DNA of 56,292 nt from a virus, in the IMG/VR virus record IMGVR_UViG_3300037847_000441, positions 1-56,292 of that record. The stretch is one strand, 5' to 3'. Made by a program: the position numbers and the translations under genes. Shown here piece after piece: positions 1 to 56,292 of this stretch. Positions within the stretch are counted from its first letter, which is position 1, and the number at the start of each line of letters is the position of its first letter. The notes under the pieces are model-generated. The model saw nothing but the letters and a program-made list of their open reading frames with translations, was not told the DNA's origin and did no database searches.

Positions 1-64
1 CACAGGCTTGGAACTTGCCCTTTTTCTTCGGAGCACCAATATCAACCCAATCACCTTTTGGGCC
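1..64. repeat. Left copy of 64-bp terminal overlap
   Basis: Bases 1-64 match bases 56229-56292 at 62 of 64 positions, with mismatches at positions 29 and 56. Read on the minus strand, both differences are third-codon changes (Pro CCG/CCA and Lys AAA/AAG) and leave the protein unchanged. Joining the ends across this overlap restores one full reading frame, which is what a circularly permuted genome or circular assembly gives. A long direct terminal repeat is not seen. Confidence 0.85.
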
Positions 65-91
65 TTTTCCAAACCATTCTTTTAAACTCAT
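1..91 (-). CDS. Small basic phage protein, N-terminal part (cut by window edge)
   Basis: The minus-strand frame starts at ATG 91-89 with MSLKEWFGKGPKGDWVDIG and runs off the left edge. Its sequence continues exactly into the piece at the right edge (56029-56292); joined, they give a protein of about 96 residues. The WFGKGPKGDWVDIGAP stretch followed by a Cys and a Lys/Arg-rich tail is a pattern I associate with small conserved proteins of marine phages; no function is known to me. The start overlaps the stop of the upstream gene by ATGA, so translation is probably coupled. It belongs to a run of very basic small late genes. Confidence 0.7.
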   Translation of the reverse strand, partial: MSLKEWFGKGPKGDWVDIGAPKKKGKFQAC

Positions 92-270
92 GCGTACTTA
101 CCACCACGTTTTTTATAGGTACGTACTAACCAACTGTTTGCATATGCGCTTGGATATACCTTAAATTTACGTTTAGCCTCTGCCTTTACTCGTGCATAGA
201 GACTAGGATTAAGCGGTCTAGGCGATCCTTTTTTTCTTTTTGTTTTTGGCTTTGCTCTTTTGATTGCCAT
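88..270 (-). CDS. Small basic conserved hypothetical protein (60 aa)
   Basis: Sixty residues, strongly basic. The N-terminus is a Lys-rich tail (KRAKPKTKRKK), followed by RPLNPSLYARVKAEAKRKF, PSAYANSWLVRTYKK and a terminal RGGKYA. The PSAY...YKK-GGKY pattern recalls a family of small proteins in phages and algal viruses; the family name was not verified. The gene overlaps the end of its upstream neighbour by 53 bases, and in both frames the shared DNA encodes Lys-rich residues. It lies in the late leftward operon among other basic mini-proteins, so a DNA-binding or internal-head role is possible but only inferred. Confidence 0.75.
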   Translation of the reverse strand: MAIKRAKPKTKRKKGSPRPLNPSLYARVKAEAKRKFKVYPSAYANSWLVRTYKKRGGKYA

Positions 271-532
271 CTTTTAATACCTTCTTTGCTTGTTTAGCTA
301 TTCGTACAACTTCATTCTTACCCATAACTTTTGCACGTTGTTCCATAACTGTAAGTATTTGTATTTTACGTGCATATGGTTTTTTAATTCGTTTAACTTT
401 AGCCACAGTAGCTCTTGCATCTGCTGGAGTAGCAAACTTTATACTAACTGTATCTTTTGGATTTTCATCAGTATAAAGTCTGCGTCCAGAACCTTTTGGC
501 TTTTTACCTGTGCCTTTTTTAGGGTCAGCCAT
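218..532 (-). CDS. Lys-rich hypothetical late protein (104 aa)
   Basis: A basic protein with a Gly/Lys-rich start (ADPKKGTGKKPKGSGRR), a central mixed segment (TVSIKFATPADARATVAKVK, then RKIQILTVMEQRAKVMGK) that could fold, and a poly-Lys tail (KSKAKNKKKKRIA). The start ATG overlaps the preceding stop as TAATG, and the 3' end overlaps the next gene by 53 bases. I recognise no enzyme motif. Its context among basic late proteins between the head-completion and tail genes suggests a virion or DNA-associated component. Confidence 0.75.
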   Translation of the reverse strand: MADPKKGTGKKPKGSGRRLYTDENPKDTVSIKFATPADARATVAKVKRIKKPYARKIQILTVMEQRAKVMGKNEVVRIAKQAKKVLKDGNQKSKAKNKKKKRIA

Positions 533-723
533 TACCTAGCACGACCACCACGAGAACGATACTTAGTAGCTTTACCACCACCCATGCGTCTTGCTGTGCC
601 ACCACGAGAGCGATATTTAGTAGCTTTGCCACCACCCATTCTTCTCAAAGCACCACCTCTAGACTTATACTTAGTAGCTTTACCACCACGCATACGTCTT
701 ACTGTTCCACCTTTAGACTTCAT
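532..723 (-). CDS. Arg/Gly repeat protein made of 18-residue units
   Basis: The protein is almost entirely a tandem repeat. Three 18-residue units of the form (K/R)S(K/R)GG-x-x-RRM-x-GGKATKY are followed by a truncated fourth (RSRGG) and RAR. The charge is extremely positive and there is no acidic residue in the repeat, so it is protamine-like in composition. The start is uncertain: ATG at 723 gives MKSKGG and overlaps the upstream stop; ATGs at about 741 and 762 in the same frame would add up to 13 residues. The stop overlaps the next ATG as TAATG. No known function; binding of packaged DNA or RNA is an inference from composition. Confidence 0.7.
   Translation of the reverse strand: MKSKGGTVRRMRGGKATKYKSRGGALRRMGGGKATKYRSRGGTARRMGGGKATKYRSRGGRAR
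541..720 (-). repeat. 54-bp in-frame tandem repeat
   Basis: About 3.3 copies of a 54-base unit that encodes the 18-residue GG...RRM...GGKATKY repeat. Copies differ mainly at third positions and at a few codons, so the repeat is old enough to have diverged and is held by selection on the protein. It also creates a long open frame on the plus strand that I take to be a shadow. Confidence 0.8.
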
Positions 724-1408
724 CTTCGTTCTTTTCATCATCTGGATCACACTCCTCTGCATATAAGTTGTTAAAAGTAATATTAGGATTCATATAACTA
801 TTATCTATCTCTGCTGAATGTACATATTGACTTGGTGTAAAATCTGGTGCTCCTTCTCCAGTAACCCATAAAGCAGGATTAGTTACTCTTACTCTGTTAT
901 TAGGCAACGCTACAATATTACCTGTAAATTCATCTGCATCTATAAGTTCTAATACATGTGATTGTTTATGTTGTGCTGGATCATCAGAAATATAACTGTC
1001 TGTATAATCTACTGTAAACATATAACGACCTGTATAAAACTCTCCATTTATTTTACAAAGCCACGGACTAGAAGATATTCTATCCATAACTATTACACTA
1101 TGATTTCTAGCAGAGCAGTCCCAAGGTTGAACAAAATGTGTAGGCATTAACTCAGGCCATTCATCTAACTCTGTGTCTGCTACTAATGCAGCTATTGGCA
1201 TCCTAGCCCACATAGCTCCACCATGTATATTTTCTTCTTCATCACATCCAGTAAATACTACTTGAAAACTTAATGATCTGTCTGGTATAGTATTAACTGC
1301 AAAAGCTAAAGCGTGTAAGTATTCTCCTTGATATTCTTCATGATTAGTTGTAAACTCTTTACGAACCCAACATTTAAAATGAGGGATGTTCGATATTAAA
1401 TAGGACAT
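713..1408 (-). CDS. Hypothetical late protein (231 aa)
   Basis: A neutral to acidic, Trp- and Tyr-containing globular protein, with no membrane segment or recognisable catalytic motif. It begins MSYLISNIPHFKCWVRKEF and ends with an acidic tail (ECDPDDEKNEDEV). It contrasts sharply with the basic mini-proteins on both sides. The length and lack of low-complexity sequence suggest a folded structural or accessory protein. Placed in the late operon between the 101-aa basic protein and the 18-residue-repeat protein. Confidence 0.75.
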   Translation of the reverse strand: MSYLISNIPHFKCWVRKEFTTNHEEYQGEYLHALAFAVNTIPDRSLSFQVVFTGCDEEENIHGGAMWARMPIAALVADTELDEWPELMPTHFVQPWDCSARNHSVIVMDRISSSPWLCKINGEFYTGRYMFTVDYTDSYISDDPAQHKQSHVLELIDADEFTGNIVALPNNRVRVTNPALWVTGEGAPDFTPSQYVHSAEIDNSYMNPNITFNNLYAEECDPDDEKNEDEV

Positions 1409-1414
1409 TTGATT

Positions 1415-1720
1415 TTAGCATCTCCATCTTCTACGTGCTTGTCTCAAGCGGCTATTAGGATTCTTAGCTGCTTTTGGAAACTTTTTCATTTGCCCCGCTG
1501 ATCTTGCACAGAAAGACTTTCGCCTTGCTGCTCTTTTTGCTGTTCTAGGTTTTGCTTCTGTTACGGCTGTTTGTAATTTAGAACCGGGATTCTTACGTCT
1601 GTATGCAGCTACACCTTTAGCAGTCATACCTGCACCAGTTTTAGTAGGACGTTTATGACCACCTTTAATGGTCAGTCCTTTCATACCTGTCCCTTTTCTT
1701 TTTCGTTTACGTACAGCCAC
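1415..1720 (-). CDS. Arg/Lys-rich conserved small protein (101 aa)
   Basis: A very basic protein with a Lys/Arg N-terminus (AVRKRKRKGTGMKG), a central MTAKGVAAYRRKNPGSKLQT segment, and a C-terminal block RRKSFCARSAGQMKKFPKA followed by NPNSRLRQARRRWRC. The AYRRKNPGSKL and SFCARSAGQMKKFPKAA strings are, to my memory, hallmarks of a small family found in many aquatic viruses (possibly DUF6321); function unknown. Two conserved Cys residues (in FCARS and WRC) could bind metal or each other. Its start abuts the stop of the 566-residue protein. Confidence 0.8.
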   Translation of the reverse strand: MAVRKRKRKGTGMKGLTIKGGHKRPTKTGAGMTAKGVAAYRRKNPGSKLQTAVTEAKPRTAKRAARRKSFCARSAGQMKKFPKAAKNPNSRLRQARRRWRC

Positions 1721-3420
1721 TATATTGCTCTTGGTTGATAGTTATATGGATTACGTTCTATTACAGACCCACCTCGTTTTCTACTCTCTTCTTCTCTAGC
1801 TAAAGGTTTAGATGCTCTAAGTGGAGCCGCAAGACCTACTTCTTTTAAAAGTCTAGAATAGTCTGGATTACTAGGTTCTATTTTTGCAACAACTTGCATT
1901 GTATAAAATTGTGCTTTAGTCATTCCTTGTGGAGTTTTAAGTTTAGTATCTATTAATTTTGGATATTTTTTTAATAAATCTTTTTCAACTTTTTCTGCTC
2001 TAATCTTTTTAGCTTTTTGTAAAGCTTTTTCCGATTTAGCAAGTCCTTTTGAAACACGCTTAACATTACCTTCTTTCTTTAAAAAATCTATTGGTATAGG
2101 GGTAGAAACACTTATCATTCTATCTGCAAGTGGAGCTTTTAAAGAAAGTCTTAGATTTGTTAATGGAATTTTAGCATTAAATAAATCATTTTCATCATTT
2201 ACAAAAGAAACACCAGTACCATCTTTTTTTATAGCAGATGTGTAATTAACTCCACCAAGTTCTATCGCATCTGATTTAATAGATCCTTCTACAATAGCTG
2301 GTTTACCTTTTAATACTTCTTTAGGATTTTCAACTCTAACATTATTTTCTTGTAATGCTTTTAAAAATTTTTCATTAGATTTTTTACCTGTAAATTTTTT
2401 TCCTTTAAATACATCATTTTTTAAATTAGTTGCACTATTTCCTCCAAATATTTTTCTTTTAAAAACAGCATTGTCTAAATTACCAGCAGCTTGTGTATTA
2501 GTTCTACGAACAGTCATTCTATAATTTTTATTTGGATTTACATTTTGAGTTTTTTTCATTTGATCAAATACAGCATTAAAATCTTCTTTACGCAATCCTG
2601 TAGATTCACCACCTACTTCTTTTAAAATTTTTGTATATTCATCAGGATTTAAATTACCAAAACCTACCTCATCTATACCTTCAATTCCTCTACGAAATTT
2701 AGAAGGATTACTATATTGATCTGCAAAAAGAGTACTTTGTCTGCCTTGCCCTGTACTTATTTTACCGGGTGATGGAGCTTTCTCTTCAGGTAACTTCTCT
2801 AAAATTTTTTTACCTAATTTTGATTTACCTAATTTTGATTCAGCTAGTTTTGATACTAATGTGTCTTTATTTAAATCTTTATCTTCTAATAATTTTTTTA
2901 AATTTTCTTTAGCAACTTTTTGATCAGCAACTGATATACCCTCTTCTTTAAATAATGCTCTTGCTTTTGGAGAATATCTAGCTTCTATAATATTAGCTAA
3001 TCCTTGTGATCCACCTTCTCCTATACCATATGTTTTTGCTATTGGGTTACCACTATAAAAATATTTAAGATAATTAGGTATTTGAGGCAAAGCTTGACTT
3101 GCTGCTGCTTTTAAACCAGCTTTAGTTACACCACCTGAAGGTACAAAAGGTAATAAACCAGCCAAAGCTAAACCTATATTTGTTGCACTAGGATCTTCTT
3201 TAATAGCCATAACATCAGCTACACCACCAGCGATATCTCCAACAATAGGAATTGGTGCTGTTAAAAGAGCAATCTTATCTTGAGTAGGCATTTTATCATA
3301 AATGTCTCCAAGTGTTTCTGAAAGACTTAGACTTCGATCAATATCAGCAGGTAACGGCTGAATATCTCTTTCAGTCGCTTTCATTTGACTTGATACATTT
3401 TCTCTACTGTCTATTACCAC
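1720..3420 (-). CDS. Large putative virion-associated protein (566 aa)
   Basis: The start is GTG at 3420-3418, supported by an upstream AAGG and by lying one base after the previous stop; the next in-frame ATG has no clear ribosome site. Residues about 50-110 are hydrophobic and Gly/Ala-rich (IALLTAPIPIVGDIAGGVADV, then GLALAGLLPFVPSGG), as in phage proteins that contact membranes. The rest is Lys/Glu/Asn-rich and probably helical or flexible. The C-terminus carries KRGGSVIERNPYNYQPRAI, a GG-x-V motif shared with other late proteins of this genome. A DNA-ejection or internal virion role is inferred only. Confidence 0.7.
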   Translation of the reverse strand: MVIDSRENVSSQMKATERDIQPLPADIDRSLSLSETLGDIYDKMPTQDKIALLTAPIPIVGDIAGGVADVMAIKEDPSATNIGLALAGLLPFVPSGGVTKAGLKAAASQALPQIPNYLKYFYSGNPIAKTYGIGEGGSQGLANIIEARYSPKARALFKEEGISVADQKVAKENLKKLLEDKDLNKDTLVSKLAESKLGKSKLGKKILEKLPEEKAPSPGKISTGQGRQSTLFADQYSNPSKFRRGIEGIDEVGFGNLNPDEYTKILKEVGGESTGLRKEDFNAVFDQMKKTQNVNPNKNYRMTVRRTNTQAAGNLDNAVFKRKIFGGNSATNLKNDVFKGKKFTGKKSNEKFLKALQENNVRVENPKEVLKGKPAIVEGSIKSDAIELGGVNYTSAIKKDGTGVSFVNDENDLFNAKIPLTNLRLSLKAPLADRMISVSTPIPIDFLKKEGNVKRVSKGLAKSEKALQKAKKIRAEKVEKDLLKKYPKLIDTKLKTPQGMTKAQFYTMQVVAKIEPSNPDYSRLLKEVGLAAPLRASKPLAREEESRKRGGSVIERNPYNYQPRAI

Positions 3421-3421
3421 A

Positions 3422-3565
3422 CTATACCTTTACATAAGTATCTTTATATTTTTGAATTAGATAGTAACATAAATCAGACCAATATACTTTAAAGTCTGTA
3501 TAGTCTTCACGATTAGGTTTAACTATATCATAATTTATTTTACTATTATCAATATCTATAGCCAT
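3422..3565 (-). CDS. Small hypothetical late protein (47 aa)
   Basis: A short frame beginning MAIDIDNSKINYDIVKPNR and ending DTYVKV. Its ATG (3565-3563) overlaps the upstream stop as TGATG, and its TAG stop is one base from the GTG start of the next gene, so it fills the gap exactly. The composition is tyrosine-rich and acidic N-terminally. No motif recognised. The perfect fit in the operon is the main evidence that it is translated. Confidence 0.6.
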   Translation of the reverse strand: MAIDIDNSKINYDIVKPNREDYTDFKVYWSDLCYYLIQKYKDTYVKV

Positions 3566-4380
3566 CAAAACATTTTGTCTGAGTAAGTAGCTTTACCATA
3601 ACCTTTTATAGCTTGGCCTACACCACGAACTTTACCACCTGCTTGACGCTTAATTCGACCACCTGCTTTATTTTCAACATCAGGTTCAAAAGCATCATCA
3701 CTTGTATCAAAAGTTAGTGTACCTAAAGGTGTCTTAACTTTACGCTTTGCACCCTCTAGTCCTTTTGCTCCTCTCATACCAACAGCACCTTCTAAGTATT
3801 CACCCATAGACATTGCTTCATCTTTAGGTTTAGCTTTAGGTTTAGCTTTAGCTTTTGGCTTCATTGCACCTGCATCAAATCCCCCTGCTGGAATTGATTC
3901 AGTAGCACGTTTTGGAGGTTTTGGTTTTCTTTTAGGTGTAGGAATATTAGGTCCAGAAGCTTTTGGAGGTTCTTTTTTTAGTGCAGAACCTATCGCAGCA
4001 GCAGTCCCTAAAACTGTTCCTGCTTTTAATAAACCTTTTGCCTGATCTTTTGCTGATTCTACATTCTTTTTAGGTGGTTTAGTTTTTTTAAGCATTGGTT
4101 TACCTGAAGAACTTAATTTTACACGACCACTTTTAGTTGTTTGATAAGCTTTATTAACAGGAACTGGTCTACTTCCCGGTCCTTTAGGAACATTTTTTTG
4201 AGTTGTTGCTAATTTATTAGCATCTTTAGCACTTATTTTTTTTGCTGGAGAACGTAATTTATTAACAGCAGCTTGAGATGCTTTTTTACCAATACCTCTT
4301 TTTATTAACATTTTAGCAACTTTAGGTGCTGCCATTCTAATTATTGAACCTATTACTATTGGTATTAATGGTAAAGCCAT
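3565..4380 (-). CDS. Lys/Ala/Pro-rich late protein with membrane-like N-terminus (271 aa)
   Basis: Starts MALPLIPIVIGSIIRMAAPKV, a short hydrophobic stretch, then a long basic Ala/Lys/Pro-rich region with repeats such as KPKAKAKPKAKPK (about residues 170-190). A second hydrophobic patch lies near residue 120 (AGTVLGTAAAIGSAL). The C-terminus has two GG motifs (AGGRIKRQAGGKVRGVG) and then GYGKATYSDKMF. The composition suggests a disordered, nucleic-acid-binding virion protein. Located among head-completion genes and translated from the usual late operon. Function unknown. Confidence 0.7.
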   Translation of the reverse strand: MALPLIPIVIGSIIRMAAPKVAKMLIKRGIGKKASQAAVNKLRSPAKKISAKDANKLATTQKNVPKGPGSRPVPVNKAYQTTKSGRVKLSSSGKPMLKKTKPPKKNVESAKDQAKGLLKAGTVLGTAAAIGSALKKEPPKASGPNIPTPKRKPKPPKRATESIPAGGFDAGAMKPKAKAKPKAKPKDEAMSMGEYLEGAVGMRGAKGLEGAKRKVKTPLGTLTFDTSDDAFEPDVENKAGGRIKRQAGGKVRGVGQAIKGYGKATYSDKMF

Positions 4381-4382
4381 AA

Positions 4383-4559
4383 TTAACCCTCCACCTTAAA
4401 GGATTTACCTTGAGTGTAGTCTTCATCTACAACTACATCTTGAGGCGGTCCTTTTACATCTGGACCTTTACGTGCAGCACCATAGCCTTGTCCAGTAGGT
4501 CTACCTACAATCTCATCTAAGTTATGTGGACGTTTAATTAATGTATGAGGTCCAATCAT
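4383..4559 (-). CDS. Small hypothetical late protein (58 aa)
   Basis: Reads MIGPHTLIKRPHNLDEIVGR, then PTGQGYGAARKGPDVKG, ending with an acidic to basic tail (VVVDEDYTQGKSFKVEG). The start has a good AGGAG 6 bases upstream and overlaps the stop of the 26-residue basic peptide as ATGA. It fills a gap between two accepted late genes on the same strand. No domain recognised; probably a small structural or assembly component. Confidence 0.65.
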   Translation of the reverse strand: MIGPHTLIKRPHNLDEIVGRPTGQGYGAARKGPDVKGPPQDVVVDEDYTQGKSFKVEG

Positions 4560-4636
4560 TTCTTTCTCCTCTTTTTCTTTCGTTTCTTTTTAGGTGGTTT
4601 AGATATCTGTTGTCTAACACTTGATCTACTAATCAT
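4556..4636 (-). CDS. Possible 26-residue ultra-basic peptide
   Basis: A short frame begins with ATG at 4636-4634 and ends with TGA at 4558-4556. Its last 11 residues are all Lys or Arg. The start overlaps the end of the upstream gene by 8 bases and the stop overlaps the next ATG as ATGA, the same coupling used by undoubted neighbours. Caution: the purine-rich end also supplies the ribosome site of the next gene, so part of the basic run may be forced by that. If translated, it would be among the most basic peptides in this genome. Confidence 0.4.
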   Translation of the reverse strand: MISRSSVRQQISKPPKKKRKKKRRKK

Positions 4637-4799
4637 CGTACATCATAGATACAATTTGACCACCTGTCATAGCAGCAACTATTCTGCCACCCTTTTTTGC
4701 ATATCCCATTTTATTAACTGTTTCTGGACTTTCTTTTTTTAAGGCTGCTAGTCCCGGCTGTGTTTCAGGATCAATAGGTTTTAAAGCTCCTTTTACCAT
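4629..4799 (-). CDS. Small late protein with GG-x-I-V motifs (56 aa)
   Basis: I take the start at 4799 (MVKGALKPIDPETQPGLAAL) because a Shine-Dalgarno-like AGGAGAG lies just upstream and the longer upstream frame is Gln/His-rich and overlaps the adaptor gene. The C-terminal half holds two copies of a GG-x-I-V pattern (KKGGRIVAAMTGGQIVSMMYDD minus its last residues), which recurs in other late proteins here. Function unknown. Sits directly after the 226-residue head-tail adaptor-like gene. Confidence 0.65.
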   Translation of the reverse strand: MVKGALKPIDPETQPGLAALKKESPETVNKMGYAKKGGRIVAAMTGGQIVSMMYDD

Positions 4800-4809
4800 G
4801 ATAACTCTC

Positions 4810-5490
4810 CTATGGTGCTGTTGGTTGTATTGTATTTGGGCCACCAGCAGGTGATGCTGCAACAGCCATATCATCTTGTCTTGTTCTTCTAGCTTGATTA
4901 CGTAGTGCTTGAATTTGCACTACATACTGTGCTTCCCAAAACTGTAGATTATTCCAATCTTTATTAAACATTGTAGCTTCCATTAAAGAAGCATAAAACA
5001 AAGCATTATAACAATACTCACTAAAATAATTAGTTGTTGTTACACTTGTTCCTGTAGCAGATGCTAAAGGTAGTGGTTGAGATTGAGTTTGTATTTCTGT
5101 TGTAATAACAGAGGATGGGGTTGGAACTATTTTTAATGTAAGATTATCTTTTCTAGAATAATAACGTGGTGTGCCAGTAGAAGCACTAACAGGCCAATAG
5201 TCCTTGACATATTCAAAAGTACGTGGTAATAAATTAGTAACGGTAGTTCCAGTGCTAACTACATAGTTTACATTGCGAACTACACGTACACGATCATTAA
5301 GAGTTACTGCACCAGCATTACCAGAAGATACAGAAACATTTGTAAATTCATCTAATCCAAAATCATCAAGATCTTTTACAAGACGAAACTCTGCTCGTTG
5401 TATAAAACCAGTAATAGCACTGGTGAATTCAGTGCCATCATTCTCAGAAGTCTCTTGGATATCTGATTTTAGTTGAGCAAAATTAGGCAT
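4810..5490 (-). CDS. Head-tail adaptor-like protein (226 aa)
   Basis: The N-terminus is helical (NFAQLKSDIQETSENDG), the middle beta-rich (TPRYYSRKDNLTLKIVPTP), and the C-terminus helical and Gln/Arg-rich, ending in a Pro/Ala tail. This order resembles phage head-completion or adaptor proteins that sit under the portal. The 224-residue protein at 55355-56029 has the same order of elements (P-x-x-YS...N...L...P-x-P), so the two may be paralogues or analogous connector rings. It lies soon after the major capsid gene, a common place for an adaptor. The role is inferred from architecture and position. Confidence 0.65.
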   Translation of the reverse strand: MPNFAQLKSDIQETSENDGTEFTSAITGFIQRAEFRLVKDLDDFGLDEFTNVSVSSGNAGAVTLNDRVRVVRNVNYVVSTGTTVTNLLPRTFEYVKDYWPVSASTGTPRYYSRKDNLTLKIVPTPSSVITTEIQTQSQPLPLASATGTSVTTTNYFSEYCYNALFYASLMEATMFNKDWNNLQFWEAQYVVQIQALRNQARRTRQDDMAVAASPAGGPNTIQPTAP

Positions 5491-5491
5491 A

Positions 5492-5854
5492 CTAACCTAC
5501 ATATAATGTAATCGTAGGAGCATCAACTCCTGATACAGATACACTTACAATACCATGAACAGGAACACCCATATCACCTATGTACATATCGTTTGAGTCT
5601 GTAGCACCTACCCGATAGTGGATAGCATTACCTTTTGCTGTTTTATTTGTAATTTGTTTACTACCTGATATTGCAATTTCACCTGCAACAGTAGAAAAAG
5701 TATGTATAGCAACAATACGATTAACTGTGGGTACAGGATTAGATCCATCACCCTCGCCACCTAGTGTTACTGTTGGTGCATCTACAAATCTAAATCCTGT
5801 TATGATTGCACCATCACTGCTTACATTGTGTGCTACTTTAATATTTGAAGCCAT
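5492..5854 (-). CDS. Beta-rich small virion protein (120 aa)
   Basis: A compact protein rich in Val, Thr, Ser and Gly, with alternating hydrophobics typical of a beta sandwich (GAIITGFRFVDAPTVTLGGE, ISGSKQITNKT, VSVSVSGVDAPTITLYVG). No signal peptide or membrane segment. Position immediately downstream of the major capsid gene suggests a head decoration, head fibre or head-completion protein. No family recognised. A hairpin that may lower transcription lies between the capsid gene and this one. Confidence 0.65.
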   Translation of the reverse strand: MASNIKVAHNVSSDGAIITGFRFVDAPTVTLGGEGDGSNPVPTVNRIVAIHTFSTVAGEIAISGSKQITNKTAKGNAIHYRVGATDSNDMYIGDMGVPVHGIVSVSVSGVDAPTITLYVG

Positions 5855-5877
5855 TTATATTCTCCATGTAATAAAGG

Positions 5878-5902
5878 AGGAGGTGACATAGTGCCACCCC
5901 CT
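5878..5902 (-). terminator. Hairpin after major capsid gene (possible attenuator)
   Basis: On the minus strand, AGGGGGTGGC (5902-5893) can pair with GTCACCTCCT (5887-5878) around a 5-base loop. That is ten pairs including two G-U. It is followed by CCTTTATT rather than a long T run, so partial termination or message stabilisation is more likely than a full stop. It lies 9 bases after the capsid stop codon and just before the ribosome site of the next gene. Confidence 0.55.
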
Positions 5903-5910
5903 CGCTCTTA

Positions 5911-6831
5911 TTAAGAACCAGCACTTCCAAAGAAGCCACGCCAATCAGATACACCAAAGCTATATCGCTCTCGTGCCTTAAAGCGCAAGTTACCAGTATC
6001 AAAGTCAGGCTCCATCTTTGTTTGAAGTGGAGAACGGACAAACATTTTCGTACCATTAGGAACATCTGTCTTAATGAAATACGAGTTCGTATCCGTAAAC
6101 CTGCGATTGATAAAGTAACCTTCTGGAATCATGCCCAAGTGACGAGTAGCGTTTATAGCGTTCGTATTTGGGTTTGCCGCTGCCGCACTCGTTTGAGTGT
6201 TGCCGGGGCTTGCCAAGATACGATCTGTAATCGCCCATGAGTCAACAGGAACATGAAGTGAAACAGCACTTGCACCAATCAAAATACCACGATCATCTTT
6301 GAGTTTCTGAATCGTGGTAAGAGCAGTTTCAAGTGTTGCTTCTGTAAGGTCAGCCGCCGCAAGAAGGTTAGACTGATTACCATCAGAGATTGTGGGGTGT
6401 GCGGCAGAAAAGAACGCAGCACCATCACCAATGGTGTCAGAGAAACCATTATTGAAAAGGTTAGCAGCTTTCACCTGTTTGGTATTCGCCATTGCACGAG
6501 CAAGGCCACGAGCACGAAGCTTGGCAAACGAATCATATAGATTGTCTTCCATTGCTTCCTCTGTGACAGCGAAGGCAAGAGCCACCGTCTCGTGTGTATA
6601 ACGAGCCGTGAAGCTTTCTTGTGCGTCATCAAAGATAACGGTTGCACCTTCACCCTTTACAGGGGCAGTACCAAAACCAGTGAAGAGCACTTCCTCTTCA
6701 AAAGCACGGTCTGAATTTTCAGTTTCATAGAGAGGTGCGTGTTCATCGTTGACCTCTCCATACTCCATCCCGAATACAGCATTTAGACCCGGAAGGAGTT
6801 GTTTGCTAATACTAGCTCTATTAATAGCCAT
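5911..6831 (-). CDS. Major capsid protein
   Basis: A 306-residue protein in the place expected for the main head subunit: after the scaffold and two small genes and before the adaptor. Features typical of HK97-fold coat proteins include the N-terminal arm, a helix with MANTKQVKAANLFNNGF, SAAHP followed by a long helix (TEATLETALTTIQKLKDDRG), the VPVDSW stretch, and a beta-rich C-terminus ending RYSFGVSDWRGFFGSAGS. The gene and its upstream neighbour are visibly richer in G and C and in preferred codons than the surrounding genes, as expected for a highly expressed product. A strong AAGGAGG precedes the ATG. Self-assembles into the procapsid around the scaffold. Confidence 0.85.
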   Translation of the reverse strand: MAINRASISKQLLPGLNAVFGMEYGEVNDEHAPLYETENSDRAFEEEVLFTGFGTAPVKGEGATVIFDDAQESFTARYTHETVALAFAVTEEAMEDNLYDSFAKLRARGLARAMANTKQVKAANLFNNGFSDTIGDGAAFFSAAHPTISDGNQSNLLAAADLTEATLETALTTIQKLKDDRGILIGASAVSLHVPVDSWAITDRILASPGNTQTSAAAANPNTNAINATRHLGMIPEGYFINRRFTDTNSYFIKTDVPNGTKMFVRSPLQTKMEPDFDTGNLRFKARERYSFGVSDWRGFFGSAGS

Positions 6832-6846
6832 AATAAACCCTCCTTA

Positions 6847-7461
6847 TTAAGCCGTTGATGCCGTAGCAGTTACAAAACGATCACGGTGATGGTTCAACCA
6901 AACTTCAAGAATTGGTTTCGCATCATCGCTACCCTCGTCTGGAAACTTAGCTCTGCCAATCGCACGAACAGCAGCAGCAGATTCAACACCAGACGCACCA
7001 TCAAGATAGTAGCTGGATTGACCTGTAACTGTGTTACCACTAGAAGCAGTTGAGCTAACGGTCACATTATAGTTTTTAACAACAAGCAACTCAGCCGCTG
7101 AAACGGTGAGAGATGCTTGAATGTAATAAGTCTGATCAGGATCAGTTATTACAAAGAATTTAATATCCGTGGCTGATACAGTACCCGGCCAAAAACGTGA
7201 GAACTTTTGCTCTCCATTTTCTACATACTGACAACCCATGAAAACTCCAGAAGGCTTCAGAGTTGCAGCAATAAATGGAGATATAGTAGCGAAGTTAGCA
7301 CCCGGCAAAACCACTGGATCACCAGTAAAGATTTTGTTCGTGGGGCTACCTGTCATACCAGTTGAGGTAATCTCAATGGTATCCGTGACAGCTTCATTAT
7401 TATAGTTACCACCTTTTTTACGAGCAGGAATGAAACCACGAAATGCTGCGGTACTAGACAT
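6847..7461 (-). CDS. Structural protein upstream of capsid gene (204 aa)
   Basis: Beta-rich with Thr/Ser/Val stretches (TDTIEITSTGMTGSPTNKIF, YNVTVSSTASSGNTVTGQ) and a C-terminal helical segment ending NHHRDRFVTATASTA. It begins SSTAAFRGFIPARKKGG. It shares the higher-GC, high-expression codon use of the capsid gene and has its own strong ribosome site. The position and composition fit a head decoration or capsid-stabilising protein, but no family was recognised. Confidence 0.7.
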   Translation of the reverse strand: MSSTAAFRGFIPARKKGGNYNNEAVTDTIEITSTGMTGSPTNKIFTGDPVVLPGANFATISPFIAATLKPSGVFMGCQYVENGEQKFSRFWPGTVSATDIKFFVITDPDQTYYIQASLTVSAAELLVVKNYNVTVSSTASSGNTVTGQSSYYLDGASGVESAAAVRAIGRAKFPDEGSDDAKPILEVWLNHHRDRFVTATASTA

Positions 7462-7491
7462 GTTTCATTCTCCTTAATAATTAAGAGGCAG

Positions 7492-7980
7492 TTAGTCTTG
7501 AAAAGACGGTTGTCTACCTCTGGTTGTAACAGAACGGCTAGTATTAGAAATAGGCATACGAGAATCAGAATTTTTCATGAGTTGTGCATTAACTGCATCC
7601 ATCATGTTATTAGCTTTATCTTCATAGTATTTCTGTCTAGCCTTTGCTTTTCCTGCTGGTATCTTAGCAAGAGCTAAGTCTCCACGACTTACTGTGCCAT
7701 GATACCTGCCACCCTCTTTCACGACAGAGGATAAAGCCATTTCAGGTACTTCTTCAGGATCAACGAACACCCAACCTTCTTGTTGTTTTTTACCAACATT
7801 AATATAGTCATCTTGGCCTTGAAGGGAGACTCGTATCCAACGTAATGCCATTTGTTCTTGATCAAACCTCTGCTGTACAGCTTCAGGAATATCAAGAGCA
7901 TTAGGCTCTTCAAATGTCCACTGTTCTTCTCTCACTGAATTTTCTCTTTGACTTTTAGTACGTGATTCATTTCGTGTCAT
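7492..7980 (-). CDS. Hypothetical head-assembly region protein (162 aa)
   Basis: The start is placed at ATG 7980 (MTRNESRTKSQRENSVREEQ) because GGAGG lies 5 bases before it; a GTG four codons upstream overlaps that ribosome site and is unlikely. Basic N-terminus, then a segment with PEAVQQRFDQEQMALRWIRV and GWVFVDPEEVPEMALSSVVK. The VDPEEVPE and GRYHGTVSRGDLALAKIP strings look folded. It lies between the scaffold and the capsid-linked genes and may help head assembly. No known family recognised. Confidence 0.7.
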   Translation of the reverse strand: MTRNESRTKSQRENSVREEQWTFEEPNALDIPEAVQQRFDQEQMALRWIRVSLQGQDDYINVGKKQQEGWVFVDPEEVPEMALSSVVKEGGRYHGTVSRGDLALAKIPAGKAKARQKYYEDKANNMMDAVNAQLMKNSDSRMPISNTSRSVTTRGRQPSFQD

Positions 7981-7993
7981 ATTTTCCTCCACG

Positions 7994-8965
7994 CTATGTT
8001 ATATTCGTATATTCACCGTCAGCCTGAGTAACTTTCATTTTCTCAGCGGCATATTGTTCAAGTGGGATACCCCATTTATTAGCAAGTCTTACGTCTTCTT
8101 TCGAAAGCTTAACTTTTTTACTAGAGGTCGGAGATGAGCGTGAACTCCCCGACACCACTTGAGCAGGTTCTTTCGTGTTATCCTGCACACGCTGCGAAGT
8201 TTGACCAAAAGCCGTTTCCAACCGTTTGTCAATTTCTTCATAAAATTCGTCATCATTAGGGTCATATCCCTCATTCTTTAATTCTGCATCTAGTGCTAAT
8301 GCAGCAGCAGTTTTAATTGTATCTTTACCAAACCACTCATTTTCTTCAGCCCACTCTTGAGCTTTTGGATCTACAGCTTGAGTTTGTTGTTGTGGCTGTT
8401 GAACCTGTTGTTGTGGTTGTTCTTGTTCTTTTTGTTTAACTTGTCTTTCTAATCTAGTTTTCCAATTTTGTATTGACTTTAATTCTGATTTAGCTTCTGT
8501 TAAAGCTTCTTGTGCAGCTAAAGCTTTATCTTTATCACCAGAATCAAAAGCTTCAAGATATGCTGCTCTTGCAAGTTCAACTGTTCTTTCTAAATTTTGT
8601 TCATTTGTATTAATACTTGAACTTGTTACTTGTGCTAAATCATTAGATTTAGTTTTTAAACTTTTTTGTAACTCTTCATTTTGTGCTATTAATTTTTGAA
8701 TTTGTTCTTCACGTTCTTTACGTTGTTTTACAAGTTGTCTAATTCTTCTTTCAGCACCTTTAGTTTTAATACCATCTAACTCTTTAGGTTGTTCTTGAAC
8801 TTCTTCTTGAGGTGCAGCTTCAACAACTTCTTCTTTTGGTTGTTCTTCTACAGTTTCAAGAACTTCTTCTTTTTCTTCTTCACCCTCAACTTCAAATTCT
8901 ATTTTATTATCTTCATTTTTTGATGGAACTTCAATAGTGTCCCATCCCTCATTTTGATCACTCAT
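7994..8965 (-). CDS. Capsid scaffold-like protein
   Basis: 323 residues, very acidic at the N-terminus (KIEFEVEGEEEKEEVLETVE), then a long coiled coil of about residues 70-190 (RRIRQLVKQRKEREEQIQKL) and a Gln-rich linker (EQPQQQVQQPQQQTQ), ending in a basic C-terminal segment (SSRSSPTSSKKVKLSKEDVR). Acidic, elongated, helical proteins with a basic C-terminal capsid-binding end, encoded just upstream of the major capsid gene, are typical phage scaffolds. It probably directs procapsid assembly and leaves before or during packaging. A likely promoter (9011-9039) lies 45 bases upstream, so scaffold and capsid can be boosted separately. Confidence 0.75.
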   Translation of the reverse strand: MSDQNEGWDTIEVPSKNEDNKIEFEVEGEEEKEEVLETVEEQPKEEVVEAAPQEEVQEQPKELDGIKTKGAERRIRQLVKQRKEREEQIQKLIAQNEELQKSLKTKSNDLAQVTSSSINTNEQNLERTVELARAAYLEAFDSGDKDKALAAQEALTEAKSELKSIQNWKTRLERQVKQKEQEQPQQQVQQPQQQTQAVDPKAQEWAEENEWFGKDTIKTAAALALDAELKNEGYDPNDDEFYEEIDKRLETAFGQTSQRVQDNTKEPAQVVSGSSRSSPTSSKKVKLSKEDVRLANKWGIPLEQYAAEKMKVTQADGEYTNIT

Positions 8966-9010
8966 TATTTTCTCCGCTAGTCACGACCTAAACGATTACG
9001 TTTTTTTACT

Positions 9011-9039
9011 ATTATATCACAAAAAGTTAAATATCACAA
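9011..9039 (-). promoter_or_regulatory. Leftward sigma70-like promoter for scaffold/capsid genes
   Basis: Minus strand: TTGTGA (9039-9034), 17-bp spacer, TATAAT (9016-9011), with an extended TG one base before the -10 hexamer. It lies between the GroES stop and the scaffold start and would give a leader of about 39 bases containing GGAG. The 17 bases TTTTTGTGATATAATAG here also occur on the plus strand at 22252-22268. Confidence 0.65.
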
Positions 9040-9040
9040 A

Positions 9041-9481
9041 TCATGCAGACCCTTTTGTTAAATTAAATGTAGGATCAAGATCTTTTGGATCAGGTACTCT
9101 CATACTAATTTGATCATCAAATAAAAGTATTAGACGAACACCTTTGTAAAAAAGCTTTGTTCCAGTATGTTTTCCATAGCATACATAGTCTCCTACATTA
9201 CACCATGCTCCATTTGGAAACTTATCTTTTTCACAATATGCTAGATCTCCCATTGCAAGAACCTGACCAACTGTGGTAAGATATGACATGTCTTCCCTTG
9301 TTGAGTCAGGAATAAAGATACCACCTTTAGTTTTACTTTTTACTGATACTGGACGAACTAGGACATGATATCCCGGTAAATCAGGTAGTGGTGATGGATC
9401 AGGTTTTTCTTCTGGATCAGTAATCCATAAATCATTTTTTAATGCCCCGCCCATTTGTACTTGTTGCATGTTATTCGTCAT
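9041..9481 (-). CDS. groES: GroES-like co-chaperonin
   Basis: 146 residues with a GroES (Cpn10) fold signature. YHVLVRPVSVKSKTKGGIFI (about residues 38-57) contains the mobile loop with the GG-hydrophobic-hydrophobic element that docks to GroEL. VGQVLAMGD and NVGDYVCYGKHTGTKLFYKG match the core beta barrel. A 35-residue acidic/Pro-rich N-terminal extension (DPEEKPDPSPLPDLPG) and a C-terminal tail make it longer than the usual 95-100 residues. Phage-encoded co-chaperonins (for example T4 gp31) adapt host GroEL to fold the capsid protein. Its location just before scaffold and capsid fits that job. It overlaps the upstream gene by 11 bases. Confidence 0.88.
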   Translation of the reverse strand: MTNNMQQVQMGGALKNDLWITDPEEKPDPSPLPDLPGYHVLVRPVSVKSKTKGGIFIPDSTREDMSYLTTVGQVLAMGDLAYCEKDKFPNGAWCNVGDYVCYGKHTGTKLFYKGVRLILLFDDQISMRVPDPKDLDPTFNLTKGSA

Positions 9482-9665
9482 CCTCCATGTGTAGACGTTT
9501 TTTGTAAATTGAAGTTAAGTTATCTCTGGCCCATTGTATACCAACAATAGAACCAACTATTTGTCTATAGTGTGAATAATCTTCAGCCATACCTTCACCA
9601 AGATTATTTTTTAGTTTGTCTATTTCTTCATTAAACTCTAAAACAATTTCATTCCATATTTCCAT
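9471..9665 (-). CDS. Small helical hypothetical protein (64 aa)
   Basis: Acidic, fully helical in appearance (EIWNEIVLEFNEEIDKLKNN, then DYSHYRQIVGSIVGIQWARD), ending KRLHMEDDE. No membrane segment or catalytic motif. It sits between the portal-linked genes and GroES, with its 3' end overlapping the GroES start. Probably a small assembly factor; function unknown. Confidence 0.7.
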   Translation of the reverse strand: MEIWNEIVLEFNEEIDKLKNNLGEGMAEDYSHYRQIVGSIVGIQWARDNLTSIYKKRLHMEDDE

Positions 9666-9667
9666 TA

Positions 9668-9832
9668 TTATTTAAGTGTTCCTTTCTCCTCACCTTTCCA
9701 AGAATAATCATCCCATTTATTAAGTGCTGAACGAATATTACGTCCACCAGTTACGTCTTGAGCATATGCGTCACCAAAAGTTGTATCAGTTTCTTTTACA
9801 TTCTCAAGATATCCTTTACCTTTCTGCATCAT
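9668..9832 (-). CDS. Small hypothetical protein after portal (54 aa)
   Basis: The frame starts at ATG 9832 (MMQKGKGYLENVKETDTTFG; a second ATG follows at once) and ends at 9668. It overlaps the last 17 bases of the portal gene in another frame. GGAG lies upstream at a workable distance. The sequence contains DVTGGRNIRSALNKWDDYSW and ends EEKGTLK. It fills an otherwise empty 150-base gap in a dense operon. No family recognised. Confidence 0.6.
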   Translation of the reverse strand: MMQKGKGYLENVKETDTTFGDAYAQDVTGGRNIRSALNKWDDYSWKGEEKGTLK

Positions 9833-12371
9833 TTCTCATCTCCGTTATTTGTTGATTCGCTACTTTTAACATATTTTCAATGGCTGTTTGATCTATTTCT
9901 TTTTGATCTTCCATTTGTTTCTTTAACATATCTGACATATATTTAGCTAATTCTTTTCTTTGATCAAGTTCTAGTTTACTTTCTTCTATTTGTATTTTAG
10001 CTTGTATCTCTGCTTCTTTAATAGCTTCTTTAGACTCACGATTAAGTTGAGCCTGTTCTTCTTTCATTTTACTTTGACCTGTAACTTTTAACATATCTAT
10101 AATTTGAGCAGTCTCTTTTATTTCAAGCTCTTTATTTTTGAGTTCTAACTCTGCTGCATCACTGGCCGTATCAGATTGTAGCTTTTGTTTTTCAAGTTCT
10201 ACTTTTGCTTGTTCAAGTGCTACAAGTTGTTGTTCTGGAGATTGAGCCATACCCATTGCTTGATTTGCACTAAGAACTTGTTGTGCAGCTTGAGCCATTA
10301 CCATTTCTATTACAGATGGATTCTGTGCTTGCTCTGGTGGAACTTGCTGCATTAATTGTTGTGTTACACCACTTACTTGCTCTTGATATTTCATAATAGA
10401 ATGTTCTTGAATATTAGCTTGTAAGATTGGAGCAATACGTTCCATTATTGGATTAGCACCATTTTGTGGATCTTGTAAATATGCCATCTTTGTTTGAATA
10501 TGTGCATCATGATTCTGACCCGGAAAAGCTGCAATAGGAACACCCTTAGTTGCTGCCATAATATCAGATACAGGATCAAGTTGTTGAGGCTCAATCTTTG
10601 GTGGAAGTATCTGATCTATATTAGGCATATTAGCTGCATTTAATATTGTACGATTAAGTGCTTCAAGATTAAACATCCCCGGTGGAGATTGTTGTGCCAT
10701 CTGTAATGCCATATTAGCCATCATCATGCGGTGAGCATTAGATGGAATATTAGGATCAGACACAGGAAGAATATCTATACGACCATCAAAGTCTCTCTTA
10801 AATATATTACGAGATTCGTATGGTACATCATATGGATATTGTGTAGGTAGATAATCAAAATCAATACGTGCTAATATTCTAAATTCATCTTTTTGTGCTT
10901 TGTGTAATCTTTTATGAACCGCACTAAAGAATTTACTTGATGCTTCTAATAGTGCCATAGTTGTACCAACGGGTCCATAGGAGGCAGCATCAGAGATAAC
11001 TTGCTCTGTGCTATCCGCAAACTTCTGACCAGCAGCAGTTACGAAATTTAACATCTGGAATAGAGTAGAGGAAGGCTCTTTGTAGGGGAGAGGAACAATA
11101 GCCTTTGATAAGTCTACACCAGTTGCTTCAACCTCCTTGAACTCGCCGGGTGATATAGGATCATTGTCACCAACCATCCTTACACCTTTGGCCTTAAACC
11201 CTCCCGGTAAATTAGCAAACTGACCTGCGTCTATGAGGGACCGCATTGCAGCAGTTGCTGACATCGTGAGATTGCCTAAGAAGTGTATAAGACCAAATCC
11301 ATAGAAACCAAAGCCGGGTACAAACCTATAGTGGACAAAATGATTTATCTTCTCTTTGTTTGCATCGTTTTCCTTATAGTTTCTACGAATACTTAGTACT
11401 TGTCGAGAATCTTTCTCAACAGTTATGATATAGGGAAGAAGTTCTCCTTCTTCTTCTATATCTAAATAGCAATGTTGCTCTAATAAAACATATTGTGGAT
11501 CATTATCTGAAGAGGGAGACAAACCAATAATAGTATCTATCTTTTCTCCAAAATCAGTTATGGCTCCCATAGAAGGTTCTGGTAGATCAACATCTTCATA
11601 AACACCAGCCCTAATGTCTCTTTGTATTTCTACAGGGCTACGATAAATTAAATGCGTATATCTATCTGCGTTACCAAGGTCAGTGGCATAGTAAGACACA
11701 TAGAACTGATCTATAGGTATAAACTCTGACTTAGGACGTTTAACTGTAGCATCGTAATACATCTTTTTAAATGCAGAACCAATCAAAGGAAGATGGAACA
11801 ACATTCTTTCAAACTCATCAAAATACTCTGGCATCTGCTCAGTAAGTTGATAGTTCATAAAGTTTTGAACACGATTAGCTTGTAGTTCTTTTTCTTGTGT
11901 AGCTTGTCCTATAATCTGTGTTTTAACAGGGCCGCTTGAAGGAAACAATTCATTAGAAGCTTTTGATTGAAATTTAACAGCAGACTCAATAAGTAATGGA
12001 TGAACTGCTGTACACGCACCTTCAAATGGTTCTGATCCATGTTCTAGTTTAAGACCAAGAAGATCAAAGCCTTTTTCAAACATAGACTCCCACTCTTGTC
12101 TAGAGTCTTTATCTGCTTCAAAATTTTCAATAACAGTATTAGCTATGTCAGCTAGATCTTCATCATCTAACTCTTCTACCATATTGCCAAACCATTCAGC
12201 AACAGAGCCTGTAGCTTCCATTTCTGTATTTTCAGTAAAGTCTACAATAACACCACCATCATCGTCTACTTCAAAAGTAGCGTTTAGATTATCTTCCATC
12301 ATAGCTTCAGGAGCTATTTTAATATTTTCTTCTTGAGGTATCTGCTCAAGTGGATTTTGTTCTACAGCCAT
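9816..12371 (-). CDS. Portal protein
   Basis: 851 residues, placed after the large terminase and before the scaffold and capsid, the classic portal position. The N-terminus is acidic. The core has features of P22/podovirus-type portals: LEHGSEPFEGACTAVHPLLI, SKASNELFP, NFMNYQLTEQMPEYFDEFER, then FVHYRFVPGFGFYGFGLIHF and ANLPGGFKAKGVRM. The last 200 residues are Gln/Glu/Lys-rich coiled coil (about 640-851), like the barrel or crown extension of long portals. Forms the dodecameric channel at one head vertex through which DNA is packaged and ejected, and binds the terminase. Confidence 0.85.
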   Translation of the reverse strand: MAVEQNPLEQIPQEENIKIAPEAMMEDNLNATFEVDDDGGVIVDFTENTEMEATGSVAEWFGNMVEELDDEDLADIANTVIENFEADKDSRQEWESMFEKGFDLLGLKLEHGSEPFEGACTAVHPLLIESAVKFQSKASNELFPSSGPVKTQIIGQATQEKELQANRVQNFMNYQLTEQMPEYFDEFERMLFHLPLIGSAFKKMYYDATVKRPKSEFIPIDQFYVSYYATDLGNADRYTHLIYRSPVEIQRDIRAGVYEDVDLPEPSMGAITDFGEKIDTIIGLSPSSDNDPQYVLLEQHCYLDIEEEGELLPYIITVEKDSRQVLSIRRNYKENDANKEKINHFVHYRFVPGFGFYGFGLIHFLGNLTMSATAAMRSLIDAGQFANLPGGFKAKGVRMVGDNDPISPGEFKEVEATGVDLSKAIVPLPYKEPSSTLFQMLNFVTAAGQKFADSTEQVISDAASYGPVGTTMALLEASSKFFSAVHKRLHKAQKDEFRILARIDFDYLPTQYPYDVPYESRNIFKRDFDGRIDILPVSDPNIPSNAHRMMMANMALQMAQQSPPGMFNLEALNRTILNAANMPNIDQILPPKIEPQQLDPVSDIMAATKGVPIAAFPGQNHDAHIQTKMAYLQDPQNGANPIMERIAPILQANIQEHSIMKYQEQVSGVTQQLMQQVPPEQAQNPSVIEMVMAQAAQQVLSANQAMGMAQSPEQQLVALEQAKVELEKQKLQSDTASDAAELELKNKELEIKETAQIIDMLKVTGQSKMKEEQAQLNRESKEAIKEAEIQAKIQIEESKLELDQRKELAKYMSDMLKKQMEDQKEIDQTAIENMLKVANQQITEMRNDAER

Positions 12372-12388
12372 ATTTTATTTAATCCTTA

Positions 12389-14269
12389 TTAACTTTCAAA
12401 ATTAGAACCCATTCCAAAATAATCATCTAATGCCACAGCTAATGCTTGATTATATGATATATTAGCTACTTTACTTAAATCTTCTGCTTTAGCTTCAACT
12501 TCATTTCTATCTTGAAAACTTAATTTATCTAACTCACTTTTATTTAAGGCTTCTAAATCTTGTCCTGTAATACTTGTTGGATCAGGAGACTGACCTTTAA
12601 TTGTTTCTGCTTGACTAAAACCAAGAGCACTTTTAATATTATCTAAAGCATTTGGAAATGGAACATCAAATCCAAATTCTTGCATAGCTCTAGCACCCAC
12701 AGAATATTTATCTTTTGGATCTCCAAATAATCCACTTGTAAGTAATGCAGTAGGGGTCACTGCATACATTCCCTTACCAAAATCTTCAGCAAGATCTAAC
12801 CCTGCTCCAAAAGCTTCAGCTATTTGTGATAAAGCATAATCAGCCGCATCTGGTCCACTAAAACCTAGTGTTGAACTTTCAGGTTTACCAGTAGGATCAT
12901 CAGGATCTATTTGAAAATCTATTCCTACATCAACATCTAATCCTTTTTCAAAAACATCTATTCGAGCGTCTATTACATTTTTTACATCTATTGGATCTGG
13001 ATCAATACCAGTTTTTGCTTTAATTTCTTCTGCTACTGTCTGTTCATAAGTTTTTGGATCTGGTTCTGGATCTGGAACAAAAGAGGTAGGATCAGTAATT
13101 TCTTCAAATTTTTGTAAATTAAACTCTTCACGAAAATCAGCTATTTCGGCTTGTCTTTTTTCTCTTTCTTGTTTCTCTTGTTCGTCTTTTATTTCTTGAT
13201 TAATTTTATCTATTTGTGCTTGTATATTATCTTCATCTGTTTCTGAAGGACCATTACCTCCTGACTTGTCATCTGTACCAAAGTCATCATCTTTATAGTC
13301 TTCATCATACATATCTTGTTGTTGTTGTTGTCTGTCTGATTCAGACTCACTTTCAGAACTACTGCTACTACTACTACTATTGCTACTATTACCACCAGCT
13401 TGTCTAGCAACAATAGGTAGTCCAACCAAACCACCTTGAGAAGAATATACTATAGGAAAAGGTTCGGGTTTAGGTGGATCAGGTTCGGGTTTAGGTGGAT
13501 CAGGTTCTGGAGTTAGAAGTTCTTCAAGAGGAGTATATTCTAAATCTCGATCAGGATCTATAGGATTAAATCGTGATTGAAGTCTTTCTCTTGGTAAAAA
13601 ATCTTCATCAAATATTGGAGCTACATATCCCGAACCTACATCTCTAATCGGTTCAAACTCTAAACTTTTTCTACCGCCTATAGGAGTAAAATCTTCTCCA
13701 TAGTCTACTTCTTCTATATTAGCTTTAAATGCAAGTTCACGTTCTTCTTCACTAACTTCTTCACCAAGAAAATCTTTTAAATTAACAAAGTCTTTTCTAG
13801 CTTGTGCTTTAAAATTTTCTAATCTTTGTTCTTCTGCTAATGTGGGATCATCTCTTACATCAGGAGCACCAAAACCCTTACCTTCTTTGGCTAACTCTAA
13901 TTGTTTTTTTAAATCATTTAAACTTTGAATAGGTAAGTCAACAAGTTCTGGTCTTTGTACAAGACGAATAGCACTTGTATTAAAATCTGTTATTGGTCCT
14001 TCTTTAAAAGCAGGATCATCATAATCAACTACATAGCTAAAATCTGAGTACTCAGGATCATACTGAGCAAATTGATATCTATTTAAAAGATCAGTAATTA
14101 AAGGATCATCTTTATATTCTTTAAAAAATTCTGATGCTTCAGGACCACCTAATTTAAGATAGTCTTCTTCAGTAAGCATATCAGGACCAAATGCTTGAAG
14201 ACCTGTAGAAGCATACCTTCGTAAGTCAACGCCACGAGTACCCGGTCTTTTTCTAAAAGTAGCTGACAT
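12389..14269 (-). CDS. Large acidic, partly disordered protein between terL and portal (626 aa)
   Basis: Not recognised. It is rich in Asp, Glu, Pro and Ser. Near residues 255-270 it has a repeated KPEPDPPKPEP element, then LVGLPIVARQAGG, then a low-complexity run of Asn/Ser, Ser/Glu and Gln (about residues 290-315), followed by Asp-rich coiled sequence. The ends look more ordered. The gene lies between terL and portal, has a leftward promoter just upstream, and carries two GG motifs seen in other late proteins. It could be a virion or assembly protein. Length and low complexity make a simple enzyme unlikely. Confidence 0.7.
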   Translation of the reverse strand: MSATFRKRPGTRGVDLRRYASTGLQAFGPDMLTEEDYLKLGGPEASEFFKEYKDDPLITDLLNRYQFAQYDPEYSDFSYVVDYDDPAFKEGPITDFNTSAIRLVQRPELVDLPIQSLNDLKKQLELAKEGKGFGAPDVRDDPTLAEEQRLENFKAQARKDFVNLKDFLGEEVSEEERELAFKANIEEVDYGEDFTPIGGRKSLEFEPIRDVGSGYVAPIFDEDFLPRERLQSRFNPIDPDRDLEYTPLEELLTPEPDPPKPEPDPPKPEPFPIVYSSQGGLVGLPIVARQAGGNSSNSSSSSSSSESESESDRQQQQQDMYDEDYKDDDFGTDDKSGGNGPSETDEDNIQAQIDKINQEIKDEQEKQEREKRQAEIADFREEFNLQKFEEITDPTSFVPDPEPDPKTYEQTVAEEIKAKTGIDPDPIDVKNVIDARIDVFEKGLDVDVGIDFQIDPDDPTGKPESSTLGFSGPDAADYALSQIAEAFGAGLDLAEDFGKGMYAVTPTALLTSGLFGDPKDKYSVGARAMQEFGFDVPFPNALDNIKSALGFSQAETIKGQSPDPTSITGQDLEALNKSELDKLSFQDRNEVEAKAEDLSKVANISYNQALAVALDDYFGMGSNFES

Positions 14270-14296
14270 GATTTCCCCTAAACTTTAATATACTAT

Positions 14297-14325
14297 AGTA
14301 TATCATACTTTTTTAATATTCGCAA
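14297..14325 (-). promoter_or_regulatory. Leftward promoter upstream of 626-residue gene
   Basis: Minus strand: TTGCGA (14325-14320), 17-bp spacer, TATACT (14302-14297) preceded by TGA (extended -10). It occupies the 57-base gap between the terL stop and the next start. The -10 lies in a small palindrome (TATACTATAGTATA). It could boost the portal and downstream genes relative to terL. Confidence 0.55.
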
Positions 14326-14326
14326 A

Positions 14327-15865
14327 TTATATATTCCAATAAGTTGCTCTTTTACTTCTTTCACCATCTTCATACTCAGGATCATCAGGATGTGTAAGAT
14401 GCCACGAGTCTTTCATATAATGCACAGCCATTGTCAAAGCATCTACCTGATCATCATGGGCCGCATTTGGAAAACGTATGAGTTCTTCTATTAGATCGTC
14501 TGCCCACTTTTTATTTGTAGGTATCCATACTCTACCTGATTCCATCATGGGTGTAGATGCGTATACCCTTGCAGTCTTGTCTCTATCAGGCATATATTCT
14601 AAAATAGGTAGACCAGCCCTACGCATATCTTGTATTAAAGACTGACCAGATGCTTTCTTTTCTATCATGCAGACATCAGGCTTATGTTGATTATATAATC
14701 TTTGTGCTAACTTTCTTAACTCTGGATATTCAAATCTACCTTTAATATTACCAAGAAGTATTAGGTGAGGAGCATAATCTTCATATCCTTGATCATCTTG
14801 ATTATACATATAGAAGATACCCCATGTTTGTATTACACTATAATCAGCAGTGCTTGATGTAGAGAACGCTGTATCATAAGTTTGTATTACAAAGTCACAG
14901 GTAGGTGGCTCATCATACTCCCAGTTTTGAAGCCATCGTTTTTTTATGAGGCCACCTTCTTCAGGTGTAGGGTCTTGCATGTAGAGAGCATTCCAATAAC
15001 GAGAACCATTAGAAGCTTTGATTTCATTCTCATCTACTTTTAGTACACTATCTGGTTTCCATTCTGGAAAATAACTAGATCCTACCGGAAGATCTAACAG
15101 ATCTGCTGCTTCTTCATCTAACCACGCTGGTATCTTTACAACTTCCCACGGTATCGTTTCATAGTCACCCATATTCTCTTGTTGTTTTAAGAGCCAGCCA
15201 CAAAGATCATCATAATGATATCTTGTATTTATTATAACAATAGAACCATTAGGCATAATACGTGTTCTAAGTCCAGCAGGATACCATTCTTTTATAAATC
15301 TTCTACCTGCACTAGAAATTGCATCTTCCTCTGACATAGCATCGTCTAAGATTGCTACATGTGCGCCTCGTCCAGCTATCTGTGAACGTACACCAGCAGC
15401 ATAATACGTACCATTTTGGTTTGTCTTCCACTTTCCTGCGGCTCTAACGTCACTTCGTAAAGACACACCACGAAATACTTTTTGAAACTCCTCTGTGTTT
15501 ACTATATCACGTACTGATCTGCCAAAGTCACTGGCTAGTTGGTCACTATGTGAGATAGTTAGGAGTTCATGCTCTGGGTTTCTACCTATATACCATGCGG
15601 GAAACAGTTTAGAGCAGACAACAGACTTAGAAGATCGTGGAGGCAGAAAGACCATGAGTCTTTTTATTTCTCCTGACTCTACTTGTTGTAGTTTTTCTGA
15701 GATAACTTCTATGTGTCGCCCCATTTTGAAGCCAGACACAAGACTAGGTGCTACTAATCTTACAAAAGACAAGAAGTCAGTGTTACATTGTTGATTAACT
15801 TGCTGAGACAACAGCCCTTCAAGCTGTATATAGGACTCTATATAGTTACTATTTAGTTGTTCCAT
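14327..15865 (-). CDS. terL: Terminase large subunit
   Basis: 512 residues with both enzymatic halves. In the N-terminal ATPase, a Walker A-like PPRSSKS lies at about residues 75-81 after VFLP, and Walker B AILDD at about 171-175. In the C-terminal RNase H-like nuclease, the acidic residues are D331 in QTYDTAFS, E402 in MIEKKASG and D472/D475 in HDDQVDAL. It docks on the portal, pumps DNA into the procapsid with ATP, and cuts concatemers. It is the first gene of the leftward late arm. The small subunit is not beside it but at the far end of the opposite arm (39511). Confidence 0.93.
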   Translation of the reverse strand: MEQLNSNYIESYIQLEGLLSQQVNQQCNTDFLSFVRLVAPSLVSGFKMGRHIEVISEKLQQVESGEIKRLMVFLPPRSSKSVVCSKLFPAWYIGRNPEHELLTISHSDQLASDFGRSVRDIVNTEEFQKVFRGVSLRSDVRAAGKWKTNQNGTYYAAGVRSQIAGRGAHVAILDDAMSEEDAISSAGRRFIKEWYPAGLRTRIMPNGSIVIINTRYHYDDLCGWLLKQQENMGDYETIPWEVVKIPAWLDEEAADLLDLPVGSSYFPEWKPDSVLKVDENEIKASNGSRYWNALYMQDPTPEEGGLIKKRWLQNWEYDEPPTCDFVIQTYDTAFSTSSTADYSVIQTWGIFYMYNQDDQGYEDYAPHLILLGNIKGRFEYPELRKLAQRLYNQHKPDVCMIEKKASGQSLIQDMRRAGLPILEYMPDRDKTARVYASTPMMESGRVWIPTNKKWADDLIEELIRFPNAAHDDQVDALTMAVHYMKDSWHLTHPDDPEYEDGERSKRATYWNI

Positions 15866-15953
15866 AGTAATATTTTATATTATTAATATTAAAATTATAA
15901 AAAAAATATATCTTAGTAGTTAATTAGCTACTAATTAGTTACTCTATAGGTAT

Positions 15954-15982
15954 ATTATACAGTATTATATAGCTATCCACAA
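15954..15982 (-). promoter_or_regulatory. Leftward promoter for terL / late arm
   Basis: Minus strand: TTGTGG (15982-15977), 17-bp spacer, TATAAT (15959-15954). A second TATAAT lies 10 bases upstream (15969-15964), giving the same doubled arrangement as at the hsp20 promoter (34085-34100). It lies about 90 bases before the terL ATG with no gene between. The -35 matches only three consensus bases, so an activator may be needed. Confidence 0.5.
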
Positions 15983-16153
15983 TAGTAATATAAAAAAATA
16001 TCTAATTAATAACTAATTAGTACCGCACTGTGACATTTTTACAACACTTATAGATATCTTTTTTGATTATAGACCCTAGTATTTTGCTAAATATATGTGG
16101 GGGTCATATATATATAGCGTATGCAATGCATTTTTTTTGTGCAGGGTCTGCAA

Positions 16154-16307
16154 TGTTCTTGTTTTGTTCCTGTTTTGTTCCATAAAAGATACCTTTTGGC
16201 GAACAAATAGAGAACAAATGAGGAACTAGCTAGTATTTTCGTCCTCTAAGAGAACAGAATGGCAACATTATTGCCCAAACCCCCAGAAAATAGAACAAAA
16301 TGAGAAC
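16154..16307. repeat. 11-bp-phased TGTTC / GAACA box array
   Basis: Three TGTTC boxes start at 16154, 16165 and 16176 (unit TGTTCYTGTTT). After a 20-base gap, three boxes of the reverse sense (GAAC) start at 16201, 16212 and 16223. A single box lies at 16252, and two more at 16293 and 16304. Within each cluster the spacing is exactly 11 bases, about one helical turn, so bound protein would line up on one DNA face. The first two clusters face each other as an inverted repeat. This resembles iterons at replication origins or a cooperative operator. Confidence 0.75.
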
Positions 16308-16351
16308 AACACCCCACCATGTAGGATGACACATTATAATATATAGGACGA

Positions 16352-16473
16352 TTGTAATATTATTTCAATGATGATACTAAAACCTTTACGAATATTACTC
16401 TGAGCCAGAAACTTGTAATATTATTTCAAGAATAGTATTAAAATCTTTTTAAATGTTACCCAAATCGAACTAA
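16352..16473. repeat. Diverged 61-bp direct repeat
   Basis: The 17 bases TTGTAATATTATTTCAA occur at 16352-16368 and again at 16413-16429, exactly 61 bases apart. Similarity continues through the rest of the unit (for example ACTAAAACCTTTACGAATATTACT against ATTAAAATCTTTTTAAATGTTACC, aligned base by base). No coding frame spans it. It may be a second class of regulator or replication-protein site, or a remnant of a duplication. Confidence 0.7.
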
Positions 16474-16587
16474 TTTTTTTCATTTATTGTTATTTGCACC
16501 ATTAGGCTTGATATCTGGAACTCTATGGATTAATTCTACAGTACCGGAAATAAGTTCTGGTAGTGTTGCAAAAATGTCACACTTTAA

Positions 16588-16600
16588 TTTACACTGTAAA
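16588..16600. promoter_or_regulatory. Palindromic operator, copy 1
   Basis: TTTACACTGTAAA, a palindrome around one central base, 20 bases before the first rightward gene. Its flanks make the 21-base stretch 16586-16606 the exact reverse complement of 17520-17540, so copies 1 and 3 are the same site in opposite orientation. Probably bound by a dimeric regulator. Confidence 0.7.
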
Positions 16601-16620
16601 CCATAGAGGGGATTGCAAAA

Positions 16621-17139
16621 ATGTTAGATCAAACCAATTACGAAACTCCTGTTGACGGTCTTACCGAAATAAATGAGATAGTCGCAGCAGGGTTCAAGGT
16701 AGACAGCACCGGAGAGGCAACCGCAGACATGAAAGCTTCATTCTGCGAGGCACTGCACTCTAAGTTCCGAGAGTTGCCAGGTAGCCCACAAGCAATAGCG
16801 GATGATATCGCAAGGGCAAATGATTTTAAACGCAAGGTTCCGGTATTGGCAGAGGGTCAATCGGTACTGAATAAAAACGGTAACCCTGTTATGGCCAAAA
16901 TAGGCACGGTAGAACCTCCTAAGTGTTATAGAACTGTAGTGTCAATCATGATCAAAGTGTATGACACTAACGGCCAGCTAGAGCAAAGCTTTACAGAGAC
17001 TAGGAAAGCTTATCGAGAGATTTTAGATAGTGAGAAAACCAAGGAGGGCGAGGCCAAAAAGATAGTCAAGAAACTTGGCAAAGATCCCGAATTGATGGTA
17101 ATGGTCCTTGATATTCTTAAAGAAGTGGTAAACGACTAA
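16621..17139 (+). CDS. First early protein, unknown (172 aa)
   Basis: The leader gene of the rightward arm, with a strong GAGGGG before the ATG and the palindromic operator just upstream. Soluble, charged, mixed alpha/beta in appearance; it contains GSPQAIADDIARANDFKRKV, PPKCYRTVVSIMIKVYDTNG and a Lys-rich helical C-terminus (EGEAKKIVKKLGKDPELMVM). No family recognised. Base composition and codon use are clearly more GC-rich than the following genes, hinting at a different origin or strong expression. A stable hairpin follows the gene. Possible roles include host takeover or early regulation, by position only. Confidence 0.75.
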   Translation: MLDQTNYETPVDGLTEINEIVAAGFKVDSTGEATADMKASFCEALHSKFRELPGSPQAIADDIARANDFKRKVPVLAEGQSVLNKNGNPVMAKIGTVEPPKCYRTVVSIMIKVYDTNGQLEQSFTETRKAYREILDSEKTKEGEAKKIVKKLGKDPELMVMVLDILKEVVND

Positions 17140-17157
17140 TCAACCCACTCACTAGAC

Positions 17158-17196
17158 CGGAAGTAACCTCACGGCTCGTTTCGTGGGGTACTTTCG
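17158..17196 (+). terminator. Strong hairpin after first early gene
   Basis: AAGTAACCTCACG (17161-17173) pairs with CGTGGGGTACTT (17182-17193) with one bulged A and one G-T pair. The stem can extend outward by three more pairs (CGG with TCG). The loop is GCTCGTTT. There is no immediate T run, so it may be a factor-assisted terminator, an RNA-stabilising end or a processing site. It separates the first gene from the second operator. Confidence 0.55.
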
Positions 17197-17224
17197 CACG
17201 TCTGCATTTTACTTTTATTCATGG

Positions 17225-17237
17225 TTTACACTGTAAA
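17225..17237. promoter_or_regulatory. Palindromic operator, copy 2
   Basis: TTTACACTGTAAA again, flanked by ATGG and TCATAA, 18 bases before the ATG of the next gene and just after the hairpin. The spacing to the gene start resembles that of the other two copies. Confidence 0.7.
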
Positions 17238-17255
17238 TCATAACGAGGTTATCCG

Positions 17256-17519
17256 ATGAAATTACAGTTTCTTACAGATGGTCGTGTTACTTTTGACCAC
17301 TCCCTAATTGGTAGCGTCAAACGTCTACCTAGTGGCAAGTATCTCGTAACTGATATCAGAGATAATTATAATAACAGCTATCACTATGCTTGCGAGGGTG
17401 ATGCACTAGGCCACTTTTACGTGTTTACAAGTTGGAAACAATACACTAATACAGCACCAAAGCCTATCAGTAGGACAATATACAAGCGAATAAATTGTAA
17501 GATATGGGCCACTAATTAA
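17256..17519 (+). CDS. Early hypothetical protein (87 aa)
   Basis: Preceded by the second palindrome and CGAGG. The sequence (KLQFLTDGRVTFDHSLIGSV, LPSGKYLVTDIRDNYNNSY) looks like a small beta-rich fold; the C-terminus is basic (ISRTIYKRINCKIWATN). No family recognised. It ends right at the third operator, so it may form its own transcription unit. Confidence 0.65.
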   Translation: MKLQFLTDGRVTFDHSLIGSVKRLPSGKYLVTDIRDNYNNSYHYACEGDALGHFYVFTSWKQYTNTAPKPISRTIYKRINCKIWATN

Positions 17520-17525
17520 CTATGG

Positions 17526-17538
17526 TTTACAGTGTAAA
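17526..17538. promoter_or_regulatory. Palindromic operator, copy 3
   Basis: TTTACAGTGTAAA, 15 bases before the next ATG. With its flanks (17520-17540) it is the exact reverse complement of copy 1. Three copies in under 1 kb, each directly before an early gene, indicate a small regulon. Confidence 0.7.
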
Positions 17539-17553
17539 TTATAAACAGATTGG

Positions 17554-17805
17554 ATGAAACAAATGTTTAACTTGAATGAACAGCAAACCAAAGATATTTT
17601 GGATGGTATGCCACGGTGGAACTGGGGTTTTTATAAAACGTGGGATAAGGCGAAAAATAGAATTGAGGAAATGAGATACACAGAAAAAAGTTTTATGAGG
17701 AGCAATCCTAGAATTAAGAAATGTAAGTCGGGCTATACAATCTCTCTTATTGATTGGAGCAAGGCGTACAAAGAAGTTTCAATAAAGTCTGGAGGAAACA
17801 AATGA
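17554..17805 (+). CDS. Early hypothetical protein (83 aa)
   Basis: Basic, Trp-rich small protein (DGMPRWNWGFYKTWDKAKNR, then MRYTEKSFMRSNPRIKKC) following the third operator. An in-frame ATG at 17563 is an alternative start. It may bind nucleic acid by composition, but no motif is certain. The stop overlaps the next small frame. Confidence 0.6.
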   Translation: MKQMFNLNEQQTKDILDGMPRWNWGFYKTWDKAKNRIEEMRYTEKSFMRSNPRIKKCKSGYTISLIDWSKAYKEVSIKSGGNK

Positions 17806-17882
17806 TGAAAATAATGTGTGAAGGGGTAGCATTTGGTATATTAATAACAGTAATAATATTTATCGGAATGGTGATGGTGTAA
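17802..17882 (+). CDS. 26-residue single-span membrane peptide
   Basis: A very short frame with an excellent GGAGG 6 bases before the ATG. It overlaps the previous stop and ends one base before the next gene. The product (MMKIMCEGVAFGILITVIIF then IGMVMV) is essentially one hydrophobic helix. Small early membrane peptides can affect the host envelope or superinfection, but nothing more can be said from sequence. Confidence 0.55.
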   Translation: MMKIMCEGVAFGILITVIIFIGMVMV

Positions 17883-17883
17883 A

Positions 17884-18096
17884 ATGAAAATAGGATTATT
17901 ATTCATTAGTTTTATATTTCTAATAGCGACTATACCTGTTATAGATATAAACCCATTAGTAGGTACTATGAATTTAATGGTGTCTATTATAGCTTTTATA
18001 GGTTTTCTTTTTGCATTTATAGAAGATTATAAACTTGCAAAAGAATATCCAAACCTATGCGGAAATAGAAAATACTTATTCGGAAGGAGAAGATAA
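17884..18096 (+). CDS. Small membrane protein, two spans (70 aa)
   Basis: Two hydrophobic segments (about residues 3-20 and 29-47), then a charged tail ending KYLFGRRR that should stay in the cytoplasm. The AAAATG start follows the preceding stop with no gap. Likely an inner-membrane early protein; function unknown. Confidence 0.65.
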   Translation: MKIGLLFISFIFLIATIPVIDINPLVGTMNLMVSIIAFIGFLFAFIEDYKLAKEYPNLCGNRKYLFGRRR

Positions 18097-18279
18097 ATGG
18101 ATATCAAAGATTGGAATAATATACAGTTTTGGGAAGAATTGCTTGCAGATCTGAATCTGGAGCAACTGATAGAAATTGATAAAGCTTTTAGTGATGCACT
18201 AAAAAAACAGCCCATTACTAAAATTGATCATAGTCAATACTGGTGTATTGTGAGTATGGGAGGTGATAGAAATGTATAA
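18097..18279 (+). CDS. Small acidic hypothetical protein (60 aa)
   Basis: Helical acidic protein (DIKDWNNIQFWEELLADLNL, EQLIEIDKAFSDALKKQ) starting directly after the previous stop with GAAGGAGAAG upstream. The end overlaps the next gene and supplies its ribosome site. No family recognised. Confidence 0.65.
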   Translation: MDIKDWNNIQFWEELLADLNLEQLIEIDKAFSDALKKQPITKIDHSQYWCIVSMGGDRNV

Positions 18280-18856
18280 AAGAGATCAATACGAAATACA
18301 GAGGGCGTGTGAAGCAGATCCCAAATATACAAAAGAGGCAATGTTATTTGTTCTTGATAGCATACAACAAAGATTTCATCTCTTACCTATAATAATTGAG
18401 AAAAGAAGATCACTAGGTATAGAGTCGCCTTATTTAAATAATAATACAAAAAGGCTTGGGTATGAGTTTATCTTGGCAAACTACAAACAACTACACAAAG
18501 ATATATTTGATCCTGATCTATCACTAGCAGAAAAAATATTATCAGTATCAAGTATACCCGGCATTGGTATTGTCAAGGCTGGCTTTGTATTACAGTTATG
18601 TATAGGCAAGGTGGGTTGTCTTGATACTCACAATCTGAGAATGTTTGGGTTTAGTGATAGCGCATTTAAGTTTTCTAAAACCACAACCAGAAACACTGCA
18701 CTCGCAAAAGCGAGATTGTATATAGAAACTTGTGAGAAGCTTGGTGGTAGTGAGTTTCTGTGGGATAATTGGTGCGAGTTTATTGCATCAAAATATCCAA
18801 AACACTTCACCAGTGCCGATCAAGTTAGCCAAATGCACGTCGATCTAATTGTGTAA
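18272..18856 (+). CDS. Helix-hairpin-helix protein, DNA glycosylase-like
   Basis: 194 residues from ATG 18272, chosen because GGGAGG lies 7 bases upstream; a GTG nine bases earlier overlaps that site. Mostly helical. The key segment near the middle, SSIPGIGIVKAGFVLQLCIG followed by CLDTHNLRMFG, matches a helix-hairpin-helix plus a following Asp as in the HhH-GPD superfamily of base-excision glycosylases. I do not see an iron-sulphur cluster. The likely role is DNA binding, perhaps removal of damaged or modified bases, but catalysis is not proven. Confidence 0.65.
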   Translation: MYKRDQYEIQRACEADPKYTKEAMLFVLDSIQQRFHLLPIIIEKRRSLGIESPYLNNNTKRLGYEFILANYKQLHKDIFDPDLSLAEKILSVSSIPGIGIVKAGFVLQLCIGKVGCLDTHNLRMFGFSDSAFKFSKTTTRNTALAKARLYIETCEKLGGSEFLWDNWCEFIASKYPKHFTSADQVSQMHVDLIV

Positions 18857-18900
18857 GTAATCAGCAAGTAATCAGTAAGTAATGAAGAAGGATAGAGGTA

Positions 18901-19026
18901 ATGGAATGTATTAAATGTAATAAATATTTAGGTGAAAAAGGGGAGAAGGGTGTCCTCTTGAAGGGTAAAAATATCTGTTGCCCCTGTTGGATAAAACAAG
19001 ATAAAGAGAGAAGGATAAACAAATGA
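18901..19026 (+). CDS. Mini zinc-ribbon protein (41 aa)
   Basis: MECIKCNKYLGEKGEKG...NICCPCWIKQDKERR has paired Cys at 3/6 and 26/29, a minimal zinc-ribbon pattern, with basic sequence on both sides. It is preceded by GATAGAGGTA and its stop overlaps the next ATG as ATGA. Upstream, a short 10-11-bp tandem repeat (AAGTAATCAG, about three copies, 18855-18885) separates it from the glycosylase-like gene. It may bind nucleic acid or protein. Confidence 0.6.
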   Translation: MECIKCNKYLGEKGEKGVLLKGKNICCPCWIKQDKERRINK

Positions 19027-19433
19027 CTACTCAATACAAATCACTCAGAGAAAAGATTTCGGCTGAGACAAAAGAGCGCAAAAAGAGATACCAATTCTAT
19101 GAACAAGTAGTTTTAGAGGCTCACATTGTAGCGCATCAGGCGGTAAAGAAACATACGCCTACCCCAATGCACGTCACTGATGGCAAAAATAATTGGGTGA
19201 TAGATGATGGTGTATGTGGGTTTGCTGAAGTCCGACTGCCAAAGGGCAATACCTCATTTGCTAGATGGGCCAAAAAGAATACGGCGTTTGAGAAACATTA
19301 CGGTGGGGGTTTGTATCTCTGGGTATCTGATTACAATCAGTCGATGGAACGCAAAGAGGTATACGCTAGAACATATGCCGATGTTTTAAACAGGCACGGC
19401 ATTGATGCCTACGCTAGTTCGAGAATGGATTAA
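19023..19433 (+). CDS. Early hypothetical protein (136 aa)
   Basis: Soluble protein with a basic helical N-terminus (SLREKISAETKERKKRYQFY) and a folded C-terminal half containing WVIDDGVCGFAEVRLP and GGGLYLWVSDYNQS, then YADVLNRHGIDAYASSRMD. The gene is noticeably more GC-rich than its neighbours. No family recognised with confidence. Confidence 0.7.
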   Translation: MTTQYKSLREKISAETKERKKRYQFYEQVVLEAHIVAHQAVKKHTPTPMHVTDGKNNWVIDDGVCGFAEVRLPKGNTSFARWAKKNTAFEKHYGGGLYLWVSDYNQSMERKEVYARTYADVLNRHGIDAYASSRMD

Positions 19434-19446
19434 GAGGAGTAAACAA

Positions 19447-19686
19447 ATGAAAAAAATAATCCACATTAATCAGCACATCATTAAACGTAACGCCAAAACT
19501 GGAGAACGTGATCCTGTAATTACTTGTAAGACATACAAGTCTAATGACTATGCTCACGAGGTTGCTATTGATGGCCCTTGCAAGATAGTGTATAGTCCAG
19601 ACAAACCGCTATCTTGTGGAGCTAAAGTGTGGATAGAGACAGAGGCGGGAGTAGAATTAAAAATTGTAGAGGAGACTTTAAAATGA
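19447..19686 (+). CDS. Hypothetical small beta-rich protein (79 aa)
   Basis: The start is taken at 19447 (MKKIIHINQHIIKRNAKTGE) behind AAGAGGAG; the longer upstream frame lacks a ribosome site and overlaps the preceding gene. It contains VITCKTYKSNDYAHEVAIDG and KVWIETEAGVELKIVEETLK. Probably a compact beta fold; function unknown. Confidence 0.65.
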   Translation: MKKIIHINQHIIKRNAKTGERDPVITCKTYKSNDYAHEVAIDGPCKIVYSPDKPLSCGAKVWIETEAGVELKIVEETLK

Positions 19687-20018
19687 AACTGCGTGATGAT
19701 TTAGAAAATAGAATACTTAAAACTGTCCTTAGAAAAATAGATGGTTTTATACATCGTTCTATAGATTTTGAGAATAATTTGGAAGATATATCTGAAACAG
19801 ATTTATGGTTTGATATATATGATCAGGTAGATAATACAAGATATACTGTTAATGTATCTTGGGGATATCCAAGTAAAGAAGATCCTTTCAAAAGTTCGTT
19901 TTCTGTCACCGTCTACCCACTAGAGAAATATCAAAACGAGTTTGGCGAAACACGCTATAGAGACATAACAGATGGGAACGGTGTGGTCCTTGTAGGAAAT
20001 GATTGGGAGAAAGAGTAA
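19683..20018 (+). CDS. Hypothetical protein (111 aa)
   Basis: The start ATG at 19683 follows GAGGAG and overlaps the previous stop. Acidic, mixed alpha/beta (KLRDDLENRILKTVLRKIDG, then YTVNVSWGYPSKEDPFKSSF). Ends GNDWEKE, with its TAA overlapping the next ATG. No family recognised. Confidence 0.65.
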   Translation: MKLRDDLENRILKTVLRKIDGFIHRSIDFENNLEDISETDLWFDIYDQVDNTRYTVNVSWGYPSKEDPFKSSFSVTVYPLEKYQNEFGETRYRDITDGNGVVLVGNDWEKE

Positions 20019-20230
20019 TGCCAAAATATTATTGGAATCATGATAATGACCCTATATCACTTTTTTCTTATGTAAAGAACATCTGTGATAATATAGATGA
20101 TATTTGTGAAAGGCTTAGAGAATTTGATGGAGATATGTATCTATCAGATCTTAGAACTTTATATAAAATGAATTACAAACTTCATAACTTAGTCAGCCAA
20201 ATTAAGAAAGAAGAGAAAGAAAATGAGTAG
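20018..20230 (+). CDS. Small helical hypothetical protein (70 aa)
   Basis: ATG at 20018 overlaps the previous stop (TAATG) and has GGGAGAAAG upstream. Asp/Asn/Tyr-rich N-terminus (PKYYWNHDNDPISLF) and a charged coiled C-terminus (LVSQIKKEEKENE). No family recognised. Confidence 0.6.
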   Translation: MPKYYWNHDNDPISLFSYVKNICDNIDDICERLREFDGDMYLSDLRTLYKMNYKLHNLVSQIKKEEKENE

Positions 20231-20372
20231 AGATTGGCGAGAAGAGATATCAAGAGAAGAAAGATATAATGAGATACGGACAAAGCTTATACAAAATGGT
20301 ATGCCTGTATATGCTGCTGATGTAGAGGCAGAAATTTTATTAATAAAAGAAGAGAATGAAAAGGGAGAATAG
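20223..20372 (+). CDS. Small charged hypothetical protein (49 aa)
   Basis: MSRDWREEISREERYNEIRT followed by MPVYAADVEAEILLIKEENE. It overlaps the upstream gene by 8 bases, is preceded by AGAAGAGAAAG, and ends 2 bases before the next ATG. A short helical protein, possibly an inhibitor-sized binder; function unknown. Confidence 0.6.
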   Translation: MSRDWREEISREERYNEIRTKLIQNGMPVYAADVEAEILLIKEENEKGE

Positions 20373-20374
20373 AC

Positions 20375-20587
20375 ATGCCAGTATATGACTTCTTAATTAG
20401 ATGCACTGAGTGTAATGGTGAGGGAGAATACCAACTAAGTCTAAATCCATCTTCCCCTATCTATAAGTGTGGACATTGCAGTGAAGGCTATGTAGAAGTA
20501 GTGGAGAGTTTTGACTGTGAGGGTGATCTTAGACTTGACTATCCAGATGCAGTTGATATAATCGCAGATGAAACAGAGGAGATTTAA
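20375..20587 (+). CDS. Zinc-ribbon hypothetical protein (70 aa)
   Basis: Two CxxC pairs (CTEC at about residues 10-13 and CGHC at about 32-35) separated by a Gly/Ser/Pro segment form a DnaJ-type or rubredoxin-like knuckle. The C-terminal half is strongly acidic. It is preceded by AAGGGAG. Probably a small metal-binding adaptor; partner unknown. Confidence 0.65.
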   Translation: MPVYDFLIRCTECNGEGEYQLSLNPSSPIYKCGHCSEGYVEVVESFDCEGDLRLDYPDAVDIIADETEEI

Positions 20588-20588
20588 A

Positions 20589-20798
20589 ATGAGAACATCA
20601 GAACTACAAGTACACAATCTAACAAATATCAAAGTTGTAGAGTATCATAATGATAATTTTAGATGTTTTACAGTATCATTAACGTCTACAGATTATGATG
20701 GTAATAGTTATACAACAGACTTAAAAATATTTTCTGATGATACTGATAAATCATTCCATGATTATATTCCAGAAGAAGAGGTAAAGGTGTTAGACTAA
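20589..20798 (+). CDS. Hypothetical small protein (69 aa)
   Basis: Start at 20589 (MRTSELQVHNLTNIKVVEYH) with GAGGAG upstream; the longer frame starting inside the previous gene is less likely. Beta-rich middle (FRCFTVSLTSTDYDGNSYTT) and acidic end. The TAA stop overlaps the next ATG. Confidence 0.6.
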   Translation: MRTSELQVHNLTNIKVVEYHNDNFRCFTVSLTSTDYDGNSYTTDLKIFSDDTDKSFHDYIPEEEVKVLD

Positions 20799-20968
20799 TG
20801 CAATTAGACACAGCTATGTATAATCATGTTAAAATCTTACAAAATGAGATAGAGATTTTAAAAAGTAAAATTAATCCTAAGATAGGAGGTCAAGGGTATA
20901 TACACACAACTATCAGCACTCTTGAAGAAAGAATACAAGAGATAATAAATCAAAATATGTTAAGGTAA
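20798..20968 (+). CDS. Small coiled-coil hypothetical protein (56 aa)
   Basis: MQLDTAMYNHVKILQNEIEI, LKSKINPKIGGQG, then TLEERIQEIINQNMLR: two amphipathic helices around a Gly turn. The start overlaps the previous stop (TAATG). No family recognised; a dimerising helical hairpin is a reasonable guess. Confidence 0.6.
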   Translation: MQLDTAMYNHVKILQNEIEILKSKINPKIGGQGYIHTTISTLEERIQEIINQNMLR

Positions 20969-20990
20969 GTTTTATAATAGGGGAAAAGAA

Positions 20991-21317
20991 ATGCATAGAG
21001 GAAGAAACTATTCTGATGATTTAGTAGATAATGTTATTACTCTATTTGATGAGGGGTTAACATCTACACAAGTAGCTAAGATAATAAATAAAAGATTTAG
21101 ATCAGAAGCACTTGGTAGATTTACTAGATGTTCCGCACTTAGTATTAAATTTAGGAAAGGAAAATGTGAAAAAAGTAATCGTAATTATTATTACCCACCT
21201 AGAAGATCATATGGCTATACTAAATCATTAGCCTTGAATGAAATTCAAGATAGAAAAACTGAACAAGATGAGATAAACTTATCAAAAGATCGTTTACAAC
21301 TAGCATTGAGAGGATAA
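20991..21317 (+). CDS. GcrA-like helix-turn-helix protein
   Basis: 108 residues, basic. YSDDLVDNVITLFDEGLTST followed by QVAKIINKRF resembles the N-terminal HTH of GcrA-type regulators (LW-x-EGLS-x-x-QIA), and RCSALSIKFRKGK resembles the RNAVIGKVHRLG stretch that follows. GcrA is an alphaproteobacterial cell-cycle regulator that works with sigma70 at methylated promoters; phages of that group often carry homologues. Likely a transcription factor for phage or host genes. The match is by eye and the rest of the protein is not typical. Confidence 0.55.
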   Translation: MHRGRNYSDDLVDNVITLFDEGLTSTQVAKIINKRFRSEALGRFTRCSALSIKFRKGKCEKSNRNYYYPPRRSYGYTKSLALNEIQDRKTEQDEINLSKDRLQLALRG

Positions 21318-21321
21318 AAAA

Positions 21322-22197
21322 ATGCAACAGTTACTTGAAACAAGAGACATAATGTTCCCAGTGTACAAGCAGAGTGTGCGAGGCATAGGTGGTAAGATAG
21401 ATGCACCTGATGTCAAGATGCTAACTCGTAGAAACAGCCAAGGTATGGAAGAATATATCTCAGTGGTAAACAAGGACTATCGTGTAGTAGAAAATGCAGA
21501 AATACTTGAACCACTACAGAAGCAGATGATAAACTTCTTTGATCCGCTTGTGCTCCAAGATGTCCATATTAAAGATACTATTCTTAAAAATGGTAGAGTG
21601 TGTTATTCTGAATACATCTTTCCAAAAGTAAAATATGGAATACAGACTGATGTAGGACACAAGACTGAGTTTGGTCTACGATTTGTCATGAAGAATAGTT
21701 TTGATGGTAAGGGATCAGTAGTCATGTGGTCTGGTCTGATAGACTTTTTCTGTACAAATGGTACGGTGACAGGTAAGTATGACGTAACTCGTAAGAGGCA
21801 CACTCGTAACTTCAACAGTGATGGTTTTATCGAAGCGTTTGCTATTACTATGGACAACCACAAAGAAATTGTGGATAGTTATCAGAGACTAGCAGATAAG
21901 AAAGTAAACAGTCTAAAAGTCTTTAACCTATTTAATACTCTTACTAAAACTAAAGATGTTGGAAGGTCTGGTACACTTGCAGACAAGTTATTTAGACAGT
22001 ACAATATTGAGAGGTTTACTCGTGGTGACAATGCTTTCGCCGCAATGTCTGCCATGACACATTACTCCTCACATGGTTATGGTCCATTCAACTTGACTCG
22101 TAGTGGAGATCAGGGTACACTTTACAAACGTCAAGAGAAAGTAACTAATTGGTTACGCTCTGACACTTGGAAAGAGTTTGTTGCTGAAGCTGCTTAG
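21322..22197 (+). CDS. DUF932-type phage/plasmid protein
   Basis: 291 residues. VVNKDYRVVENAEILEPL, a central block with FGLRFVMKNSFDGKGSVVMW then GLIDFFCTNGTVTGKYD, and a C-terminal HYSSHGYGPFNLTRSGDQG are characteristic of the DUF932 family carried by plasmids and phages. The molecular role is unknown; links with replication or recombination have been proposed for relatives. A textbook terminator follows directly, ending this early transcription block. Confidence 0.75.
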   Translation: MQQLLETRDIMFPVYKQSVRGIGGKIDAPDVKMLTRRNSQGMEEYISVVNKDYRVVENAEILEPLQKQMINFFDPLVLQDVHIKDTILKNGRVCYSEYIFPKVKYGIQTDVGHKTEFGLRFVMKNSFDGKGSVVMWSGLIDFFCTNGTVTGKYDVTRKRHTRNFNSDGFIEAFAITMDNHKEIVDSYQRLADKKVNSLKVFNLFNTLTKTKDVGRSGTLADKLFRQYNIERFTRGDNAFAAMSAMTHYSSHGYGPFNLTRSGDQGTLYKRQEKVTNWLRSDTWKEFVAEAA

Positions 22198-22210
22198 TGT
22201 GGTAAACTAC

Positions 22211-22256
22211 GGAAAGTAAAGGCTTATTAATTTAAGTTTTTACTTTCCACTTTTTT
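22211..22256 (+). terminator. Intrinsic terminator after DUF932 gene
   Basis: A perfect 10-bp stem, GGAAAGTAAA (22211-22220) with TTTACTTTCC (22239-22248). A nested CTTA/TAAG stem lies in the loop, and after AC there is a run of six T (22251-22256). It marks the end of the first early block. Confidence 0.75.
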
Positions 22257-22266
22257 GTGATATAAT
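22238..22266 (+). promoter_or_regulatory. Possible rightward extended -10 promoter
   Basis: TGATATAAT (TATAAT at 22261-22266 with the extended TG) shares a 17-base block with the scaffold promoter. The -35 position holds only TTTTAC. It overlaps the terminator T run. Transcription would start at about 22273, beside the next ATG, so the first message would be nearly leaderless; this makes the call doubtful. Confidence 0.35.
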
Positions 22267-22274
22267 AGAGGTTC

Positions 22275-22505
22275 ATGATGAAGATTCCTACGTTTACAAA
22301 CGAAAGACAAGTATATAAATATCTCAGAGATGGAGACTCTGATCCAATAGTTCTAACTGCTCTTGATGAATATTGGGAGATCGTTTTATGCGATACCCCT
22401 ACAGATGAAGTAAGTTTTGAAGAATTAAATAGTTGGATAGAGTCTCAAGTAAATATGTTCTGGGCTGGATATGAGGAGTATAGCAATGACATTATCAATG
22501 TATGA
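22275..22505 (+). CDS. Small acidic hypothetical protein (76 aa)
   Basis: Two adjacent ATGs (22275 and 22278); the second has better spacing from AGAGG. Acidic, Trp-containing (ALDEYWEIVLCDTPTDEVSF, then WAGYEEYSNDIINV). First gene after the terminator. No family recognised. Confidence 0.6.
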   Translation: MMKIPTFTNERQVYKYLRDGDSDPIVLTALDEYWEIVLCDTPTDEVSFEELNSWIESQVNMFWAGYEEYSNDIINV

Positions 22506-22632
22506 GGCTGTAGAAGAAGCAGTAGAAATACTATCTGTGCTACATTTAAATGGTAAAGTAGTAACTTCAGATAATGATAAACTATCTGAGGTTATTCATA
22601 CATTTAATTGTTACTTAGATGAAGGTCATTGA
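22486..22632 (+). CDS. Small helical hypothetical protein (48 aa)
   Basis: MTLSMYEAVEEAVEILSVLH, then SDNDKLSEVIHTFNCYLDEGH. GAGGAG upstream, overlaps the previous gene by 20 bases, and ends exactly before the next ATG. No family recognised. Confidence 0.6.
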   Translation: MTLSMYEAVEEAVEILSVLHLNGKVVTSDNDKLSEVIHTFNCYLDEGH

Positions 22633-22833
22633 ATGACTAAGTTTATTATAACTCAGTATGAAACTGATATAATAAAACATCTTACAGACTTTGATGTTCT
22701 TATATCTGAGAACGATGAGTCTATATGTTTATTTGATACCTATGAAGAAGCTGTAGAATTTTTAATGGATGAAGGTGTTCGTTACGTTAATGGTAGATTT
22801 TTAAACAATGTAAACATAGAGAGGTTACAATGA
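22633..22833 (+). CDS. Small hypothetical protein (66 aa)
   Basis: Alpha/beta mix (TKFIITQYETDIIKHLTDFD, then LFDTYEEAVEFLMDEGVRYV). It abuts the previous stop and overlaps the next start as ATGA, so it is translationally linked to the exported hydrolase gene. Function unknown. Confidence 0.6.
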   Translation: MTKFIITQYETDIIKHLTDFDVLISENDESICLFDTYEEAVEFLMDEGVRYVNGRFLNNVNIERLQ

Positions 22834-23330
22834 ATATTAATTATAAATTAGTTGTTACTCTTATTTTAGCCACGGTAATGATAGTTCTTATGTCCTCAAG
22901 ATCTAAAGCAGATGAGTTAGCTTGTTTATCTGAGGCTGTTTACTTTGAGGCTAGATCAGAAAGTTTTATAGCGCAGTTGGCTGTAGCTAATGTAGTTTTA
23001 GAAAGAGTTAAGTATGATAATTATCCAGATACAATCTGTGAGGTAGTGCATCAGGGTAAATATATAAATAGTAAACCAATAAGAAATAAATGCCATTTTT
23101 CATATTGGTGTGACGGCAAACCAGAAAGAATAAAAAATATAAAAGCTTACAAAGAAGCTATTGATGCAGCATCTCTTGCTATGCAAGGTGTTAAAATAGA
23201 TATGACACTTGGTGCTACACACTACCATGCTAACTATGTAGATCCTTATTGGAGTAAAAATCCAAGATTTATTTATCTTGGTGCAATAGGCACACATATC
23301 TTTTATGTTGACAGTATATTATTAAAATGA
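22830..23330 (+). CDS. Exported cell-wall hydrolase (SleB/CwlJ type)
   Basis: 166 residues. The N-terminus is a Sec-type signal or anchor (MNINYKLVVTLILATVMIVL) with likely cleavage near SKA. Then comes the Hydrolase_2 signature ACLSEAVYFEARSES, with the catalytic Glu (about E40 of EAVYFEAR), VANVVLERV, the CHFSYWCDG block, and ATHYHANYVDPYW, as in SleB-type lytic transglycosylases. It cleaves peptidoglycan in the periplasm. Similar enzymes are known in marine podophages (for example HMO-2011, from memory). Oddly it lies in the early arm, far from the M15 peptidase and holin-like genes, so it could act at entry, in superinfection exclusion or in lysis. Confidence 0.85.
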   Translation: MNINYKLVVTLILATVMIVLMSSRSKADELACLSEAVYFEARSESFIAQLAVANVVLERVKYDNYPDTICEVVHQGKYINSKPIRNKCHFSYWCDGKPERIKNIKAYKEAIDAASLAMQGVKIDMTLGATHYHANYVDPYWSKNPRFIYLGAIGTHIFYVDSILLK

Positions 23331-23461
23331 TAGAACATAAACATATTAAACAACTAAAAGATATAATAAGAAAAAGAGATGAAGAAATCGCAGAGTTGCG
23401 AAAGAAACTTTCTCAGTATGAAAAAGATAGTAGAAACAAATGGGTTGAAATAAATGGCTAA
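23327..23461 (+). CDS. Small coiled-coil hypothetical protein (44 aa)
   Basis: MIEHKHIKQLKDIIRKRDEE then IAELRKKLSQYEKDSRNKW: a heptad-like charged helix. ATGA overlap with the hydrolase stop; its own end overlaps the next gene by 8 bases. No family recognised. Confidence 0.55.
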   Translation: MIEHKHIKQLKDIIRKRDEEIAELRKKLSQYEKDSRNKWVEING

Positions 23462-23636
23462 AAATCTTTGGGACAGAGAGAGAAACGATATCTTTAAAGA
23501 CCTTACCAGACAGTATGAAGAAGAGGGTTACTCTCTTAAAGATGCCAAACGTCTTGCTAAAAAAGAGGTTGATGAAGTAATGGAAGACAAAGAAGACATA
23601 GTAAATTATCTATTAAGTGATGACTTGTTTGAATAA
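23454..23636 (+). CDS. Small acidic helical protein (60 aa)
   Basis: MAKNLWDRERNDIFKDLTRQ, then EEEGYSLKDAKRLAKKEVDE and an acidic tail ending LLSDDLFE. It could bind a basic partner or mimic DNA by charge, but no motif is recognised. Directly upstream of the replication module. Confidence 0.6.
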   Translation: MAKNLWDRERNDIFKDLTRQYEEEGYSLKDAKRLAKKEVDEVMEDKEDIVNYLLSDDLFE

Positions 23637-23638
23637 TT

Positions 23639-23779
23639 ATGTGGAAATTATTTATTAATAATAAAATATTATCTTTAAGTTTTAAAACAAAGAGAGAAGC
23701 AATGGAGGAGATAATAAATAGAGAAGGACTACTTAAATATCTAGGGGTAAAAGATGTATACAGGATTAAAAGAGTATGA
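23639..23779 (+). CDS. Small basic hypothetical protein (46 aa)
   Basis: MWKLFINNKILSLSFKTKRE, then AMEEIINREGLLKYLGVKDV. Starts 2 bases after the previous stop and overlaps the primase-helicase gene by 26 bases in another frame. It fills a 117-base gap. No good ribosome site, so confidence is limited. Confidence 0.45.
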   Translation: MWKLFINNKILSLSFKTKREAMEEIINREGLLKYLGVKDVYRIKRV

Positions 23780-25412
23780 TAGAGATAACTCTCACGCTAT
23801 TAGCCGCAAGCCTTGCTTTACATGTGATTCAAGTGATGCTAACGTAGAATATGATGACGGCCATCATTTTTGTTACAGTTGTGAGACATACTTTCCACCA
23901 AACTATAAATCAGAGGGCAACATGATACAACAACAGAACTCGTATCAACTTAATAAAAATAAATCTTTTAATTTTGCAGCGATAGCTGACAGAAAAATTA
24001 GTGAGAAGACTTGCAGAGAGTATGGTGTTACTGTCTCTATGCAAGGATCTATGATCACTGACCACCGATATGAATATTACGATAAAGATAACAATCATAT
24101 AGCTACCAAGTTTAGACAGACACAAGATAAAAAGTTTTACTCTGAGGGTAACATGTCTGGTGCAGTTCTGTTTGGGCAGAACAAGTTTAATCAGGGTGGT
24201 AAATACATTACTGTGTGTGAAGGTGAGCTAGATGCTATGTCTGCTTACGAGTTACTAGGTTCTAAGTGGCCTGTAGTGTCCATCAAGAATGGTGCAGCAT
24301 CTGCTTTGAAGAATTGTCAACAAGCTCTGGACTACTTAAATAAGTTTGATCAGATTGTCTTATGCTTTGATAATGACAAGCAGGGTAGAGAAGCAGAACA
24401 AAAGGTAGCTAAGTTATTTGAACCAAATAAATGTAAGATCATGAGTCTGGATCTAAAAGATGCTAATGAGTATCTGAAGACAGGACAACGTGAGAGGTTT
24501 GTTAATACGTGGTGGAACGCTAGAACATACACACCAGTAGGTATAATTAATCTCGCTGATCTTGGTACGTCTCTTTACGATGAGAAGGTAAATGAGACAT
24601 GCCTATATCCTTGGTCTAAGATGAATGAGAAAACCTACGGTATGCGTACAGGTGAGCTAGTGACGTTTACCTCTGGTGCTGGCATGGGTAAGTCCAGTAT
24701 CATGCGTGAGCTAATGCATCACATTATGTGTAACACTGAAGATAACATTGGTGTATTAGCTCTTGAAGAGAATACACGTAACACTGCGTTCAATATCATG
24801 AGTGTAGAAGCAAATGCCAGACTGTACATTAAAGAGATACGTGAGCAGTACACACAAGAGCAACTTAACGAGTGGCAGAAAAAGACAATTGGGTCTGGTA
24901 GGTTCTTTGCCTTTGATCACTTTGGTTCTATTGAAAACGATGAGATACTAGATCGTGTGAGATACATGGCAAAAGCATTAGAGTGTAAGTGGGTCTTCTT
25001 GGATCACTTATCTATCCTTGTATCAGGTCAAGAGGACAATGGTGATGAACGTAAGTCTATAGATATTCTTATGACTAAGCTACGATCTCTCGTAGAAGAA
25101 ACAGGCATAGCTCTACTGCTTGTCAGTCACCTACGTAGACCGTCAGGTGATCGTGGTCATGAGGATGGACGTGAAGTATCGCTCTCGCATCTACGTGGCT
25201 CTGCTTCTATTGCTCACCTATCTGATGCAGTAATCGCACTAGAACGTAACCAACAAGCAGACGATGACGTAGAAGCTAACACCACTACCATACGTATCTT
25301 AAAAAATAGATACACTGGTGACACTGGTGTAGCTTGTCACTTGCATTATGATAAAGATTCAGGTAGAATGTCACAGATTGATAACCCATTGATGGATGAT
25401 GAAGATGAGTGA
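23754..25412 (+). CDS. Primase-helicase, T7 gp4-like
   Basis: 552 residues, close to the length of T7 gp4. The N-terminal zinc knuckle has C21/C24 and C40/C43. The TOPRIM primase core has EGELDA at about 156-161 and DND at about 206-208. The C-terminal RecA-like DnaB-family helicase has Walker A GAGMGKSS (about 308-315), Walker B with FLDHL (Asp about 417), LLVSHLRRP, and the R-x-x-T-G-D-T-G segment near the end that normally gives the Arg finger. It unwinds the fork and makes primers for the polymerase two genes downstream. No phage RNA polymerase accompanies it, unlike T7. Confidence 0.92.
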   Translation: MYTGLKEYDRDNSHAISRKPCFTCDSSDANVEYDDGHHFCYSCETYFPPNYKSEGNMIQQQNSYQLNKNKSFNFAAIADRKISEKTCREYGVTVSMQGSMITDHRYEYYDKDNNHIATKFRQTQDKKFYSEGNMSGAVLFGQNKFNQGGKYITVCEGELDAMSAYELLGSKWPVVSIKNGAASALKNCQQALDYLNKFDQIVLCFDNDKQGREAEQKVAKLFEPNKCKIMSLDLKDANEYLKTGQRERFVNTWWNARTYTPVGIINLADLGTSLYDEKVNETCLYPWSKMNEKTYGMRTGELVTFTSGAGMGKSSIMRELMHHIMCNTEDNIGVLALEENTRNTAFNIMSVEANARLYIKEIREQYTQEQLNEWQKKTIGSGRFFAFDHFGSIENDEILDRVRYMAKALECKWVFLDHLSILVSGQEDNGDERKSIDILMTKLRSLVEETGIALLLVSHLRRPSGDRGHEDGREVSLSHLRGSASIAHLSDAVIALERNQQADDDVEANTTTIRILKNRYTGDTGVACHLHYDKDSGRMSQIDNPLMDDEDE

Positions 25413-25863
25413 AGTAAGAAAAGCTTTTAACAAAAAACTATACGACAAAGCTGACCGGGCTGCAAAAGATGCAGCATTTAAACTTATCAGCACCATGAAC
25501 TACACAACTGTTGATACAACAGAACGTAAAGACTTTGACATTATATGCAAAGCAAGAACAGAGACACATCACCTCTATGAGGTAGAGGTAAAGTATGCAT
25601 GGAAGGGAGAGTGGCCTGAGTCTTGGACTGAGATACGTATACCGCATAGAAAGAAGAGACTACTTGATAAGTGGCAGAAAGAATATCCCAATGCTCTCTT
25701 TACTTTCATGGTGTTTCGTAATGACTGTGAGAAAGCTTGGCACATTGATGCAAATGTTTTACTTGATTGTGAAGTTAAAGAAGCTTACAATAAAAATATC
25801 TCCAAGGGAGAAAAGTTTTTTCATATACCAGTAGAGAAGGCGAACCTCATAGACATACCATGA
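25396..25863 (+). CDS. Putative PD-(D/E)XK-type nuclease-like protein
   Basis: 155 residues between primase-helicase and polymerase, overlapping both by a few bases. RKDFDIICKARTETHHLYEV followed by EVKYAWKG gives an Asp and an E-V-E-V-K element as in PD-(D/E)XK nucleases. The rest (RKKRLLDKWQKEYPNALFTF, then RNDCEKAWHID) looks like a small alpha/beta protein. It may be a replication-linked nuclease such as a junction or restriction-like enzyme. The assignment rests on a short motif by eye. An ATG at 25405 is an alternative start. Confidence 0.55.
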   Translation: MMKMSEVRKAFNKKLYDKADRAAKDAAFKLISTMNYTTVDTTERKDFDIICKARTETHHLYEVEVKYAWKGEWPESWTEIRIPHRKKRLLDKWQKEYPNALFTFMVFRNDCEKAWHIDANVLLDCEVKEAYNKNISKGEKFFHIPVEKANLIDIP

Positions 25864-27494
25864 CTACAGCAGTAGTAGACATAGAGACAGACAGCTTAGA
25901 TGCTAGTCGTATACACTGCATAGTAGCACAACATTATAAAACAGGAGAGATGCGTGAGTGGGTAGGAGATCAGTGTAAAGAATTTGGGCAGTGGTCAAAG
26001 AAAATAGATACATTCATAATGCACAATGGTCTTAGCTTTGATGCTCCTGTCTTAAATAAATTAACAGGATCTAAAATATCTTCTTCACAAGTACGTGATA
26101 CTTTGTTGGAGTCTCAACTATTTAATCCCATCAGGGATGGAGGTCATAGTCTAAAAGCATGGGGTAAAGAATTAAATTATCATAAGTTTGATTACGATGA
26201 CTTCAATCATTTCACTCTTGAGATGTTAGACTACTGTAAACAAGACGTAGCATTAACTAGAAAAGTAGCGCAGCGTCTTGAGTTAGAAGGCACAAAGTTT
26301 TCTAAAAAGTCTTATGAATTAGAAAGAGATGTTAGAGTTATTATAGATAATCAAGAACGTAATGGCTTTGCGTTTAACATGAAAGAGGGTCAGTTACTCT
26401 TAGCTAAATTAGAAGATGAACAACATGAGTTAGAAAGACAATCAATAGAAATGTTTGAGCCTACTATTGTAGAGCTTAAAACTAAGACAAAAGAAATACC
26501 ATTTAATATAGCATCTCGACAACAAATAGCAGACCGATTGATGAGACGTGGTTGGGAGCCAGATGTATACACAGAAAAAGGTAATGTTGTAATCAATGAA
26601 GCTGTACTATCTAAAATTAAAATGCCAGAAGCGGAGATGTTTAGTAGATACTTTCTCCTACAAAAGAGAACTGGTCTTTTAAAATCTTGGATAAAGGAAT
26701 GTAGTAATGACTTACGTGTTCATGGTAGTGTTCTTACTCTTAAAACTATCACTGGCCGTATGGCTCACCACAGTCCCAACATGGCCCAAGTGCCAGCAGT
26801 CTATAGTCCTTATGGAAAAGAATGTAGAGCACTATGGGGAGTGTCAAACAGCGACACACATAAACTTGTAGGCACTGATGCAAGTGGTCTTGAACTCAGA
26901 TGTCTTGCACACTATATGAACGATACTAATTTTACAGAAGAGGTTTTAACTGGTGACGTACATACTGCTAATCAAAGAGCAGCAGGATTAAAAACTAGAG
27001 ATCAAGCTAAGACTTTTATCTATGCTTTTCTGTATGGTGCAGGGCCAGCTAAGATAGGTAAAGTCGTTGGTGGTTCTGCTTCTACAGGACAAAGATTAAT
27101 ATCTAAGTTCTTATCTAATATGCCAGCTTTGAAAGTACTAAGATCAAATGTATCAGAGGCTGCTCAGAGTGGGACTATTAAAGGTCTTGATGGCAGAAGA
27201 CTACACATTAGATCAGAACATGCAGCACTAAATACTTTACTACAAGGTGCTGGTGCTATAGTCTGTAAGCAATGGCTTGTGCAGATAAATGAAAAGGTTA
27301 GAAGATCTGGAGTTGATGCAAAGCTAGTAGCATCTGTTCATGATGAGTACCAGTTTGAAGTAGCTAAACCAGATGTTCAAAGATTTTGTAAACTAACAAA
27401 GGAGGCAATGTACCAGACACAAAAAATATTTAATTTTAAATGTGACTTAGACTCTGATTATAAAGTTGGAAATAATTGGTCAGAAACACATTAA
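25860..27494 (+). CDS. polA: Family A DNA polymerase
   Basis: 544 residues with a 3'-5' exonuclease and a polymerase domain. Exonuclease: VDIETD (D7, E9), HNGLSFD (N56, D61) and YCKQD (Y125, D129). Polymerase: motif A DASGLELR (D340), motif B RDQAKTFIYAFLYG (R380, K384) and motif C VHDE (H494, D495). Overall closest to T7-type PolA but about 160 residues shorter. The position equal to E. coli Phe762 is Tyr388, the form that has been linked with virulent phages. It is the main replicative polymerase, working with the upstream primase-helicase; its stop is followed by a promoter for the ssDNA-binding protein. Confidence 0.93.
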   Translation: MTTAVVDIETDSLDASRIHCIVAQHYKTGEMREWVGDQCKEFGQWSKKIDTFIMHNGLSFDAPVLNKLTGSKISSSQVRDTLLESQLFNPIRDGGHSLKAWGKELNYHKFDYDDFNHFTLEMLDYCKQDVALTRKVAQRLELEGTKFSKKSYELERDVRVIIDNQERNGFAFNMKEGQLLLAKLEDEQHELERQSIEMFEPTIVELKTKTKEIPFNIASRQQIADRLMRRGWEPDVYTEKGNVVINEAVLSKIKMPEAEMFSRYFLLQKRTGLLKSWIKECSNDLRVHGSVLTLKTITGRMAHHSPNMAQVPAVYSPYGKECRALWGVSNSDTHKLVGTDASGLELRCLAHYMNDTNFTEEVLTGDVHTANQRAAGLKTRDQAKTFIYAFLYGAGPAKIGKVVGGSASTGQRLISKFLSNMPALKVLRSNVSEAAQSGTIKGLDGRRLHIRSEHAALNTLLQGAGAIVCKQWLVQINEKVRRSGVDAKLVASVHDEYQFEVAKPDVQRFCKLTKEAMYQTQKIFNFKCDLDSDYKVGNNWSETH

Positions 27495-27499
27495 ATTAC

Positions 27500-27528
27500 T
27501 TGACAACTAAATTATGGTATGCTATTGT
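27500..27528 (+). promoter_or_regulatory. Sigma70-like promoter for ssDNA-binding protein
   Basis: TTGACA (27500-27505, perfect), 17-bp spacer, TATTGT (27523-27528). It lies in the 100-base gap after polA. With the hairpin at 28063-28097 it makes the ssDNA-binding gene a separate transcription unit. Confidence 0.65.
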
Positions 27529-27594
27529 GTATAAGTTACTAGACAATCAAGGCTGGAATAGTCCAGTGAAACTTAAATGGAGAACATAAAGATC

Positions 27595-28053
27595 ATGAAT
27601 GATCCAATTTACATTACAGGAAAATGTCACTACGCATCAATCACTGAACCAAATACAAAGTTTGACCCAGTTTGGTCTATTCAAGTTGAAGTGAATGATG
27701 AAAATAGATCTGTTATTGAGGGAGCCAATCTCAAAATAACAAATAAAGGTGATGAACGTGGAGACTTTGTTACCATCAAACGTAAAGTGATGCGTAAAGA
27801 TGGCAGTGAGCGAAAGCCACCTGTTGTTAAAGACTCACAGAATAATCTGTGGGATGATAAGTTGATTGCCAATGGCAGTCTTGTAAATGTAAAAGCCATT
27901 CCTTATGAATGGAACTATGCTGGTAAGTCTGGCGTATCTGCCGACCTTGCTGCTGTTCAGGTTGTGGATTTTATTGAATACGCAAATAGCAGGGAAGACT
28001 TTGCCCCGGTTGACGGTGGTTACGTACAAGAGTCAGCCTCTGTTCCCTTCTAA
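27595..28053 (+). CDS. Phage single-stranded DNA-binding protein (DUF2815-like)
   Basis: About 152 residues from ATG 27595 (MNDPIYITGKCHYASITEPN), which is 11 bases after GGAGA; an ATG at 27577 would add six residues but lacks a ribosome site. The OB-fold-like pattern (SIQVEVNDENRSVIEGANLK, DFVTIKRKV, PPVVKDSQNNLWD, LIANGSLVNVKAIPYEW, LAAVQVVDFIEY) matches the phage ssDNA-binding family often labelled DUF2815. The tail is shorter than usual. It coats single strands at the fork. Own promoter and terminator suggest a high level is needed. Confidence 0.8.
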   Translation: MNDPIYITGKCHYASITEPNTKFDPVWSIQVEVNDENRSVIEGANLKITNKGDERGDFVTIKRKVMRKDGSERKPPVVKDSQNNLWDDKLIANGSLVNVKAIPYEWNYAGKSGVSADLAAVQVVDFIEYANSREDFAPVDGGYVQESASVPF

Positions 28054-28062
28054 ATAAGGAGA

Positions 28063-28097
28063 GGGGGAGTGGTGTTTCCTCTCTGCACTGCTCCCCC
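28063..28097 (+). terminator. Hairpin terminator after ssDNA-binding gene
   Basis: GGGGGAGTGGTG (28063-28074) pairs with CACTGCTCCCCC (28086-28097): twelve pairs, two of them G-T, with an 11-base loop. It is followed by CATTTTAC. A strong GC stem with a short T run, placed 10 bases after the stop codon. Confidence 0.65.
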
Positions 28098-28106
28098 CAT
28101 TTTACA

Positions 28107-28976
28107 ATGAAAACTATTGATACTCTTGTAGAAGATATATATAATTTATTTAGTCTTGATCCTATAGATATGGATGAAGCGCAAGTAGATAAACACATAG
28201 ATACTTTTGGTGAAATGCTAAAGGTACACATTAAAGAATTTTTATATGATGTTCCTAGAGATAGGAAAGGTTTAAGATTATCTGCAATCGGTAAACCAGA
28301 CAGACAGATTTGGTTTGATATAAATAAACCTATTGAAGAGCATCAACTTAAACCATCAACTAGAATAAAGTTTTTATATGGTTATATTTTAGAAGAGCTT
28401 TTACTTTTGTTCTCCACTATTGCAGGGCATGAAGTTAAAGATCAACAAAAAGAAGTATACATTGATGGTGTAGCTGGTCATCAAGACTCTGTTATTGATG
28501 GTGTTCTTGTTGACTGCAAGTCTGCTAGTGGTTTTGGTTTTGATAAATTTAAAAGAAATAATTTACTAGAAGATGATCCTTTTGGTTACGTTGCTCAAGT
28601 ATCTGCTTATGCACAAGCTAATGATATAGATAGTGCAGCATTTCTTGCTATAAATAAATCTACTGGAGAGATATGCTTATCTAAAATACATCAGATGGAT
28701 ATGATCAATGCAACAGCAAGAGTCAAACATCTTAAAGATGTCGTTAATAAAAGTAGTTTGCCTGATAAGTGTTATGCTGATATACCTGATGGCAAGTCTG
28801 GTAATCGTAAGCTTTCTGTTGGTTGTGTCTATTGTAGTCATAAGCAAACGTGTTGGTCTGACTCTAATAAAGGTAAAGGATTACGTATATTTAAATATTC
28901 AAAAGGTAACAGGTTTTTAACACACGTAGAAAAAGAACCAGATGTAGAAGAATTATATGCATTGGAAGTATCGTAA
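28107..28976 (+). CDS. Cas4/RecB-like exonuclease
   Basis: 289 residues of the PD-(D/E)XK superfamily. GHQDSVIDG (D127) then VDCKSA (D136, K138) form the catalytic core, and YVAQVSAYAQ matches the conserved Gln/Tyr helix. Near the C-terminus VGCVYCSHKQTCW gives three Cys, recalling the iron-sulphur site of Cas4/AddB-type nucleases, though a fourth Cys is not obvious. It probably degrades DNA 5' ends for recombination or host DNA breakdown, in the role of T7 gp6 exonuclease. Located in the replication module after the ssDNA-binding gene. Confidence 0.82.
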   Translation: MKTIDTLVEDIYNLFSLDPIDMDEAQVDKHIDTFGEMLKVHIKEFLYDVPRDRKGLRLSAIGKPDRQIWFDINKPIEEHQLKPSTRIKFLYGYILEELLLLFSTIAGHEVKDQQKEVYIDGVAGHQDSVIDGVLVDCKSASGFGFDKFKRNNLLEDDPFGYVAQVSAYAQANDIDSAAFLAINKSTGEICLSKIHQMDMINATARVKHLKDVVNKSSLPDKCYADIPDGKSGNRKLSVGCVYCSHKQTCWSDSNKGKGLRIFKYSKGNRFLTHVEKEPDVEELYALEVS

Positions 28977-29352
28977 GAAACCAGACCCAAATACACACTT
29001 TGGTTTCGTTTATAAAATAACAAACAAGAAAACAAAAAAATCTTACATAGGCTGTAAACAATATTTCATAACTCGAAAAGGTAAAAAGGTAGAGTCTAAT
29101 TGGAAAGTATATACAGGATCTAGTAAATACTTAAATGAAGATATAAAAAACTTAGGTAAACGTGCATTTAAATTTGAGATTATTTGTGAATGTAAAAATA
29201 AAAGAAGTTTAAAATACTATGAGTGTTACTATCAAGTAATAAACCATGTATTAACAGCAACCCTAGAGGGAACAGATGAACCAGCCTTCTACAATAATTA
29301 TGTAGGAGGTAAATTTTATAGGCCAGTACAAGAACCTCCAGATGGAAGATGA
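28957..29352 (+). CDS. GIY-YIG-like endonuclease
   Basis: 131 residues. HFGFVYKITNKKTKKSYIGC gives the two short strands of a GIY-YIG module (here F-V-Y ... Y-I-G), followed by WKVYTGSSKYLNEDIKNLG and the acidic residue near YECYYQ. There is no large extra domain. Free-standing GIY-YIG genes in phages are usually homing endonucleases. It overlaps the exonuclease gene by 20 bases, so it may instead be an integrated accessory nuclease. Confidence 0.7.
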   Translation: MHWKYRKKPDPNTHFGFVYKITNKKTKKSYIGCKQYFITRKGKKVESNWKVYTGSSKYLNEDIKNLGKRAFKFEIICECKNKRSLKYYECYYQVINHVLTATLEGTDEPAFYNNYVGGKFYRPVQEPPDGR

Positions 29353-29665
29353 ATTAGAACAAAAAGAATCTTTATATGATTTAACAGGAAAAGATCCTGA
29401 TCGAAGTTTAAACTTAGCAATTATTTTAAGAGCACTGCTTGACTTATCTAAACCTAAAGAAGATAATGAAACGGTAGAAACATCTTTGCTGAGAGATCAA
29501 GCTCATGCGTGGGTCTTTGCCTCTATTGGTGTTACATGTGAGAACTTTGTTTACACTTGTGAGTTAGCTGGCGTTGATCCTAAAACAATAAGAACCTTTG
29601 CTGTGAAGGCTGTTACATCAAAAGATAATACAGAGATGAGAAAAAAGTTACATTCTTTTTTATAG
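29342..29665 (+). CDS. Hypothetical protein (107 aa)
   Basis: Acidic N-terminus (EDELEQKESLYDLTGKDPDR), then helical sequence (RSLNLAIILRALLDLSK) and HAWVFASIGVTCENFVYTCE, ending AVKAVTSKDNTEMRKKLHSFL. Soluble. Overlaps the GIY-YIG gene by 11 bases. I have the impression it is common in related marine phages beside nrd genes, but no function is known to me. Confidence 0.65.
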   Translation: MEDELEQKESLYDLTGKDPDRSLNLAIILRALLDLSKPKEDNETVETSLLRDQAHAWVFASIGVTCENFVYTCELAGVDPKTIRTFAVKAVTSKDNTEMRKKLHSFL

Positions 29666-29673
29666 AGGGGAGT

Positions 29674-29940
29674 ATGTCTAAAAGAAACGAATCACGAGAT
29701 GAATATATACTTAGAAAAATGAGAGAAGAATCATCACTAGAAAAACAAGTAGGTGGAGATCACTACAAAGATTGTGCGATACAACCTATAGAATATATAG
29801 AAAAAAATAACTTAACATTTTGTGAAGGTAATATCGTTAAGTATATAACAAGACATCGTACAAAAGGAGAGGGTAGGAAAGACATAGAAAAAGTAATACA
29901 CTACGCAGAAATGATTTTAGATTTATACTACAATGAGTAG
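29674..29940 (+). CDS. DUF3310 protein
   Basis: 88 residues. The block VGGDHYKDCAIQPIEYIEKN, FCEGNIVKYITRHRTKGEGR and DIEKVIHYAEMILDLYY is the DUF3310 signature (often annotated as a nucleotide kinase-like phage protein, as in T7 gp1.7). T7 gp1.7 phosphorylates dTMP and dGMP, so a nucleotide-metabolism role next to the RNR genes is plausible, though the short length leaves this uncertain. GAGGGGAG precedes the ATG. Confidence 0.8.
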   Translation: MSKRNESRDEYILRKMREESSLEKQVGGDHYKDCAIQPIEYIEKNNLTFCEGNIVKYITRHRTKGEGRKDIEKVIHYAEMILDLYYNE

Positions 29941-29946
29941 GGGCAA

Positions 29947-31737
29947 ATGATTAAAGATGATATTACAATCTCTCCTGAGAGAGACAATCTTTTTGATGAG
30001 TTAGGGATCACTCGTCTCAAAGAGGCTTACATGATGGACGATGAGATCTCACCACAAGAGAGGTTTGCTTATGTATCTAGTTGTTTTGGTTCTGATAAAG
30101 AACATGCTCAAAGATTATATGAGTATGCTTCAAAACATTGGCTTTCGTATTCAACGCCTATACTATCGTATGGACGATCTAAACGTGGGCTTCCTATTTC
30201 TTGCTATCTTAATTATATTGATGATAGCTCTCAAGGGTTAGTGGAGAATTTAAGTGAGACTAATTGGCTTTCTATGCTTGGTGGTGGTGTTGGCGTTGGT
30301 TTTGGTATACGTTCATCCGATGATAAGTCCACCGGAGTTATGCCCCACCTCAAAATGTATGACGCATCCAGCCTAGCATACAGACAAGGTAGAACTCGTA
30401 GAGGTAGTTATGCTGCATATCTAGATATATCACATCCAGACATACTCATGTTTCTTGAGATGCGTAAACCAACTGGAGATCAAAACTTTCGTTGTCTTAA
30501 TATGCATCATGGTATTAATATATCAGATGAGTTTATGAGTGTTCTTGAACACTGCATGGTTAATCCATATGCTGATGATTCATGGGATCTAGTTGATCCG
30601 CATAGTAAAGAAGTACGTGATGTTGTTTCAGCTAAAGAACTTTGGCAACGGATACTTGAGATGCGTATGCAAACAGGTGAACCGTACCTACATTTTATAG
30701 ATAAGTCTAACGCTGAGATGCCAGCATGGTTAAAGCAGAAAGGTTTAAAAGTAAATCAATCTAATCTTTGCTCAGAGATTATTCTCCCTACATCAGAAGA
30801 CAGGACTGCCGTATGCTGCTTGTCATCTGTTAATTTAGAATACTTTGATGAGTGGTCAAAAGATAAAATGTTTTTACCAGATACTCTGGAGATGCTAGAT
30901 AATGTTTTGGAAAATTTTATTCTCAACGCTCCTGATACTATTCGTCGTGCTCGTTATAGTGCGAAACAAGAGCGCAGTGTCGGAGTGGGAGCACTTGGAT
31001 TTCACGCATATCTACAGAGCAAAGGTGTCCCATTTGATTGTGCGTTAGCTAAGTCTCACAACATTAGAATGTTTAAACATATTAGAGAAGGTTTAGATCA
31101 AGCTAATAGAAGTTTAGCTTTAGTGCGAGGTGAGGCTCCTGATGCTGTAGGTACAGGACTAAGGTGTAGTCATGTTATGGCTATTGCACCTAATGCTTCT
31201 AGCTCTATTATCATGGGCAATACTTCTCCATCAATAGAACCTTGGAGAGCTAATGCTTATAGACAAGATACTCTTAGTGGATCTTTCTTAAATAAAAACA
31301 AGTTCTTAGATAGTATTATTAAGACTAAGTGTGAAGAAGATACTAAGCTAAACTATGATCGCATCTGGTCTAGTATCATAGCTAATGATGGTTCTGTGCA
31401 GCATCTTAGATGCTTATCATCTGAAGAGAAAGAGATATTTAAAACAGCTATGGAAATAGATCAGAGGTGGGTAATAGAACACGCATCAGACAGACAACAA
31501 TACATTGACCAATCACAATCTCTTAATGTATTCTTTAGACCTGATGCTGAGATTAAGTACTTACATGCTATACACTACATGGCATGGAAGAAAGGACTAA
31601 AGACTATGTACTATTGTCGTTCAGAAAAGATTGGTAAGGCTGACAAAGTTAGTCGTAAGATTGAGAGACAGATTATTAATGAGTTAGATATGGAAGCATT
31701 GGCATCTGGGGATGAGTGCCTTGCTTGTGAAGGATAA
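29947..31737 (+). CDS. nrdA: Ribonucleotide reductase class I, alpha subunit
   Basis: 596 residues, all key residues visible. Redox Cys C86 (GLPISCYLN), the radical-site triad N273/C275/E277 (SNLCSEI), the partner redox Cys C290 (AVCCLSS), the radical-transfer pair Y555/Y556 (TMYYCRS), and C-terminal C591/C594 (CLACEG) for reduction by thioredoxin or glutaredoxin. The N-terminal ATP cone of long bacterial NrdA is absent, so the enzyme should lack dATP shut-off. It converts NDPs to dNDPs for phage replication, with NrdB encoded 1.1 kb downstream beyond an inserted endonuclease gene. Confidence 0.95.
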   Translation: MIKDDITISPERDNLFDELGITRLKEAYMMDDEISPQERFAYVSSCFGSDKEHAQRLYEYASKHWLSYSTPILSYGRSKRGLPISCYLNYIDDSSQGLVENLSETNWLSMLGGGVGVGFGIRSSDDKSTGVMPHLKMYDASSLAYRQGRTRRGSYAAYLDISHPDILMFLEMRKPTGDQNFRCLNMHHGINISDEFMSVLEHCMVNPYADDSWDLVDPHSKEVRDVVSAKELWQRILEMRMQTGEPYLHFIDKSNAEMPAWLKQKGLKVNQSNLCSEIILPTSEDRTAVCCLSSVNLEYFDEWSKDKMFLPDTLEMLDNVLENFILNAPDTIRRARYSAKQERSVGVGALGFHAYLQSKGVPFDCALAKSHNIRMFKHIREGLDQANRSLALVRGEAPDAVGTGLRCSHVMAIAPNASSSIIMGNTSPSIEPWRANAYRQDTLSGSFLNKNKFLDSIIKTKCEEDTKLNYDRIWSSIIANDGSVQHLRCLSSEEKEIFKTAMEIDQRWVIEHASDRQQYIDQSQSLNVFFRPDAEIKYLHAIHYMAWKKGLKTMYYCRSEKIGKADKVSRKIERQIINELDMEALASGDECLACEG

Positions 31738-31747
31738 GGAGATTACT

Positions 31748-32305
31748 ATGGAACTTACTGCTGAAATAGTTAGAGAATTATTATACTATAATCCTAATAC
31801 TGGAAAACTTTTTTGGAAAGAAAGATCTCTAAAATATTTTAAAAGTGAACGTTTCGCACGTAGATGGAACACTAGATATGCTGGTAAGGAAGCATTTATT
31901 ACTAAAGAGAAAGACTATAGCTCAAAACATGGAAGAATTAGAAGAAAAGTAGGTACAATTTTTGAAATAAAATATTACGCACATCGTATAATTTGGCTAC
32001 ATTACTATGGTTGTTGGCCTAAAGATCAAATAGATCACATTAATCATGATGCAACTGATAATAGAATAATAAATCTTAGAGAAGTATCTGGTTTTGAAAA
32101 TCAAAAAAATAGAACACTTCAAAAAAATAGTACAACTGGATATACTGGAGTGACATGGCATAAAACTAACAAGAAATATACAGCACGTATTAAGGTTAAT
32201 AACAAGGATATCCACTTAGGAAGTTATGATAATTTAGAGGAAGCAATAAAAGCTAGAGAACTAGCAAATATAAATTATAATTTTCACCCTAATCATGGTA
32301 AATAG
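31748..32305 (+). CDS. HNH endonuclease with AP2 domain (homing-type)
   Basis: 185 residues from ATG 31748 behind AAGGAG. HNH_3-type core QIDHINHDATDNRIINLREV (central His/Asn residues) followed by NQKN, then a C-terminal AP2-like DNA-binding domain (TGVTWHKTNKKYTARIKV, LGSYDNLEEAIKAR). This combination is typical of free-standing phage homing endonucleases. It sits precisely between nrdA and nrdB, a known hot spot for such elements. It is a selfish mobile gene rather than part of the RNR. Confidence 0.85.
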   Translation: MELTAEIVRELLYYNPNTGKLFWKERSLKYFKSERFARRWNTRYAGKEAFITKEKDYSSKHGRIRRKVGTIFEIKYYAHRIIWLHYYGCWPKDQIDHINHDATDNRIINLREVSGFENQKNRTLQKNSTTGYTGVTWHKTNKKYTARIKVNNKDIHLGSYDNLEEAIKARELANINYNFHPNHGK

Positions 32306-32307
32306 TT

Positions 32308-32601
32308 ATGGCTAAATTTATAATTATTATTGTAATGTTCTTTCCAAACTTTAATGATTATCTAGATGGTAATACGTTTATCGTTAGTCATAAACACGAC
32401 AAAGAATTAGTGTTTGAAACTCAGGTAGAATGTTTTGAATTTGTTACAGAAAACATTAGCGATCTAGTATTGTTTGGTGAGCAGACTTACAGTCACATAG
32501 AGGGTGCAGAAGTAAGTGAGTTTCTCTGTGTGACTAAAGAAGAATCTAAAGAGTTTGAAAAAATAGAGAAAGAAGATAGAGAGGAGGGGGTTGATACGTG
32601 A
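32308..32601 (+). CDS. Hypothetical protein with hydrophobic N-terminus (97 aa)
   Basis: MAKFIIIIVMFFPNFNDYLD may be a signal peptide or short anchor; the rest is acidic (ELVFETQVECFEFVTENISD) and ends with a Glu/Lys-rich tail. Two Cys (in VECFEF and FLCVT) could form a disulphide if exported. Lies between the HNH gene and nrdB. Function unknown. Confidence 0.6.
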   Translation: MAKFIIIIVMFFPNFNDYLDGNTFIVSHKHDKELVFETQVECFEFVTENISDLVLFGEQTYSHIEGAEVSEFLCVTKEESKEFEKIEKEDREEGVDT

Positions 32602-32894
32602 TTAAGTACATAGGAAGTTGTTGGATGTCTATAATGGACAATAGATACAACCCACTAAGTAATATACCAAGTATGTCAGTTAGACACATGATAATGCAAG
32701 TTCTAGCATGGATGTGGTGTATTATATTTAGTATTTATGTTGGATCTTTTGTCGTATTTGGTATATCTGCAATAGCACATATATTATTAATAGCAGGTCT
32801 ATTTATAACTGCTATAACTTTTAAGTTAGCAAAAGATAAACCTGAGATATTTACAGGTGGTTTAGGAAGAGCAAAAGGGGGCGAACATGAATAA
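32598..32894 (+). CDS. Two-span membrane protein (98 aa)
   Basis: The N-terminal segment NPLSNIPSMSVRHMIMQVLA precedes two hydrophobic helices (about residues 32-55 and 60-76), then a short basic Gly-rich tail (GGLGRAKGGEHE). Overlaps both neighbours. The arrangement resembles small inner-membrane proteins often seen near nrd genes in marine phages (impression only). Function unknown. Confidence 0.6.
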   Translation: MIKYIGSCWMSIMDNRYNPLSNIPSMSVRHMIMQVLAWMWCIIFSIYVGSFVVFGISAIAHILLIAGLFITAITFKLAKDKPEIFTGGLGRAKGGEHE

Positions 32895-33858
32895 ATTAAA
32901 ACTTCAAGATGAACGAGAATACTTTAAACCTTTTCACTATCCTTGGGCTTATGATGCGTGGCTCAAGCATGAGCAATCTCATTGGTTACACACAGAAGTA
33001 CCAATGCTTGAAGATGTTAAAGATTGGAAAAACAAACTAACTACAGAAGAGAAATATTTTCTTACTAATATATTTAGATTCTTTACACAGTCAGACATAG
33101 ATGTGTCTGGTGGTTATGTAGAAAATTATCTACCACATTTTCCACAACCAGAAGTGCGTATGATGCTCACTGGTTTCTGTGCTAGAGAAGCACTTCATGT
33201 AGCAGCATACTCTCACTTGATTGAATCACTTGGTATGCCAGAAAGCACATACAACGAGTTCAATGAATACGAGGCTATGCGAGACAAACATGAGTTCTTC
33301 AAGTATCATGTATCAAAAGATAACATGCCTATACCTTTGCAGATTGCAGCTATCTCTGCATTTACAGAGGGACTAGCATTGTTCTCTTCTTTTATTATGT
33401 TGTTAAACTTTCCTAGACATGGTAAGATGAAGGGCATGGGACAGATAGTTACATGGTCTATCGTAGATGAAACACAACATGCAGAAGGTATGATCAAACT
33501 TTTCAGAACTTATGTTGAAGAAAATCGGGAGGTTTGGAATGACAAAACAAAGTCAGAAATCTATAAAACGGCAACTAAGATGGTTGAACTGGAAGATAAA
33601 TTTGTCGATCTTGCGTTTAAGATGGGTGCGATTGATGGTCTTAGTCCGTCAGAAGTTAAGGAATATATTCGGTATATAGCAGATCGTAGGCTTATATCTA
33701 TGGGTATGAAAGGTATCTTCAAAGTAAAAACTAACCCACTACCTTGGGTAGAGACTATGATCAACGCTCCTACTCATACAAACTTCTTTGAGAACAGAGC
33801 TACAGACTACGCTAAAGGTGCATTACAAGGAGATTGGTCAGATGTTTGGGCAAACTAA
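32887..33858 (+). CDS. nrdB: Ribonucleotide reductase class I, beta subunit
   Basis: 323 residues with a complete diiron site: D70 (QSDID), E101 and H104 (AREALH), E161 (TEG), E195 and H198 (DETQH). The radical Tyr is Y108 (HVAAYSH), four residues after His as in E. coli NrdB, so this is a tyrosyl-radical class Ia-type subunit. It makes and holds the radical used by NrdA. Starts 8 bases before the end of the membrane-protein gene. Confidence 0.94.
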   Translation: MNKLKLQDEREYFKPFHYPWAYDAWLKHEQSHWLHTEVPMLEDVKDWKNKLTTEEKYFLTNIFRFFTQSDIDVSGGYVENYLPHFPQPEVRMMLTGFCAREALHVAAYSHLIESLGMPESTYNEFNEYEAMRDKHEFFKYHVSKDNMPIPLQIAAISAFTEGLALFSSFIMLLNFPRHGKMKGMGQIVTWSIVDETQHAEGMIKLFRTYVEENREVWNDKTKSEIYKTATKMVELEDKFVDLAFKMGAIDGLSPSEVKEYIRYIADRRLISMGMKGIFKVKTNPLPWVETMINAPTHTNFFENRATDYAKGALQGDWSDVWAN

Positions 33859-34075
33859 AGAACACTTACAAGAAGTAAAAATGTCTTATTGGAAACACTT
33901 TTGGTTTGCATTAAGTATGATTCCTTATCTATTTTTTGCTATGATATTTTCAATAATACATGCAATAGTGCCGGGACTTTTTTCAGAAACTACAAGTGCT
34001 ATTATTGATGAGTTAAGATTTAAACTATCTAAAAATAAAATAGCTGATACAGTGCCAAGTAAAAAAAGTTCTTGA
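33842..34075 (+). CDS. Small membrane protein, DUF6356-like (77 aa)
   Basis: Start at ATG 33842 (MFGQTKEHLQEVKMSYWKHF) with AAGGAG about 9 bases upstream inside the nrdB end; the longer frame has no ribosome site. SYWKHFWFALSMIPYLFFAM followed by IIHAIVPGLFSETTSAIIDE contains one or two membrane helices and the HA-x-x-P-G-LF pattern that I associate with DUF6356. Function unknown. Confidence 0.6.
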   Translation: MFGQTKEHLQEVKMSYWKHFWFALSMIPYLFFAMIFSIIHAIVPGLFSETTSAIIDELRFKLSKNKIADTVPSKKSS

Positions 34076-34100
34076 CAAATGGGTTATAATATAGTATAAT
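34072..34100 (+). promoter_or_regulatory. Consensus sigma70 promoter for hsp20
   Basis: TTGACA (34072-34077), exactly 17 bases, TATAAT (34095-34100): a perfect consensus promoter. A second TATAAT lies at 34085-34090. It drives only the small heat-shock gene, which is followed by a terminator. The best promoter found in the window. Confidence 0.85.
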
Positions 34101-34156
34101 ATATGGGTGATGCTAATAATAGATCACATTAACTAAGCTTAATAAAGGAGTTAATT

Positions 34157-34579
34157 ATGTTTCCATATACAGATTCAATGGTAAAAAACTTTTTAGAAAA
34201 CTCAATAGGATTTGATAGTCTGTTATACGGTCTGAAAGAGCAGACCACTCAGTATCCACCTTATGATATTGTTAAACACTCTGATACTTCCTATGAGATT
34301 ACACTAGCACTTGCTGGTCTTTCTAAAGAAGACATTTCTGTAATACAAGAAAAAAATAATGTTACTATATCTAATAATAAAAAAGTAGATGATGTAGGTG
34401 CTACTGTAGATAAAAAATATATACATAAAGGTATTGCTAAAAGACCATTTACAAAGAAGTTCTCACTACTACAAAATGCCATTGTAAGTGATGTATCTTT
34501 TGAGGATGGTCTGTTAACATTACACATTAACATTGTAGTTCCTGAAGAAGAGAAACCCAAACAAATAGAAATACAATAG
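34157..34579 (+). CDS. Small heat-shock protein (Hsp20/alpha-crystallin)
   Basis: 140 residues. The N-terminal arm (FPYTDSMVKNFLENSIGFDS) is followed by the alpha-crystallin domain (SYEITLALAGLSKEDISVIQ, YIHKGIAKRPFTKKFSL, VSDVSFEDGLLTLHINIVVP) and a C-terminal I-E-I motif used for oligomer contacts. It resembles IbpA and the Hsp20-like proteins of cyanophages. An ATP-independent holdase, probably protecting phage or host proteins during infection. AAGGAG before the ATG, a consensus promoter upstream and a terminator right after indicate strong independent expression. Confidence 0.92.
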   Translation: MFPYTDSMVKNFLENSIGFDSLLYGLKEQTTQYPPYDIVKHSDTSYEITLALAGLSKEDISVIQEKNNVTISNNKKVDDVGATVDKKYIHKGIAKRPFTKKFSLLQNAIVSDVSFEDGLLTLHINIVVPEEEKPKQIEIQ

Positions 34580-34586
34580 AACTATG

Positions 34587-34615
34587 GAGGGGTGGGTAAA
34601 ACCACCTCTCTTTTT
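34587..34615 (+). terminator. Intrinsic terminator after hsp20
   Basis: GAGGGGTGG (34587-34595) pairs with CCACCTCTC (34602-34610), loop GTAAAA, followed by TTTTT. Nine pairs, one G-T. A textbook rho-independent terminator 7 bases after the stop codon. Confidence 0.85.
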
Positions 34616-34626
34616 CTGGAGAAACC

Positions 34627-35397
34627 ATGAGAAAAGCACCTAACACAGTTTACATAGGCTATGATCCTAAAGAACAAGTAGCCTATGATGTTTTAAAATT
34701 TACGATAGAACGTATCTCTGTTGAGAATGTTCGTATAGTTCCTATAAAAAAAGATATTTTAGAACTTAATGGTATGTATACAAGGACATATACTACTGTT
34801 GATGGACAACAGATAGATGATATAGATAAAAAACCTTTTTCTAGTGAGTTTAGTTTTACACGTTTTCTTGTACCAGCCATGAACATGTATGAGGGTTGGG
34901 CATTATACATGGACTGTGACATGTATCCACGTATAGATATTAATAATTTATTTGAAGAATATAATTTAGACTATTATCCTTTATATTGTGTAAAACATAA
35001 ATATGAACCGGGTGATGGTTTTAAAATGGATGGCAGAGTTCAACAAAACTATCGTAGAAAAAACTGGTCTAGTTTTATTCTTTGGAATTGTAGTCATCCT
35101 CTCAATAAAAATTTAACACCAGAAGTTGTTAATACTCAGACAGGCCAGTGGCTTCATGCTTTTGGTTGGTTGCCAGACAAAGAAGCTGACATTGGTTCTA
35201 TACACGAAGAATGGAACTGGTTAGACAACCACTCACCTGAAGAGATTGAAGCTAAGAATGTACACTTTACTACAGGTGGTCCTTGGTTTAAAGGATGGAC
35301 TTCTAGTAGAAAAATTGATGGTCAGTATGCAGCAGAATGGAACGCTGATTACACTTACCTTGCAGGAACAGGACAGATAAAACCTTATGAAATATAA
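34627..35397 (+). CDS. Glycosyltransferase-like protein (GT-A fold)
   Basis: 256 residues. VYIGYDPKEQVAYDVLKFTI at the N-terminus, then LVPAMNMYEGWALYMDCDMY with a D-x-D metal/nucleotide-sugar motif (D96, D98). GQWLHAFGWLPD and a C-terminal HFTTGGPWFKGW follow. This resembles GT8-like transferases common in marine phages and large viruses. It probably adds a sugar from an activated donor to a virion or host surface target. It is the first gene after the hsp20 terminator and overlaps the fusion gene by 11 bases, so the two are co-translated. Confidence 0.78.
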   Translation: MRKAPNTVYIGYDPKEQVAYDVLKFTIERISVENVRIVPIKKDILELNGMYTRTYTTVDGQQIDDIDKKPFSSEFSFTRFLVPAMNMYEGWALYMDCDMYPRIDINNLFEEYNLDYYPLYCVKHKYEPGDGFKMDGRVQQNYRRKNWSSFILWNCSHPLNKNLTPEVVNTQTGQWLHAFGWLPDKEADIGSIHEEWNWLDNHSPEEIEAKNVHFTTGGPWFKGWTSSRKIDGQYAAEWNADYTYLAGTGQIKPYEI

Positions 35398-37768
35398 AGT
35401 AGTTACATGTTTTGATGAAACATTACTAAAACTTAATGGATCAAAACTAATAGAGCAGTTTGCCTCAAGCTGGCAACCTAGCATAGATTTTCATTGTTAT
35501 TATTATAATTTAGATTTATCTAATTATTCTTTACCTAAGAAAAAGAATATTTATTATCATAATCTAAATGATATAGATGGCTTCTCTGAGTTTATGGAGC
35601 GTAATAAAACTCATGATGGTACAGAGGGCGGCAGTGTTCAGTATAATTCTATCATTGATGTTACATCAGAGGGACCAAAAGTATTTGCCATAAGTGAAGA
35701 GGCATTTAAAGATAACGACTCTTGGTTGTTTTGGTTAGATGCTAACTGCTGCACAGTAAGAGACATAAGATTAAATAGTTTAAAAGCTATCTTTAGTGAT
35801 GACTCTAATGCATTGTCCCTAGCTTTAGTTGAGCATAGAAATCATTTTGCTGGTTTTAATTTACAAAGCCAATCTGTTGTAGAACTTCTTGCAGACGTAA
35901 AAGGAGCGTATATTACAGATAGATTTACAGATTATAGAGAGTGGGGATTTAACTTTATACTAGGTTCAATACTACCTCTCTACCAAGCACGAGGTTTAAA
36001 TTATAAATTATTTACAGAAAATGGTATTAGTGTATTAAATAATTTATTCGTAGATTTACGTGACCCTGCATCTAGAAAACTTAGAGATGCAAAAGGTAAT
36101 AGAATAGTTCCTCTATCTGATAAAGAAACATCACCAGATATCTTACCGGGAAGATACAAACAACTTGCAGATATAGTTAGGCACTACAAACCACAGACTA
36201 TCTTAGAGACAGGAACATGGAATGGCGGTAGAGCTATAGAGATGTCTCTTGCTGCTTTTGAAAAGTCAGATAAAGTTCACTACATTGGTTATGATTTATT
36301 TGAAGATGCTACACCAGAGATAGATCAAGAAGAGTTTAACTCTAAAGCTCACAATACTTTAGCTGCTGTTGAAGCTAGACTAACAGAGTTTCAAGAGTTT
36401 GTTAAAAAAGAAAGACAAAAAGATTTTAGTTTTGAGTTAACTAAGGGTAATGTTAAAGATGTACTCAATATTAAAGCAGATAATGATATTGATTTTGCTC
36501 TCATTGGTAGTGGTAATAGCTTCAATACTGTAGAGTATGAATATAATACTTTAAAAGATATACCTGTTGTTGTTGCAGATCATTACTTTACAAAAGATGA
36601 AGCAGAAGAAATACCACCTGATGCCTATCAAGGTGTCAACCAAGTATTTAAAGCTGTCCCTACAAAAAAAGTAGAGACAGATGAAGTACCAGACGTAGAT
36701 GGATGGGTTACATTTGATGATGCAGCTACCACTAGAAAATATGTGCTTCCCTCTAGTGATAGAGTTCTTGGCGGTGGCACTACACACTTAGCTGTATTCT
36801 TACATGATCCTGATTTAAAAGATCTTCCAGAAGATGTTAAACGTGTTCCTATCGTAGTTCATCCTAGAGATTGTGTACCTAAAGATTATATTGTAAGTAA
36901 TATACAAACCAATATAAAAATGATAGGAGAAGACAACTGGGTATCTAAACACCCTCCTCATAGAGAAGTGGGTATTGTTGTATCTGCTGGCCCCTACTTA
37001 GATTGTGTAGCTCTAAAAGAGTTTATGCACACATATTTAGCAAGAGGTATTAGACCTAAAATACTAGCTGTTAAACATGCTTATCCTACTCTATTAAAGA
37101 ATGGTATAATACCGTGGGGATGTATTGTTCTAGATCCTCGTTCAATAGAAGGTAAGAGCACACACAATATTGTGCGTAAAGATTTGTTTAAAGATATAAA
37201 TAAAGAAACTTTATTCTTTGTTGCCTCTATGACAGATCCCTCTGTTACTAAACATATTAGAGATGGTAATGGTAAAATATGGGGATGGCATGCTTTTACA
37301 GACTTCATGAGACAAGAACAAGAACGAGGCACACAGATAATAAATCAAACTGTGCAGCTTAACGAAGAGTTAGGTATACCGCAAGGTGCTACATTAATTA
37401 CAGGTGGCACTTGTGCGGCTATGCGTGGTATTGGCTTAATGCACACGATGGGCTTTAGAGAGATACATCTCTTTGGCTTTGATTGCTGTCGTGAAGAACC
37501 AACAGCAGAAGAAAAGACAGAAACTACAGGTGATATAGAGGGTGGTGAAACACCTAAACCTAAATATATACAGGTCAATGTAGGAGACGTTACTTACTGG
37601 ACTACAGGTGAGCTTTTAGCTATGGCGCAAGACTGTGAAAAAGTATTTGATGATCCCGGTCTTGACGGTGTATTAGAGTTTCATGGTGAAAATACAATGA
37701 TATCAGCCTTGTGGGATATTAAACAAAGTAAGGAGAAGCGTCCAGCGTTTAAAGATTATTATGATTGA
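35387..37768 (+). CDS. Three-domain fusion: glycosyltransferase-like, SAM methyltransferase, DUF115
   Basis: 793 residues. Residues 1 to about 230 look like a glycosyltransferase-type domain (YKVVTCFDETLLKLNGSKLI; WLFWLDANCC in the place of D-x-D). About 250-440 is a class I methyltransferase-like domain with the SAM loop ILETGTWNGG (near 272) and YIGYDLFED. About 525-780 is a DUF115 (Maf/MptE-like) domain, shown by VVSAGPYLDC and ITGGTCAAMRGIGLMHTMG followed by FGFDCC. DUF115 proteins include Maf factors for flagellin glycosylation. All three domains seem intact. I infer a protein- or glycan-modifying enzyme; substrate unknown. Confidence 0.72.
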   Translation: MKYKVVTCFDETLLKLNGSKLIEQFASSWQPSIDFHCYYYNLDLSNYSLPKKKNIYYHNLNDIDGFSEFMERNKTHDGTEGGSVQYNSIIDVTSEGPKVFAISEEAFKDNDSWLFWLDANCCTVRDIRLNSLKAIFSDDSNALSLALVEHRNHFAGFNLQSQSVVELLADVKGAYITDRFTDYREWGFNFILGSILPLYQARGLNYKLFTENGISVLNNLFVDLRDPASRKLRDAKGNRIVPLSDKETSPDILPGRYKQLADIVRHYKPQTILETGTWNGGRAIEMSLAAFEKSDKVHYIGYDLFEDATPEIDQEEFNSKAHNTLAAVEARLTEFQEFVKKERQKDFSFELTKGNVKDVLNIKADNDIDFALIGSGNSFNTVEYEYNTLKDIPVVVADHYFTKDEAEEIPPDAYQGVNQVFKAVPTKKVETDEVPDVDGWVTFDDAATTRKYVLPSSDRVLGGGTTHLAVFLHDPDLKDLPEDVKRVPIVVHPRDCVPKDYIVSNIQTNIKMIGEDNWVSKHPPHREVGIVVSAGPYLDCVALKEFMHTYLARGIRPKILAVKHAYPTLLKNGIIPWGCIVLDPRSIEGKSTHNIVRKDLFKDINKETLFFVASMTDPSVTKHIRDGNGKIWGWHAFTDFMRQEQERGTQIINQTVQLNEELGIPQGATLITGGTCAAMRGIGLMHTMGFREIHLFGFDCCREEPTAEEKTETTGDIEGGETPKPKYIQVNVGDVTYWTTGELLAMAQDCEKVFDDPGLDGVLEFHGENTMISALWDIKQSKEKRPAFKDYYD

Positions 37769-38441
37769 ATATAATGAAGAATATAGTAGAGATAATACAT
37801 CTCAAAGATATAAAGATCTACTAAAAGAATATGAAAAGTTACATGCATATAGTGAAGGTATGTTTAACGGTAGAAGTTTAGTAAGATTTGCTGGACCACT
37901 TGAACAAATAATTAACAAACATAAGTGTGAAACACTGCTAGATTATGGTTGTGGTAAAGGACATCCTTACACAGATAAGTTTCATACAGTTCCTGACTCT
38001 GATTTCTTAGATAAACCAATACATGAGTTTTGGGGTATAAAAGATATCACTTTGTATGATCCCGGTGAAGAAGAACATAGTAAGTTACCAACTGGTGTTT
38101 ATGATATTGTAATATGCACTGATGTTTTAGAACATGTGCCACATCAAGATCTTACTTGGGTTATTGATGAGATATTTAAATACTCTACAAACGTAGTATT
38201 TCTTAACATATGTTGTCTACCTGCTATGAAACATTTCCCTAATGGTGAGAATGTTCATGTATCATTATATCCTGTTGAAGAATGGCTGCAATTTATTGCT
38301 AGATTATCTATGGATTATCCATATCTAACTATCTATGTTTATGCAGATGATGAAGATAATGATAAGAAGCGTTTAAATGCTTATAAAATAATACCAAGAC
38401 CTACAATTATACCATTAAAAACTAAGCCTAAAAAAGAATGA
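37761..38441 (+). CDS. SAM-dependent methyltransferase
   Basis: 226 residues. LLDYGCGKGHPY (about residues 60-71) is the SAM-binding glycine loop, and YDIVICTDVLEHVPHQDL is the following acidic/hydrophobic motif of Methyltransf_11/12-type enzymes. The start overlaps the fusion gene by 8 bases and the stop overlaps the SET gene, so four genes form one coupled cassette. No DNA-methylase motif (DPPY) is present, so small-molecule, sugar or protein methylation is more likely. Confidence 0.82.
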   Translation: MIEYNEEYSRDNTSQRYKDLLKEYEKLHAYSEGMFNGRSLVRFAGPLEQIINKHKCETLLDYGCGKGHPYTDKFHTVPDSDFLDKPIHEFWGIKDITLYDPGEEEHSKLPTGVYDIVICTDVLEHVPHQDLTWVIDEIFKYSTNVVFLNICCLPAMKHFPNGENVHVSLYPVEEWLQFIARLSMDYPYLTIYVYADDEDNDKKRLNAYKIIPRPTIIPLKTKPKKE

Positions 38442-38758
38442 CTGTATTAAGATACAATAGATTTTATTATGATCCTCTACCTAGTAATGTTAAGATAAAA
38501 AAGAGTGACATACACGGATATGGTATCTTTGCAAAAGAAGATATTAAATCTAAAACAGATTTAGGATCTACACATATTAAATATCCCATGATTGTAGGCT
38601 ATGTAAGAACCCCTATGGGTGGTTTTATAAATCACTCAGAGAAACCAAACTGTCATTTAATTATATCTCAAGATTGGGATGACTTTATAATTTATAACGT
38701 AGTAACACATAAAAAAATATTAAAAGATGAAGAAATACTTTTAGACTATGAAGTGTAA
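38438..38758 (+). CDS. SET-domain protein (lysine methyltransferase-like)
   Basis: 106 residues, a minimal SET domain: KKSDIHGYGIFAKEDIKS (opening motif), GGFINHSEKPNC (the N-H-S motif at about 65-67 that binds SAM and forms the pseudoknot), and KDEEILLDYEV (the E-E-I-x-x-D-Y closing motif). Pre-SET and post-SET cysteine regions are missing. Such mini-SET proteins occur in some phages and large viruses, and relatives methylate lysines. In this genome the abundant Lys-rich late proteins are conceivable targets, but this is speculation. Confidence 0.85.
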   Translation: MTVLRYNRFYYDPLPSNVKIKKSDIHGYGIFAKEDIKSKTDLGSTHIKYPMIVGYVRTPMGGFINHSEKPNCHLIISQDWDDFIIYNVVTHKKILKDEEILLDYEV

Positions 38759-38769
38759 GGAGTAACATA

Positions 38770-39174
38770 ATGTTAGGACTAGCAGATAGTGTTATAGGTG
38801 TAGCTGGTAAAGTTCTTGATAAGTTTGTAGAAGACAAAGACCTCAAGACTAAACTAGAGGCTGAACTAAAACAACAGATGATTAGCCTTGATCTTGCTCA
38901 AACACAAGCTAATATAGAGCAAGCTAAACACCCTTCTATCTTTGTAGCCGGAGCTAGACCTGCCATCATGTGGATATGTGCTCTAGGTCTTGGTTGGCAG
39001 TTTATTCTTGCACCTATATCTTCATGGATTATTATAACTTGGTATCCTACAGTAACATTACCTATGTTAGAAACAGGAGAACTAACAAGTCTTGTTCTTG
39101 CTCTTCTTGGTCTTGGCGGTATGCGTACAGCAGAGAAGTGGAAAGGTGTCCAAAGAGATAATATGAAACAATGA
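38770..39174 (+). CDS. Holin-like protein (GTA-type 3TM family)
   Basis: 134 residues. The N-terminal amphipathic helix (KTKLEAELKQQMISLDLAQT) ends at KHPSIFVAGARPAIMWICAL, the mark of the holin family that includes the gene-transfer-agent holin of alphaproteobacteria. Hydrophobic segments follow at about 59-77, 78-93 and 103-118. It should form inner-membrane lesions that release an endolysin. It is encoded rightward, while the M15 peptidase lies about 2.3 kb away on the other strand. Confidence 0.75.
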   Translation: MLGLADSVIGVAGKVLDKFVEDKDLKTKLEAELKQQMISLDLAQTQANIEQAKHPSIFVAGARPAIMWICALGLGWQFILAPISSWIIITWYPTVTLPMLETGELTSLVLALLGLGGMRTAEKWKGVQRDNMKQ

Positions 39175-39521
39175 AAGCAGGTAAAGTCTGGGGTCAAACA
39201 TCTACCATATTTCAAAATGGTGTATTTGAATTTCACCACATTATATTTAATAAAGGTAGTAAATGTAGTAAACATAAACACAAATATAAGTGGAATGGTT
39301 TCTATGTAACTAAAGGTCAGCTTATTATCAGAGTATGGAAGAATGACTATGATCTTGTAGATGAAACTATTCTAAATAAAGGTGAATGGACAACAGTAAA
39401 ACCCGGAGAATATCACCAGTTTGAAGCTATATCAGATGGTGAGGCTCTTGAATTATATTGGGCAGAGTTTGATCATAATGATATTGAACGTGAGACAGTA
39501 GGAGAATCTAGTGGCTCTTAA
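39171..39521 (+). CDS. Cupin-fold protein
   Basis: 116 residues with both cupin motifs. CSKHKHKYKWNGFYVTKGQL gives H-x-H and the following Gly, and VKPGEYHQFEA gives P-G-x-x-H. The FEFHHIIFNKG start and YWAEFD end complete a single beta barrel. Three His likely bind a metal. Substrate unknown; sugar-isomerase and dioxygenase functions are both possible. It overlaps the holin-like and small terminase genes. Confidence 0.75.
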   Translation: MKAGKVWGQTSTIFQNGVFEFHHIIFNKGSKCSKHKHKYKWNGFYVTKGQLIIRVWKNDYDLVDETILNKGEWTTVKPGEYHQFEAISDGEALELYWAEFDHNDIERETVGESSGS

Positions 39522-39978
39522 TGAAAAGCAAGAGAAGTTTGCACAGTCCTACATATTACATCGTAATGCTACAGAAGCTGCAAAGAATGCTGGTTATGCT
39601 CCTGACTCAGCAGCTAATCAGGGCTACCGTCTCATGCAGAATCAAGAGGTTGTTGATAGAGTTCACGAACTAGAGCAACAACTTGAAACAGATGTAGATG
39701 TTATAGGTGAATTAGAAAAGCAGTATGAGTTTGCTAAAAACAACGGTCACTCAAATAGTGCGCTCAAAGCGTTAGAATTATTATCTAGAATACGTGGTGC
39801 TAATAGTGATGTCAATTCGGGGTTAGATAAAGACACACTAGAAACAGCTATTGTTGGATGTCTTAATACATTAGGAGAAGATAAAGTTATTAATCTATTA
39901 CAGAAGTGTGACTTTGCAAGTAACATATTTGAAGAGGGGGATATAGAAGAAGATGCCAAGGAAATGGAAGGTGTATGA
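39511..39978 (+). CDS. terS: Terminase small subunit
   Basis: 155 residues from a GTG start (GTGGCTCTTAATGAAAAG) with AGGAG upstream. LNEKQEKFAQSYILHRNATE followed by AAKNAGYAPDSAANQGYRLM is the helix-turn-helix of the Terminase_2 family, with a helical oligomerisation segment (RVHELEQQLETDVD) next and an acidic tail. It recognises the packaging site and regulates TerL. Unusually it is about 25 kb from terL and on the opposite strand. Confidence 0.85.
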   Translation: MALNEKQEKFAQSYILHRNATEAAKNAGYAPDSAANQGYRLMQNQEVVDRVHELEQQLETDVDVIGELEKQYEFAKNNGHSNSALKALELLSRIRGANSDVNSGLDKDTLETAIVGCLNTLGEDKVINLLQKCDFASNIFEEGDIEEDAKEMEGV

Positions 39979-40090
39979 TTCTGATGGTAATATAGTTATT
40001 ATTACTACATATAAAGAAGCTGCACTATATATGTTAAAAAAGTTAAAGGGTAAGAAAAAAAGAGGAGCAAAGCTGACCGCTGAGAATTAA
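39953..40090 (+). CDS. Small basic hypothetical protein (45 aa)
   Basis: MPRKWKVYDSDGNIVIITTY, then KEAALYMLKKLKGKKKRGAK: a small beta-alpha unit with a Lys/Arg tail. It overlaps the end of terS by 26 bases and ends one base before the HNH gene. Possibly DNA-binding and linked to packaging. No family recognised. Confidence 0.6.
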   Translation: MPRKWKVYDSDGNIVIITTYKEAALYMLKKLKGKKKRGAKLTAEN

Positions 40091-40091
40091 T

Positions 40092-40463
40092 ATGAAACTT
40101 TGTATTTATTGTAATAATGATTTTGCTACAGATTTAGATCATACTATACCTTATTCTTTTTATTCATTAAACTATAAAGGTGGTAGAAAAAAAGCATCTC
40201 ATAATGATCCAGTTCCTATGGTAGATTCTTGCCGTGAATGTAATATTATGCTTTCTAATAAATTAATTCCAGACATAGATGATAGAAAAAAATTTTTATT
40301 AAATAAATATAAAAAAAGATATAAAAAACTATTATCTACACCTCACTGGGATGAGGAAGATTTGAAAGAATTAGATAAAGATTTAAGAAATAAAATTATT
40401 TATGACTTCAAGATAAAAAAGTGGGTAGAAGAAAAAATAAAATTTTTATCTCTTACTGCCTAA
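40092..40463 (+). CDS. HNH endonuclease near terminase small subunit
   Basis: 123 residues. CIYCNNDFATDLDHTIPYSF gives the zinc Cys pair and the D-H of the HNH core; DSCRECNIMLSNKL gives the second Cys pair and the Asn. The C-terminus is a basic helix (DRKKFLLNKYKKRYKKLL). HNH genes next to terminases (for example HK97 gp74) assist packaging cleavage, which fits here better than homing. It is the last rightward gene and its end overlaps the last leftward gene by 18 bases. Confidence 0.78.
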   Translation: MKLCIYCNNDFATDLDHTIPYSFYSLNYKGGRKKASHNDPVPMVDSCRECNIMLSNKLIPDIDDRKKFLLNKYKKRYKKLLSTPHWDEEDLKELDKDLRNKIIYDFKIKKWVEEKIKFLSLTA

Positions 40464-40688
40464 CTTACCTGCCTGATAAGCAGCAGCACCAAAGTAAGCT
40501 GCAATTAAACCTGATAAGGCTAGATAAGCCATCTCCATAACATTATTATTACCATAACGATCTGGTACAATTATAATAGCTATAGTCATAGCAAGTAACA
40601 TTCCCATCACAAGCCAAGCCATACGTCTTCTATTAGTCTGATATACAGATTTATCTGGTATCATATCTTCTTTTTTATCTTCACTCAT
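40446..40688 (-). CDS. Small two-span membrane protein, holin-like (80 aa)
   Basis: Charged N-terminus (SEDKKEDMIPDKSVYQTNRR), then two hydrophobic helices (MAWLVMGMLLAMTIAIII and MEMAYLALSGLIAAYFGAAA) joined by a short polar turn, ending QAGKLGSKR. Class II holin topology. Last gene of the leftward arm and close to the M15 peptidase, so a second holin or antiholin is plausible. Confidence 0.6.
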   Translation of the reverse strand: MSEDKKEDMIPDKSVYQTNRRRMAWLVMGMLLAMTIAIIIVPDRYGNNNVMEMAYLALSGLIAAYFGAAAYQAGKLGSKR

Positions 40689-40698
40689 AATAGACTCC

Positions 40699-41175
40699 CT
40701 ATTCTGTAGGTATATTTAGATATACCACTGTACCTATCACTATTATTACAGCAGCAAATAAAGTTATTAAAGCAGCTAGTCCAATGTTTTTTATTTTCTC
40801 TAATCTCTGAGCTTGTTTTTTTGCTGCATTTTGCTTTGCTTTTTTTAATTCAAGTCTTGCTTCTCTCTCCAGAGCTAGAAATTGTTGCCAACTACCCGGA
40901 GTTCCATAGAGTTGCATAAACTCACGAAGCTCTTCTCTTTGTCTTTGTACAGTCTGAGTATGTAACAGACGCTTCATGGCAGTCTCTGAACTAGAACTGC
41001 CCATTAGTTTTGTTCTATTGTTTTCTTCTTGTACTTGTGAACAGCCTTTAGCCCAATCAGTTAGCTGCTTACCACAATCTGCAACTGTTCTACCATTCTG
41101 AAGAAGTTGTTTTACTTCTTTAAATGCTTTGTTAGCTAACGCTATGCCACTAATAACTGTGACCGGATCAACCAA
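40699..41175 (-). CDS. Membrane-anchored coiled-coil protein (158 aa)
   Basis: VDPVTVISGIALANKAFKEV at the N-terminus, then a long basic helix (REARLELKKAKQNAAKKQAQ) and a C-terminal membrane span (IGLAALITLFAAVIIVIGTV, about residues 132-152) with a very short tail. It resembles phage proteins near lysis genes that carry a coiled coil and one anchor. Role unknown; a spanin-like or virion-associated function is possible. Confidence 0.6.
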   Translation of the reverse strand: MVDPVTVISGIALANKAFKEVKQLLQNGRTVADCGKQLTDWAKGCSQVQEENNRTKLMGSSSSETAMKRLLHTQTVQRQREELREFMQLYGTPGSWQQFLALEREARLELKKAKQNAAKKQAQRLEKIKNIGLAALITLFAAVIIVIGTVVYLNIPTE

Positions 41176-41197
41176 AATTACCCCTCAATCTATCAAC

Positions 41198-41440
41198 TCA
41201 TACAAATATCTCTTTTGTACTGTTTGATTTACCAACTTCTACTTCTTGACCATACCTATCATACAATGTGGTGGAGGACTCAGATACTCTTACAACAGGA
41301 CCATCCATTGTATATTTACGTGTTATGTAAGTAAGTTCATCTCCACCAGATTGTATTGTATGTCGTGTGTATACTTCTATGGGAGCCATGCTCATGCCCA
41401 TAATATGTGATTGTACAGGCTCCACTACTTGTAACTCCAC
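41198..41440 (-). CDS. Hypothetical beta-rich protein (80 aa)
   Basis: MELQVVEPVQSHIMGMSMAP, then IEVYTRHTIQSGGDELTYIT and PVVRVSESSTTLYDRYGQEV. Beta-rich and soluble. Overlaps the peptidase gene by 16 bases. No family recognised; could be a minor virion component. Confidence 0.6.
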   Translation of the reverse strand: MELQVVEPVQSHIMGMSMAPIEVYTRHTIQSGGDELTYITRKYTMDGPVVRVSESSTTLYDRYGQEVEVGKSNSTKEIFV

Positions 41441-41811
41441 ACTGTAGGTCTAGGACTACGATCTGAGTCATCCATATCATCTATATGAATAAATCTTTTA
41501 TTATGTGCTCCACGTTGAGCTACACCTATACCTGTAAATTTATGCTCTATTGCTAATCTAATAAGATCATAAGCATCTGATCCTGTTACAGCTACATCTA
41601 CTGCACGTCCTTGTACATGTGCTGAATTAGGAGAGCCACCTATTGCACTGTTGTGTGCTTGACTTCTATAACCTGATGTGATAATCATTGGTCTATCATA
41701 ACACTCACGAAGACACTCTAATTTTTCCATGAACTTTTCGTCCATTAAACACTCATCTGTACCTTTACATCTCATTTCTTTTTCTGTAAAGTAAGTCCAA
41801 TGTGTTGACAT
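41425..41811 (-). CDS. Peptidase M15-type endolysin
   Basis: 128 residues. ITSGYRSQAHNSAIGG, SAHVQGRAVDV with metal ligands H65 and D72, and FIHIDD with H109/D111 form the M15_3 (D-Ala-D-Ala peptidase) site. There is no signal peptide, so it needs a holin to reach the wall. It cuts the peptide stem of peptidoglycan at lysis. It overlaps the upstream membrane-coil gene by one base, giving a compact lysis group. Confidence 0.88.
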   Translation of the reverse strand: MSTHWTYFTEKEMRCKGTDECLMDEKFMEKLECLRECYDRPMIITSGYRSQAHNSAIGGSPNSAHVQGRAVDVAVTGSDAYDLIRLAIEHKFTGIGVAQRGAHNKRFIHIDDMDDSDRSPRPTVWSYK

Positions 41812-42059
41812 TATCTACAAATCCTTTCCATCATATTATCTAGTTTAGTTTCAAGTTTATCAAAACGATCTATAAGTTTTTCTATATCTCGTTCAACTTC
41901 ATCTTTACGTGCATACTCTTTTGCTATCTCTTCTCTAGTCTTACTAACTAATATACGTGCCTCATCTAGTTTTGTATTCACACCACGTATCCACCATATT
42001 ACCATACCAGCAAATCCGCTAAGTATAAGATTCCATATCATTGCACTTTCTGGCATCAC
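41811..42059 (-). CDS. Single-span membrane coiled-coil protein (82 aa), lysis-associated
   Basis: An N-terminal membrane helix (AMIWNLILSGFAGMVIWWIR) followed by a long charged coiled coil (EARILVSKTREEIAKEYARK, then DRFDKLETKLDNMMERICR). This topology matches an inner-membrane spanin subunit or a coiled-coil class III-like holin. It overlaps both the 1214-residue gene and the endolysin gene, so it belongs to the lysis group. Confidence 0.65.
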   Translation of the reverse strand: MMPESAMIWNLILSGFAGMVIWWIRGVNTKLDEARILVSKTREEIAKEYARKDEVERDIEKLIDRFDKLETKLDNMMERICR

Positions 42060-45000
42060 TCTTCTCCAATCACTAAATCAGGTGGATCTAATCTTAAATC
42101 TCTACCACGATAGAATTTTTCTACATCTAATAAACTTCTTCTTAAAGTATTTATTTCTCCAGAAAAATTTCTATTAGTTTTATTTCTAAGATTATTTAAT
42201 AAATCTCTAAAATATTTTGAATCTTGACTTATTTGCCTTATAGCATATCTACCATTAAATATTGAAGCTAATTCTTTTTGAGAGGGTATTGCTCTACCTA
42301 AATCAATATTATTCTTAAATAATCTTAAAGCTTTATTTTTAGGTAAAAAATATCTAAGATCACCGTATAGTTTAGAAAGACCTTGTTGAAAAGCATACTG
42401 ATCTTTTTGAGCTTCATCATAGTCTTTTAAGATAGGAGCTAAATCATAAACTGCGGTTGGATCATTTAATTTATTTTTTAAACCCTTGTTAAAATCAGAC
42501 CAATTACTATTAGCATTATTACTTAATTGTCTTAATGCAAAACCAGTAGCTTTAGTTAAATCTATTTTCTCTTCTTTAAGTCCAGGTAATGCAATACCAT
42601 TCATATCTAAAAGATCAGCAATACCTTCTGCTCTTTGAGGAGTTTCTCCATAGTATCGAGGATTTAAAAACTTATCTATATCATAAAGAGAACTATCTTT
42701 ATTATCTAATGCACCAGAATCTATAACCATATCTCTTGCAAGTTTTATAAATCCGGGTTCAATAGCTTTTACAACACCACGTAAAACATCTATATCACCA
42801 GTTTTTACATAGCTTAATAAACCTTGTGCTCCATCTAGTGCAAGTGACTGACTAACAAAAGGTTCAAGAAGTTTTACTCCAGAAGTAAGTATTTGTTTAT
42901 CTAAATCTTTAGATACATCTTCTCCTCTAGATGCTTTTAATATAAAAGGAACTACTAGACTAGCTATATGAGAATCTGCATTAAGATAACTTAAATCTCT
43001 TATATAAGGATTACCATCTTTGTCTACTCTAGTTACAACAATAGCATTATCTCTTTGATACTCTGGTAGTATGTATTGTCTTAAATTTTCTAATATTTCA
43101 GATGTTCCTAACGCTTCATTTGTAAGTAAGGCGGCACTATATACTGCTCCTTGGGCTGCATTAAATTGTAATAATCTTGCTGCCGCAGATTTTTGTAACT
43201 CTTTATTATTTGTTTCAAATCCTAAGTTTAAATCATCAGCAGCAGTTTTAAATAACTGATAAGTATTTCTTAAACGCTCTGCTGGATACGCAGTAAACGT
43301 ACCAATAATAGGCACTGCTCTTAGTTTTTCTAATATTAGAGGAATACGATCATATATAGGAGTTAAGTTTGCTGTTCTTATTGCTGCTCTTTCTTTAATA
43401 TAATCTTCTTTTGTTACTGGTCCATCTATATTATATTCACGTTTAAAGTTTGTTAGTAACTCATTTTGTTTTTCAGGTGTAAATGCATCAAATATTTTAC
43501 CTTCTTTTATTTTTTCATTTTTATAGACTCCAAACTTAAATATATCATCGTTAGCTTGATAAATTTCTCTTGCTTTTTTTCCGGGTTTACCTAAGAACAA
43601 TAATTTAGAAGCTATACTTCTATCACCTGTAGTATCTGCAATATCTTGTATTCTGTTTACTGCTTGATTTAAATCAATATTAGAACCTTGTAAACCTTGT
43701 TGTTGAAACTCAGTCCACTCTTTTACAAATTTTTCTGATTTTTCTTTATTAGTTAAATTAGTATAAGATTTAATACCACCAGCTTTAATACCATCATATA
43801 TGCCTTTAATATTACCACTAGAGGCAGCATATCCCATTGCTCCAAGAAAGTTTCTTGCTTGAGCTAAAGGACTATAAACAGTTTTACCTGCTTTAGCAAA
43901 AGTTTGTGTTCCTATAAAAGTTCTATATGCAGCCCCAACAGCATCATCTCTATTTAAAATATCTCTAGCAAATATATTATCATCAAATAATTCTTTTAAT
44001 TTACTAGCATGATTTTTTTCTATATAAATATCTTTTAAATCTTTTTCAATAAAACCTCTAGGTAATTGAAAAACAGATGTTGCTTTTTCACCGGGTTTAG
44101 AACTATCTATAAGACGTACAACTTCTTTACCATCAAATTTTTGAGAAGCTTCTCCTGCACTTTTAGCACGTATGCCTAAATTTTTATTAAGTGCATCAGC
44201 ACCTATATCTGAAGCTAGGTTTGTTCGAGAGGCTGCTTCTGTTATACCATTTATACTATCTAATATACGAAAAGCTGGAGTATTATTATAACCAATTATT
44301 GTCTTTACCGAATCAGGTATATCACCCTCTGGTGCTTTTTTTTCAAATGGACCTTTTAATGTTCTTTTTGCTCTAGAAGGTGTATATAATTCTTTTATTT
44401 TATCTAGTAATACTTTATTAGTTGCCTCTTCAGACATAGCTATATTACCATCTTTATCTAATATTTTATCAGCAATACTTTTGTATGTATCTTTATCCTT
44501 ATTTAAGATAACTGTTGCTTTATAATCTTCAATTATATTAGGATTCTTTTCTAAGAACTTTTTAAAAGGTTCTCTTGTTAGGGCAAAGTATGAATCAGCT
44601 ACGTTACGAGCATAGTTAGAATTATCTCCAAATATTTTTTCTTTAACTTTATTTGGTAATTTAGATTCAGAGGCATACTTAGTTGTCTCATCTATAAGAC
44701 TTCTAAAGTTTGTAACCTGTTGATAAGTCTCAGGCGCATTTGTTCTTAATATATCTAATGCTTCAGCATCATTTTCTAAAGCTCTATTTTGAATATCAAC
44801 ATCAACATTTTCTTTTTCAGATGCTTTAGCAAATTGTTCTTGTATTTCAGAGGCTCTATCTGAGAATGGTTTAATCTCACCAGTTCTTCTTTCAGCTAAA
44901 CGTCTAGTTGAGTCTTTAAGATTGGCAGTAGGTAAAAAGTTTTTAGCTAAAAAATTTGATGCAGTCTTAGCAGCTTCACTATTATCAATAAGTTTACCAA

Positions 45001-45700
45001 CTGAATCTTTAGCACCACCTATTGCTAAACTCCCTGTCACACCAACAGCAGGAGATATAAGTCCTTCTGCTAAACCTTGTAATGCAGCACGACCAAAATC
45101 TATACCACCTATATCTAAAATAGAATCTCTTTCTAAGCCTATATCTTTTTCAACATCTTGAGCAATAATACTTTGAGCCGCACCACCTGCTCCTGCAATA
45201 CCTCCTTCAACAGCTAAACTGTATTGAACAGGTTTAGTTGTAAGAGCTTTTACTCTAGATTTAAGTGCTGACCTAACTCCTTGTTTTGCTAACTCTTTTG
45301 CTCCCATAACAGCAGCACCTCCAGAACCTAATGTAAAGGCTGAAGCAATGGCTGCTACAAAGTTAGTGGGGTCAGTTGCACCAGCTAATAGATAATCTGT
45401 TAAAGCAGCACCCATTGGTGCTCCACCTTCCTGAAAGAAGGTTGGCATTTGTTCTACTTGTTCTAGAGAATATCTTAATAATTGTTTACGATCTTCATCT
45501 AGATCTTTCATATCTTGACCAGTATTATACGTAGAAAGTATATTAGTATCAAAATATCTTTTCTTAGTTAAGAAAGTATCTAGAATATCTTTAGGATCAT
45601 AAGCAACATTTTCTCCTAATCCTTGTAAGACATGATATGTAGAATCAATAAAATCTTTATTTTCTAATAACCCATCATAAGTTATTTTAGGTTCAGACAT
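42056..45700 (-). CDS. Very large internal virion / DNA-ejection-like protein (1214 aa)
   Basis: The longest gene. The N-terminal part holds Gly/Ala-rich hydrophobic segments (ALTDYLLAGATDPTNFVAAI, AFTLGSGGAAVMGA, LAVEGGIAGAGGAAQSIIAQ), then long Lys/Glu/Asn-rich helical sequence. A middle region with LRAVPIIGTFTAYPAERLRN and the last third look helical. Such giant proteins with membrane-active patches near the tail genes are typical internal core proteins of podophages (T7 gp16-like place), ejected to form a channel. No lytic-transglycosylase motif was seen. Function inferred from size, position and composition. Confidence 0.7.
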   Translation of the reverse strand: MSEPKITYDGLLENKDFIDSTYHVLQGLGENVAYDPKDILDTFLTKKRYFDTNILSTYNTGQDMKDLDEDRKQLLRYSLEQVEQMPTFFQEGGAPMGAALTDYLLAGATDPTNFVAAIASAFTLGSGGAAVMGAKELAKQGVRSALKSRVKALTTKPVQYSLAVEGGIAGAGGAAQSIIAQDVEKDIGLERDSILDIGGIDFGRAALQGLAEGLISPAVGVTGSLAIGGAKDSVGKLIDNSEAAKTASNFLAKNFLPTANLKDSTRRLAERRTGEIKPFSDRASEIQEQFAKASEKENVDVDIQNRALENDAEALDILRTNAPETYQQVTNFRSLIDETTKYASESKLPNKVKEKIFGDNSNYARNVADSYFALTREPFKKFLEKNPNIIEDYKATVILNKDKDTYKSIADKILDKDGNIAMSEEATNKVLLDKIKELYTPSRAKRTLKGPFEKKAPEGDIPDSVKTIIGYNNTPAFRILDSINGITEAASRTNLASDIGADALNKNLGIRAKSAGEASQKFDGKEVVRLIDSSKPGEKATSVFQLPRGFIEKDLKDIYIEKNHASKLKELFDDNIFARDILNRDDAVGAAYRTFIGTQTFAKAGKTVYSPLAQARNFLGAMGYAASSGNIKGIYDGIKAGGIKSYTNLTNKEKSEKFVKEWTEFQQQGLQGSNIDLNQAVNRIQDIADTTGDRSIASKLLFLGKPGKKAREIYQANDDIFKFGVYKNEKIKEGKIFDAFTPEKQNELLTNFKREYNIDGPVTKEDYIKERAAIRTANLTPIYDRIPLILEKLRAVPIIGTFTAYPAERLRNTYQLFKTAADDLNLGFETNNKELQKSAAARLLQFNAAQGAVYSAALLTNEALGTSEILENLRQYILPEYQRDNAIVVTRVDKDGNPYIRDLSYLNADSHIASLVVPFILKASRGEDVSKDLDKQILTSGVKLLEPFVSQSLALDGAQGLLSYVKTGDIDVLRGVVKAIEPGFIKLARDMVIDSGALDNKDSSLYDIDKFLNPRYYGETPQRAEGIADLLDMNGIALPGLKEEKIDLTKATGFALRQLSNNANSNWSDFNKGLKNKLNDPTAVYDLAPILKDYDEAQKDQYAFQQGLSKLYGDLRYFLPKNKALRLFKNNIDLGRAIPSQKELASIFNGRYAIRQISQDSKYFRDLLNNLRNKTNRNFSGEINTLRRSLLDVEKFYRGRDLRLDPPDLVIGEE

Positions 45701-45711
45701 TATAATGTACC

Positions 45712-47466
45712 TTATGGTTTAGCTTTAGGTGATGCTTGTTTGACTGTTACTTTAGGCAATAAATTTTTTACTGATTGTGGACCACCACCAATTCTACTCA
45801 TTCCAGAGAGAGCTAATCTATCTTCAAGAAGAGGTTGTAATATTGAGCGCATTTGAGGATATTTGTCATAAAATGCTTTTACTGCCCCTTCACCACCCTG
45901 ACTTAAAATTGGTTCTAAATCTTTTATTATTTTTGCTGCATCTTTAGCATCTAGTAATCCTTTTCTACGAGCTTTAGCTACCTCTGCTCTAGCTTTTAAT
46001 AAAGCTGATTGACTTGCTATGCTTGTAGTCATATCAGCAATATCTTGTTTAGCTGCTGCTTCTTCTTTCTCAGAAATAGCAACATCGGCTGCTGATTTTC
46101 CTTTTATTGATTTACCTAAAAATGCATCAAGAGTTGGTAGGATTCCTCCTGTCTCTAAAGCTGCTTTTCTTGCAGCATCAAATGCTTCTATTCTAGTAGC
46201 TCTTGCAAGTGCTTCTTTTTGTTTTTTAATAGCTGCTTTTCTAGCCTCTTTTCCTCTAGCTATAGCTTCTCTTTGTGCTTTTGCAGTTTCAACTAGAGAT
46301 CCTAAACCAAGATCAAAAGTGCTTTTTTGTTTTTGATTAAACAATACATTTTGTATTGGTGCAGAACCTCCTCCTGCCATCTCATCTTCTAATCCTTGTT
46401 CATCTATAAGTTGTTGTTGTCTACTTATAAGTTGAGCTAAATTACCACCACCTAGAGATTTTCTAACTACAGGTAATCCACCTAAACCACGCACATTACC
46501 ACCTGTTGCACCAAAGAATGGTTTAGAAATATTTTTAGCTAAATTGGGAAGACTAAATCCACCTTTAGTTCCACCACCACCCAATCCATATAGTTGTAGT
46601 CCGGTAAGACCAGCACTAAGTAACTGACCAGTTCTAGATCCTGCTGGACCCATCGTAGTTTTTGTTGTATCAGGCGTTCGTAAAAATGGATTACCATAAA
46701 CAAAACTAGAGTATTGAGCAAGAGCTTGTTTAGGAAATTCTTTTTCTTCTAAATAATCAGAAAATTCTTTGTCTAATAATCTTTGACTTTCTGCTCTTTC
46801 AGCTTGTCCTAAGTCTTGTAATAATCCAGCTTCAGCAAGACCAACATTAAATTCATCTAAACCAAACTTTTGTATATCAGCGGCCCTTTGTCTACCAAGT
46901 TGATCGGCTATAGTAAACTGTCTAAATGCATCTTCATAAGCTTTTTGTGATCCGGCAGCTTGTATATCTGCTAATGTTTGTGCTTGTCCTGTACCAAGAA
47001 GGGCAGCTTGAACACCAGCACGACTACCAAGACCAGATAATCCTCCAGCAGCTATAGCTTGTTTTTCAAACTCTGGCATAATTCTTTGTTCAAAATCTTC
47101 TTGAGCTTTTCTTTTTTGTACATCAACAACTGCTTGTTGATAAGGACTCATAAATTTTTCAGCAATATCTGACGTAAATTCAGTAGGCAGTCCTCTTATT
47201 AATTCTTCAGCTTCTTCTCTTCTAGAATCTTGTATGCCAACTAAGCCTTTTAATTTTTCAATAGCATCAAGTTCTAATTGATCACGAGGAGCAATAGTCT
47301 CTCCTTCATATGGCAGATATGGTTCTTCCTTATCTAAAGCATATTGTTCTTGAGCTTCTTTTAAAACCTCTTTAACATAAGGTGCAAGCTCTTCAGGTAA
47401 CTTTGAGACTGTTTTTACAGTTGACGTGGGGCTTGTTTTAGTTCTACCAAATATAAAATCTAACAT
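45712..47466 (-). CDS. Large putative ejection/virion protein (584 aa)
   Basis: The N-terminal half is helical and Gln/Glu/Ala-rich (VKEVLKEAQEQYALDKEEPY, then YQQAVVDVQKRKAQEDFEQR), with a Gly/Ala hydrophobic patch (AIAAGGLSGLGSRAGVQAAL). A Gly-rich hinge (YGLGGGGTKGG, GATGGNVRGLGGLPVV) leads to a Lys/Ala-rich helical C-terminus. Similar helical proteins with a Gly-rich patch accompany the giant internal protein in marine podophages and may be pilot proteins. Carries GG-x-V elements shared with other late proteins. Function inferred. Confidence 0.68.
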   Translation of the reverse strand: MLDFIFGRTKTSPTSTVKTVSKLPEELAPYVKEVLKEAQEQYALDKEEPYLPYEGETIAPRDQLELDAIEKLKGLVGIQDSRREEAEELIRGLPTEFTSDIAEKFMSPYQQAVVDVQKRKAQEDFEQRIMPEFEKQAIAAGGLSGLGSRAGVQAALLGTGQAQTLADIQAAGSQKAYEDAFRQFTIADQLGRQRAADIQKFGLDEFNVGLAEAGLLQDLGQAERAESQRLLDKEFSDYLEEKEFPKQALAQYSSFVYGNPFLRTPDTTKTTMGPAGSRTGQLLSAGLTGLQLYGLGGGGTKGGFSLPNLAKNISKPFFGATGGNVRGLGGLPVVRKSLGGGNLAQLISRQQQLIDEQGLEDEMAGGGSAPIQNVLFNQKQKSTFDLGLGSLVETAKAQREAIARGKEARKAAIKKQKEALARATRIEAFDAARKAALETGGILPTLDAFLGKSIKGKSAADVAISEKEEAAAKQDIADMTTSIASQSALLKARAEVAKARRKGLLDAKDAAKIIKDLEPILSQGGEGAVKAFYDKYPQMRSILQPLLEDRLALSGMSRIGGGPQSVKNLLPKVTVKQASPKAKP

Positions 47467-47470
47467 GTTA

Positions 47471-48100
47471 CTATCCTATTGCTGATCTCAATGAAGCTAA
47501 TCCATTTATTTGTTTTGGCTGTTTAGTTGTACCAAAAGCTTTCTGTCGTATTTCTTTTACTACTTTATCCATCACGTCTGCACCTGCATCTGCACTACCA
47601 TTGCCAAGAGCAGACATTGTATGTGCATCTACAATATATTCATCTGGACTTACAGCAAGTCTTGCTACCTGTTTACCTTTTTCTATTATAGGCATTTGTA
47701 TATTATCTTGCATACCATGTCCCTCGCCGGGAACAGGACCACTACCAAAACTAACAACCATCCCCTCTGTACCAGCTTTTGCTTGCATAGTGGGTTGCTG
47801 TTGCATACGCATCATAGCAAGTGTATCCAAAGAAGATCCAGAATCTAAAGCTCTTTTGACATTTTCTACGCCAGCAACTCTTGTAGGATCAGAGGGCATA
47901 ACATTCATTGATCTTTGACTTGGATCTTGTTGTAGCATTGGCATAGCTTGTTCCATGCCTTGAATAACATCTTCTTGTGTTATAGGTTTAATAGCTTGTG
48001 ATGTTTTTTCAAATTCTTCTGTTGTAACTCCTGCTCTTTTTAACAGGTTGTCCATTGCAACAACACCAGCAGTATTTAAAATATCTTTAGGTATTGCCAT
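47471..48100 (-). CDS. Hypothetical virion-region protein (209 aa)
   Basis: Met/Gln-rich (DVIQGMEQAMPMLQQDPSQR, MMRMQQQPTMQAKAG), with a conserved-looking segment LAVSPDEYIVDAHTMSALGN followed by GSADAGADVMDKVVKEIRQK. The SPDE-x-I(V)-DAHT stretch is one I associate with marine phage structural regions. The gene lies between the ejection-like and hub-like tail genes. Function unknown. Confidence 0.65.
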   Translation of the reverse strand: MAIPKDILNTAGVVAMDNLLKRAGVTTEEFEKTSQAIKPITQEDVIQGMEQAMPMLQQDPSQRSMNVMPSDPTRVAGVENVKRALDSGSSLDTLAMMRMQQQPTMQAKAGTEGMVVSFGSGPVPGEGHGMQDNIQMPIIEKGKQVARLAVSPDEYIVDAHTMSALGNGSADAGADVMDKVVKEIRQKAFGTTKQPKQINGLASLRSAIG

Positions 48101-48296
48101 CTAACCCACCTTTAAAATTATTGTCCATCATACTATTATAACTTAATTTTTTCATTTTCACAAATTCTTGTTTTTGATCAAGCCTATATCTATTAGGATC
48201 AATAGCTTGTCCAGTATTTAAATTACCTAATAGAGTACTATTATTAATGAGGTTTATATGATCTATTAATTTAGACATTAGTTTAAATCTTGCCAT
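48087..48296 (-). CDS. Small hypothetical late protein (69 aa)
   Basis: ARFKLMSKLIDHINLINNST, then NPNRYRLDQKQEFVKM-like sequence (DPNRYRLDQKQEFVKMKKLS). Basic, Asn-rich. It overlaps both neighbours (14 and 19 bases), as expected in this operon. No family recognised. Confidence 0.6.
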   Translation of the reverse strand: MARFKLMSKLIDHINLINNSTLLGNLNTGQAIDPNRYRLDQKQEFVKMKKLSYNSMMDNNFKGGLDGNT

Positions 48297-48553
48297 GAAG
48301 TTTCTGCACCAAGACTAACATATCCTTTAAACTTACCTGAACTTACTGAATATGCTATGTCACCTTTTTGTGGGCGACCTATCTGAGTTACTGTTGTTAC
48401 AGTAAAAACAGTTGATGCCGCCGCATTATCTATATCTAAATCTCTTGCATCTAACTCTTGAATTAAAACATCTCCCCATGTTCTTACTTGATTATACATA
48501 TCTACCAAGTCTTCATTTGTTAGTGCAAAAGGTAAAATAGGATATGTTGCCAT
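48278..48553 (-). CDS. Small tail-region protein (91 aa)
   Basis: ATYPILPFALTNEDLVDMYN then VRTWGDVLIQELDARDLD in the N-terminal helix, followed by beta strands (TVFTVTTVTQIGRPQKGDIA, then YSVSSGKFKGYVSLG). Starts with overlap on the 722-residue gene. A small tail or fibre-attachment protein is plausible. Function unknown. Confidence 0.65.
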   Translation of the reverse strand: MATYPILPFALTNEDLVDMYNQVRTWGDVLIQELDARDLDIDNAAASTVFTVTTVTQIGRPQKGDIAYSVSSGKFKGYVSLGAETSWQDLN

Positions 48554-50721
48554 TATCTCTCACCATCACCTTGTAATGCTAGACGAACTGATCCCCATCT
48601 CCAACTAGCATTATTTGATGCACAAGATACCCTAATTTTAGCTTGCCTTCCTCTAGCTCTTATATCAATTTTTTCTGTATTACTAAATATATCAAACTCT
48701 TTTGTAGTCTGTTCTGTGCTTTCAGGATATTTCTTTGTTATTATTTTAAATTTAATTTGTCCCCCTGATAGATCATAGTCAGGAATAATCTTATTCATAA
48801 ACATAACCTGATTACCATCATTAATATCAAAGTCACCAGACTCTACAAAAGATGTTAATGTTTCTTCACTACCTGTAAATATACCCGGTGGTTCATTATT
48901 ATAAATATTATTTCCAGCTACAGTTACGCCAGTTGTTATAGTATTTCCAAATACACTACGATCAGTAAATGTAGTAAATATCATTTCACCGTATACCCAA
49001 TATCTTTCTTCTGGATTATAAATAACGTACTTATTACATTCTGTATTACCATTAGAAACATAGAGCCATATTATTTCTCTAAACTCAGAATTAATACCAC
49101 AGTAAACTTTATCATAATAAGATGTATTAAGATCATCAAATATAAATCTACGAACCGTACAATCTAAAACTTGCACCGCACCAGAATAAACATAAAAATT
49201 ATCATAACCCATCCAATATGTAGTGCCGTTATAATCTATAGCTGCATGTTGCCCTATAAGTCCACAGTTAGTTCCTACTTGTTGAAACTTAAATACAAAA
49301 GCACCACCAACAAATTGCATAAGCCAAAGAGCATTATCTGTCCAAATATTAATAGCATTTCTTGCACGAACAGCACCAACTATTCTAGTTCCATCTGTTA
49401 ATACAACCTCACCAGAATCTGTTGCAGCAGTTGGATTCCATTCATTTCTATCATCTTGGTCAGACCAACGAACAAGCATAGGATCAAATGTACCACTAAC
49501 TGTAGCAGTAGCTTCAAATCTATTTGTACCAAGACAAATAAGATGCCTATCATTAGGAGACACAATAATAGAGTTTGTGCTTACAGGTGATGTTGTAACA
49601 GAAGTAGCTCTTGTTGGTTCTGTACTTGCATCAGAATCATAGTAAAATAATCCACCACCTTTTCTATTAGCTACAACATCATTACCCCAGTTATCAAAAC
49701 TCCACTGTGATATATCTAAAACTATCTCAGTAGCACTAGCTGATGCAGGTTGATTCCATCCTCTTGTTTTAGCTGCTGCTCCACCACCTGTTTGTGGATA
49801 TACAAGAGCAGTCATGTTTATATTAGATGTAGTGTCTCCTGATGCAGATGCTGCTGTATTTACACTAACAATTATCTGTGTTCCATTAACAGATACAATA
49901 GTAAATTGAGGACCACCAATATCTACACTATTATCTGTTGGCTTTGTTAAAACTAAATTACCACCTACAGTAACAGGAGTTACATTAGTGGTAGTTGGTA
50001 CGAAATATACAAAATCATTTGCCACACCTCCATGTGCAGCCGCACAAGATATTGTAACTAATGTATTACCACCAGTTGTAGTTATTTTACTAATACCCAC
50101 AGATGTAGGCTCTGCTGCATTATAAGATCCAGCCGCCCAACCTAAACCTGCCGCCGCTATAGAATTACCTGTTGGTATATAATAATTAAATGTCGCACTT
50201 CCCACATCACTACCAGTTGCATTAGCAGCGGTTGTTACATTAATTGTAAAAGCATTTGCACTTTCAACAGATACAACTTGATATATATTACCTTGTAAAC
50301 TTACAGCATTAAATGCTGCTGAAGATGTAAATAAAACATAGTCTCCTACTACTCTACCATGTGCATTGTCAGAACAACAAACTCTAACTTCACCAGAACT
50401 TGTACCAAAACAATTTGTTAAAGTAGTTTTTTCTGTTATAGGTGTTATATCATATAACTCATCTGATTCATGAATATAAACTTTTTCAGGTGTGCCAAAT
50501 ATTGCAGTAGGAATATTACTAGCAGGTTTCCATGCTAATAGTGCTCTAGCTGATCCATCAAATTTATCTCCCCCTGCTCTTGTTTCATAGCCTCGCATGT
50601 TTTCAGGCTTGCCTTCACGAAACCTAACACGGTTTCCATCAAACCACTTACCCTCTTCTGCATATTGGGTAGATTCTCTATGAAAACCCGGAGCTAGTTT
50701 AAATGTTTGTAATTGTGCCAT
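48553..50721 (-). CDS. Large tail hub / stabilisation-like protein (722 aa)
   Basis: Starts TFKLAPGFHRESTQYAEEGK, then FDGNRVRFREGKPENMRG, FGTPEKVYIHESDELYDITP, and later WSDQDDRNEWNPTA, WTDNALWLMQFVGGAFVFKF, GTNCGLIGQHAAIDYNG and CTVRRFIFDDLN. This order is one I know from uncultured marine podoviruses, in the place of the P22 gp10 tail hub (stabilisation) protein. The central part is a beta-propeller-like repeat of Thr/Val/Gly strands. It probably closes the tail tube and carries fibres. Encoded directly after the collar-type fibre. Confidence 0.7.
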   Translation of the reverse strand: MAQLQTFKLAPGFHRESTQYAEEGKWFDGNRVRFREGKPENMRGYETRAGGDKFDGSARALLAWKPASNIPTAIFGTPEKVYIHESDELYDITPITEKTTLTNCFGTSSGEVRVCCSDNAHGRVVGDYVLFTSSAAFNAVSLQGNIYQVVSVESANAFTINVTTAANATGSDVGSATFNYYIPTGNSIAAAGLGWAAGSYNAAEPTSVGISKITTTGGNTLVTISCAAAHGGVANDFVYFVPTTTNVTPVTVGGNLVLTKPTDNSVDIGGPQFTIVSVNGTQIIVSVNTAASASGDTTSNINMTALVYPQTGGGAAAKTRGWNQPASASATEIVLDISQWSFDNWGNDVVANRKGGGLFYYDSDASTEPTRATSVTTSPVSTNSIIVSPNDRHLICLGTNRFEATATVSGTFDPMLVRWSDQDDRNEWNPTAATDSGEVVLTDGTRIVGAVRARNAINIWTDNALWLMQFVGGAFVFKFQQVGTNCGLIGQHAAIDYNGTTYWMGYDNFYVYSGAVQVLDCTVRRFIFDDLNTSYYDKVYCGINSEFREIIWLYVSNGNTECNKYVIYNPEERYWVYGEMIFTTFTDRSVFGNTITTGVTVAGNNIYNNEPPGIFTGSEETLTSFVESGDFDINDGNQVMFMNKIIPDYDLSGGQIKFKIITKKYPESTEQTTKEFDIFSNTEKIDIRARGRQAKIRVSCASNNASWRWGSVRLALQGDGER

Positions 50722-50722
50722 A

Positions 50723-51796
50723 TTATGTCTTAATAATATACGTTAGTACAAGAGTAGGTTGTACGTTGTTATGTGCTGAACCACTACCAGTAGATCCAGA
50801 GGAACCACTCACAGGTGTAGTTCGTGTAAGATCTTGTCTAAATACAGCACCACTAGAAGAATTTTGTGCCGCATCACCACCAGTATTAATTACATAAGAT
50901 CCTGCTCCATGAGTATGTGCAGCAAGTTGAGCTTCAGTTAGTGTGTGTGTTTCAAGACCACCACCAGCACCAAGAACAGTACCATGCACACCACCTGATT
51001 GATTTGTAAGTCTACCAGCTACTTGACCACCCATGCTATCTAGAGCAGCAATAACACGACCACGTAAGTCAGGTAAATTAAATGTGCTTGAACCGTCACC
51101 ATCACCATATATGCTTGTGATAACTCCAAATAAATCAGAATATGTAGAACGACTTACTGCTTGACCAAAACAAAATAAAAATCCAGAAGGAGCTACAGAA
51201 GCAGCGTAAGGTAAAACACACCCAGTTGGAACAGCAACAATACCTGTTAAGTTAGAACCATCACCATGAAATGCAGAGGCACATACTTTAGAACTTACAT
51301 GCATATTTCCTCCTACAGTTACATCAGATGAGAATGTAGCTGAACCAGTTACAGTTAAAGAACTAAACTCTGTTGGAGCAACATTAAAAACACTTGTCCC
51401 ATTAGTTATTACAAATTGATTTTCTGTTGGTCTTATTGTAACACCAGTTTGTCCAGCAACTTTTAATATAATGTCTGCACCAGCAGAAGCATAAGATACA
51501 GCATTACGTACTACGTAACTTTTAGAATTATTAGGTATAAGAACATTAATAGCACTATGAGTTCCACCTACAGATCCTGTAATTTCAAGAAAAGCAGAAC
51601 GAGCCTGATCTCCACTACCTTGATTTTGAGTTAGTGTAACATTAGCAGTGCTTCCTACTGTTACGACTGTATAACCAGCAACTGCATCATCAACAAGACT
51701 AATAACACCATCATTGAGAACTTGTCCCCAACTATTTGCATTATCTCCGTCACCTTGTTTATTAAGTCTCAGGTTAGTGGTAAAAGTACTAGCCAT
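50723..51796 (-). CDS. Tail fibre with phage collar domain (357 aa)
   Basis: The N-terminal part (TNLRLNKQGDGDNANSWGQV, ISLVDDAVAGYTVVT) is a fibre-attachment region. The middle has VCASAFHGDGSNLTG, a module shared with the 1008-residue fibre. The C-terminal phage collar domain has GFLFCFGQAVSRSTYSDLFG, STFNLPDLRGRVIAALD, a Gly-rich stretch, and LTEAQLAAHTHGAG with the two His expected to bind metal. It is trimeric by family and forms the distal host-binding part. Ends PTLVLTYIIKT, as is usual for this domain. Confidence 0.85.
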   Translation of the reverse strand: MASTFTTNLRLNKQGDGDNANSWGQVLNDGVISLVDDAVAGYTVVTVGSTANVTLTQNQGSGDQARSAFLEITGSVGGTHSAINVLIPNNSKSYVVRNAVSYASAGADIILKVAGQTGVTIRPTENQFVITNGTSVFNVAPTEFSSLTVTGSATFSSDVTVGGNMHVSSKVCASAFHGDGSNLTGIVAVPTGCVLPYAASVAPSGFLFCFGQAVSRSTYSDLFGVITSIYGDGDGSSTFNLPDLRGRVIAALDSMGGQVAGRLTNQSGGVHGTVLGAGGGLETHTLTEAQLAAHTHGAGSYVINTGGDAAQNSSSGAVFRQDLTRTTPVSGSSGSTGSGSAHNNVQPTLVLTYIIKT

Positions 51797-51807
51797 TTTA
51801 TTTTTCC

Positions 51808-52056
51808 TTACTCTTCAAGTTTAGGTTGTGATGCTTTATAAGAAGCTATTACTTCATCAGTCCATACTGCATTAGCTATCGCACTAACTCTTGCAGTTTG
51901 TCCATCAAGATTATCACCGGGAACTAAAAAGTGCCTATGAAAGCTACGATTTATTTCTACATCATCTTTTTTAATAACTGTGGCAGTGCGAACTCTCACA
52001 ATACCATTCTCTACAACTTCAATTTTGTCTACAATTTGTTCTTCTGTAAGTGACAT
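51808..52056 (-). CDS. Small tail-fibre-region protein (82 aa)
   Basis: SLTEEQIVDKIEVVENGIVR, then VRTATVIKKDDVEINRSFHR and DEVIASYKASQPKLEE. The family of small proteins with V-x-V-R-T and HR-x-x-x-PG (here HRHFLVPGDNLDG) sits between fibre genes in many phages and may help fibre assembly. Function unproven. Confidence 0.65.
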   Translation of the reverse strand: MSLTEEQIVDKIEVVENGIVRVRTATVIKKDDVEINRSFHRHFLVPGDNLDGQTARVSAIANAVWTDEVIASYKASQPKLEE

Positions 52057-52068
52057 TTTTTATTCCTT

Positions 52069-55000
52069 TTATTCATTTGTATGATACATTATAGAAAAAT
52101 ATAAATATCTACCTGTTCCTGCTGAGTGTTGCATTGCTACCCATACATTTGCACCTTCAAGAGTTCCATAAAATCTTAGTAATGTTGCTGATGCTATAAA
52201 TGGAGTAATATTTGCTGTGGTAGAATTAACATTAAAGGTTAGTTGAGACATAACATTACCTGTTGGAATAGTAAGATTTGGATCAAAAGGCATCCCGGTA
52301 ATTTGAACATGTCCAGCCGCACCTGTTGTGTTTACATTAGTAAAAAGCGCATGACAAAAGACAACATTACCAATTTTAGTATAAGCACCAGTTTGAGTTA
52401 CAGAAGTGCTTGGACCTGATGTTGAACCATCAAGTGTTGCAGTCCATGAGCCTTGTTCGTAGTCATCAAGGGCGTTGTTTGTAGAGGTATCACCATTAAA
52501 TGTTATACCACCTCCAGAAAGAAAACGTGCTTTTTCACCACCATTAACATTAAATCTCATGCTATCGCCGTTATGAGCGTAAACAATTTCACCAACAGTA
52601 TCTGAATCTGGATCACCAAAAGCAATCGTACTATTATAGTTAGTGGCAGCTTTTATAAGTTGTTGAGCATTACCTGTTGATTGAAGTTTAAGCTGATATC
52701 CAGCTACGCTTGAGTCGAGACTTGATCCCATATTTACTCTACCAGATGTATCAATACGCATACGCTCTGTGTTTCCAGTTAGAAGTCCAAGAGGTGTTGC
52801 ACTACCTGTACCATTAACTGTACCAACCCGACCAAGGCTACCTGTATTATCAATTAATGTTCTTGATGGCCCAGCACTAAAGTCTGATGATGCTCCTTTT
52901 GAGCCTATTGCTCCATTAACATTTAACGACTCAGTTCCATCAGTAGCATTAATTTGAATCTTTCCACTTACTGATACATCACCTTCAAACTCTGCTTTGC
53001 CTGTAGCTAAGAAAGTACCACCTACAGATGTATTACCAGCTATATTAACTGCACCACTTACTGATACAGCATCTTCAAAAGTTGCTGCACCTGCTACAGT
53101 TACAGTAGATGCTAAATGTGTTGCACCACCTACACTTAAAGTAGATGCAAGACTAACTGCACCTGCAACCGTTACTGTGCTACCAAAATTAGTAGCACCT
53201 CCTACACTTAATGTAGAGGCAAGTGAAACTGCACCTGCTACTGTAACAGTGCCATTAAGTTGAGAAGCACCACCTACAATTAATGCCCCACTAACAGATA
53301 CATCATCTTCAAATTCAGCTTTACCAGTATTAATTAATGTACCACCTATAGAAACATTACCAACTAAATTAGAGTTACCACTTACAGATATATCACTGTC
53401 AAACTCTACCTTATCTCCAAATGTTTTATTAACAAGAGTATTAGTTGTAGATGTCCCTACAAGAGTAACAGTTGTATTAGGAAGAGTAATTGTTATATTA
53501 CCAGCATAAGAAGCATGAGGTGGAGATCTTAATTCTGCATAGTGAGCATTAGCTGATTCACAATAAAATCTAATATTAGCAGGATCAGATGCACTTGTTT
53601 TAATTGTTATACGTCCACCTGATACAGATATTTCACCGCCAACTGTTAAAGCACTTACAGATATATCACCCTCTATAGATGTTGTAATACCAGATAAATT
53701 AGACCCATCACCATAATAAGCACTAGCACACACTCTAGCATTTGCTGCTTGTACATTATTACCAGCAATAGTTACAGTACTTAAAAAGTTTGCAGCACCT
53801 CCCACACTTAATGTAGAAGCTAGGCTAACTGCACCAGCAATAGTAGTAGTGCCGCCAATATTAACATTACCTGATACGGATACATCGTCTTCAAATTCAG
53901 CCTTACCTGTTGCTAAAAAAGTACCACCTATAGAAGTATTACCAGTTACATCTAAAGTTGATCCTAAACTTGTAGCTCCTGCTATTGTAACAGTGCTTGC
54001 AAAATTAGATGCACCTGCTACACTAAGAGTAGAAGCAAGTGAAACTGCTCCAGCTATTGTTACTGTACTAGCAAAATTAGATGCCCCTGCTACACTTAAA
54101 GTAGAAGCTAAACTAACTGCTCCTGCTATTGTAGTAGTTCCACCAATTCTAAGATTACCTGATACTGAAACATCATTTTTAAATGTAGAAGAACCTACTG
54201 CATTAAATGTGCCACTTACAGAAACTGCACCTCCAGCATTTATAAATCCAGAAACAGATATATTTGTTGTAACACCTAATTCTGCTTGTATATTAGTTAA
54301 ATTAGATCCATCACCATGAAATGCAGAAGCACATACTCTAGCATTAGTAGCTTGAATATTTGTACCAGCTATTGTAACTGACCCTCCTACATTTAAACCG
54401 CCTGATACAGATACGTCATCTTTAAATTTAGCAAGACCTCCTATACATGCAGAAGTAGCTACATCTAATCTACCACTTATAGAAACATCATTATTAAATG
54501 TTGCTTTAGATGTAAATGTACTTGCACCCTCTACATTAAATGTACCACTTACAGATACATTATTATTAAATATAGCTTCGCCTTCTACAGTTACTGTGCT
54601 ACCAAAATTAGCTGCCCCTGATACAGATACATCATCTTTAAATACAGCTTTACCTTCTACTGTAACTGTAGAACCAAAGTTTGCTGCACCACCTACCGTA
54701 ACAGTTGATTTTAAATGTGTAGCTCCCACTATAGTTGCAGTGCTAGATACTTGTAATGTACCACCTACTACAGCGTTGCTAACTGATATATTACCTGCTA
54801 TTACAGCAGTAACACCTGTTATATTTGAACCGTCTCCATAAAATGCAGAAGCACATACTCTGTCATCTACATGAAGATTACTATCAAGAGAAACAGAACC
54901 AGTAACTCCTAAAGCACCACTAACTTGTACAGCGTTAGTTGCTACTTTAAGTGCTGTATTAGTGCCATCTCCTGTTTGTATAGGTTTAAGAGATGTATCT

Positions 55001-55095
55001 ACACCTTCATTACTAACAGCAGAACTTACAAGTATAAGCTGTTTATAAGTATTTGAAATAAGTCTTCCTGTTAAATCTGTCATATTAGCTGCCAA
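52069..55095 (-). CDS. Long repetitive tail fibre (1008 aa)
   Basis: A start segment (ANMTDLTGRLISNTYKQLIL) and a long beta-repeat shaft of about residues 90-730. Its units alternate SVSG or TVTVAG strands with N-x-G-x-T turns, and it includes three VCASA(F/Y)(H/Y)GDGSN modules. The tip region (about 760-1008) has a different composition: RIDTSGRVNMGSSLDSSVAG, DYEQGSWTATLDGSTSGPST and GNVVFCHALFTNVNTT. The shaft is rich in Ser, Thr, Val and Gly. It probably binds the host surface as a trimer. Ser/Thr-dense sequence would be a natural target if the phage glycosyltransferase cassette acts on virions. Confidence 0.8.
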   Translation of the reverse strand: MAANMTDLTGRLISNTYKQLILVSSAVSNEGVDTSLKPIQTGDGTNTALKVATNAVQVSGALGVTGSVSLDSNLHVDDRVCASAFYGDGSNITGVTAVIAGNISVSNAVVGGTLQVSSTATIVGATHLKSTVTVGGAANFGSTVTVEGKAVFKDDVSVSGAANFGSTVTVEGEAIFNNNVSVSGTFNVEGASTFTSKATFNNDVSISGRLDVATSACIGGLAKFKDDVSVSGGLNVGGSVTIAGTNIQATNARVCASAFHGDGSNLTNIQAELGVTTNISVSGFINAGGAVSVSGTFNAVGSSTFKNDVSVSGNLRIGGTTTIAGAVSLASTLSVAGASNFASTVTIAGAVSLASTLSVAGASNFASTVTIAGATSLGSTLDVTGNTSIGGTFLATGKAEFEDDVSVSGNVNIGGTTTIAGAVSLASTLSVGGAANFLSTVTIAGNNVQAANARVCASAYYGDGSNLSGITTSIEGDISVSALTVGGEISVSGGRITIKTSASDPANIRFYCESANAHYAELRSPPHASYAGNITITLPNTTVTLVGTSTTNTLVNKTFGDKVEFDSDISVSGNSNLVGNVSIGGTLINTGKAEFEDDVSVSGALIVGGASQLNGTVTVAGAVSLASTLSVGGATNFGSTVTVAGAVSLASTLSVGGATHLASTVTVAGAATFEDAVSVSGAVNIAGNTSVGGTFLATGKAEFEGDVSVSGKIQINATDGTESLNVNGAIGSKGASSDFSAGPSRTLIDNTGSLGRVGTVNGTGSATPLGLLTGNTERMRIDTSGRVNMGSSLDSSVAGYQLKLQSTGNAQQLIKAATNYNSTIAFGDPDSDTVGEIVYAHNGDSMRFNVNGGEKARFLSGGGITFNGDTSTNNALDDYEQGSWTATLDGSTSGPSTSVTQTGAYTKIGNVVFCHALFTNVNTTGAAGHVQITGMPFDPNLTIPTGNVMSQLTFNVNSTTANITPFIASATLLRFYGTLEGANVWVAMQHSAGTGRYLYFSIMYHTNE
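52960..54840 (-). repeat. Degenerate DNA repeats encoding the fibre shaft
   Basis: Many imperfect direct repeats of about 60 to 130 bases. Blocks around 53100-53230 and 53990-54130 carry near copies of sequence for AGAVSLASTLSVAGASNFAS. The VCASA module DNA recurs at about 53698-53740, 54301-54343 and 54823-54865, and again in the next gene at about 51249-51290. These repeats allow unit gain or loss by recombination. Confidence 0.75.
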
Positions 55096-55355
55096 AATTT
55101 TTCTGTTGAATCATATGTGCTTGTTGCTTGATCCCATGTTAAATTTCTGCCTGTATCATCTGGTCTTGGATTTAGTATTGCAGGATTGTCTCTAACATCG
55201 GGTACTTTATTTTGTGGATGATTTTTTAAATCGTATTGTCCTTCATAGTCTTCTGGACATACTAACATACCATAGCTATTTAATCTCATTACACGATGTG
55301 GATAAACAAACCCACAAATGTCACACATAGCTAAAGCATTTTTAGTACTTGCCAT
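55080..55355 (-). CDS. Small zinc-binding tail-region protein (91 aa)
   Basis: An N-terminal zinc knuckle with CDIC and a later CPEDY (MCDICGFVYPHRVMRLNSYG, then MLVCPEDYEGQYD), then a Pro/Asp-rich linker (NPRPDDTGRNLTWD) and a C-terminal WQLI. It starts inside the stop of the adaptor-like gene and its end overlaps the fibre start. Likely a structural linker; function unknown. Confidence 0.65.
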   Translation of the reverse strand: MASTKNALAMCDICGFVYPHRVMRLNSYGMLVCPEDYEGQYDLKNHPQNKVPDVRDNPAILNPRPDDTGRNLTWDQATSTYDSTEKFWQLI

Positions 55356-56029
55356 TAAATATATCCTAACCTTGGAACCACATGCATAGAGGCTCTTTGT
55401 CTATCTTCCTGCATAGCTCTTGCAAGAAGTTCTTCATAATTAATTTTTAAAAATTGTATTCTATCTGCTGGAACACCGGGACGTTTCATTGACATATAAT
55501 AAGAAAGCCCCATTGTTAAACATGGTAAAAATCTTTTAGGCACATCAGCATTTTGTACTGCTGATTTATTTACATCTTGTAATTCTTTTACTAATTCTAA
55601 TTTAAGAACATCAGTTGAATTATCTGGTAAAGGCCACACACGTAAAACAGGATTATCTCTTTCTCTACGAATAGAGTATTGATTAGGTCTACCTGTTTGT
55701 GTTTTATTTGGTATAAGTAAATATTCTTCTGAGCTAATTCTTTCTAGTTGTAAATCTGTATCGTCTCTATTAATAACAACTTCAAGGGCATCTACAGTAG
55801 AACTATCTAATGAATATGTAGCAGTGCTTGCTGTTACAGTTAAAGAAGAAACAGATGTACTCCAAAGCATCACACCACGATTCTGCCAATCTTTCAGCAT
55901 AAGATTAATAGAGCGTCTAGCAGATGCTGGTTCATGACCAAGTGTGCTTTCACCACCAATCATCTCTGTAGCTTCTTGAATAACTTCATCTATATCTAGA
56001 TTAAAGTTATATGTTCCTGAAACTGCCAT
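55355..56029 (-). CDS. Tail adaptor, P22 gp4-like (224 aa)
   Basis: A helical N-terminus (DIDEVIQEATEMIGGESTLG, RRSINLMLKDWQNRGVMLWS), a beta middle with GRPNQYSIRRERDNPVLRVW followed by PLPDNS, and a helical C-terminus (IQFLKINYEELLARAMQEDR). This is the pattern of the P22 gp4-type tail accessory protein that binds under the portal. It shares architecture with the 226-residue protein at 4810-5490. The ATG overlaps the stop of the junction gene as TAATG. Confidence 0.72.
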   Translation of the reverse strand: MAVSGTYNFNLDIDEVIQEATEMIGGESTLGHEPASARRSINLMLKDWQNRGVMLWSTSVSSLTVTASTATYSLDSSTVDALEVVINRDDTDLQLERISSEEYLLIPNKTQTGRPNQYSIRRERDNPVLRVWPLPDNSTDVLKLELVKELQDVNKSAVQNADVPKRFLPCLTMGLSYYMSMKRPGVPADRIQFLKINYEELLARAMQEDRQRASMHVVPRLGYI

Positions 56030-56292
56030 TACTTCTTAGTCCTTCTTCTTACGGCTTTCTTTCGCTTCTTGAAAGTCCTGACCATCGTAGGCTTGCCTCC
56101 TACTCCTTGTGCCTTTGCTCTCTTCCTTGCAACAGCACTCTTGATCTGACCTTTGGTCATGCGCTTCGCAGTAGCTCTTGGTACGCATTTTGGATATTTC
56201 CTCTTGCTAGTTTTAGTAGACTTACGACCACAGGCTTGGAACTTGCCCTTTTTCTTTGGAGCACCAATATCAACCCAATCACCCTTTGGGCC
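56029..56292 (-). CDS. Small basic phage protein, C-terminal part (cut by window edge)
   Basis: An open minus-strand frame from the right edge to TAA at 56031-56029, encoding GPKGDWVDIGAPKKKGKFQA, then CGRKSTKTSKRKYPKCVPRA, RMTKGQIKSAVARKRAQGVG and a terminal KKRKKAVRRRTKK. The first part is the same sequence that begins at base 91 on the left, so this is the body of that gene (about 96 residues in all). Two Cys (QACG, PKCVP) and very high Lys/Arg content. The family is common in marine phages; function unknown. Confidence 0.75.
   Translation of the reverse strand, partial: GPKGDWVDIGAPKKKGKFQACGRKSTKTSKRKYPKCVPRATAKRMTKGQIKSAVARKRAKAQGVGGKPTMVRTFKKRKKAVRRRTKK
56229..56292. repeat. Right copy of 64-bp terminal overlap
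   Basis: Matches bases 1-64 with two synonymous differences. It ends exactly at the window edge, as an assembler overlap would. Two true tandem copies of the gene would also give this, but then neighbouring sequence should diverge, and none is left to see. Confidence 0.85.

Follow-up and report, generated by a model that had tools for sequence, protein, structure and literature searches.

A conserved glycosyltransferase-fusion-methyltransferase gene block in uncultured marine phages and its possible role in virion modification

Overlapping genes for predicted sugar- and methyl-transferring enzymes raise two questions: whether they form a single system, and what such a system would modify. The genes considered here lie in the window, the whole 56,292-nucleotide stretch of IMG/VR virus record IMGVR_UViG_3300037847_000441. 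The initial annotation had placed four of them in one protein-modifying set: a D-x-D glycosyltransferase (GT), a fusion of glycosyltransferase-like, methyltransferase and DUF115 domains (FUS), a separate methyltransferase (MT) and a mini-SET protein (SET). The layout is as described there. All four open reading frames start with ATG, and they overlap successively by 11 nt (GT/FUS), 8 nt (FUS/MT) and 4 nt (MT/SET). The overlapping run extends beyond the holin gene into the cupin gene, which is found in part of the clade only, and the gene for the terminase small subunit (TerS). The features of the locus are collected in Table 1.

Table 1. Coordinates and supporting evidence for features of the modification locus and its flanks
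Feature	Position	Strand	Evidence
Sigma-70-like promoter match, 5' of Hsp20	34072..34100	+	TTGACA-17-TATAAT, 12/12 matches; consensus match only
Hsp20 small heat-shock protein	34157..34579	+	Pfam HSP20 7.9e-14
Terminator-like hairpin with T tail in Hsp20-GT gap, adjoining GT ribosome-binding site	34586..34611	+	10-bp stem, 6 GC pairs
GT, 256-aa predicted GT8/GT24-like (GT-A) glycosyltransferase	34627..35397	+	phrog_28018 (unknown function) 2.4e-42; AF2/Foldseek fold; DxD
FUS, 793-aa fusion: GT-A-like + methyltransferase + MptE/DUF115	35387..37768	+	
FUS domain 1, GT-A-like, about residues 1-235	35387..36091	+	GT6 fold matches; WxWx[DE]
FUS domain 2, class I SAM methyltransferase, about residues 240-445	36104..36721	+	Motifs, Pfam, fold
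FUS domain 3, PF01973 MptE-like (formerly DUF115/Maf_flag10), residues 505-702	36899..37492	+	Pfam 2.5e-12
MT, 226-aa class I methyltransferase	37761..38441	+	Methyltransf_23 5.2e-7; phrog_24759 1e-16
SET, 106-aa mini-SET domain	38438..38758	+	PF00856 9.1e-10; KMT2 SET matches
Holin (GTA_holin_3TM), late lysis gene 3' of cassette	38770..39174	+	
Cupin protein, same overlapping run	39171..39521	+	Cupin_2 8.1e-8
TerS, last gene of overlapping run	39511..39978	+	Terminase_2 1.2e-15

The identities of the three single-domain proteins agree with the initial annotation. In Pfam, GT matches no curated GT-family profile, nor any other family, at E 0.1. It is predicted to adopt a GT8/GT24 GT-A fold from the best PDB matches of its AF2 model (pLDDT 73), namely the catalytic domain of UGGT, LgtC, GlyE and glycogenin, with E down to 2e-8 and TM about 0.5-0.6. 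Its DxD motif, D96/D98, is invariant in 30 sequences. MT scores 30 bits against Methyltransf_23 (cut-off 27), and D61, Y62, G63, G65 and K66 of its motif I are invariant. SET reaches 39.3 bits against PF00856 (cut-off 22.4) and retains the NHS motif and the C-terminal Tyr in alignments. Like the small KMT2-type SET methyltransferases it keeps IHGYG, FINHSxxPNC and LLDYE; unlike them it has no pre- or post-SET region and is an optional passenger.

The triple fusion holds for two of its three parts by sequence and for the third by fold only. The PF01973 domain of the window protein scores 47.3 bits against a cut-off of 34.6 and is present in all 30 members of the family. Methyltransf_24 matches the window's FUS only weakly (E 0.013) and is found in 26 of the 30 members, at best with 2.4e-5. 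In this second domain E274, G276, W278, N279, G281 and D303 are invariant, corresponding to motif I (ExGxxxG) and the acidic residue after strand 2, and the stretches LETGTWNGGRA, D303 and GSGNS are nearly or fully so. A D-G-x-H motif is usual in Methyltransf_24-like enzymes; FUS shows GSGNS in its place. The first domain is called GT-A-like through GT6 matches assigned to it by alignment length. Across 79 sequences its DxD is not conserved, position 118 being D or E and position 120 variable, and the window protein reads W-L-D-A-N there. The active-site motifs of GT and of FUS domain 2 are thus retained, whereas the N-terminal domain, without a conserved DxD, may be catalytically dead; its Foldseek match 4ayj is of the metal-independent GT6 type.

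Global confidence in the model of FUS is low (pTM 0.49). Its Foldseek matches include Maf (5mu5), HPPK (8sd5), O-methyltransferases and GT6 enzymes. Foldseek gave no residue ranges, and consequently the assignment of these matches to domains is partly interpretive. For FUS as a whole, Maf 5mu5 ranks first among the structural matches, at an alignment TM of only 0.22-0.27. A sequence search of solved structures with GT and FUS returned nothing useful, the FUS profile giving only chance-level matches. By tblastn against 50,697 phage records, neither the whole of FUS nor any of its three domains was matched, the domains even at E 1. Among cellular genomes the sole match was to a Sneathiella MAG, in a contig that itself looks phage-derived. 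An origin of the fusion by duplication within the cassette was considered and dropped because hhalign detected no similarity between GT and the FUS N-terminal domain or between MT and the FUS methyltransferase domain. Within the literature that could be searched, the three-in-one fusion is undescribed, and a search on DUF115 or MptE-like proteins with phage found no relevant paper among its few matches. To that extent the earlier claim that no such phage system had been described stands for FUS.

The composition of the conserved unit emerges from FUS-bearing viral contigs. GT lies directly 5' of FUS in 136/136 and MT directly 3' in 116/116, and a holin or TerS gene follows the block in 94/94, so that a phage-encoded glycosyltransferase is linked to late or structural genes. 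The conserved unit is three genes, GT-FUS-MT, not four. The GT/FUS overlap is 11 nt in 72 of 75 cases and the FUS/MT overlap 8 nt in 47 of 65. The dN/dS values are 0.09-0.23 for GT, FUS and MT, and 0.11, 0.25 and 0.14 for FUS domains 1, 2 and 3. Since the cassette proteins have hundreds of relatives in IMG/VR and are under purifying selection, the cassette is not a product of chance. Its carriers are widespread, uncultured marine bacterial viruses of a podovirus-like clade. Hsp20 is a frequent 5' neighbour (97/124 loci) and probably has no share in the modification chemistry. One record without FUS (G006) was set aside as a candidate empty site, as its contig stops at Hsp20 and says nothing on absence. 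A reading as anti-phage defence was also dropped, PADLOC models matching none of the four proteins.

An obligate four-gene protein-modifying system is largely refuted and now very improbable. The 4-nt MT/SET overlap speaks for it, as do the close relatives of SET, which adjoin the cassette at 13 of 15 loci, the remaining two being cut short. However, SET lies 3' of the cassette at only 12 of 116 loci and was not found there at the other 104. The long records G005 and G007-G011 carry the cassette without a SET match, the SET gene of G006 lies among early genes, and GT, FUS and MT were not found in the fetched flanks of 24 more distant SET relatives. Because of this distribution SET falls outside the conserved unit; it is read as an independent, optional, putative lysine methyltransferase. 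A title search for phage SET studies found none.

Parts of the cassette also occur as separate adjoining genes in unrelated isolated phages: CcrColossus, Mosig, DLP_6 and ctDrO704. In the Caulobacter jumbo phages CcrColossus/CcrSC and in Stenotrophomonas phage DLP_6, homologous GT and MT genes adjoin. The CcrColossus cluster (MptE-like DUF115 protein, GT, MT and GT9) lies between a tail gene and endolysin/holin, the glyco clusters of CcrColossus/CcrSC in general sitting beside tail and lysis genes; that of DLP_6 comprises MT, MT, GT, a GT29 sialyltransferase and GT. An MptE-like or sialyltransferase-like protein is thus within the cluster in both CcrColossus and DLP_6. Unlike the window, these phages have separate genes, more glycosyltransferases and no three-domain fusion; no functional description of their clusters was found. 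In ctDrO704, MT and GT lie between capsid and stabilization genes. In Mosig-type pelagiphages the cluster follows nrdA/nrdB, so that it comes soon after RNR, as the cassette does in the window. It contains a GT homologue, two genes annotated as methyltransferases and, next to GT, a separate gene homologous to the N-terminal domain of FUS. Mosig is a myovirus (Kyanoviridae), and no DUF115 domain was detected in its cluster.

A coupled sugar/methyl modification module, as earlier proposed, is supported by the invariant synteny, the conserved overlaps, the GT DxD and FUS SAM motifs, and the juxtaposition of these parts in phages that are not related. A protein-modifying role for it is plausible. 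In the proposed scheme, GT, FUS and MT would be translated from one overlapping gene run, probably late, with holin and terminase. GT, as a retaining GT8/GT24-like enzyme with a DxD, would transfer a hexose-type sugar, with a nucleotide-sugar of the host as donor. The GT-A-like domain of FUS would hold or elongate the acceptor, and its DUF115 domain would extend the glycan in the manner of the sialyltransferase-like core of Maf. The FUS methyltransferase domain and the separate MT would then cap the sugars by O-methylation. We infer the reaction order, the sugars, the late timing and the acceptor. That the three proteins form one cytoplasmic, glycan-building and methyl-capping module, with a phage virion protein as the most likely acceptor, is given an even chance; such a module would probably serve, in the late phase of infection, to decorate virions. 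A comparable phage case has been proposed: predicted capsid glycosyltransferases encoded by mycobacteriophages are proposed to modify a virion protein (PMC11256854). The hosts differ, and the abstract reports no DUF115 fusion. The Ser/Thr-dense fibre (52069-55095), earlier offered as a target, was dropped as a pointer, since HTVC023P and CRP-901 lack the cassette and have tail proteins similarly rich in these residues.

The link to flagellin glycosylation drawn by the initial annotation is not supported in its flagellar form. Flagellin is O-glycosylated by Maf, whose Maf_flag10 domain resembles the sialyltransferase Cst-II (PMC11339370). FUS shares the central PF01973 domain with Maf; in contrast, this domain is preceded in FUS by a GT-A-like and a methyltransferase domain, in place of the N- and C-terminal domains of Maf, and FUS scores 19.6 bits against the NCBIfam flagellin-modification model PseD (cut-off 670). 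No flagellin or flagellar genes occur near the cassette at the loci mapped, all of which have a phage gene context. The same Pfam family name recalls archaeal MptE (6-hydroxymethylpterin diphosphokinase), and the fold agrees with M. jannaschii HPPK 8sd5 (Foldseek TMt 0.54). The domain could then pyrophosphorylate a pterin or another small molecule, and the block would make a modified metabolite. This is improbable: the Pfam scan of window genes found no pterin or folate genes, the domain is fused to and flanked by glycosyltransferase and methyltransferase domains, and FUS taken as a whole matches the Maf structure best.

The main rival to a virion acceptor is a host surface glycan (LPS O-antigen or capsule), modified during infection so as to block superinfection or the adsorption of progeny to debris. 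Glycosyltransferases of pelagic myophages have been interpreted as LPS-modifying (PMC9599517), and the GT/MT clusters of phage LC06 and CcrColossus lie beside heptosyltransferase-like or capsule-like genes. This reading is possible, though doubtful, because the cassette occupies a core position and runs on into the late holin/TerS genes, the related clusters sit among capsid, tail and lysis genes, and a Pfam scan of window genes found no flippase, polymerase or acetyltransferase. Phage glycosyltransferases can also glucosylate DNA, as in T4, and hypermodified or glycosylated phage bases would be another outcome. HTVC023P-type phages do carry DNA-hypermodification genes (PMC9599517). Among the window genes scanned with Pfam, however, no such genes (thymidylate synthase, dCMP hydroxymethylase, base kinase or 2OG-oxygenase) were found, and the structural matches of GT and FUS point to GT8/GT24, Maf and GT6 enzymes rather than to DNA glucosyltransferases, which makes a DNA target highly unlikely.

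In these uncultured marine phages the block is clade-wide and its linkage invariant, as befits a selected enzyme set and not a passing auxiliary gene. The fusion joins parts that are separate in Caulobacter phages and pelagiphages, and it thereby offers a way to predict what many phage genes do whose only label is MptE-like, FkbM-like or hypothetical. If virions are decorated, these phages would be investing in glycan coats, which could alter how particles adsorb, how stable they are and how hosts or grazers recognize them. A more specific proposal is tentative and rather unlikely: that the virions of this widespread marine podovirus-like clade bear a methylated glycan, attached by a protein O-glycosyltransferase of Maf type with its own methyl-capping enzyme fused to it. 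If true, particle decoration by a Maf-type fusion would be the virion counterpart of bacterial flagellin glycosylation.

The initial annotation read four overlapping genes as one protein-modifying system: a glycosyltransferase (GT), a 793-residue fusion of glycosyltransferase-like, methyltransferase and DUF115 domains (FUS), a separate methyltransferase (MT) and a small SET-domain protein (SET). All four open reading frames are present, with successive overlaps of 11, 8 and 4 nt, but the conserved unit comprises three genes, GT, FUS and MT, and SET does not belong to it. GT lies directly upstream of FUS in 136/136 loci where this position is visible and MT directly downstream in 116/116, while SET follows in only 12/116; the loci were collected via FUS and are therefore uninformative on FUS frequency, and close contigs among them are non-independent, but the neighbours were unselected. 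Holin or terminase small subunit (TerS) genes lie downstream in 94/94 FUS loci and Hsp20 upstream in 97/124. Best-segment identity of FUS to the window copy ranges from 100% to 35% (median 58%). The GT/FUS overlap is 11 nt in 72/75 cases and the FUS/MT overlap 8 nt in 47/65, and this conservation suggests translational coupling. In the window, the run continues beyond SET across an 11-nt gap to the holin, cupin and TerS genes, the last two again overlapping.

With TerL as bait, FUS is present in 8/9 records of at least 50 kb; G010 and G011, chosen via FUS, are outside this count. The ninth record, G006, stops at its own Hsp20 gene, and the cassette region therefore appears to be absent from the contig itself. 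The cassette is core within the TerL-defined clade, a status restricted to that clade because the TerL matches were the best 80 (80% identity or more).

Coordinates of features in the window
Feature	Coordinates	Remark
SU10-adaptor-like protein (PF24175)	4810-5490	first copy
GroES/Cpn10-like co-chaperonin	9041-9481	close to portal gene
RNR large subunit	29947-31737	
Sigma-70 consensus promoter match	34072-34100	12/12 (TTGACA-17 nt-TATAAT), upstream of Hsp20 gene
Hsp20	34157-34579	
Terminator-like hairpin	34586-34611	after Hsp20
GT	34627-35397	
FUS	35387-37768	
MT	37761-38441	
SET	38438-38758	PF00856
Fibre	52069-55095	
SU10-adaptor-like protein (PF24175)	55355-56029	second copy, distant from the first

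The 56,292-base virus record carries terminase, portal, capsid, primase-helicase, DNA polymerase and RNR genes. The nearest relatives of its portal protein (~40% identity) belong to phage DSL-LC04, pelagiphages HTVC023P and HTVC027P, and Roseobacter phages CRP-901/902; no FUS or GT homologue was found in HTVC023P (complete genome) or in the initial 49 kb of the 53-kb CRP-901 sequence. An annotated GroES also occurs in HTVC023P and CRP-901. Flanked by a promoter match and a hairpin, Hsp20 may form its own transcription unit. The best match of the RNR large subunit in most of the clade is only ~23% identical, against 60-80% for adjacent genes, and nrdB turned up in no loci other than the window-like ones, L012, L051 and L076. 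A swap of RNR type seems to have taken place.

SET is optional. PF00856 is present in the window-like records G000-G004, lies elsewhere, among early genes, in G006, and was not found in G005 and G007-G011. Viral contigs yielded 39 SET loci. One or more cassette genes lie in the fetched flanks of 13 of them; two others, from near relatives, are truncated on the side of the cassette; and in the remaining 24, all below 60% identity, the fetched flanks contain none. Homologues also occur in isolated phages (e.g., Kolga, P-SSM7, P-RSM6), that of Kolga being distant from any GT, FUS or MT homologue. In two loci (L267, L268), SET is 84-86% identical to the window protein and adjoins a FUS from a more distant subclade, which hints at exchange between subclades.

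GT has no Pfam match and is assigned to phrog_28018. Its predicted structure (pLDDT 73) resembles GT8/GT24 enzymes (UGGT catalytic domain, LgtC, GlyE, glycogenin), and D96 and D98 are invariant among the compared sequences. In FUS, PF01973 covers residues 505-702 and Methyltransf_24 is detected in 26/30 members. The FUS model has a pLDDT of 77 and a pTM of only 0.49, which makes the relative domain placement uncertain. Its top Foldseek match is Maf (5mu5), followed by O-methyltransferases, M. jannaschii HPPK (8sd5) and GT6-type enzymes, including the metal-independent 4ayj. Judging by alignment length and elimination, Foldseek giving no residue ranges, the GT6-type matches probably correspond to the N-terminal domain. 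Nearly or fully invariant in 79 aligned FUS sequences are the methyltransferase motif LETGTWN-x-GRA, D303, GSGNS and DH; the N-terminal "DxD" is not invariant. The purifying selection on this domain (dN/dS 0.11) indicates that it is in use, as another kind of enzyme or a binding domain.

Profiles built in this analysis recovered the parts separately in other phages. GT homologues occur in Mosig (4e-57), S-SCSM2R, ctDrO704, CcrSC, CcrColossus and DLP_6, and in the last four an MT homologue adjoins GT. CcrColossus gp126, close to GT, matches PF01973 over a short stretch (1.5e-7; 31.8 bits, just below the 34.6 cut-off). Directly upstream of the Mosig GT lies Mosig_00189, which is homologous to the N-terminal domain of FUS (1.5e-7); a gene of this type is present in 30/80 Mosig-type loci. 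A GT29 sialyltransferase-like protein adjoins the GT of DLP_6, the CcrColossus cluster is flanked by a tail gene and endolysin/holin, and that of ctDrO704 by capsid and stabilization genes. From these neighbouring separate genes, FUS looks like a fusion of parts acting side by side elsewhere. One record listed with an algal host (L259, Tetraselmis viridis virus S20) has a GT/MT cluster as well as phage portal and prohead protease genes; the host label looks doubtful.

Phage glycosyltransferase and methyltransferase genes are known, and in pelagiphages they have been interpreted as LPS or protein/DNA modification (PMC9599517). Databases hold uncultured phage proteins annotated as MptE-like; the best database match, A0A6J7X5Q0 (26% identity), is annotated only as "methyltransferase domain containing". 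In agreement with the initial annotation, which knew of no described phage system with exactly this gene set, the literature search found neither the GT-A/methyltransferase/DUF115 fusion nor the conserved block in any paper.

In the proposed mechanism, GT would prime or extend a glycan with a host nucleotide-sugar, the DUF115 domain of FUS would add a further sugar, and the two methyltransferases (the FUS domain and MT) would provide capping. As acceptor, DNA is unlikely, since none of the window genes scanned was identified as a base-hypermodification gene. A host surface glycan is the main rival, a real but distinctly lesser prospect than a virion protein. The Ser/Thr richness (24.5% vs a mean of 12.5%) of the fibre, a possible target in the initial annotation, is no evidence here, because proteins of cassette-lacking phages are similarly rich (HTVC023P tail-region proteins 23-28%; CRP-901 fibre 21%). 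The cassette is probably expressed late, given its linkage with holin and TerS, and a virion protein is the favoured acceptor, at roughly an even chance.
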